From the IMG/VR virus record IMGVR_UViG_3300034022_000367, positions 1-32,430 of that record: a stretch of 32,430 nucleotides of DNA. One strand, 5' to 3'. The notes below the pieces were generated by a model. It worked only from the letters and a program-made list of their open reading frames with translations. It searched no databases and was not told where the DNA came from. Within the stretch, counting starts at the first letter, position 1. Each line of letters begins with the position of its first letter. A program made the translations under genes and the position numbers. This DNA is from a virus. Shown here piece by piece: positions 1 to 32,430 of the stretch.

Positions 1-304
1 CGTATCCCATTCTACCTGTTACAGATTCAGCACATAATCTAACCCACTCCATAAGAGCTTGAGACGCTGAAGGTCCAATTGGGTCTCTAAACTTAACATT
101 AATTGTTCCCCAAGTAAATCTACCTGCAACATATGTTGAAGTATTTAGAAAAGGAATTTCCGTTGCGTTAATTGTAATATGTGGTCTAGCCGCGGTTTCA
201 ACAAACCATTCATTAATTCCCAAAGAAGATGGAAAACGAACAATAAACCTATTCTGTCTTTTAGGTTCATACGGTATGGGCATTTTCATTAATAAATCAG
301 CCAT
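1..304 (-). CDS. Tail tube protein (gp19-like), C-terminus beyond the window
   Basis: The frame opens with ATG at 302-304 and stays open to the left edge, giving about 101 residues of an incomplete protein. The start reads MADLLMKMPIPYEPKRQNRF, followed by FIVRFPSSLGINEWFVETAARP and a segment ending in ALMEWVRLCAES. This N-terminal pattern (basic N-terminus, beta strands, a helix containing W-V-R) is what I associate with the T4 gp19/Hcp-like tail tube family, whose rings form the inner tube of contractile tails. The gene lies downstream of the sheath gene in the same direction, the usual sheath-tube order, with a HAD-like gene between them. There is no Shine-Dalgarno sequence; the leader is A/T only, and a TATTTATA motif sits about 42 bases upstream. 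The family call is from pattern and context. Confidence 0.72.
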   Translation of the reverse strand, partial: MADLLMKMPIPYEPKRQNRFIVRFPSSLGINEWFVETAARPHITINATEIPFLNTSTYVAGRFTWGTINVKFRDPIGPSASQALMEWVRLCAESVTGRMGY

Positions 305-345
305 TTTAAATTGTTTTTAATTTTATTTTATTTTATTGTTATTCT

Positions 346-354
346 TATAAATAT
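346..354 (-). promoter_or_regulatory. Candidate phage promoter motif before the tail tube gene
   Basis: The minus strand reads GATATTTATAAGAATAAC, ending about 42 bases before the tail tube ATG. The same ATATTTAT core, in sense orientation, precedes most other transcription units in the window. As an 8-base A/T word it is expected by chance several times per strand, so only its placement is informative. Confidence 0.35.
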
Positions 355-444
355 CCTCAATTAAAATTTTTTCTATTTACTTTTAAAACTTTAAAAATTA
401 TAATTAAGCATAACTAACTAGATTTTTATTACTAGTTTTTTTAT

Positions 445-1266
445 TTAATATTCTTTTTTTATTCCTCCTGCTGTTGAATATGTTTTAATTATGTTTTCTG
501 GTTCTTTTTCAAAATGTTTTTTTACTACATCAACATTTTTTACATCATCATCTGAAAATCCTACTTTAGGTATAAAATAATTACTTATCTTATTTTTTAA
601 AAATGCTTTTTTCTGGATATGATTAGAAACTTTTTTAACATATTCTACAAATTCTTTTAATGCCTTAATTTTACCTTCTTCTGGGTTGACTGCAGAACCC
701 TCACCAAAAGTCACCGGGTAAAATTTACATAAATTTAAATATTCCCTAATCATCTCACTTTTAGAGATTTCTTCTTCATCAGCCAAGTCTCTATATTTCT
801 CTAAATTTTTTATTAATTCTTCAGAATCAATCCCATTAAAATTAGAAACAATATAGTTATAACAACCCTCTTTTAGAACTGACGGAGTATGTCCTCTAGC
901 AGTCACGATTGAAAAAATTGACCCGTTGTTAATTGCTTCTGCAAAATCAGGCCAAGCTGGGCCTGGTTTAGCTAACATAGCATCAACAATAAATTGTTTA
1001 TCTCCTTTTATACCAAAATATCTAAACGGTTCATCAGCAAATCCAACAATTTTATGTTCATCATAATCAAATGGTTCTTTACCAATTTGTTCTCTATATT
1101 CAGCAAAATCTTCAGTTGACATACCTACCTCATCACCGTCTTCATCTTTTAATATGATTTTAGTTGGCATAGATACAATATTGTCGTCCCAATCAAATGC
1201 GTAGTATTTTTCATCAGGGGCACCTGTTTCATCAATACCTTCTATTAATTTTCTATTTTTTAACAT
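445..1266 (-). CDS. HAD-superfamily phosphatase/hydrolase-like protein
   Basis: The 273-residue protein shows all four HAD motifs. Motif I is DWDDN (D25, D27), motif II is VTARG (T122), a motif III lysine candidate lies near K199-K204, and the acidic motif IV is GFSDDD (D239-D241). HAD enzymes transfer phosphoryl groups through an aspartyl intermediate on the first Asp. The roughly 90 residues between motifs I and II suggest a cap insertion. The substrate cannot be read from sequence; a nucleotide, polynucleotide-end or protein phosphatase are all possible. The gene sits between tail sheath and tail tube in the same direction, an unusual place for an enzyme. It is separated from the sheath stop by a GC-rich hairpin (1291-1314), so it may be expressed separately. 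Confidence 0.75.
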   Translation of the reverse strand: MLKNRKLIEGIDETGAPDEKYYAFDWDDNIVSMPTKIILKDEDGDEVGMSTEDFAEYREQIGKEPFDYDEHKIVGFADEPFRYFGIKGDKQFIVDAMLAKPGPAWPDFAEAINNGSIFSIVTARGHTPSVLKEGCYNYIVSNFNGIDSEELIKNLEKYRDLADEEEISKSEMIREYLNLCKFYPVTFGEGSAVNPEEGKIKALKEFVEYVKKVSNHIQKKAFLKNKISNYFIPKVGFSDDDVKNVDVVKKHFEKEPENIIKTYSTAGGIKKEY

Positions 1267-1290
1267 ATGTTTTTGTATGGCTATATTACA

Positions 1291-1314
1291 ACCGACCGGA
1301 ATTCACCGGTCAGT
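1291..1314 (-). terminator. GC-rich hairpin between sheath and HAD genes
   Basis: The arms 1291-1299 and 1306-1314 pair over 9 bp around a 6-base loop in the minus-strand transcript, including one G-U pair; the core is GACCGG/CCGGTC. It lies 15 bases past the sheath stop codon, and GC-rich sequence is rare here, so the fold stands out. No U-run follows, so it is not a classical intrinsic terminator. It may be an attenuator, a processing site or a 3'-end stabiliser. Confidence 0.45.
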
Positions 1315-1328
1315 CATAACAATTTTAA

Positions 1329-4300
1329 TTATATATTCTCAAAAGAAGCTCCGGTTGGAGTAATATAGAATGTGATATCTATAAATTCTAATGATTTAGT
1401 TGGTTTGATATAAATCTTACCAGTCATTTGATTTCTGTCTAAATCAGCAGCATCTGATGATACTGTTACACGGAAATCATATAAACCTCTATCTCTTCTG
1501 ATAGCATCCAAAATAGGGTTAACAGCGTCCAAGAAGTCTTGTCTTACTTTAGCATCGTTTTGTTCAAACAATAGTCTCACAGACACCGCAGAAATCAATT
1601 TACGAGCTTGTAGTAACAATCTTCTAACATTGATTCTATCTAAAGCCGATTGTCTAATTTGAAGAGTTTTATTACCCCAAATTACAGTACCAACATCAGA
1701 GAAAGTAGCAATCGGGTTAATACGACCTTGATAAAGTGTATCTCTATCTTCTTGGGTTAGTTTACGTCTCGCTTTAACAGCATTTACAATACCTCTTGTG
1801 TAACCTGCCGCAGCGAACCAAGGGAAAGCAATGTTATCTGTTAACGCTAAATTTCTCGTAACCTCAGCCGTTGCCGGTAAGTAGATTTGAGTGTTATTAA
1901 CACTATCTCTTGTTAATACCCAAGGGTAGTAAGTTGCCGTGTAATTAGAATCTACACCAATTTGGTCTAAATTATCTACAGCTTCTTGAGGATAGATTAA
2001 ATCTAATTGGTCTCCGGTAGATGGTACAAACATATTGTAATCAGGTGTTGTACAAATATATAACGAATCCGCTCTATCGTTCTCAATCATATCAATAGCC
2101 GTTTCAACTAAATCTGAATGGTTAAGATAATCAATACCTGGAGTTACAAAAAGATTGATGTTAACCGCCTCAGGATTAGAAAAAGTTTGTTGACCTAATT
2201 TATATGCGTAATAATCAGTGTTACCATAATCTTGAGTGTTGTCTCCAACTGAGATTTGTTTAAATGCTCCCCAACCTGTTGCAGCTGGATATTTAATCGA
2301 AGGACAAGAACCGTGTAAGTAACCATTTCTACCTAATACAAACGTATCACCATTTGTTCTGTGTTCTCTATAGATATCCCACCCGTCAAAACCTCCTTGA
2401 ACAAGGAAACTGAATTTACGAGAAAATAGTCTATAATAAGGACTTGATTCGTTATCAGGGTCTTTTGTGAATGTTGCGTCCCCAACATAGAATGCTGATG
2501 TACCACTTGTTGCAAAAGTATTAGGGATTAAGATACTATTAGCGTCTTTATCCATATGGAAACCTTTAGTTCTAGTTGACCATTCATCACCTGTACTATC
2601 ATTACAAACGTCTAAAGGAAGTTGTTTACCTTTATAACCGAAGAAATCAGCGTCAATACCAATACTATCTGATATACCAAGATAAGTTCTTCTCACATTA
2701 TCACCACCACTTCTAGTTGAATCATCAGCACCCGATGCTAAACCAAATGGAGGGTTATAAACAACCTCACCAGGATAATCATATTTAGTTTTTATGATTG
2801 GGAATGGTGATTTAACACCAGCGTAATCTCTAGAATTAAACCCTAAAAATCCACAAGGAAGAGCATCCATAGGTGCATCCTCATTAATCTCAATCATAAC
2901 ATATTTTGAATTCAGTTCGTACTCACCATCCATAGTACCAATTTTCTTAGCAATGAATGAATTGTCGTTCATATTCATATTACAATTTGTAAATTTTTCA
3001 AGAACAACAGGAGCACTATCTGAATCATAAAAATCTCTAACTAATACATCAAAAGTCCCATTATTAAATGAAATGTTTGCTATCGATATTTTAACCTCTG
3101 TGTTAGCAGCCTCACCATCAGCAATTGTTGTGAATTTAAATAAGTTATAAACTTTATTACCTCTTAATTCAGAAACAACCCATGGAGATGTAGGTGATTG
3201 ATATTTTTCTAAGTACCAAGCAATTGATGTTGGGTCAACACCCTGTCTAGCGTTTGGTAAAGATGTTAATTCACAATTTAAACCTCTAATAAATCCTTTT
3301 CTATATCCATAATTTAATAAAGATTGATATCTTTCTTCCACAAATAATGGAACTGTTATTCTTGGTTTTGCAAAATTAGATGAACCAAAAACTTTACTAA
3401 TATATTTAGAATCCGAATTTTGTAATGAAGTCTCAAAGAAATATGACTCACCATCTTTATTCGTTACATTTAAACCAAATGTTGAATACGGGTTTTTAGT
3501 TACACCTGAATATGCGGAAGTACAATCCATTGAAACATCTGTTAAACCTGACACTTCATAAACAGCTCCGTTATCACTACCATAAGTTGCTAATCCTCTT
3601 GAACGAAGAGTTGCAATAACTAAATCATCAAAATCGGTGTAAGCTGTTCCTGAATAAATATATATTGTACCCGCGACAACACCAGCATAACAAGTTACAT
3701 TTTCTCCCTCATCAGGTACTCCTATGTTACCAACAATAACCGGATTACAAACTGATTCATACATAACAGTAACAACCCAATTTGTTGGGTTATTCCCATC
3801 TTCAGATAATAATTGATATGTTAGACTTCCATTTGAAAAATTATTAACGGTTTCTCCACTTGTTTGACCCGTAGTACCAATTGACACATTTCCATTTGGT
3901 ACACAAGTATCGAACCCACAAACTATTTTTGATAAATTAGTCCCAACAGGTACTACAACATTTATTGTGTTGGTATTATAATTAATACTACCAATTGTAG
4001 TTGGGTCTATATCATCAACAAGAATTTTACCATTATTACCTCCAGAAATAAAAATTATATCACCAATTTGATATCCGGTACCAGGTGTATTAATGGTTAC
4101 ATTAGTTATAACACCCGAACCAACAGATATGTTAACCGTTAAACCAGCTCCATCACCATCGGTTGTTGTTGCAATACCAGTACCATTGGAATATCCTGTT
4201 CCACCTGTGAGTCCATCCAATAATGAAACATATCCACCAACTGTAAACTCATAGAGAGTTGAACAATTTGAAGTGACGGATATTTCTTCTATACCATCAA

Positions 4301-5120
4301 CAATACCGTAAAAAGATGAACCACTATATAAACCACCACCATTATTATCAAATAATGAATAATACCAAGGGTCATTTTGTGGTGCTGCGTAATCTGATAA
4401 ATCTGAACTAACATTATCAACACCAAAAACATTTGTCGATGCTGTATATGATGTTAATTCTGAATAACTATCTGATGGTATTGTACCAAAATATGAAATA
4501 CCATTATACGATTCTCCTGAAATTATCGTATTAAATATTAAATTATTAATATCTGAACGAAGTGTTGATATACTACCATTAAATAATTCATATGGTAAAT
4601 CAATTTTATTTAATAAAAATTGAGGTAAATCTGTCTCAATCATAGTGATAGATGACACATTATCATCACATCCGGAAAAAGCGTAAAAATAATCATATGT
4701 TACATATTCTTCACATACAGAATCACATCCTGGTGTTAAAGTTAGACATTTAAAATCAATTGTTGTTGAATCAACATTTGCCTTTGTTGTGATTGACCAA
4801 GATGGTCCCGCATCATATCCGGAAAGACCTAAAACTCTAGTTACAAATAATTGATTAGATTGTTGTAAATATGCTTTAGCGATATAGGACGCCTCATACT
4901 TTGGTATTTGTGTGTTTATAAATTTTTCAGGGGAAGTTCCTCCAAAATACGCCGAGAATTCATCAAAATTTCGTATAAAAATAGGTTCGAAGGCTGGACC
5001 TTTTAAGGTTTCACCAACAATACCTAATGTAGTTACACCCACACTTTGGGCTACGAAACTTAAATCAACTTCAGAAGTATATACTCCAGGAGATACGAAT
5101 ACTTTACTGTTTGATGCCAT
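1329..5120 (-). CDS. Contractile tail sheath protein (gp18-like) with a large internal insertion
   Basis: At 1263 residues this is about twice T4 gp18 (659). The N-terminus (SPGVYTSEVDL, then IVGETLKGPAF and a segment through LFVTRVLG, residues 10-97) is typical of tail sheaths. So is the last 250 residues: INVRRLLLQARKLI, RQDFLDAVNPIL, then a C-terminus in ITFYITPTG. Residues about 130-540 look like an insertion of Cys-, Gly-, Thr- and Ser-rich beta-type sequence. It includes a Gly-Thr-Gly-Tyr module at about 304-362 that resembles one near the C-terminus of the fibre at 18140-20398. Sheath subunits polymerise around the tail tube and contract to drive DNA injection; the insertion should face outward. 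The ATG at 5118-5120 follows an A-rich leader and a TATTTATC motif. Confidence 0.9.
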   Translation of the reverse strand: MASNSKVFVSPGVYTSEVDLSFVAQSVGVTTLGIVGETLKGPAFEPIFIRNFDEFSAYFGGTSPEKFINTQIPKYEASYIAKAYLQQSNQLFVTRVLGLSGYDAGPSWSITTKANVDSTTIDFKCLTLTPGCDSVCEEYVTYDYFYAFSGCDDNVSSITMIETDLPQFLLNKIDLPYELFNGSISTLRSDINNLIFNTIISGESYNGISYFGTIPSDSYSELTSYTASTNVFGVDNVSSDLSDYAAPQNDPWYYSLFDNNGGGLYSGSSFYGIVDGIEEISVTSNCSTLYEFTVGGYVSLLDGLTGGTGYSNGTGIATTTDGDGAGLTVNISVGSGVITNVTINTPGTGYQIGDIIFISGGNNGKILVDDIDPTTIGSINYNTNTINVVVPVGTNLSKIVCGFDTCVPNGNVSIGTTGQTSGETVNNFSNGSLTYQLLSEDGNNPTNWVVTVMYESVCNPVIVGNIGVPDEGENVTCYAGVVAGTIYIYSGTAYTDFDDLVIATLRSRGLATYGSDNGAVYEVSGLTDVSMDCTSAYSGVTKNPYSTFGLNVTNKDGESYFFETSLQNSDSKYISKVFGSSNFAKPRITVPLFVEERYQSLLNYGYRKGFIRGLNCELTSLPNARQGVDPTSIAWYLEKYQSPTSPWVVSELRGNKVYNLFKFTTIADGEAANTEVKISIANISFNNGTFDVLVRDFYDSDSAPVVLEKFTNCNMNMNDNSFIAKKIGTMDGEYELNSKYVMIEINEDAPMDALPCGFLGFNSRDYAGVKSPFPIIKTKYDYPGEVVYNPPFGLASGADDSTRSGGDNVRRTYLGISDSIGIDADFFGYKGKQLPLDVCNDSTGDEWSTRTKGFHMDKDANSILIPNTFATSGTSAFYVGDATFTKDPDNESSPYYRLFSRKFSFLVQGGFDGWDIYREHRTNGDTFVLGRNGYLHGSCPSIKYPAATGWGAFKQISVGDNTQDYGNTDYYAYKLGQQTFSNPEAVNINLFVTPGIDYLNHSDLVETAIDMIENDRADSLYICTTPDYNMFVPSTGDQLDLIYPQEAVDNLDQIGVDSNYTATYYPWVLTRDSVNNTQIYLPATAEVTRNLALTDNIAFPWFAAAGYTRGIVNAVKARRKLTQEDRDTLYQGRINPIATFSDVGTVIWGNKTLQIRQSALDRINVRRLLLQARKLISAVSVRLLFEQNDAKVRQDFLDAVNPILDAIRRDRGLYDFRVTVSSDAADLDRNQMTGKIYIKPTKSLEFIDITFYITPTGASFENI

Positions 5121-5158
5121 TTTTTTTGTTGTTTTTATTTATTAATTTATTTTTATTG

Positions 5159-5166
5159 ATAAATAT
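5159..5166 (-). promoter_or_regulatory. Candidate promoter motif before the tail sheath gene
   Basis: The minus strand reads GAATATTTATCAATAAA about 39 bases before the sheath ATG. It is the TATTTATC variant, also seen before 8502 and 30082. It lies in the short divergent region shared with the plus-strand RHH gene. Confidence 0.33.
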
Positions 5167-5214
5167 TCTGAAAAAAAACAAAAGACTTTACTTTGTGCGA
5201 ACTATTTATATTTT

Positions 5215-5245
5215 AGGTAGACTTTTTTCTACCTTTTTTCTACCT
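5215..5245 (+). promoter_or_regulatory. Candidate operator: inverted and direct TCTACCT repeats
   Basis: AGGTAGA at 5215-5221 is the perfect reverse complement of TCTACCT at 5228-5234. The 11-base unit TTTTTCTACCT then occurs twice in tandem (5224-5234 and 5235-5245), ending one base before the RHH gene's ATG. RHH repressors of the Arc/CopG/MetJ type bind tandem or inverted half-sites, often over their own promoters. This is therefore a plausible autoregulatory operator, and it may also affect the divergent sheath promoter. The function is inferred. Confidence 0.45.
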
Positions 5246-5410
5246 ATGGATAAAGACATTAAAAAGATTAAAAATTTAAAGATTTCGATAGAAACCCACG
5301 AAATTCTTAAAAATTATTGTGAAAAAAATGGAATCAAAATGTATAGATTCTTGGAAAGATTAATTGTTGAAAAGTGTTCTCCTAAAAAGGATATCTATGG
5401 TGAGGACTAA
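5246..5410 (+). CDS. Small ribbon-helix-helix-type DNA-binding protein
   Basis: The protein has 54 residues starting at MDKDIKKIKN. It has the length and pattern of an Arc/CopG-type RHH fold: a short strand (LKISIET), a helix (HEILKNYCEKNG), a turn, and a second helix (MYRFLERLIVEKC). Such proteins dimerise through the strand and bind operator DNA. I chose the ATG at 5246 because a longer in-frame extension upstream runs through the repeat/promoter region and gives only a hydrophobic, low-complexity translation. The gene opposes its neighbours, and its stop overlaps that of the converging gene (CTAA at 5407-5410). A second RHH gene at 21586 sits in a similar setting. The target operator is inferred. 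Confidence 0.6.
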   Translation: MDKDIKKIKNLKISIETHEILKNYCEKNGIKMYRFLERLIVEKCSPKKDIYGED

Positions 5411-6444
5411 ATTAAATGGTTTTCTAATACAATTGACGCCTCTTTAGTCTCATCTTTTTTAACCACAATAAATTTTAAAACATCGTTTGTGTTGATTTGT
5501 ATTTGAGGTAAATCAGACCCATAATATTCATTATTAATGAACACATCAAACGACTCAATGTTAATTGATTTACCCAAATTTAAGTCTGCGGTATAATCAA
5601 AAATTTGTGAAATAATATTATTATTTTCAGTAAATAAAACATTTAAAGTTGTACTACTTGGATTTGAATTTAATTTTTTTTGTTTTTTTGTTGTGTTTTT
5701 ATCAAGTTCCACGACCTGTAATAATCTAGAAATTGCCGGAGAAACTTCAAATTCATTTTCATCAATTAAAAATCCAAGTACTGTGAAATCATAACTTTGG
5801 ATGTAATATTTTCTTTTCTCTAGTTCCATTACTGATTCATCCGAAATGTTTCCCATAACGATTGGAATATAATGTCCTTTGATTGATGTATATGCTTGTT
5901 TTGATGCGAACTTCCCAAGTACATTTTTATTAAACTCGTTTAATTCCCTCATTCTATTACAAATTATTTTTACAACAAATGAAATATCAACAGGGATTGG
6001 TTGAGGTATTTTATATACATCTGACCCGTGTCTTTGTCCGTCCCAAGTTGGTACTTGAGCGTAGAAGAATTGTTTTCTATTTGGAATGTTATAAACTATT
6101 GAAGGGTTTGTTCCATATTTAACTTCGGGTACTCTAACCACGGTTATAAATGGGGTATCAACATTTTTATCTATATTTTGTAAATTCCAAGTTTCTGTGA
6201 ATTGTGACCAATTTTGGGTTGTTACTAAAATATCAACCATAGATATTGTTTTACCCTCAACAACGGTTTTTAAGTCATTTTTAACAAAATCTAAAAATCC
6301 CCTATCCAAATCCGCATGTAAAATTGATTTTGGTAGGAAAGTTCCGTCTTTATTAATTTTATCCAAAAGTTCTTCTCTTCTTGGTAGAAGAGTTTTTGAG
6401 GATGTTAACGGAATATGTTTTTTTATTTTGTTTGGTAATGGCAT
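5407..6444 (-). CDS. Tail completion/sheath terminator candidate (gp15-like)
   Basis: This 345-residue protein carries no enzymatic motif. Residues about 145-245 run as a beta segment (VDISFVVKIICN), a helix (RMRELNEFNKNVLGKF), a loop, a strand (YIPIVMG), then SYDFTVLGFLIDENEFEV. This order resembles the part of T4 gp15 that runs from its second helix to its C-terminal strands, by eye only. gp15 caps the sheath and tail tube before head joining. The position just upstream of the sheath in the same direction fits. The C-terminal 80 residues (after a Lys/Asn-rich linker near 250-265) look like a separate beta domain. It could instead be another neck or baseplate component. Confidence 0.42.
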   Translation of the reverse strand: MPLPNKIKKHIPLTSSKTLLPRREELLDKINKDGTFLPKSILHADLDRGFLDFVKNDLKTVVEGKTISMVDILVTTQNWSQFTETWNLQNIDKNVDTPFITVVRVPEVKYGTNPSIVYNIPNRKQFFYAQVPTWDGQRHGSDVYKIPQPIPVDISFVVKIICNRMRELNEFNKNVLGKFASKQAYTSIKGHYIPIVMGNISDESVMELEKRKYYIQSYDFTVLGFLIDENEFEVSPAISRLLQVVELDKNTTKKQKKLNSNPSSTTLNVLFTENNNIISQIFDYTADLNLGKSINIESFDVFINNEYYGSDLPQIQINTNDVLKFIVVKKDETKEASIVLENHLI

Positions 6445-6446
6445 CT

Positions 6447-6881
6447 TTATTTTGTTATAAAAATTTTATTTTTTAAATTAATCATCACCACTTCATTGGC
6501 GTGGTATATAGGTTCTTCGGTGTCTTTCATAACATAAGAATTATACTTGTATGGGTTGTAGGTAACAATATTATTGTTAGGTTCTTCTGGTAAATTCTCA
6601 CAAGGGAACTCACAATAATCCATTAAAGTTCCAATAACAAATGAATGTACATTTTTACTTTTTTCTCTAACCACTCTTTCTCTACCGCCTTGTCTAACTC
6701 TAAATTCGACATCTTCTAATTTAACATAATCGGAGTGTGAAATTAATCTACCCTTGTATGTTACCGAAAAAGTGTGTTTATGTAAGTTATAATACACCAT
6801 AACTTTTTTACCGATATAATCGTTATCTGAATAAATTTCAAATAATCTTTTTGACTGAGATTCTGTTATTAATATTTTCAT
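6447..6881 (-). CDS. Small unknown protein with MKILITES start
   Basis: The protein has 144 residues. After the shared N-terminal tag (MKILITESQSKRLFEIY), the central part reads KVMVYYNLHKHTFSV, then GRLISHSDYVKLEDVEFRV, then VREKSKNVHSFVIGTL, and later YNPYKYNSYVM. I recall this pattern from a widespread family of small phage proteins of unknown function; that is memory, not a search. The start codon overlaps the preceding stop (TAATG), indicating translational coupling, and only two bases separate its stop from the next gene. The first seven residues are encoded by the same DNA as in the next two genes upstream, suggesting a common targeting or processing signal. Confidence 0.7.
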   Translation of the reverse strand: MKILITESQSKRLFEIYSDNDYIGKKVMVYYNLHKHTFSVTYKGRLISHSDYVKLEDVEFRVRQGGRERVVREKSKNVHSFVIGTLMDYCEFPCENLPEEPNNNIVTYNPYKYNSYVMKDTEEPIYHANEVVMINLKNKIFITK

Positions 6882-6883
6882 TA
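6861..6883 (-). repeat. Start-codon direct repeat, copy 3
   Basis: These 23 bases are identical to 7259-7281 and 7648-7670. They cover the upstream stop, the overlapping start (TAATG) and codons for MKILITE. This copy belongs to the gene ending at 6447. Confidence 0.85.
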
Positions 6884-7279
6884 TTCGTAATATGCTGATA
6901 CCGATTTAACCGGTAAATTAAATTTATCTTGAACCCATTTTTTCATAGGTTCTCTCCAACTACTTCCAAACATAGTGTCTAAATGTTCTCCATATTCACC
7001 CCATACCTCTACAATCGGCGCCCTGTCTTTATGTGGTTTACTTGATGGTTCATCACTATAGTAATCAACATTAAGATAATTAAATACAATGTCTGAATAC
7101 TGTTCTCCGGCCCAAGTTCCCCCTTTATAAAAATGTAAAAGGTTTTCATCCTCACCATCATCTCCCCAATCCTCCATTGATGTCCCATAAACCCAATCAA
7201 TTTCATTTGAGTCTAAATAACCATCAATATACTTATATATTGAATCAAATAATTTACTTTCTGTTATTAATATTTTCAT
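6881..7279 (-). CDS. Acidic small protein, tandem paralogue B, MKILITES start
   Basis: The 132-residue protein is acidic and rich in Trp, Tyr, Asp and Glu. It is clearly paralogous to the protein encoded next to it (7279-7668). Shared features in order are a helix after the tag (S/T-I-Y-K/N-Y), YYSDEPSSK, a Pro-Ile-hydrophobic stretch, MFGS-x-W, EPMK-x-W and a C-terminal F-x-LPVK. No signal peptide, membrane segment or catalytic motif is visible. It is translationally coupled through TAATG on both sides. The tag's I-T-E followed by Ser fits the (L/I)-x-E rule of T4-type prohead proteases, so a capsid-internal protein is possible but unproven. Confidence 0.72.
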   Translation of the reverse strand: MKILITESKLFDSIYKYIDGYLDSNEIDWVYGTSMEDWGDDGEDENLLHFYKGGTWAGEQYSDIVFNYLNVDYYSDEPSSKPHKDRAPIVEVWGEYGEHLDTMFGSSWREPMKKWVQDKFNLPVKSVSAYYE

Positions 7280-7281
7280 TA
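7259..7281 (-). repeat. Start-codon direct repeat, copy 2
   Basis: Second copy of the 23-base repeat spanning TAATG and the MKILITE codons, identical to the other two copies at base level. Confidence 0.85.
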
Positions 7282-7668
7282 GTCGGGTACGATTGTTTTT
7301 ACGGGTAAATCAAAGTTATCTTTAAACCACTCTTTCATAGGTTCTATCCAATAACTACCAAACATATTGGTTAATTTTTCATAATCACTAACAATTAATA
7401 TTGGTGTCTTTTCCCTAAAAGATTTACTTGAAGGTTCATCACTATAATATTCCTTTTGAATATATACAAAAGCAACACCATCTTGGTCGTAATCACCTTC
7501 ATATATATGGTAAAAATACTCTCGTATATATGGGTTTTCCTCATCATCATATTCATCATCATTCCATGTGGTTGGATGAAAATAATCTATGTTACTTACA
7601 TCAAAAGTATCTTCAAGATAATTATATATTGTTCTATATAATTTATTTTCTGTTATTAATATTTTCAT
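7279..7668 (-). CDS. Acidic small protein, tandem paralogue A, MKILITEN start
   Basis: The 129-residue acidic protein is the paralogue of the 132-residue protein downstream. It shares the tag, YYSDEPSSK, the MFGS-x-W/EPMK-x-W block and the terminal D-x-F-D/N-LPVK segment, while the acidic middle (residues about 30-60, with EYDDEENPY) has diverged. The pair therefore arose by tandem duplication. Its ATG overlaps the preceding gene's TAA (TAATG). The function is unknown; position within neck/tail genes and the tag suggest a virion-associated role. Confidence 0.72.
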   Translation of the reverse strand: MKILITENKLYRTIYNYLEDTFDVSNIDYFHPTTWNDDEYDDEENPYIREYFYHIYEGDYDQDGVAFVYIQKEYYSDEPSSKSFREKTPILIVSDYEKLTNMFGSYWIEPMKEWFKDNFDLPVKTIVPD

Positions 7669-7670
7669 TA
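7648..7670 (-). repeat. Start-codon direct repeat, copy 1
   Basis: First copy (in transcription order) of the 23-base repeat. Identity across untranslated, stop-overlap and tag codons is stronger than protein-level conservation alone would need. Confidence 0.85.
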
Positions 7671-8180
7671 TAGACCTCTAAATTCATTATTCATTACCGG
7701 TGAAGCAATAATACTACGATAAAAAGGTTTATACCCCCCTATTGTATGTTTATTATCTGAAGTCACCCTTCCATCATTATTAACCGTATAATACCTTACT
7801 TTATCTTCCGTTTCATAGTATCCGATGTAATCACCAAAACTAATATCAACTTCCAATTCATCCAAATCTCTTTGATATACCGACACTTTAAGATTACCTG
7901 GTTCAAATTGGTCAATTCTTGATGTCCCAACAAATTTGTTTTCAGGTGGTAAAATTTGAACATATCCTTTGAACTCAACTGGAGGTAAGAATTTCACACC
8001 ATCAGACACAGTCTCACCATAGACATCGTCTGTCTTGGTTTTATATCTATCAACACGATATAGAACTAATGTAAAGTTCATATCTCCGTGTAACCATTCG
8101 GTTCCAAAATCTTGTTCTAACTTGAAATCTTCGGCTCCGAAAAATTTACCTATTCTTGTAATTGGTACTTTATTATTCAT
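7668..8180 (-). CDS. Neck protein candidate (gp14-like)
   Basis: The protein has 170 residues, starting MNNKVPITRIGKFFGAEDF. It contains FTLVLYRVDRYKTKTDDVYGE near residues 36-56, a beta-rich middle (KFLPPVEFKGYVQILPP), SFGDYIGYYETEDKVRYYTV, then PFYRSIIASPV near the end. A tyrosine-containing strand, a 'GD-x-I' turn and a terminal 'PFY' segment occur in the same order in gp14 neck proteins of T4-like cyanophages as I remember them; the similarity is weak. T4 gp14 is longer (256). The start overlaps the upstream gene by 8 bases, and its stop overlaps the first tagged gene (TAATG). It could also be another head-tail connector protein. Confidence 0.35.
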   Translation of the reverse strand: MNNKVPITRIGKFFGAEDFKLEQDFGTEWLHGDMNFTLVLYRVDRYKTKTDDVYGETVSDGVKFLPPVEFKGYVQILPPENKFVGTSRIDQFEPGNLKVSVYQRDLDELEVDISFGDYIGYYETEDKVRYYTVNNDGRVTSDNKHTIGGYKPFYRSIIASPVMNNEFRGL

Positions 8181-8502
8181 ATTGTTTTCGTCTTTTGTAT
8201 TCGGATTCCGAGCGAGTACCTGAATTATTAATTATAACATTAATATCAAAATAATCTTTTATTGTCTTTTGTATTTCACGATTCCACCAATGTCTGTAAT
8301 TTACGGGAATTGCTCGAGTATTTGGATTAACTTTCAGATATTTACTATCATCAGGGACTACATATGTTACCTTCATATAATATTCTTCACCAGTATCGTC
8401 AGTAGGTTCTAATGTATAAATAAGTTCAGACACACCATTAGGTTTAATGTGTTTTATCATTTTATTTATTAATTTGTCTAATATCTCTTGTCTCATTCTC
8501 AT
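8173..8502 (-). CDS. Small protein of unknown function, first gene of the neck/tail run
   Basis: The 109-residue protein has a basic helical N-terminus (MRMRQEILDKLINKMIKHIKP), a beta middle (SELIYTLEP, YYMKVTYVVPDD) and a helix with HWWNREIQKTIKDYF. I do not recognise the family. A TATTTATC motif lies only 6 bases before the ATG at 8500-8502. If that motif is a true promoter element, the start may be the Met at residue 3 or 15. The gene diverges from the helicase gene at 8553, so both promoters must lie in the 50 bases between them. Its 3' end overlaps the next gene by 8 bases. Confidence 0.6.
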   Translation of the reverse strand: MRMRQEILDKLINKMIKHIKPNGVSELIYTLEPTDDTGEEYYMKVTYVVPDDSKYLKVNPNTRAIPVNYRHWWNREIQKTIKDYFDINVIINNSGTRSESEYKRRKQYE

Positions 8503-8508
8503 ATCTTG

Positions 8509-8516
8509 ATAAATAT
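8509..8516 (-). promoter_or_regulatory. TATTTAT motif in the 8502/8553 divergent gap
   Basis: The minus strand reads ATATTTATCAAG just before the minus-strand start. The spacing to the assigned ATG (6 bases) is short for a promoter, so either the start lies downstream or this copy is incidental. Confidence 0.2.
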
Positions 8517-8552
8517 TATAAAATATGTTATATTTCTACTAAAAGAATAAAA

Positions 8553-10328
8553 TTGGAAAACAATACATCTGAAAATTCTAATTTAACAGTAGAACAGCGA
8601 GCAATATCCCTTCTTGAAACTTATCAAGGGGCAAATAACTATATCCTAAAATTAAAATTACAAAAGGAAACTAATAAAAGATTCTTCCCTACTCGGGCAC
8701 AATCTGACTACATAATAAATTATCACGAAGTAACCCCAAAGGTAGCTAAAAGATGGGTTGATTTAGACCCCTACTTCGCCAAAAAAATTGCCGATGAAAA
8801 ACTATTAACAAATATTCCTGAACAAGTATGGGTGGAAAAGTTATTAGTTGAGAAAGAAAAATCGTATCATATTTGGGGTAAAGTTCTATCCGGTGAAACT
8901 ATTAACGAATTTTGGTTACCGAAGGGAGCTTTAATTAAAACACACACAATTAAAGATGTTGTGGTTGATTATGAAAAATATTCTAATCGTCCCCCACTTG
9001 AGCATCAAAAACTTGCAATTGAGAAACTTGCCGGCTCAAAAAGATTTATTTTAGCCGACGATATGGGACTAGGTAAGACAACTTCCACCATTATTGCCGC
9101 ATTAGAAACGGGAGCGAAGAAAATACTAATTGTTTGTCCGGCATCCCTAAAGATTAACTGGCAAAGAGAGATTGAGAATTATACCGATAGAAGTGTTTAT
9201 ATTTCTGAAGGTAAGAATTTCTCAATAGAACACGATTTTGTGATTGTGAATTACGATATCCTTAAAAATTTTTATGACCTTAAAGGTAAAACAGAATCTT
9301 TAATCACTCAAGGAAATTTTGATTTAATTATTTTGGACGAAGCTCATTATGTGAGTAATGGACAAGCGGCAAGAACTAAACTTGTTAATAGTTTTGCTAA
9401 AAATTGTGAAAGAGTGTGGTTGTTAACGGGGACACCTATGACAAATCGTCCGATGAATTACTTTAACCTATTATCTTTAATTGAGAGTCCGGTTTCCCAA
9501 AATTGGATGGCTTATGCGATACGGTATTGTCAAGGTTACCAATTTATGGCGGGAAAAAGAAAAATATGGAATGTTTCGGGGGCATCAAATTTGGAAGAAT
9601 TAAGAGACAGAACATCAAGACAAGTTTTAAGAAGATTAAAGACCGAAGTTTTAGATTTACCTGAAAAAATTATCACCCCAATTTATTTAAGATTAAAATC
9701 AAAACTTTATGAAGGATTGATGGGTGAATATTATGATTGGTATAATAAGAACCCCGACGAATCAACATCACTTACCGTTCAGTTCAGTAAGTTAATGAAA
9801 GTTCGTCAAGTGATTGCTGAAGAAAAAGTTAAAGATACAATAGAATTGGCGGAAAATATTTTAGAACAAGATAAAAAAGTCATTATCTTTACCAACTTTA
9901 CGGACACATTAAATCAGATTGCCGAACATTTTGGAAAAATTGCGGTTAAATTAGATGGTTCAACATCAAAACCTCAACGACAATACGCTGTTGACCAATT
10001 TCAAGATAATGAAAAGATTAAAGTGTTTGTTGGTAATGTGAAGGCAGCCGGAGTTGGTATAACTTTAACCGCCGCTGAAGCTGTAATCATCAATGACTTA
10101 TCTTTTGTTCCTGGTGACCTAGCACAAGCTGAAGATAGAGCATATAGATATGGACAAAAAAATTCGGTATCAGTTTATTACCCAATATTCGATAATAGTA
10201 TAGAAGGAATCATTTATGATATGGTAAATAATAAAAAACAAAACATTAACACCGTAATGGGTGATAATATAGAAGAGAAGGGTGATTTCATCGGAGAACT
10301 TATGAATAAAATTAACAACCGAGGTTAA
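8553..10328 (+). CDS. SNF2-family DNA helicase/translocase (SMARCAL1-like)
   Basis: The 591-residue protein carries the complete SF2/SNF2 motor. Motif I is DDMGLGKT (K175), motif Ia lies around CPASLKINW (195-203), motif II is DEAH (262-265), motif III is LTGTP (291-295), and motif VI is QAEDRAYRYGQ (525-535). In SNF2 proteins this motor uses ATP to translocate on or anneal DNA. T4 relies on UvsW for fork regression and recombination, so this enzyme may fill that role. Residues about 40-130 form a separate N-terminal domain, perhaps DNA-binding. The start is TTG at 8553; no in-frame ATG precedes residue 171, so TTG is the best available start. A hairpin spans the stop codon. Confidence 0.88.
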   Translation: MENNTSENSNLTVEQRAISLLETYQGANNYILKLKLQKETNKRFFPTRAQSDYIINYHEVTPKVAKRWVDLDPYFAKKIADEKLLTNIPEQVWVEKLLVEKEKSYHIWGKVLSGETINEFWLPKGALIKTHTIKDVVVDYEKYSNRPPLEHQKLAIEKLAGSKRFILADDMGLGKTTSTIIAALETGAKKILIVCPASLKINWQREIENYTDRSVYISEGKNFSIEHDFVIVNYDILKNFYDLKGKTESLITQGNFDLIILDEAHYVSNGQAARTKLVNSFAKNCERVWLLTGTPMTNRPMNYFNLLSLIESPVSQNWMAYAIRYCQGYQFMAGKRKIWNVSGASNLEELRDRTSRQVLRRLKTEVLDLPEKIITPIYLRLKSKLYEGLMGEYYDWYNKNPDESTSLTVQFSKLMKVRQVIAEEKVKDTIELAENILEQDKKVIIFTNFTDTLNQIAEHFGKIAVKLDGSTSKPQRQYAVDQFQDNEKIKVFVGNVKAAGVGITLTAAEAVIINDLSFVPGDLAQAEDRAYRYGQKNSVSVYYPIFDNSIEGIIYDMVNNKKQNINTVMGDNIEEKGDFIGELMNKINNRG

Positions 10329-10340
10329 TTCGGTTGTTAA
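10312..10340 (+). terminator. 11-bp hairpin spanning the helicase stop codon
   Basis: TTAACAACCGA (10312-10322) pairs perfectly with TCGGTTGTTAA (10330-10340) around a 7-base loop that contains the helicase TAA stop. There is no clear U-run after it; a TATTTATA motif follows at once. It may terminate or protect the helicase transcript and insulate it from the next promoter. Confidence 0.5.
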
Positions 10341-10341
10341 G

Positions 10342-10350
10342 ATATTTATA
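10342..10350 (+). promoter_or_regulatory. Candidate promoter motif before the SOD-fusion gene
   Basis: GATATTTATATGAATAAC lies directly after the 10312-10340 hairpin and 19 bases before the ATG. The terminator-promoter-gene arrangement makes this one of the better-placed copies of the motif. Confidence 0.4.
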
Positions 10351-10369
10351 TGAATAACAAATAAGTCAA

Positions 10370-11908
10370 ATGAAAAAGATTGAAGAAAAAATCAATCTCA
10401 TAACAGAAGAACTAAAAAAAGTTGAAACCCTCGAAAATCAACAAATGTTCATTAATGAGATGAAAAAAATAGGGATAGAAAAATTACCCTACGCCTATTC
10501 AGCATTAAAACAATTTATTGATGCTGAAACAATGAATTACCATTATAATAAACACTATAAAGGCTATGTTGATAAATTAAATTCGGCCCTTAAAAAGAAA
10601 GATTATGGTGATTTAGAATTAGAAGAAATTATTAAATCAATAAGTAGATTTGATAAGACAATTAGGAACAATGCCGGAGGAGCTTTTAACCACGCATTGT
10701 TTTGGAAAATGTTAACCCCAAAAAAACAAACACCAAATGGTGAAATTATTAGGCAAATTAAAAAAGATTTCACTACCTTTGTCAAGTTTAAAAATAAGTT
10801 TGAGGAAATTGCTCAAGAAAAATTTGGTTCAGGTTGGGTTTGGTTAGTTTTAACAAAACGAAATACCTTAAAAATCGTAACCACAGAAAATCAAGACAAC
10901 CCTCTTATGAATGTTATAGACGACGGAGGTTATCCAATATTAGGATTAGATTTATGGGAACACGCATATTATTTGAAATATAGAAACAAAAAAAATGACT
11001 ATATTAAGAATTTTTGGAAATGTGTTAATTGGGAATTTGTTAATAAACTATATACAATGAGAATTGAGACTAAACTAAATGAATCATTAAATTTTAAATC
11101 TGTAATTTCTGAAGGTAAATCAGAAAGATGTAGTAGAGAAGAAAACGAGGCCATTCGTATGGTTTTTAATATCAACCCGAAAATTAAACAAATTTTTATG
11201 GAAGGTATTAATCACATCCTTAAAGAAGTTTTTCCGGATAACTATTATGGGTATGGAGAATACGCTAAAGGTGAAATGTCGGGGGTCTATGATTTAGAAA
11301 GAGATGGTCGTTCTGTCTTAAATAAATTAAACACAAACTATAGTTGTTTCTGTGTTCTTCTTAACGACACAAATAAAGTCTTAAGTTCTAAAAATTTACC
11401 AAACATTAAATTAATTGGTTTAAAACCATTAGAACAAATTGAAGAAACTAAAAAATTACTTATTTTCTTACACGAATATAAATTTAGAATATTCACACAA
11501 ACTTCAGCAACATTTCAAAACATTATGAAAGTTTTAACCCAAACCGATACTTGGGGACAATCTCGGGAAGATAAAACTGTTGAGATTTTAAAGAAAAAAT
11601 TTGGGAAAGATAATGTTAACGCCATTGGTAAATTAGGGAGTAAAGCCGATATGATTGGTGGTGTAGATTGTGAAGTCATCATTAACGGTAGAAAATTAAG
11701 TAGTCAAATAAAGCCATTTGGAAGTATTGAAACTACCGGTGAAGAAATTACCGTTATTGGTTCAGGTGCCGTTAAAAAATACTACACAGATTGGTTAATT
11801 TTTACTAGAAATAATAAAGATGTTTTAATTTTCAGAAATAAAAATTCAAAAATCGTTAATGGACAATATGTTTTTCCTAAAGGAGATTTAATTTATTCAT
11901 TAAATTGA
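10370..11908 (+). CDS. Mn-type superoxide dismutase domain fused to a nuclease-like C-terminal region
   Basis: Of 512 residues, 38-228 are a full-length Fe/Mn superoxide dismutase. Metal ligands are H58 (NYHYNKHY), H108 (FNHALFW), and D194 and H198 (DLWEHAYY), with the FGSGWVWL signature at 152-159. Gln at 175 (NQDNP) is the Mn-type arrangement, where Fe enzymes have Ala (SNAGTP). SODs convert superoxide to H2O2 and O2; they are normally about 200 residues and unfused. After a linker (231-260), residues 260-512 form an unrelated region. Its last part (EDKTVEILKKKFG, KADMIGG, QIKPF) resembles a PD-(D/E)XK nuclease core with D427 or D433 and Q446-x-K448. That assignment is tentative. No frameshift is evident. 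There is no Shine-Dalgarno. Confidence 0.85.
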   Translation: MKKIEEKINLITEELKKVETLENQQMFINEMKKIGIEKLPYAYSALKQFIDAETMNYHYNKHYKGYVDKLNSALKKKDYGDLELEEIIKSISRFDKTIRNNAGGAFNHALFWKMLTPKKQTPNGEIIRQIKKDFTTFVKFKNKFEEIAQEKFGSGWVWLVLTKRNTLKIVTTENQDNPLMNVIDDGGYPILGLDLWEHAYYLKYRNKKNDYIKNFWKCVNWEFVNKLYTMRIETKLNESLNFKSVISEGKSERCSREENEAIRMVFNINPKIKQIFMEGINHILKEVFPDNYYGYGEYAKGEMSGVYDLERDGRSVLNKLNTNYSCFCVLLNDTNKVLSSKNLPNIKLIGLKPLEQIEETKKLLIFLHEYKFRIFTQTSATFQNIMKVLTQTDTWGQSREDKTVEILKKKFGKDNVNAIGKLGSKADMIGGVDCEVIINGRKLSSQIKPFGSIETTGEEITVIGSGAVKKYYTDWLIFTRNNKDVLIFRNKNSKIVNGQYVFPKGDLIYSLN

Positions 11909-11916
11909 TATTTATA
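11908..11916 (+). promoter_or_regulatory. Candidate promoter motif before the gp13-like gene
   Basis: TATTTATAAATA, a perfect 12-base palindrome, overlaps the upstream TGA and lies 13 bases before the ATG at 11930. The same palindrome occurs at the cysteine peptidase start (17239-17246). Confidence 0.35.
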
Positions 11917-11929
11917 AATAAAAAGAACT

Positions 11930-13042
11930 ATGTCAATAATTCCAGAACCTCAAAGAACCGCGTTATACACGAGAATTAAACATTTACTTGGTGCGCCACT
12001 TCGTTCAATAGAAATTGAAGACGAAATGATGGATAGTCTATTAGAATTATCTATCGGTGATTATTCCCAATATGTCCAAGATTGGTTAATAGAATCCCAA
12101 TGGACATCCTTATATAATCTTAATCTTGATACACAATCATTATCAAAAGCTTTTATAACAAAAAGTTTAGATTTTGAAACAAGATACACCTATGCGTATT
12201 CTAAAATTGTTGGATTACAGGCTGGTGGTGATTGGGAACTTAAAAAAGATTATATACAACTTGAACGGAATCAACAAATATATGAAATTCCTGCAAATAG
12301 AGAAATTAATGAGGTTTTATGGTTTACACCAGCAGAACTTAATAACTTATTGTTTGACCCTTGGACTTTCGGAGCTTTAGGTGCCGGTGGTTTAGGTGGT
12401 GCAGGTGGTTTTTCACAAATGGGTATGTCAGGTTCGTTTTTTATGATGCCGGCCTTTGATATGTTATTGAGAATGCAAGAAATTAATATTCAAAGAAGAA
12501 TAATCGCAGGTGAATTAACATATAGAATAACCGCACTTCCTGATGGTAAAAAAGCATTACACTTAATGAATACACCAGGTGGTAAATTTGACTTTGGTAA
12601 TTCAACATTAACAAGAGGTAAGGTATGGTATTGGTACTACGATGTTGGTCCGGCGGATAGAGATAAATGTTTAAAAGCAAATCCGGATATTATTACACTC
12701 CCTTCTGATGTTCCATTTGAAGAAATTTCTTGGGTTGATTTAAATAACCCTGCTCAACAATGGGTTAGAAGATGGTTTACCGCATATGTAAAACAAACAT
12801 TGGCAAGAGTTAGAGGTAAATTTAGTGGGAATGTTAAAACACCGGATAGTGAATTAACTATGGATTACGCATCATTAGCAACAGAAGGTGCGGACGAAAA
12901 ATCAAAACTTGAAGAAGAATTAAAATTAAGATTGGAAAGATTACGACCAGATAAAATGATGGAAAGAGAAGCTTTATTGGCTGAGAATTTAAATAAATCT
13001 TTGAAATTTAGAGCAATGCCAAGACAAATTTATGTGATTTAA
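11930..13042 (+). CDS. Neck protein candidate (gp13-like)
   Basis: The 370-residue protein has an N-terminal block of the type seen in T4-like cyanophage neck proteins: RIKHLLGAPLRSIEIED, then a long helix containing DYSQYVQDWL. A segment IYEIPANREINEVLWF follows. A Gly/Met-rich stretch (about 145-165) precedes MLLRMQEINIQRRII. The C-terminal part has KVWYWYYDV, WVDLNNPAQQWVRRWFTAYVKQTLARVRGKFSG-type helices, and a charged tail (LEEELKLRLERLRPD). gp13 closes the head-tail connector before tail joining. The call rests on this order of elements from memory and on other neck/tail candidates nearby, although this gene lies on the opposite strand. Confidence 0.5.
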   Translation: MSIIPEPQRTALYTRIKHLLGAPLRSIEIEDEMMDSLLELSIGDYSQYVQDWLIESQWTSLYNLNLDTQSLSKAFITKSLDFETRYTYAYSKIVGLQAGGDWELKKDYIQLERNQQIYEIPANREINEVLWFTPAELNNLLFDPWTFGALGAGGLGGAGGFSQMGMSGSFFMMPAFDMLLRMQEINIQRRIIAGELTYRITALPDGKKALHLMNTPGGKFDFGNSTLTRGKVWYWYYDVGPADRDKCLKANPDIITLPSDVPFEEISWVDLNNPAQQWVRRWFTAYVKQTLARVRGKFSGNVKTPDSELTMDYASLATEGADEKSKLEEELKLRLERLRPDKMMEREALLAENLNKSLKFRAMPRQIYVI

Positions 13043-13047
13043 AAAAT

Positions 13048-13407
13048 ATGTTAAATTTAAACAGAACAACAGAAAAAAAAGTAGTTGGGGATAAAAGATT
13101 TTATAATGAAGTTTATGAAGTTAATGTTCAAGATATAAAAAAAGTTATCACGGACGAAATTTATAATACTAAAGGTGAGGTTTTAATATTGGCCAAAGGT
13201 GTTAATGAATGTAGGATAGTTTTAGATTCGGAGACTACGGAACATATAATCATCAAAGCATTAACAAAAGTTTATATCACCCCAAGCTCAAACAAAATTG
13301 ATGAGTATTATGATGAAATTTTTATTGATAAAGGAGCTTGTGTCGAATTTTATTTAATAGAAAATAATTGGTATATCGTCTCAAGTGATGGTTTAAAATT
13401 AGAATAA
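13048..13407 (+). CDS. Small protein of unknown function after the gp13-like gene
   Basis: The 119-residue protein is mainly beta: GEVLILAKG, CRIVLDSETTEHIIIKALTKVYITP, CVEFYLIENNWYIVSSDG. No signal peptide or catalytic motif is visible. It follows the gp13-like gene after 5 bases, so it is cotranscribed and may be a virion accessory protein. Its short, strand-rich pattern resembles small decoration or fibre-associated domains, but I do not recognise it. The transcript ends at the terminator just beyond its stop. Confidence 0.6.
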   Translation: MLNLNRTTEKKVVGDKRFYNEVYEVNVQDIKKVITDEIYNTKGEVLILAKGVNECRIVLDSETTEHIIIKALTKVYITPSSNKIDEYYDEIFIDKGACVEFYLIENNWYIVSSDGLKLE

Positions 13408-13408
13408 A

Positions 13409-13434
13409 AAAAGGTGTCGAATACGACACCTTTT
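13409..13434. terminator. Bidirectional intrinsic terminator between converging genes
   Basis: AAAAGGTGTCG (13409-13419) pairs with CGACACCTTTT (13424-13434) around an AATA loop. A T-run lies on the 3' side in both directions. It lies between the stop codons of the plus-strand gene ending at 13407 and the polymerase gene ending at 13440. This is the clearest intrinsic terminator in the window. Confidence 0.9.
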
Positions 13435-13439
13435 CTGTT

Positions 13440-16229
13440 TTAACTAATATGTTCTTCCCATCCTGGTTCGGCTAAGTCATAAATGTATTCAGAACTAACA
13501 CCAACTCTCTCCCAAAATTTTAATTCTAAATCGGTGATTGTTAATAAATCCTCAATCGTATCTTGGTCACCCTCTTTATTCGGAACACCACCGATTAATT
13601 CACATTGTGTTTTAGTGAAAAATCCTCTATCTTCCGGATTGGCAATTAATAAAATGTCTCTTAATTCTTTATTAAATACAATCAATAACGGTTCAACCTT
13701 TTTATTAAATGTTGAGATTGCTCTTGGGACATTATATTCTCCGGTTAAATCGGGGTTATTCTCAATTTCTGTTTGGTCTAACATATAACAATTAAGTTGT
13801 ATTGTTGAGGTTGACTTATCTTCAGGTTCCACCCCATTTACAGATGTAAATAAATCTAATTCTTTTTTAGTGTAATTATTTTTAGTTATTTTTTGAACAT
13901 CCCCATGTGAAGCCCTTACTCCGTTATTAACATAACTTATGACATCCCCCAACGACACTTTCAAATCGTGTTTGATAGCCAATTCCATATGTGCCATTCT
14001 ACTCATAAGTGAACCTGCCTTTGTTTTTTGAGTACATCGTTTTTTATAATCATCAACAGATAATTTAACTCTTGCTCTTTGGGCAATTTGTTTTAACGGG
14101 ATTTGTTGGTCAAAAATTCTTTGGTGATATTCAAAATACCACTCAATAAATTCTTGTCCTTTCCCCTCCAATAACAATTTCACACCTTTATCCAAAAATA
14201 CTTCTATGTATAATGGTAATTTTTTAGATTTAATTGAGTTTCCTGTTAATTTGATTTTACCATTGGATTCCATCGTGGCGTAATTCTTTCTACTTAAATT
14301 AATACAAGAATCCCAAGTCCCATCACAATCTAATCCCATCTCACCTTTCATAAACAAATCGTTATACTCGGCAGTATCCGCATAATATCCTCGGTATTCT
14401 TTCCCCTCTTTAACCAACCAATTTAATCCTTTCCCGATATAAACTCTATCATCAACACCACCTTCAGGTAAACTGAAGTTAACACCATCGGTGTCAAGTA
14501 CCAAAGGCGTATAACCTCTTTTAACGAAGTATTTTACCATCTGACGAAGATATTGTCGTCCGGTACAAGTAATTCGTTCTCCGCTATTCATTTCACCCCA
14601 TTCATAAACGTGGGGAGCTGATAAACCACCGAACATTGAGTTAATAAAGATTTTTAAAGGTAATTGTTTTCTATCGTATGATAATGATTTTTTAGAATCG
14701 ATTGATTTGTATTCGGACGCCAAGTTTTTATACATAATACGAGCGTTACGGAAATAAGTTAACATACCTTTCATTCCCCCCATTACATCACACTCGGGAA
14801 ACACATCGTGTACCAACTGAATGGATGGATATAGAGAAGAGTAGTCAAGTTTTAATACATTGGTGGAGTATCCCACTTTAAGTAGTCTAGAAAGTCCCCC
14901 TACGAAGTCCGTCTTCTCTTCTTTAGCGGGGATAGCCAATTTATTCTTGTAAGACCAAGCCAACATAATCATTCTCCATAGAGTCGCAGTTCCCATTGTG
15001 GAAACTCTTTCATATGTTGTTGGTACCATCGATGCGAGTAGAAACGTTCCTTGGTTGAATTCATCATCCACTGTCAACGTCTCCTCTAAATCGTCGTCAA
15101 GATATCTCTCCACAATATTATCACCTGTCACCTTTAAGTATTTACCGGGGAATCTTGTATCTAAATTATTGAAGTCCGGATTATCGGCTCTTTTATATTT
15201 TCCATTCTCAACATTTAACCAATATTCTTCTTTTTTGGCATACATCGGACCAATCTCTAAATGGTCAATATAAACTCGGTCGGGGGCTTCAGCTTTAATA
15301 TATTGAGTTATGTATTTAAGACCGGCTGACTTAATACTTGAATTGATTGCTTGTGCTCTACGAACAGAGTGAATAATATCAATAACATTATAACCCCACA
15401 ATTGAGTTTGAGAGAATCTCTCTACTTCATTAGCAAGTTTTAACATACCATCTTTTTGTCCGATAGGTCTTGCGGGATTTAAAGATTTAGCAATCTTTTT
15501 AATATCTAAATGAAGTGCTTTACATCTCTCAAATATCCAAAACCAGTCAAAGTTTGCCGAATTATACCCACCGATAATTGATGGTTTAAGTTCGTCAATA
15601 ATATTAAAAAATTCCACTAAACCTTTTCTTTCTTGGTCTTCGTCAGCACACTCAATAACTTTTTGGTATCCTTTATTTGTTTTGATTCCAATCATAAATA
15701 TTCTTCCATCCTTTGGCTCTAAAGATGTCGTTTCCAAGTCAAATCCGAGTCGGGTGATGTCGTTGTATTCCTCATACCCTTTGAATAACCTTTTCTCTCT
15801 TGAAATAAGGAACTGCTCGACTGGTGGAAGTACCGTTAATTTTCCTTTTGTTTTTTCACCCCACGGGTCGACACCACCATCTCTAAAGAATTGGATAAGA
15901 GAACGATAACCCTTCATTGATTTAACCATATATTTGAGACCTTTTTCTAATCTCTCATTACCTTTGGTTTCTAACTTCTCAATGATGATTCCGTGTTTTT
16001 TCATTGCGTCTCGTTGTTGGTCTTTGGACTTTGAATAAAAATTCAAATCTCTCAAATCACCAACCCAAGCAAATGCCGTAAATGTGTCTTTTTTGATTAT
16101 TTTTCCCTGACCAGGGATTTCTTTAATTTTGTAGATTGAGTCCGATGCGTAATCATACTCAATAGCAACGATGTGTTCTTCCGGGTCATTCCCTTCTAGG
16201 AACGCCTTAATCTCTTCTTGTGTAACCAT
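13440..16229 (-). CDS. Family B DNA polymerase with 3'-5' exonuclease (T4 gp43 type)
   Basis: The 929-residue protein has both replicative halves. Exonuclease motifs are Exo I DLE (D164, E166), Exo II in YNSANFDWF (D228) and an Exo III candidate YLDDDLEET (376-384). Polymerase motif A is DYSSLYPS (D462), motif B is K526 to N530-SMFGG (Phe for the usual Tyr), and motif C is VLDTDG (D579, D581). Family members usually read DTDS, so Gly at 582 is atypical, but both metal-binding aspartates are kept. Its length matches T4 gp43 (898). It is the replicative polymerase and converges on the neck block through the shared terminator. A TATTTATA motif lies 58 bases upstream. Confidence 0.95.
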   Translation of the reverse strand: MVTQEEIKAFLEGNDPEEHIVAIEYDYASDSIYKIKEIPGQGKIIKKDTFTAFAWVGDLRDLNFYSKSKDQQRDAMKKHGIIIEKLETKGNERLEKGLKYMVKSMKGYRSLIQFFRDGGVDPWGEKTKGKLTVLPPVEQFLISREKRLFKGYEEYNDITRLGFDLETTSLEPKDGRIFMIGIKTNKGYQKVIECADEDQERKGLVEFFNIIDELKPSIIGGYNSANFDWFWIFERCKALHLDIKKIAKSLNPARPIGQKDGMLKLANEVERFSQTQLWGYNVIDIIHSVRRAQAINSSIKSAGLKYITQYIKAEAPDRVYIDHLEIGPMYAKKEEYWLNVENGKYKRADNPDFNNLDTRFPGKYLKVTGDNIVERYLDDDLEETLTVDDEFNQGTFLLASMVPTTYERVSTMGTATLWRMIMLAWSYKNKLAIPAKEEKTDFVGGLSRLLKVGYSTNVLKLDYSSLYPSIQLVHDVFPECDVMGGMKGMLTYFRNARIMYKNLASEYKSIDSKKSLSYDRKQLPLKIFINSMFGGLSAPHVYEWGEMNSGERITCTGRQYLRQMVKYFVKRGYTPLVLDTDGVNFSLPEGGVDDRVYIGKGLNWLVKEGKEYRGYYADTAEYNDLFMKGEMGLDCDGTWDSCINLSRKNYATMESNGKIKLTGNSIKSKKLPLYIEVFLDKGVKLLLEGKGQEFIEWYFEYHQRIFDQQIPLKQIAQRARVKLSVDDYKKRCTQKTKAGSLMSRMAHMELAIKHDLKVSLGDVISYVNNGVRASHGDVQKITKNNYTKKELDLFTSVNGVEPEDKSTSTIQLNCYMLDQTEIENNPDLTGEYNVPRAISTFNKKVEPLLIVFNKELRDILLIANPEDRGFFTKTQCELIGGVPNKEGDQDTIEDLLTITDLELKFWERVGVSSEYIYDLAEPGWEEHIS

Positions 16230-16287
16230 AAATATATTTTTTAGAATGACATATTGGCTCTGATTAATTTCAGGTTTGTCTTGTTTC

Positions 16288-16296
16288 TATAAATAT
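16288..16296 (-). promoter_or_regulatory. Candidate promoter motif before the DNA polymerase gene
   Basis: The minus strand reads TTATATTTATAGAAAC in the 91-base gap between the peptidase stop and the polymerase ATG, about 58 bases before that ATG. The gap holds no other recognisable feature. Confidence 0.33.
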
Positions 16297-16320
16297 AATT
16301 ATTTAAAATAAAGAAGTCAA

Positions 16321-17226
16321 TTAGCTACCAATTTCAACAGCAAAACAAATTTCACCTCGTTCTCTTATTAATCTTTCCATATCGGTAAATGAAATATATG
16401 CGTGTCCCGATTGTCCCCAAGATTTACCCCAACTATTTTTAATTCTGAATAGTCTAGTTACCGTATTAACACCATTAATGACATAAGCATGTCCACCGGC
16501 AATACGACCACTGATTTTAATTAACCCATTTCTATTAGGATAAAACATTCCGTTATACCAATTAGTTCCAACAACAACAGGACCCAAATTTAAAACGGAA
16601 TTTATTAAGGTTGTTAAATTAAACCCCCAGTAATATGATGAAACTTTACCAACACTCTGCAAATATTTAACACCACCTCTAACTGAAGTACCAGCATAAT
16701 TCTCACCAGCCCATTCATCAACTCTTTGAGCATTTTCATAAATTACTTTAGGTGGTATTATTGGACCAATCCCACTTTGAGGAACCGGACCATCTTCTAA
16801 CCAATGAGCCCAAGCATATCCAACACATTGGGGTGTATTACCTTGATTACCCCACCATCCATTAGCATCCCAATATTTATTGGTAATTCTAACAGGTGCC
16901 GCGGTTAAAATATTATTAATTGAGTATTTGTGGTCTCTTTCATCAGGAACATATTCTCTACCTAATTGATATGTTTGATTAACGCTCTCATCTAAAACTG
17001 GTGGTGTTGTTTTTTGAGTTACTTTCTCTGATGGCCAATCAATATCTGAAATAATTGACAGATTACCTGAAGTGTGACTAAAAGTTCCTTTAACGCACCA
17101 TATATTTCTAACTTGGTTTGGGTTTAAAGATATGTTGTCTATTAAGAAAAAATCGCTTAAATTTTGATATTTTAATATGATTTTTGTTGTTCCGTTATTT
17201 TTAATTATTAATTTTTGACCTTTCAT
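16321..17226 (-). CDS. Papain-like (C1A-type) cysteine peptidase with N-terminal beta domain
   Basis: From the ATG at 17224-17226 the protein has 301 residues. It keeps the papain catalytic set: Gln128 and Cys134 (NQGNTPQCVGYAWAHW), His246 (GGHAYVI) and Asn264 (IKNSWGKSWG). The segment DERDHKYSI (95-103) precedes the catalytic domain. Residues 1-65 look like a small beta domain. I prefer this start to an upstream Met (17277) because a TATTTATAAATA motif lies 12 bases before it, and the extra 17 residues would translate the previous gene's 3' end. There is no signal peptide. It is next to an oxygenase and fibre genes, so processing virion or host surface protein is possible. The substrate is unknown. 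Confidence 0.85.
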   Translation of the reverse strand: MKGQKLIIKNNGTTKIILKYQNLSDFFLIDNISLNPNQVRNIWCVKGTFSHTSGNLSIISDIDWPSEKVTQKTTPPVLDESVNQTYQLGREYVPDERDHKYSINNILTAAPVRITNKYWDANGWWGNQGNTPQCVGYAWAHWLEDGPVPQSGIGPIIPPKVIYENAQRVDEWAGENYAGTSVRGGVKYLQSVGKVSSYYWGFNLTTLINSVLNLGPVVVGTNWYNGMFYPNRNGLIKISGRIAGGHAYVINGVNTVTRLFRIKNSWGKSWGQSGHAYISFTDMERLIRERGEICFAVEIGS

Positions 17227-17233
17227 AATATTT

Positions 17234-17881
17234 TTATTTATAAATAGTTTTATTAATTTTTTGAAAATGATTTTCAATTCTTTTACTTAATCTAACTCTA
17301 GGGTCATCACTATTTCTACCTAAAAGATTATAAGGTACTAAAAAACCAAAACTTAAAAAAATTCTTCTTGAGTTAAACTCCTCTGTCCAATGTTTATATA
17401 GTGACGCTTCAAAACAATATAAATCTTTTTGTTCTATAGTTGGGGATGATTTATCTATGAAAATTTTATAATCTTCGGATAAAACACTTATATTACATTT
17501 GTAATTAATATACCCATCAACAGACGCGTCATAATGTGGTCGTATTCTACCACCCTTATTCATATCAACCGCTTGAAGGAATATATTATCAAGAGGTATA
17601 TTATTTTCCTTTGAGATTCTTTCAAAGATGTTCGTAATAATTAATGGGACATCTTGGTTTGAAACTTTAGATACCGATTGAAAATTTGTAATGTAGTTTG
17701 TATATTCAGTGTTTGAAATATCTATAATACAAGATTTACCCTTGAGTGCTTTTGAAATTTCACTTAAGTGGTAATTAGGGTCGCCATCTTCTGGGTTTAA
17801 CGAATCAACCCAACTAACGATTTGTAAAACCTCATCGTCGTTAATAAACCCTTTTACTATTTTATAATCTTCAGACCCCAT
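17234..17881 (-). CDS. 2-oxoglutarate/Fe(II)-dependent oxygenase-like protein
   Basis: The 215-residue protein has an H-x-D iron triad start (RPHYDAS, H116 and D118), a distal His (H164 in LYKHWTEEF) and a following Arg (R172 or R173 in NSRRIFLSFGF), with beta strands typical of the double-stranded beta-helix fold. Such enzymes couple 2-oxoglutarate decarboxylation to hydroxylation of proteins, nucleic acids or small molecules. The H-x-D to distal His spacing (46 residues) is compact. The prolyl-hydroxylase group is one possibility. The gene overlaps the small gene before it by 25 bases and precedes the peptidase by 7 bases. Proline-rich fibre proteins encoded nearby make a protein substrate plausible, but this is inference. 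Confidence 0.72.
   Translation of the reverse strand: MGSEDYKIVKGFINDDEVLQIVSWVDSLNPEDGDPNYHLSEISKALKGKSCIIDISNTEYTNYITNFQSVSKVSNQDVPLIITNIFERISKENNIPLDNIFLQAVDMNKGGRIRPHYDASVDGYINYKCNISVLSEDYKIFIDKSSPTIEQKDLYCFEASLYKHWTEEFNSRRIFLSFGFLVPYNLLGRNSDDPRVRLSKRIENHFQKINKTIYK
17239..17246 (-). promoter_or_regulatory. Candidate promoter motif at the peptidase start
   Basis: The palindrome TATTTATAAATA reads on the minus strand inside the 3' end of the oxygenase gene, 12 bases before the peptidase ATG at 17226. Its spacing and A-rich leader match the copies before 11930 and 21490. Confidence 0.4.
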
Positions 17882-18105
17882 TTATTAAGAAATTCTTTTG
17901 GACCGATTTCTAACTCCATTATTGATAAGTTTTTTTTATTGTAAATTTGCATCATTTTTTCTTCAGAACCGGCCATTGTGCAAAACCAATGAGTTGCAGG
18001 TTCTTCTCCTGTTGATGAACAAGGTATTTTCATCACATTTTTATTTACCCAAGATTCTCTTACTTGTTCTACCTTATCGTTTTCTGTTAAAATATTTATT
18101 CTCAT
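17857..18105 (-). CDS. Small unknown protein with MRINILTEN start
   Basis: The 82-residue protein starts MRINILTENDKVEQV, similar to but not the same DNA as the MKILITE tag genes at 6447-7668. Its middle has a Cys pair (KIPCSSTGEEPATHWFCTM), then a helical end. I do not recognise it. Its last 25 bases overlap the oxygenase gene, so it is probably made with that enzyme. The N-terminal L-T-E also fits a prohead-protease (L/I)-x-E site. Confidence 0.6.
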   Translation of the reverse strand: MRINILTENDKVEQVRESWVNKNVMKIPCSSTGEEPATHWFCTMAGSEEKMMQIYNKKNLSIMELEIGPKEFLNKWGLKIIK

Positions 18106-18139
18106 ATTATTTATTTTTTAATAAATTAAGTAGTTCTTT

Positions 18140-20398
18140 TTATTCGTTAATATTTTTTATTGTTAATTCATCACTTCCGTCGTAGTAAGATAATCGATTT
18201 GTTAGATTTGAGTTTTTGAAAATATTACAAGTATATAACTCATAAACTGAAGGGTTTTGACTAATACTTGTAACCGTAATGGTAACATTATCAACACCAT
18301 CATCCCCACCAATTTGACTACCTAATATTGTTATTGTATTGCTAGTACCATATAATTTACCTGCGTTGTTTATATTAACTCCCGTTACAGTCCCACCTGA
18401 AACCACAATATTAAATGTTGCGTTAACACCTAAACCGTTAGTTGTACCGGTAATAGACGTGTATGTATTATCAGTTATCCCTGTTCCTAAAGAGTTATAA
18501 GTAATACCACTTATGTTTCCATAATTTGTAGTGAAATCAATATTATCTACATAGGTATTAACAATATTCCATTGGAATGAATCACCTACTTCATTACCAC
18601 TGAAATTATCCGGTATAATATTATTGTAAAAATATTCACCGATGGTATTATCGAAAAAATTATTTCCTATTCTGTTTCCTTGAGGACCATCATTACCAAC
18701 GCCAAACCCATCTTGAATTTCATTAGAAGCAAAATAAGTCCCTATTGTGTTGAACGAAAATGAACCATAACAAATATTACCTATAAAAATATCACCAATT
18801 ATATTTGAAAATGTACTACCACTAAGACCATTAGCCGCAAAACCATAACCAACATTATTAATTATAAAATCACCTATTATCTCATTACCTTTAAAACCTG
18901 TTTTAACTTGGTTATCTCTAAAATTACCTTGAATGTTGTTACCCTTAAAGCCATTCATAATATTGTTGCTTTCAAAAGTGTTATCTAAATTATCGACCTC
19001 ACCAATTGTGTTTGTGTTGAAATCATTTAATATTGAATTTTTTATAAAATCCCAATATATGTCGTTATTATTGAATTGGTTTCCTATTGTATTTGAACTG
19101 AATTGAAAATCCGTTAAACTAATAAAATCTCCTATGGTGTTATTTTCAAAATCGTTTAAAACTTCATTATCGTGGAACCAAGAATATATGGTATTGTTAT
19201 TGAAATTGTTACCGATGATGTTACCCTCAAAATCCTCACTATTTTCAGCTAATAATCTATTATTATTAAAATAATGACCAATATTATTTGATGATAGATT
19301 AACATTCATTAGGTTACGATTAAAATAATGTCCAATTATGTTATCATCAATATCATTTACGGATACGTTTTCATAACACCAATCCCCCCACACATTATTT
19401 GAGTTATCAGTTCCAAACGTATTATTGTAACAGTAATCACCAAATTTATTACTTTCGTATTGTCCTTCTAAAAATACGTTATTTGCCAATATAAATGTCC
19501 CATTACCAGTATTTGCATAGTTATAGTTTCCTACATAATTATTTTCAGCGGAATTTTCTAATATCGCATTTCCAAATGTCGTATATTCCAAATAATCATC
19601 AGTTTTTACGTTAGTTTGTTTATAACTAAAATATCCTTCGGAGTCGTTAGTTTCTTCTATTGTATTATAAATTTGCATTCCTGGACCTCCTGGATTTAAA
19701 GTGTCACCTGAAACTGTCATTAGGGTATTACCACTTATTGAAATAATTTCAAAATAAGAAGGACTAACATTTGGTGAGTAGACAACGTCACCCACAGTTA
19801 ATAAATTAAAAGAAGTGCTAACACCGCTAACGGTACCATCACTAAATAATTCAATTGTACCATTTAATTGTTCTCTATATGTAAATAACCTATATCTTTT
19901 AAATAAAATTGTTCTGTGGTCATAATCTGTTCTGTTGTTAAAGTTATCAATTCTTTCAGTGATTCTACCTTTAGCAGGTCCAGATGTTACCTCTGTTAGG
20001 TTCCAAGTTATATCATAAGATATTTTATCTTGAGGATATAGTGTTGAATAAACTGTAGGTGAGAACCCTGTTGTTGATACCGCCAACAATAATATAGGCT
20101 CTGTTGACCCTGTTTTATAGTTACCTATAGTTATTGGGCTAGTATAACTATCAAAGTTTGGTTGGTCATAACAAGTTTGATAATCGGTCATCAAGTAAAA
20201 TATACCCGGAGTTAAAGTCCCTCCTGTTGTTAAATTATACAGTTCAGAATATGTGAATGACAAATAGTTTGATGATTGTGAAAATTCCGAATATGGTATG
20301 TTATATGATATACCACTAAATTCTACGGCAAATAAAGTGTTATCAGTTATACCTGATAATAATGCTAATTGACCTATTGTTTTTCCTGTTAATGCCAT
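18140..20398 (-). CDS. Tail fibre/tailspike-like protein with beta-solenoid repeats
   Basis: The protein has 752 residues. The N-terminus (MALTGKTIGQLALLSGITDN, then YSELYNLTTGGTLTPGIFYLMTDYQT) is of the kind found in virion fibres of large Bacteroidota phages. Residues about 285-620 carry many short Asn-rich repeats built on F-x-x-N-x-I-G and related units (IGHYFNNN, IGNNFNNN, IGDFI), as in right-handed beta-solenoids of tailspikes. The last 120 residues contain a Gly/Thr/Asn module resembling one in the tail sheath, and a short terminal segment. No depolymerase catalytic residues can be picked out. It is the first gene of its transcript; a TATTTATA motif lies 17 bases before the ATG. It likely contacts the host surface. 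Confidence 0.78.
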   Translation of the reverse strand: MALTGKTIGQLALLSGITDNTLFAVEFSGISYNIPYSEFSQSSNYLSFTYSELYNLTTGGTLTPGIFYLMTDYQTCYDQPNFDSYTSPITIGNYKTGSTEPILLLAVSTTGFSPTVYSTLYPQDKISYDITWNLTEVTSGPAKGRITERIDNFNNRTDYDHRTILFKRYRLFTYREQLNGTIELFSDGTVSGVSTSFNLLTVGDVVYSPNVSPSYFEIISISGNTLMTVSGDTLNPGGPGMQIYNTIEETNDSEGYFSYKQTNVKTDDYLEYTTFGNAILENSAENNYVGNYNYANTGNGTFILANNVFLEGQYESNKFGDYCYNNTFGTDNSNNVWGDWCYENVSVNDIDDNIIGHYFNRNLMNVNLSSNNIGHYFNNNRLLAENSEDFEGNIIGNNFNNNTIYSWFHDNEVLNDFENNTIGDFISLTDFQFSSNTIGNQFNNNDIYWDFIKNSILNDFNTNTIGEVDNLDNTFESNNIMNGFKGNNIQGNFRDNQVKTGFKGNEIIGDFIINNVGYGFAANGLSGSTFSNIIGDIFIGNICYGSFSFNTIGTYFASNEIQDGFGVGNDGPQGNRIGNNFFDNTIGEYFYNNIIPDNFSGNEVGDSFQWNIVNTYVDNIDFTTNYGNISGITYNSLGTGITDNTYTSITGTTNGLGVNATFNIVVSGGTVTGVNINNAGKLYGTSNTITILGSQIGGDDGVDNVTITVTSISQNPSVYELYTCNIFKNSNLTNRLSYYDGSDELTIKNINE

Positions 20399-20415
20399 AA
20401 TTTGTTTTTTTATTA

Positions 20416-20423
20416 TATAAATA
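20416..20423 (-). promoter_or_regulatory. Candidate promoter motif before the fibre gene
   Basis: The minus strand reads AATATTTATATAATAAAA, 17 bases before the ATG; it also includes a TATAAT-like hexamer. Confidence 0.4.
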
Positions 20424-20461
20424 TTTGTTTTATTTTATTAAGTTGTTATAAATTTTAATTT

Positions 20462-21490
20462 TTATAATGGTGTGGGTGTAGGAGTTGGTGTTGGTTCCTG
20501 CTCAAATTGTAATATATTTGCGGTTATAAATGATGGAAAATTATTTGGCGTTATCGCACCAACAGTAATTTCACCTTCTCTTGTTAATAAATTATAATCA
20601 ATTAAAGGATTAGTACTAATTGATTGACCTATAAGTTGATTGTTTAAAATATTAACGTTTGCTGTTATAATTATTGAACCACCTCCAATAACATTTAATA
20701 CGGCGTTTACAGGGATTGTGGTTATTTGATTAACCGAAATATTTGATGTGACGGTAAATGTTGTTACTACGGAACCACTACTTACATAAACATCTATGTT
20801 ATAATTAATTGTTGGATTAACAAATTCTAAATATTCGTCCTCACCAACCTCAATATATTCATCATTTTCGGTTATAAATGGGTTAATTAAAATTTGTTCT
20901 GGAGTATTTGTAGGGGTATATGTTGGTGTTGGTGTTGGTGTATTTGTTTCAGTGGGTGTAGGTGTATTTGTTGGTGTCGGTGTTGGTGTATTTGTTTCAG
21001 TGGGAGTAGGTGTATTTGTTGGTGTCGGTGTTGGTGTTGGTGTATTTGTTGGGGTAATATTTGGTACTAATGGATTCACACAACAAGGGAATTCGGAAAC
21101 ATAACAACTATCATAAACCAAATCATCAGCAATGAAGGATTCCTGAACATTAATATTAAGTTTTTCTCTAATTGGTAAAATAAGAACACCATCAGAATTT
21201 CTTAACATAAATTCACCCTCATATCTACCAACACGATTGGTGTCTTTTGATGTGAATTGGTAATATATGTAATATTCTGGTTCGGCATTGGGGTCTATTG
21301 AGGTTTTCTCAACAAACCCACCCGGTCTTGAAGTAATTTTTGGTATTCCCGTTTCAACATCCACCATTGAGAAGAAAATGGAAGATACCTCTATCATATC
21401 CATAAAATTATTATAATCGTTTCTTCCGTTTTTTACGACTTCTAATTTAATTACCGGTAATGTAGAATTTTTTTTGATATAGAAATTCAT
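20462..21490 (-). CDS. Baseplate/fibre adaptor protein with BppU-like N-terminus and Pro-Thr linker
   Basis: The 342-residue protein has three parts. Residues 1-120 ([19 protein letters not shown], then [20 protein letters not shown]) follow the BppU_N pattern of baseplate adaptor domains. Residues about 150-200 are a Pro-Thr tract with Asn/Glu breaks, built from 48-base tandem repeats. Residues about 205-330 are a beta domain, and the C-terminus ends in a second Pro-Thr tract. In BppU-type proteins the N-terminal domain anchors receptor-binding parts to the baseplate; the linker probably gives a flexible stalk. The Thr/Pro-rich tracts are possible sites for O-linked modification by the GT60-like enzyme encoded at 28835. 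The family call for residues 1-120 is tentative. Confidence 0.6.
20941..21036 (-). repeat. 48-base tandem repeat in the Pro-Thr linker
   Basis: Two copies of a 48-base unit (20941-20988 and 20989-21036), with one visible difference (GTGGGTG versus GTGGGAG), encode 16 residues of Pro-Thr-Asn-Glu sequence each. Partial copies flank them. The unit length is a multiple of three, so slippage would lengthen or shorten the linker in frame. Confidence 0.8.
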
Positions 21491-21503
21491 TTAAAGTTTT
21501 TAT

Positions 21504-21511
21504 TATAAATA
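21504..21511 (-). promoter_or_regulatory. Candidate promoter motif before the BppU-like gene
   Basis: The minus strand reads ACTATTTATAATAAAAAC, 13 bases before the ATG at 21490. Confidence 0.38.
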
Positions 21512-21572
21512 GTTGATAAAACAAAAATATTTAATTATTATTAGTTATAGTGAAACTTTAATAAAAATCAAG

Positions 21573-21581
21573 ATATTTATA
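21573..21581 (+). promoter_or_regulatory. Candidate promoter motif before the RHH-HNH cassette
   Basis: GATATTTATATAAT runs to within 4 bases of the RHH ATG at 21586. If the motif is a promoter element, the transcript would be leaderless or start inside the gene. Confidence 0.3.
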
Positions 21582-21585
21582 TAAT

Positions 21586-21741
21586 ATGGCAAGACCTACA
21601 AAATTAGAAGAGGATAGAAAGGTTAAATTTGGGATAAGTTTAGACCGAGATTTGTTTAACCGAATGGTTAAAGAAAAAGTTAAAAAATCAACATTACTTA
21701 ATAAATTATTAAAAGAGTATTATGGAAAAAAAGATATGTAG
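21586..21741 (+). CDS. Small ribbon-helix-helix-type DNA-binding protein, partner of HNH endonuclease
   Basis: The 51-residue protein starts MARPTKLEEDRKVKFGISLD. A strand (KVKFGISLD) is followed by two helices (RDLFNRMVKEKV, STLLNKLLKEYY), the RHH arrangement, in a protein of typical RHH length. The last 20 bases overlap the start of the HNH gene in another frame, implying coupled translation. RHH proteins bind DNA as dimers and often repress their own operon; here it may control the endonuclease or add DNA specificity. It is a second, divergent RHH gene in the window (the other is at 5246). Confidence 0.65.
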   Translation: MARPTKLEEDRKVKFGISLDRDLFNRMVKEKVKKSTLLNKLLKEYYGKKDM

Positions 21742-22462
21742 TAAATGTCAAGAAGAAAAAGAGGTTTGTAAATTCTATACTGATAAGACAAAAATAGATG
21801 GTTATTATAGTTCTTGTAAAGATTGTAAAAACACTTATTCTAAAACAAGAGTAAATGAAACAAAAACATATTTAAAATTATGGAAAATAAAAAATCCTAA
21901 TTATAATAAAGAATTTTTAGAAAAAAATCCCGGTTATGTTAAAGAATATTATCAAAAAAATAAAAATAAAATGATAGATTCTGTTAAAAAACATTATAAT
22001 AAAAATAAAGAATTAATATTACCTAAAATTAGAAAATCGTCTTTAAAATATTATTATGAAAATAGTGAAATAATTAAAGAAAAACATAAAAAATATCGAA
22101 AAGATAATAGAACTAAAATTAACCAATATATTACTGAAAAAAAATTAAATGACCCAATTTATCGTTTATCTTGTATTGTAAGAAATAGAATATATTCTTT
22201 TCTTAAACATAAAAATATCACAAAACAAAACAAAACATTTAATATTGTGGGATGTTCTCCGGAATTTTTAAAAGAATATTTAGAAAAACAATTTGTTGAT
22301 GGTATGTGTTGGGATAACAGAAATGAATGGCATATTGACCACAAAATACCGTTATCATCGGCAAATACCGAAGAAGAAATTTATAAACTCTGTCATTACA
22401 CAAATCTTCAGCCTCTATGGGCTGAAGATAATTTGAGAAAAAGTGATAAAATATTAAACTAA
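21722..22462 (+). CDS. HNH endonuclease with N-terminal zinc ribbon (free-standing homing type)
   Basis: The 246-residue protein begins with a four-Cys zinc site (C6-x2-C9, C32-x2-C35). It continues with a Lys/Tyr/Asn-rich helical region with a loose repeat of about 16 residues (40-140), likely for DNA contact. It ends in an HNH nuclease (WHIDHKIPLSS with H204, D206 and H207; then NLQPLW with N228, and N237-x-x-K). This is the build of free-standing phage homing endonucleases, which cut a cognate site and spread with flanking DNA. It is on the opposite strand to its neighbours, and its stop overlaps the next gene's stop (CTAA, 22459-22462). The very high AT content suits a recent insertion. 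Confidence 0.85.
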   Translation: MEKKICSKCQEEKEVCKFYTDKTKIDGYYSSCKDCKNTYSKTRVNETKTYLKLWKIKNPNYNKEFLEKNPGYVKEYYQKNKNKMIDSVKKHYNKNKELILPKIRKSSLKYYYENSEIIKEKHKKYRKDNRTKINQYITEKKLNDPIYRLSCIVRNRIYSFLKHKNITKQNKTFNIVGCSPEFLKEYLEKQFVDGMCWDNRNEWHIDHKIPLSSANTEEEIYKLCHYTNLQPLWAEDNLRKSDKILN

Positions 22463-24810
22463 GATTCTTTTCTTAACTCACTTGAATAGTGCTCAAATCG
22501 GTCATGCTCTGTTGGTGTTAATAATAGTAATCCCGGTTTAATGTTACCTTTAACAGTTTCTTGATAAGCGTACGACATAAGAGTTTGTTCGTAAGGATGA
22601 CCCCATTTTGTTTCCAAATAACATTTATAATTACCTTCTTTTGTTAATACAATCGGCCAATTTGATAAATGGGATTCACCTGTTATATATGGTAACCCTT
22701 TATGAATATGTATTTCATCAAATTTTGTTTTAGGTGAATTAGGGTCTAAACCTTGAACCGGTAATTTAGGGTTATTAGTCCAATGTTTTTGTCTAAAATC
22801 TTGTGGGACATTATACCAACTCCACTGCACACTATGGTCGCCAAAAAACTCACTAAAATTTAACTTTAAAAAATCAAAATTCTCTTTTTGAATAATTCCT
22901 AAAGATTTTTGATATAAATTGTCGACAAATCTTGGGAATCCATTTCTACACACCTCACCTTTTTTAGGGTAAAACGCCATGTCATCTTCAAAAAAGTAAT
23001 AAAAATCCAAATCAGTTTCATCGAAATGTTCGGCAACAAATACTCTACCACCAACAATTCCAATGTTATCTTTCTTAATATGTTCAAAACCGTATTGTTC
23101 ACATAGTTCAATATATCTCGGTGTTGTTGATAAATCAGTTGAATTATCTAATAAGAATTTCTTTGGTTTCTCAACAAAATCTTTATCATAATCCAACATA
23201 GATTGGATAAGAACCTCTAATTGTTTTGGTGAGTTAAATGTGATTACATAAAGAGCCACTTTTGAAGTGTCCAAATTATTCACAACAACATCTTTAGACA
23301 CTTCCGATTTAACCTCAACGGTCATATCTTTTAAATCCTCAAAAAATTTACCCATTAACCCATTACCTTCTATTTCTGAATAAGTAATTAAGTTTGGGTA
23401 CTTGTATGTCATAATAGTAAATAACGATTCCTCAGTACCCATTAACCCATTTGAAAGTGTTTCATTCATTAATCCGTAATAAATGGTGTTAATTTCCGAT
23501 ATAACATCTTTTTTCCCACCAAAGAAACCTGCTCGAGCAACCATATTAACAGGTTTACCGGCTAAATCACATAATTCTTGATACTTGAATCCGTGAATTT
23601 CACTATTGGCATCATACGGGAAACAAACAAAGTGAAAATTCTTAATTAATTTAGGTAATTTATCTAAAACTTTGTCGTGGGTAAAGTATCCAGGGTGGAT
23701 TGTATTTGTTAATCCGGCATCAATCCAAAACATATATTCCGAATCAAACTTATCTAATATTTTTGCATCATGTAAAAGATAAACTTTTGACATAACCAAA
23801 GGGTTGTACATTTCTAATTTAGCTTGAGTTGATTCCGTTAACCACCCAACTTGATTATACCAATCAGGGTTAGTCCTTATTTTTTGAATTTTATCGTAAA
23901 AATCATTATTTTTAAACCAAGATAATTCTCTACGAACAAATTGAGTGTTTTCACTACGTCTATTGTTTAATACAAATTTTTCCAATTCTTCGTCACCAAA
24001 AATTATCATATTCACATCAACTTGCAATAGTTGTTGAAATTTATCTAAATAATGTTGGAATGAGCGAGACCATCCTTCTTGGAGGTCTCCTCTACCTATA
24101 TCCCATAATCCGGTAACTAATGTTGTGGTATTATTAGATTTAGTAGTCTCAACCTTTATAATATCATTTTTAACTATTATTGAATTTTTTTTATACCCAC
24201 CTACTTGAGTGACAACTTCAACCACATTATTTTCAATACCTCTTAATTCAAAGAAATCCTTAATTGCTGCTTCAACACCAGGTAAATCGTTTCTTTTATA
24301 ATCGTGGAAGAATATATAACCACCATCCACAACTCTATCGTAAACTTTAACTAAACTATCATATATTGAGTCATAAAAATCACCATCAAGAAATGCGAAT
24401 GAAATTTTTTCAGGTAATTTATCTTCCGGAATATCACAAAACCAACCTTTTGTTATTATTGGTGTCGGTAAATTATTCTCAATAAAATTACTTGTTAAAA
24501 CATCTTCGCTAGTTACTAAAGTTCTAGGTTTCCACCCTGTGTTAATTTCCCATTTAGATAAATCAGGTAATCCTTCAAAAGAATCGTAAACATATAATTT
24601 TTTATCAGAATTAGTCTCAATTAGAGTTTTCATTAAATATTTACTTGATTCGCCAACATAACAACCTAATTCAACAACATCACCATCTATATTATTTTCG
24701 ATAGCGTCTAACAAATACTCAACTAATTTTTTAACTTGGTCTTGATTAATAATTGATGAATCCACTTGTTTGTTGTGGAAATTCATTATTTCATTTAACT
24801 TATTTTTCAT
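22459..24810 (-). CDS. Three-domain fusion: TylF-like methyltransferase, HtrL/YibB domain, GT-A-type glycosyltransferase
   Basis: Of 783 residues, about 25-215 are a class I SAM methyltransferase of the TylF/macrocin O-methyltransferase type (VVELGCYVGES at 45-55, YVYDSFEGLPDL at 73-84, AFLDGDFYDS, FFHDY). Residues about 228-495 match the HtrL/YibB pattern (LVTGLWDIGRGD, then FWIDAGLTN and ARAGFFGG). Bacterial members of that family lie in surface-polysaccharide clusters and their reaction is not known. Residues about 515-783 resemble a GT-A glycosyltransferase (VALYVITFNSPKQLEVLIQSM, then FFEDDMAFY at 606-614). The chain could add and methyl-cap a sugar. Each domain call is by eye; no internal stop or frameshift is evident. 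It is last in the cluster, with 53 bases after the preceding gene. Confidence 0.78.
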   Translation of the reverse strand: MKNKLNEIMNFHNKQVDSSIINQDQVKKLVEYLLDAIENNIDGDVVELGCYVGESSKYLMKTLIETNSDKKLYVYDSFEGLPDLSKWEINTGWKPRTLVTSEDVLTSNFIENNLPTPIITKGWFCDIPEDKLPEKISFAFLDGDFYDSIYDSLVKVYDRVVDGGYIFFHDYKRNDLPGVEAAIKDFFELRGIENNVVEVVTQVGGYKKNSIIVKNDIIKVETTKSNNTTTLVTGLWDIGRGDLQEGWSRSFQHYLDKFQQLLQVDVNMIIFGDEELEKFVLNNRRSENTQFVRRELSWFKNNDFYDKIQKIRTNPDWYNQVGWLTESTQAKLEMYNPLVMSKVYLLHDAKILDKFDSEYMFWIDAGLTNTIHPGYFTHDKVLDKLPKLIKNFHFVCFPYDANSEIHGFKYQELCDLAGKPVNMVARAGFFGGKKDVISEINTIYYGLMNETLSNGLMGTEESLFTIMTYKYPNLITYSEIEGNGLMGKFFEDLKDMTVEVKSEVSKDVVVNNLDTSKVALYVITFNSPKQLEVLIQSMLDYDKDFVEKPKKFLLDNSTDLSTTPRYIELCEQYGFEHIKKDNIGIVGGRVFVAEHFDETDLDFYYFFEDDMAFYPKKGEVCRNGFPRFVDNLYQKSLGIIQKENFDFLKLNFSEFFGDHSVQWSWYNVPQDFRQKHWTNNPKLPVQGLDPNSPKTKFDEIHIHKGLPYITGESHLSNWPIVLTKEGNYKCYLETKWGHPYEQTLMSYAYQETVKGNIKPGLLLLTPTEHDRFEHYSSELRKES

Positions 24811-24863
24811 TTTTATATTTAAAAGTGTTTTAATTTATTTTTTTTTACTTAAAAAGTACTAAT

Positions 24864-25505
24864 TTATACTTTATAATCAATGTATCTTCCTAAAATATCT
24901 GAATAACCTTCTCTTTGTTTACCAATTCTTTTATTAAAATAAAACCATTGATTTGTTTTTTGTAAAGATTTCCAATATTGGTCATTACAATACATCCACG
25001 ATTGTTGAGTTTCAATATGTAAATTTAAACCTTCTTCTAAATTAGAAATAAGTTGATTATAAAATTTAGAATTTACTACATAACCGCTGGCAGTTTGAAC
25101 TGAACGACCGTAACTAATTAAATCATTAAAAGGTTCAGATTCTACAACATTATAAGATAAAAACAAAACATCAAAATCAATATTCAAATTATTAAAATTA
25201 TTAATTTGTTCATAAAAAGATGTTTTATCTACCGTAAATTCAAAATCATCTTCAAAAATAATAATATTATCAAAATTTTTATCTTTAGCCATTTTTAAAA
25301 GTTCTAAATGAGCAATTTGACAACCAATTAGATTAGGACTATATATGTTTAAATTATTAAATTGGTCAGGTTGTGTTGGTTCATAAATAAATCCAGGAAA
25401 TCTAACCCCCGTTAACCCCATATTAGTTAATTCTTTTTCTATTTGTGTTTTTCTATCAACCCTTCCTTCTAAATTTATATAAAATATATTTTCTAAATTT
25501 ATCAT
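24864..25505 (-). CDS. Glycosyltransferase family 25-like protein
   Basis: The 213-residue protein follows the GT25 layout. It has an N-terminal FYINLEGRVDRK (8-19), then GCQIAHLELLKMAKD (61-75) and the acidic metal-binding motif IFEDDFEF (83-90), then a variable C-terminus. GT25 members add galactose or other sugars to lipooligosaccharide in bacteria or to collagen hydroxylysine in animals. It follows a second GT25-like gene by 3 bases and is about 30% shorter than a typical member, which agrees with a minimal catalytic domain. The donor and acceptor cannot be read. Confidence 0.82.
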   Translation of the reverse strand: MINLENIFYINLEGRVDRKTQIEKELTNMGLTGVRFPGFIYEPTQPDQFNNLNIYSPNLIGCQIAHLELLKMAKDKNFDNIIIFEDDFEFTVDKTSFYEQINNFNNLNIDFDVLFLSYNVVESEPFNDLISYGRSVQTASGYVVNSKFYNQLISNLEEGLNLHIETQQSWMYCNDQYWKSLQKTNQWFYFNKRIGKQREGYSDILGRYIDYKV

Positions 25506-25508
25506 ACA

Positions 25509-27038
25509 TTAATCGTTATCCGGCAGTGGGTTATTCTTAACATATTCATCAGCGTTATCCTCAGCCATAGTTCTAATCGATGTTTGATATCTACGAGACC
25601 CGTCAGTATGTCCCACATATGGTCCGGAACCAACTTTACCATATAAAAAAGTCCCCCATTCATCTCTAATCTCTTCCCATTTTGATTTTAAAAGTAATTC
25701 TCTATATTCCCTAATCATCGAATCTTCAACATTATATTGTCCTTGGTGATTTATACCAACACCCATATTGTATATATATTTTTCGTACCATTCTTTATAT
25801 TTTGATGTTCTTAACATAGATGGGTTATTTGACCATCTTACAGTTGTCACTAATTCAAAATCATTAATTCTATGTTCTTTACCATATGGAGTTTCCTTTC
25901 CGTCACCTGTACCTGAAATCTCAAAACCTTTTAATTGATTGTCGTCTTTATTAAACCACACAGCATTTACAAAATCATATTTACTGAAACAATCTAATAG
26001 ACCTTTAAAATCAATATTCTCATTTTCTAAGAAAATCCAATCGTGTTCTAAAAAAATAAAATAATCCGTTGTTATCGATTTCAACATAATGTCAACACTA
26101 TCGATTAAACCACCCTTAGAATATTTAATTTCATAATTAATTGGTTTATCCCTGTTTTTAAAATAATCTTGTAGTTCTCTAATATTAGAGTAATCCGCTG
26201 TATCATTATTTGTGTCGTATATTATTAAAAACCTACATTTTTCTATTTGGGCTGGTATTGTTTTTAACAAATACCTTAAATAAAATAAAAAATTATCAAC
26301 AAAATGTCCGGTAATTATAATTGTAATATTCTGTTCAACTGAATAGTTTTTAACAAAATCTAATTCATTAACAAATCTATAAAGATAATTTTCATAATTC
26401 CCTTCAATCCATGCATCGTAATTGACTTTCCCTGATGGCATTAATGTAGATTCAAAATTTACTGCGTGAGAAATTAATTTTGGTGTTGTGGTAAAGACAT
26501 TGAAACCTTTTTTACTTAAAACCGATAACCAATCATCAATCGCCAAATAATCTTTAAAATAGTTTGAATTTTCAAGAATATGTTGATAAGCTCTTTTACT
26601 TATAATATATGCCCAAGAACCTGTACTAAAAAAATTTCTTGAAAGAGAGTTTGTTTCCGGTATTAAATATGTTTTTGGGTTACACCCAAACATAACAACA
26701 TCCCATTCAATATCTTTAAGTTCCGTCATAACTTGAGATAATACTTCTTTAAAATCAAATTTAAATTCGTTTATTTTACACTCATCGTAAATTTGAAAAT
26801 CATCCTCTAATACAAACAAAGTATTAACATCTAATTCTAATGATTGTTTAAAAATTTCTAAATGTGATTTTGTGCAAGAATAAAACTTTGCTGGGTCTGT
26901 TAATGCTGAAAACCTTTCTAAATTTTCAATACCATATTTTTCTATTTGTTGTTCAACATTCTCTTTTCTTTCTGTAGATTCATCTAAATTAATATAATAA
27001 CCTTTATCAGCAATCTCTATATCTAAAATTTTAACCAT
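25509..27038 (-). CDS. Two-domain glycosyltransferase: GT25-like N-terminus and second GT-like C-terminus
   Basis: The 509-residue protein begins with a GT25-like domain (GYYINLDESTERK at 13-25, SCTKSHLEIFKQ at 54-65, VLEDDFQIYDE at 76-86). From about residue 235 it has a second GT-like region (ITIIITGHFVDNFLFYLRYLL, KYSKGGLIDSVD, FIFLEHDWIFL) with a possible acidic catalytic patch. Its end reads GPYVGHTDGSRRYQTS. Bifunctional chains of this type build or extend oligosaccharides. It is spaced by 2-3 bases from the genes on each side and is part of one operon. Substrates are unknown. Confidence 0.75.
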   Translation of the reverse strand: MVKILDIEIADKGYYINLDESTERKENVEQQIEKYGIENLERFSALTDPAKFYSCTKSHLEIFKQSLELDVNTLFVLEDDFQIYDECKINEFKFDFKEVLSQVMTELKDIEWDVVMFGCNPKTYLIPETNSLSRNFFSTGSWAYIISKRAYQHILENSNYFKDYLAIDDWLSVLSKKGFNVFTTTPKLISHAVNFESTLMPSGKVNYDAWIEGNYENYLYRFVNELDFVKNYSVEQNITIIITGHFVDNFLFYLRYLLKTIPAQIEKCRFLIIYDTNNDTADYSNIRELQDYFKNRDKPINYEIKYSKGGLIDSVDIMLKSITTDYFIFLEHDWIFLENENIDFKGLLDCFSKYDFVNAVWFNKDDNQLKGFEISGTGDGKETPYGKEHRINDFELVTTVRWSNNPSMLRTSKYKEWYEKYIYNMGVGINHQGQYNVEDSMIREYRELLLKSKWEEIRDEWGTFLYGKVGSGPYVGHTDGSRRYQTSIRTMAEDNADEYVKNNPLPDND

Positions 27039-27040
27039 AA

Positions 27041-27808
27041 TTAATATCTATCGTCGTAGTTATGGTGAGGGGTAAATGGTACACCAATCCATTTTAATTT
27101 AAATTCCGACATTGGTATTGCTAATGACCAATTACCACAAACAATACCTTCGTATCCAAAATTAAATTCTTTTTTATAACCAAAATCTGATAACATATTC
27201 CAAATTTTGTAATATCGTAAGATATCTTCAGGTGTTTTACCCATATATATAACAACAGGACCATCTAAACTATTATATTGGTTATCCTCAAAATTTAAGT
27301 TAAAATGTTCAATATATTTATTGTGTAAATGAAAAATTTCGGATTGTGAATTTTTTTCATATGTGAAAATGGCTTGATTCGTCGAAACAGTATTTTCCTC
27401 AAAAATATTGTCTAATTCATTTTTAATATCTAACCCTGAATATCTTCCATCAAATACAACATCGGAATCTAAGTTTATTACATAGTTAAACCCCATTTCA
27501 GCAGCCTTTCGTAAAATAAATCTTTCCACATTCCAAGGAAATTTAGCCGGATAAATACCAGTAGGGTCTTCAGGAAAAATCTCATATTTTAAAGAAGTTT
27601 CATTATCTTTTCTTAGTTCATCAATATCAAAGATATGAATATAATCAGATTTGTATTCTTCAAAATCTTGAGGTATATTAGTCGATATTAAAAAATGAAT
27701 ATTAAATTCTTGTAAATTTAAATCTATATAATTTTTTAATGATGTGGTTTTTAACCTTTTTGTGTAATTAGGATAGTGAGTATCCAATACGAAACAAATT
27801 TTATTCAT
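27041..27808 (-). CDS. GT-A-type glycosyltransferase
   Basis: The 255-residue protein starts MNKICFVLDTHYPNY and contains YVINLDSDVVFD (109-120). The D-x-D (D114, D116) is typical of metal-dependent GT-A enzymes. Later segments (LDGPVVIYMG, FGYEGIVCGNWSLAIP) fit an acceptor-binding half. The exact family is not recognised. The start overlaps the aminotransferase gene by 8 bases, so the two are likely translated together. Confidence 0.7.
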   Translation of the reverse strand: MNKICFVLDTHYPNYTKRLKTTSLKNYIDLNLQEFNIHFLISTNIPQDFEEYKSDYIHIFDIDELRKDNETSLKYEIFPEDPTGIYPAKFPWNVERFILRKAAEMGFNYVINLDSDVVFDGRYSGLDIKNELDNIFEENTVSTNQAIFTYEKNSQSEIFHLHNKYIEHFNLNFEDNQYNSLDGPVVIYMGKTPEDILRYYKIWNMLSDFGYKKEFNFGYEGIVCGNWSLAIPMSEFKLKWIGVPFTPHHNYDDRY

Positions 27809-28445
27809 AAATTATTTGATTATTTTTAAAAATTGAAAACTCTGTTAAGTCTCTATATCCATCATTTTCGTCCAAATCGGGATTGTCTTTTAACATATTT
27901 TGCATTAATGATAATCCGTGAGAAGCTTGTTGTGGTGTCATATACATATTCCACCCTAACATATCAATATCATCTTCGTGATATAGTTTTTCACTTCTAC
28001 CTTCATATCTAGCCTTTTTAAACCATTTTACAGCTTCCAAATCGTCGGTTAATATCATACCACCTTTTGAAATTTTTAAGTGTTTTTTTATGTGAAATGA
28101 AAGACACATAAATGAATTAGGTATATACATATCAGATGTAAATCTTTTTGCTGAATCATAAATTGTATATGGTTTTAATTGATAAACACCGACCCAATTA
28201 TTTGTAGATTCTCTTTTATCAAAAATTACATTACCACCAGAATGAATAATTGATTGAGGAACAGATAAGTATGTTTTAGATGGTATGATTACATCAGAAA
28301 CTTTTAAATATTTACAACATAAAAACAATGCGTTTGTACAACTGTCCACCGACACAGCGTATTTTGAACCTGTGTAGTCCGCAACCTCTTCTTCAAACAT
28401 TTGAACAACTTTAAATGGGTTGTTAATTGGTCTTCTATAATTCAT
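27801..28445 (-). CDS. Short DegT/DnrJ/StrS-type sugar aminotransferase
   Basis: The 214-residue protein keeps the PLP core of the DegT family. It starts with FEEEVADYTGSKYAVSVDSCTNALFL, has an Asp pairing with the cofactor (D97 in TIYDSAKRF), and the likely PLP lysine K121 in LSFHIKKHLKISKGGMILTD. Typical family members have about 360-400 residues, so this is a short form that ends soon after the catalytic core (GYRDLTEF and a short tail). It may be a compact functional enzyme, a dimer that needs little C-terminal domain, or inactive. These enzymes make amino-sugars on nucleotide sugars. It overlaps the GNAT gene by 11 bases; aminotransferase plus acetyltransferase is a classic pair for N-acetylated amino-sugars. 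Confidence 0.75.
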   Translation of the reverse strand: MNYRRPINNPFKVVQMFEEEVADYTGSKYAVSVDSCTNALFLCCKYLKVSDVIIPSKTYLSVPQSIIHSGGNVIFDKRESTNNWVGVYQLKPYTIYDSAKRFTSDMYIPNSFMCLSFHIKKHLKISKGGMILTDDLEAVKWFKKARYEGRSEKLYHEDDIDMLGWNMYMTPQQASHGLSLMQNMLKDNPDLDENDGYRDLTEFSIFKNNQIIYE

Positions 28446-28830
28446 TTTTTTTCATTATTAAAAATTCAATTTTGAAACCACAAGATTCGAAAAGTTTTAT
28501 ACTTGATAAATTATTGTGTTTAATTTTTGCAAAAGAATTTGGAAAAATTTTCATAATTTCATTAATCATAAATTTACCAACACCTTGTTTTTTAAAATTT
28601 GGATGAGTGGCAACTCTGATATCGTCATCAATTACACCCACAAAACCAACAGGTGTTTCATCAAATAATGCAATATAATATAATTCGCCATATTTTTCCA
28701 TATATTTAATCTGTTCCTCTTTGGTTATAGTAGATTGATTTAAAAATCCGGACACATTATCTTTATGAAATCTTAATTCTCTTATGAATTCATAATATTT
28801 AGGGTTATTTTTTACAATAGATAATTTCAT
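28435..28830 (-). CDS. GNAT-family N-acetyltransferase
   Basis: The 131-residue protein shows the GNAT fold signals: a central strand pair (YYIALFDETPVGFVGVI), then the acetyl-CoA binding motif A in VATHPNFKKQGVGKFMIN (73-90, Q82-G-V-G-K), and a final strand/helix with LFESCGF. GNAT enzymes transfer acetyl (or other acyl) groups to amines. Overlap with the aminotransferase gene suggests it acylates the amino-sugar made by that enzyme, the FdtC- or PglD-like step in other systems. It follows the GT60-like gene by 4 bases. Confidence 0.8.
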   Translation of the reverse strand: MKLSIVKNNPKYYEFIRELRFHKDNVSGFLNQSTITKEEQIKYMEKYGELYYIALFDETPVGFVGVIDDDIRVATHPNFKKQGVGKFMINEIMKIFPNSFAKIKHNNLSSIKLFESCGFKIEFLIMKKNEL

Positions 28831-28834
28831 TTTT

Positions 28835-30082
28835 TTATAAATTTCCAGTTATTCTTTCACACCAACCTTTTGACGTACTAAACGGCCAAACAACCCAGTA
28901 TTTTGGTTTATGTGCTGTTTGAAATTCTCTCCAAACTTTACAATACCCATCAGGGTCTCTCATCATGTTATTAATCTCGTTGATGTCGGCATCTCTTCTA
29001 TTTAAAGTTTCGTCTTTTTCATCGTGAAAAGCGACTACCCAAAATTCATAATCCTTTTCCGGAACTTGAGTAAATCCGATGTCAATACAATGTTTAAAGA
29101 TACTAGCATAACTTGCCAACCATTCTTCTTCGGTTTCATAAATTGTTGGATTAGGTGCGTAATGTTTGTCTAATGTGTATTGTTGAACAGCTCTATTTGA
29201 AAATTTAAGACCTGAATAAATTTCATAATCTTTTAATGTTCTTTCAGTTCCAAAACCATAATAACTAAAATCCATAGTAACCTCCTCACCATCCATACCA
29301 AATAGTTGACGGTTTTTTAAATGAGATAATTCGTTTTTCTTACCCCACTCTTTATCGTCATCCCATTGTTTGGTTCTACCCTTACGAGTATATTCGTGCC
29401 AAATAACGGTTTTATGTGGGTGAAATAAATCATATCCATGAGTAAATGCTCTAACAGCTATTGATATTTCTTCACCGTGGAAATAGAACTCAGGGTCGTG
29501 TTGAACCTCAACACTAAATTGACCTAATGTAAATGCCATATGGGCGGAGTAAAATCTTGAGGTAACGGGTTCTTTAAGTGTTTCCCATCCCGGAATTGTT
29601 TCAGGTAAGAAGAAGACGGCACCTTCTGGTATAAACCTGTCAAACGACATTCTCCATGGGTCTCTAACTCTCCCTGCTGGGTCATTGTCGGGGTCAAATG
29701 AAGAAACATACCCTGTCAATAAAGGTTTCTTAAATCCTTTCTTTTGAAGTTGTTTAACCATTTTGATTAAGGTGTCGTCCCAATCTTTCTCAAATCTCAT
29801 GTGAGAGTCAATTTGTAGGGTATATTCTTCACCTTTATATAATTGTTGTACTTGGTTTCTTGCCCAACAAACACCTTTGGACTCTGTGTATAAAACATCA
29901 ACAACTCTAAATCTTTTATCTTTTGCGTATTCGGATAAATCATCAAACCCATCTTCCGGGTGATATTGACGACATATTCCAATTACCAAATTTTTAGGTT
30001 TTTTTGCATTCTCCAACATTGACTTAATTGTTGGAATAAGTTGGGGGTCACGATAGGACGCGATTTGTACAAAAATTTTCAT
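28835..30082 (-). CDS. GT60-like polypeptide GlcNAc-transferase (PF11397 type)
   Basis: The 415-residue protein begins IFVQIASYRDPQLIPTIKSM (3-22). It has the family-defining LQIDSHMRFEKDWD (89-102), with D92-x-H94 in the place of D-x-D, and FHGEEISIAVRAFTHGYDLF further on. I recognise this as the GlcNAc family PF11397 (CAZy GT60). Characterised eukaryotic members include the Dictyostelium Skp1 hydroxyproline GlcNAc-transferase and trypanosome mucin-type threonine GlcNAc-transferases. The acceptor here is not known. The gene is 87 bases downstream of the adhesin with long Pro-Thr tracts and precedes the sugar-tailoring genes, which fits a virion-protein acceptor. A TATTTATC motif lies 43 bases before the ATG. 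Confidence 0.82.
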   Translation of the reverse strand: MKIFVQIASYRDPQLIPTIKSMLENAKKPKNLVIGICRQYHPEDGFDDLSEYAKDKRFRVVDVLYTESKGVCWARNQVQQLYKGEEYTLQIDSHMRFEKDWDDTLIKMVKQLQKKGFKKPLLTGYVSSFDPDNDPAGRVRDPWRMSFDRFIPEGAVFFLPETIPGWETLKEPVTSRFYSAHMAFTLGQFSVEVQHDPEFYFHGEEISIAVRAFTHGYDLFHPHKTVIWHEYTRKGRTKQWDDDKEWGKKNELSHLKNRQLFGMDGEEVTMDFSYYGFGTERTLKDYEIYSGLKFSNRAVQQYTLDKHYAPNPTIYETEEEWLASYASIFKHCIDIGFTQVPEKDYEFWVVAFHDEKDETLNRRDADINEINNMMRDPDGYCKVWREFQTAHKPKYWVVWPFSTSKGWCERITGNL

Positions 30083-30125
30083 ATTTATCTTAATTTATTT
30101 AAATAATAATGTTTTAAATAAAAAG

Positions 30126-30133
30126 ATAAATAT
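30126..30133 (-). promoter_or_regulatory. Candidate promoter motif before the GT60-like gene
   Basis: The minus strand reads CATATTTATCTTTTTATT in the 87-base gap between the adhesin stop and the GT60-like ATG, 43 bases before that ATG. The gene cluster could therefore have its own promoter as well as read-through from the adhesin. Confidence 0.33.
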
Positions 30134-30169
30134 GAAAATAATTAATTTATTAATTTTTTGTCAAACGAA

Positions 30170-32430
30170 CTAAGTGGTAATAGTAGGTGTAGGTGTGATA
30201 GTTGGTGTTGGTGTAGGGTCCGGTATCATTCCTCCATCTGTTATTGTCCAAGCGTATCCACCACTTAATGTTGACCCTGTTAATATATTTCTACCAGCTT
30301 GACTCGCTGAAGTGTATTTTGCGGTACCAAAATTAATTGTTATTCCTGATTTTGGCATTTTGGTTGACCATCCATTATAAATTGCGTCTAAATTTGTTGA
30401 CGAGAATGTTGACAGTGTTTTTCCAAACATAAACTCAGTAAAGTTAGTCACACCACTTACATTCCAAGACCCTATATCTTTGTTAAAGGCGGCGCTATAA
30501 AACATATAATCCATCCTTGTGACTGCCGATACATTCCAATTTCCAATAGGTTGATTAAATGCTGACTCAAGAAACATACCACTCATGGTTTTTACATTTG
30601 AAACATTCCATCCGGATAATGGTTGATTGAAGGATGTGGCGCAAGAAAACATGTTACTCATATCAGTAACGCCACTCACATTCCAATTTCCAATAGGTTG
30701 ATTAAACGATGAGGTTCTGGTGCCGGAGCTATTATCAAACATTTGAAGCATATCGGTAACTTTTGAGACATCCCAATTTCCGATAGGTTGGTTAAAAGTT
30801 TTGGCGTATCTAAACATCATTCTCATACTAGTAACATTCGAAACATTCCATCCGGATAATGGTTGGTTAAATAATGTGGCGCTATCAAACATAAAAAACA
30901 TACTCGTAACATTTGAAACACCCCAATTATTCATATTATTAATCGTTGTTATTGAACTACATGACCCAAACATATAATCTAAACTCGTTGTTCCAACTAA
31001 ATTTAATGTATCTGTAACACCAGTTAATACTAAATTATTACAACCGTAAAAATAACCACCACTATTCCCTAATTTAAGACTACCCCATTGTAAAATTTCT
31101 CTAATCTTACTTTTACTTCCTAAATTATTAAATCTCCATCCATTCGTTGTTCCTAATATGGTAACAGTATAATCTCCGGAAGATGTGTAGGTGTGAGTTC
31201 TATTCGCATATGAATTAACTGAAGTGTTTCCATCACCCCAATTTATTGTACCGTCATATGTACCACCAATTTCATAAGGTAATGTTATTGTTTCGCCCGA
31301 GGTAGTTGTTCTCCAAATAGATGTAAATGGTGGGAGAGGTGTTTGAGATGGGGAATCTCCCGGTGTTGGTGTTGGTGTTGGTGTTGGGGTTATTTCATCT
31401 TTTATTAACCTTACTGATAAACCGATTCTCCAAGTATAATCGGATTTATAGACTGAAATGTACCTGTTTTCTAGTTGGTAATTCCAAGAGGTAGTAGGTG
31501 TTATTCCACCACCATTATCAGCCTCTGTTGAAGTCCACCAACAACCCCTGTTACTAATTGAGTAAAAACTTCCACTTGCAAAACGTAAACCTCCAGGAAG
31601 ACCTGTAAAACCGACGGAGTTGGTAGCACCCGTATTAGGACTTGTCCATAGCGATGTACCTGTTGATTTCATTTCTCCACCTGCAACATTTATCCCCCCT
31701 AAATAGGTGGTTAAAGTAGTCCATTCGGCATCTGTTGGAACGTGGTAGCCTGTAGGTGCTAATCCTCTTGGGTCATTAACAGCATACCAATTGTATAACT
31801 TTCCATACGTTGTACCATTAGAACTTATATTAGCATAGTAACACCAGGCTCCTGTTGTTAATCCTAACCAATCTGTTGAACCTGTGACTTGTGGTATTTC
31901 AGTACCATCTCTATAAGTTGTAACATCAAGGTTTTTACTAGTCCAAGTTTGAGTACCTATCGTAATTGTTGAAAGTGCGATGGTTGTACTAGTAGGTGTA
32001 GGAGTTGGTGTTTCAGTGTTTGTAGGTGTGGGAGTAGGTGTAGGTAATTGTTCATTTGTAGGTGTTGGAGTAGGTAATTGTTCATTTGTAGGTGTTGGAG
32101 TTGGTAATTGTTCATTTGTTGGTGTAGGAGTTGGTGTTGGTGTTATTTCATCTTTTATCAATCTTACTGAGAAACCGCTTTCCTTATTGAAGTAGCTTCG
32201 GTAAGCGTCTCCGTTATTGAAATTCAGGATACTGGCCCATACGTCCGATGTATCGTACTCTGACGAACTCCACCATATACCGTTGAGTGTGAGGACGTTG
32301 AAATTACCACTATTGCTGGAGCGATTCCCTCCCGGAAGACCTGTAAAACCACTTTCGTTAGTGGCTTCTGTGTTAGGACTTGACCAAAGAGATGTACCTG
32401 TTGATTTCATTTTACCACCAGCATTTGTTC
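30170..32430 (-). CDS. Large modular adhesin (FISUMP x2, PKD-like, BspA/DUF285 repeats, Pro-Thr linkers), N-terminus beyond the window
   Basis: The frame stays open to the right edge, so the gene starts outside; the Met at 32410 is internal (it aligns with AGGEMKSTGTSLW in the second FISUMP copy). Counting from that Met: residues 1-88, end of a first FISUMP domain; 89-140, Pro-Thr linker; 147-338, a complete second FISUMP (IGTQTWTSKNLDV, YGKLYNWYAV, SVRLIKDE); 340-360, linker; about 365-420, PKD-like (WGDGNTSVNSY, HTYTSSGDYTVTI); about 475-665, seven BspA/DUF285 repeats of about 25-30 residues (FNQPLSGWNVSNVTSM type); C-terminal domain; final Pro-Thr tail. These are surface/adhesion modules in Bacteroidota and relatives. 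In a phage genome they most likely form a long receptor-binding fibre. Confidence 0.85.
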   Translation of the reverse strand, partial: TNAGGKMKSTGTSLWSSPNTEATNESGFTGLPGGNRSSNSGNFNVLTLNGIWWSSSEYDTSDVWASILNFNNGDAYRSYFNKESGFSVRLIKDEITPTPTPTPTNEQLPTPTPTNEQLPTPTPTNEQLPTPTPTPTNTETPTPTPTSTTIALSTITIGTQTWTSKNLDVTTYRDGTEIPQVTGSTDWLGLTTGAWCYYANISSNGTTYGKLYNWYAVNDPRGLAPTGYHVPTDAEWTTLTTYLGGINVAGGEMKSTGTSLWTSPNTGATNSVGFTGLPGGLRFASGSFYSISNRGCWWTSTEADNGGGITPTTSWNYQLENRYISVYKSDYTWRIGLSVRLIKDEITPTPTPTPTPGDSPSQTPLPPFTSIWRTTTSGETITLPYEIGGTYDGTINWGDGNTSVNSYANRTHTYTSSGDYTVTILGTTNGWRFNNLGSKSKIREILQWGSLKLGNSGGYFYGCNNLVLTGVTDTLNLVGTTSLDYMFGSCSSITTINNMNNWGVSNVTSMFFMFDSATLFNQPLSGWNVSNVTSMRMMFRYAKTFNQPIGNWDVSKVTDMLQMFDNSSGTRTSSFNQPIGNWNVSGVTDMSNMFSCATSFNQPLSGWNVSNVKTMSGMFLESAFNQPIGNWNVSAVTRMDYMFYSAAFNKDIGSWNVSGVTNFTEFMFGKTLSTFSSTNLDAIYNGWSTKMPKSGITINFGTAKYTSASQAGRNILTGSTLSGGYAWTITDGGMIPDPTPTPTITPTPTITT
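31384..32183 (-). repeat. Duplicated FISUMP cassette within the adhesin gene
   Basis: The two FISUMP domains share nearly identical DNA at both ends. The C-terminal edges (31384-31421 and 32138-32175) encode SVRLIKDE and the start of each Pro-Thr linker. The N-terminal edges around 31650 and 32400 encode MKSTGTSLW. The middles differ. This points to in-gene duplication with exchange of the central part. Confidence 0.6.
32043..32132 (-). repeat. 30-base tandem repeat (x3) in the adhesin linker
   Basis: Three near-identical 30-base units (32043-32072, 32073-32102, 32103-32132) each encode ten residues of the NEQLPTPTPT type. The unit is a multiple of three, so copy number can change without breaking the frame, a possible way to vary stalk length. 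Confidence 0.88.

Follow-up and report, generated by a model that had tools for sequence, protein, structure and literature searches.

A putative DGR-derived binding site in the FISUMP adhesin of a phage lineage with no detectable DGR

The window analyzed here, a 32,430-nucleotide stretch of viral DNA (IMG/VR record IMGVR_UViG_3300034022_000367), ends within an adhesin gene in which the region 32168–32338 (minus strand) would represent the variable region (VR) of a diversity-generating retroelement (DGR) target within a FISUMP (C-type-lectin/FGE-like) receptor-binding domain. A DGR origin for this patch appears very probable from its base pattern. The preferred reading, to which we assign a probability of roughly 0.6, is that the patch is a DGR-diversified Bacteroidota binding site that was captured by phages without a DGR and has since drifted in the window. 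Here, the variable codons would have arisen from template-repeat (TR) AAC/AAT codons via adenine-to-N mutagenesis, as their pattern suggests, and near-identity at template-fixed bases points to the DGRs of freshwater Flavobacteriaceae/Bacteroidota as the template lineage. Because the phage lineage is without a detectable DGR, the site would most likely have been acquired ready-diversified, through recombination with a FISUMP gene of a host or a phage. The lineage would then keep such sites and re-shuffle them among adhesins, the window copy having presumably been changed afterward by ordinary mutation. By analogy with DGR targets such as Mtd, the patch probably forms the ligand-contacting surface that selects the host glycan or protein to be bound.

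Layout and composition of the adhesin gene

The adhesin gene (30170–32430) has its 5′ end open at the contig edge and comprises Pro/Thr linkers, DUF285 repeats and two FISUMP domains, all on the minus strand. The first FISUMP (PF09603) domain is represented by its C-terminal half (32153–32428), the contig ending within the domain, and is joined by a Pro/Thr-rich linker with PTPTPTNEQL repeats (31998–32152) to the second (31400–31978), which is complete, is without a DGR signature and serves as an internal control. DUF285 (BspA-type surface) repeats occupy approximately 30389–31081. Both FISUMP copies scored above the Pfam gathering cut-off of 33.9 bits, with 44.4 bits for the partial copy (32153–32422) and 143.9 bits for the second. 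The GC-rich segment delimited by the initial annotation, 32181–32340, lies on the minus strand within the first domain. The TR-homologous part, approximately 32168–32338, begins no more than 2 bases from the 5′ edge of that segment and runs ∼13 bases beyond its 3′ edge; it contains NNC codons and template-like fixed bases and has one codon that the TR lacks. Approximately 2 kb of the same open reading frame continues after the VR, which is therefore not at the 3′ end of the gene. The VR is terminal in the target genes of the phage contigs L003, L004 and L005 and of G028, a 322-kb phage record, the sheath of which shares 91% identity with that of the window.

The DNA of the window is 91–94% identical to that of G028 over long stretches up to 30159, past which the whole adhesin gene differs from its G028 counterpart at the DNA level. 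A sharp mosaic edge is thus located at 30159–30170, where 94% identity gives way to an unrelated adhesin, and this implies that whole adhesins are swapped among close relatives. The initial annotation had suggested comparing related strains for mosaic edges; the nearest relative differs across the entire adhesin gene and not only in its middle. The adjoining region 22459–30082 holds a sugar-related cluster that includes a TylF-like methyltransferase with HtrL_YibB and glycosyltransferase-like, aminotransferase-like and acetyltransferase-like genes. Elsewhere in the window, at 10370–11908, a 512-residue protein combines Fe/Mn superoxide dismutase domains with a long additional C-terminal part, and a gene for an SNF2-type helicase adjoins it.

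The GC enrichment reported for 32181–32340 was reproduced, at 47.5% against 31.2% for the whole window. However, 66 of the 32,271 overlapping 160-base windows reach this value, and they fall in three places (29533–29701, 31590–31774 and 32174–32401); with two other places equally GC-rich, GC content alone proves little and was dropped as evidence. The codon composition is more distinctive. Codons 35–82 of the reading frame have a GC3 of 0.58 and a C3 of 0.42, as compared with maxima of 0.48 and 0.29 over any 48-codon stretch outside the segment, and nothing else in the window shows such a bias toward C at the third position. NNC codons make up 22/36 of NNY codons in the segment, as against 1008/4963 across the remaining genes (Fisher p = 1.3 × 10−7), which bears out the distinct set (TTC, AAC, TAC, CTC, GTC, CGC and AGC) noted previously. 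Also upheld was the claim that the edges of the segment match the second FISUMP copy while the middle does not: 27 of 32 residues are alike over codons 3–34 (17 codons being identical) and 7 of 8 over codons 85–92, as against only 14 of 49 over codons 35–84.

A structural model of the FISUMP domain from L003 was built with 89 sequences and gave a pLDDT of 97.8, an earlier model with 11 sequences having been poor (pLDDT 45.7). It aligned with FGE (Z = 7.3), Mtd (6.3–6.8), TaqVP (5.5), C-type lectins (∼6) and Legionella Lcl, within an overall range of 5.5–7.7; given that every Z score is below 8, the fold match is suggestive only. No match was obtained in a sequence search of solved structures, or by Foldseek alone at E ≤ 0.001.

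Codon pattern of the patch in phages and Bacteroidota

FISUMP (Fib_succ_major) is a documented DGR target (PMC4159848; PMC8143477). A scan for relatives revealed some 20 AT-rich phage records that bear such a FISUMP core, on unrelated tail proteins. In these relatives, GC3 is ∼0.45–0.7 in the core and 0.1–0.4 upstream, and the rise is sharply bounded. Equal GC richness and conservation in all relatives had been named by the initial annotation as a sign against its reading if it went with a lack of cellular matches; many of the phage relatives do have a GC-rich patch, but the core also has counterparts in cellular genes. When the phage cores were aligned, the variable codons were almost always C-ended, with fixed bases between them (TGGTGGAGTTCGTCAGAG, CGC, GGC and CTG). 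Divergence among the phage family VRs at codon positions 1, 2 and 3 was 0.38, 0.36 and 0.21, respectively, compared with 0.23, 0.23 and 0.42 upstream. Ordinary coding evolution shows the opposite codon-position pattern to that of the phage VR cores. Judged from sequence, the inversion is the mark that adenine mutagenesis of AAC codons would leave, as in DGR VRs.

Over a shared stretch of ∼3.9 kb, the phage contigs L105 and L143 differ at just 3 bases, all of which lie in two adjacent VR codons; in every other near-identical pair, the VRs are identical too. The L105/L143 difference hints at targeted change once the two had diverged, and capture by itself accounts for this less readily. One protein encoded at 8911–10760 of locus L245, from a 121-kb phage record (G041), contains three tandem FISUMP domains, two of whose cores differ mainly at positions 1 and 2 of NNC codons, like two VRs of one template. 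The VR of L003 had no DNA-level match among deposited phage genomes, where its FISUMP relatives are <60% identical.

The template inferred from the phage VRs was used to scan bacterial genomes, and complete DGRs were thereby found in Bacteroidota. In a Flavobacterium MAG (C8; L295/L373), the order is FISUMP target, bAvd (PF22296, E = 3 × 10−15), TR and RT; in Flavobacterium strain CYK-55 (L290), a VR and TR are present at the locus and an RT in the same genome. Within the target genes of L290 and L295, GC3 is 0.60 in the VR and 0.42 upstream. The codons of the patch had been taken for ordinary host usage. That interpretation is not sustained: the NNC codons would be what remains of AAC after adenine mutagenesis, and the VRs stand out in the host genes as well. 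The cellular VRs mismatch the Flavobacterium TR at 29–30 of 67 adenines and at 0–1 of 103 other bases. For the window patch, the corresponding counts are 31/67 and 21/103 (p = 3.5 × 10−4), the TR here not being the phage's own; the bias is clearer for the phage VR of L003, with mismatches at 24/67 adenines and 8/103 other bases. The third bases of the AAY codons in the TR are kept at 17 of 21 positions in the window, and at 4–7 of 21 in four control FISUMP sequences (L253, L263, L272 and L277), in which the adenine bias is also absent. A further control, L268, does display some adenine bias, and this counts against the DGR reading.

Comparison of the window core with L285, a contig from a Flavobacteriaceae MAG, gave divergences of 0.36 at codon positions 1 and 2 and 0.24 at position 3, the upstream values being 0.25 and 0.64. 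Core third-position divergence was ∼0.5–0.67 in control FISUMPs and in the second window copy, for which it was 0.56. Ordinary FISUMP domains, that second copy included, do not have the third-base conservation of the patch.

L285 matches the phage-inferred template at 92 of 93 fixed bases. The contig is bacterial: judged from their translations, its open reading frames include RimO-like, prolyl-tRNA-synthetase-like and TypA-like ones. The best phage match to L285, L003, is identical to it at 99% of template-fixed sites, 50% of adenine-derived sites and 63% over the 30 codons upstream. Ten phage VRs, but neither the window nor the cellular genes, went into inferring the fixed sites, and identities between phages are for that reason partly circular. 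The window core retains 82 of 93 template bases and has the extra codon, which makes this copy look older or differently templated; the freshest of the other phages retain 89–93. In a tree of the N-terminal FISUMP half, phages and Bacteroidota were intermixed, and at least two changes were forced by well-supported branches. The host-to-phage exchange from a Bacteroidota source proposed originally is supported by the L285 core and by this tree, but the description of that exchange as recent is doubtful in view of the drift of the window copy.

Two MAGs, G076 (Flavobacteriaceae) and G081 (Bacteroidota), have at least 4–5 VR-like FISUMP targets per genome, and a DGR-type RT was found in neither. 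The assemblies may be incomplete, or RT-less spread may occur inside cells as well. An RT of G076 was considered as the missing enzyme and rejected, its phrog_1423 match having E = 2.6 × 10−8 as compared with ∼10−92 for the Flavobacterium DGR RTs; it appeared retron-like by eye and had no TR adjoining it.

Search for retroelement components and routes into the phage

A DGR RT (phrog_1423) was not found in any of 27 phage records, which may be incomplete and which comprised the window, G000 and G028 among others, and RVT_1 gave no match above the cut-off in any phage record searched. No TR was present in the window or the scanned loci, including those beside the first phage relatives, and a TR-sequence search of 24 phage records returned just the FISUMP cores and short chance matches. 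The 2.9 million viral contigs of IMG/VR were scanned with the inferred TR peptide and a DNA pattern, and no TR of this lineage was detected. The single match (L395; IMG/VR 2509601030_000011) was an unrelated Mu-like prophage that carries a complete DGR with a FISUMP target, the TR lying in frame at the start of the RT open reading frame.

For the route into phages without an RT, we infer capture of diversified sites, which is favored over a DGR in cis or a host DGR in trans. That the phage has its own DGR, located beyond the 32-kb record, is an unlikely explanation. The window is a fragment, the collection scans omit records very near it, the freshest-looking phage VRs are on contigs of only 15–48 kb, and L395 demonstrates that a complete DGR, its target a FISUMP protein, can reside in a Mu-like prophage. 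However, the 322-kb relative G028 has a VR but yielded no RT or TR, the one TR match among the viral contigs is to that unrelated prophage, and the RTs recovered from viral contigs are only 27–28% identical. Slightly less credence is given to the action of a host DGR in trans, whereby a Flavobacteriaceae RT and TR would retrohome into the FISUMP gene of an infecting phage and diversify its adhesin. This would fit phage and chromosomal cores that are nearly identical at template-fixed bases yet 50% different at adenine sites, the RT-less phage records and the VR-restricted differences between L105 and L143, and remote VRs within one genome are known (PMC7517822; PMC4372165). Against it, the phage VRs terminate in GTAAGATTAATAAAAGAC or a close variant of it, and the 3′ end common to cellular VR and TR, GTGCGTTGCCTCAGGGATT, is absent from all phage VRs examined. 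Moreover, BPP-1 requires a 3′ IMH and hairpin (PMC3240598), whereas no downstream hairpin was found in the window, L003, L004, L233, L241 or L251, the window copy having no stem of ≥6 bp within 130 bases downstream; several MAGs rich in VRs themselves also show no DGR RT. A freshwater Flavobacteriaceae TR with the 3′ end GGTTTCTCAGTAAGATTA, if present, would favor action in trans, and the hypermutation machinery of the host would then broaden the binding range of its phage.

Two explanations dispense with a DGR in the history of the patch. The initial annotation regarded it as simply a fragment of a cellular FISUMP gene that retains host codon usage and was recently patched in; Bacteroidota genes with the same core do exist, and the edges do match the second FISUMP copy. 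This is nevertheless highly improbable, since the codon anomaly is VR-specific in host genes too, variation falls on codon positions 1 and 2 with third bases preserved, a pattern of adenine-directed change that contradicts it, and a recent arrival sits poorly with the drift of the window copy. A conserved fold under ordinary diversifying selection, without any retroelement, is the other explanation; it draws on the tendency of lectin-like folds to keep some residues and vary others. It scarcely merits credence, given that it leaves the conserved third bases of the variable codons unexplained and that control FISUMPs of the same fold are without the pattern.

Relation to known systems

If phages without an RT carry binding sites made by bacterial DGRs, DGRs bear on phage host range more widely than is now estimated, and cellular surface-protein variants would constitute a ready library of adhesins for phages. 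Patches of NNC codons in AT-rich genomes would then provide a codon-level marker for such sites in fragments. DGR surveys seek an RT with a nearby target. A large survey states that remote targets escape it (PMC8144416).

The closest counterparts are the Flavobacterium DGRs of the C8 MAG and CYK-55, which resemble the window in having a FISUMP target with NNC variable codons and a TR core that hardly differs at template-fixed bases. Unlike the window, they have a bAvd, TR and RT cassette beside the VR (L295), a VR at the 3′ end of the gene and a VR/TR terminus not seen in the phages. DGRs of the human microbiome likewise have Fib_succ_major targets (PMC4159848), and in the Bacuni phages of Bacteroides uniformis the VR is both phage-borne and in such a domain (PMC8143477); those phages, however, carry a complete DGR, whereas none is detectable in the window lineage. 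In Bordetella phage BPP-1, the receptor-binding domain of Mtd is C-type-lectin-like, is varied at adenine-derived sites and aligns with the FISUMP model at the Z scores given above, but BPP-1 has an RT, Avd, TR, IMH and hairpin, none of which this analysis detected, and the VR of the window sits within an internal domain. The remote VRs of cyanobacteria (PMC7517822) and the partial DGRs of Nanoarchaeota (PMC4372165) share with the window a target VR situated away from the RT. In those organisms the RT is in the same genome, whereas here the VR and its nearest template lineage are in different replicons, the one of a phage and the other of a bacterium.
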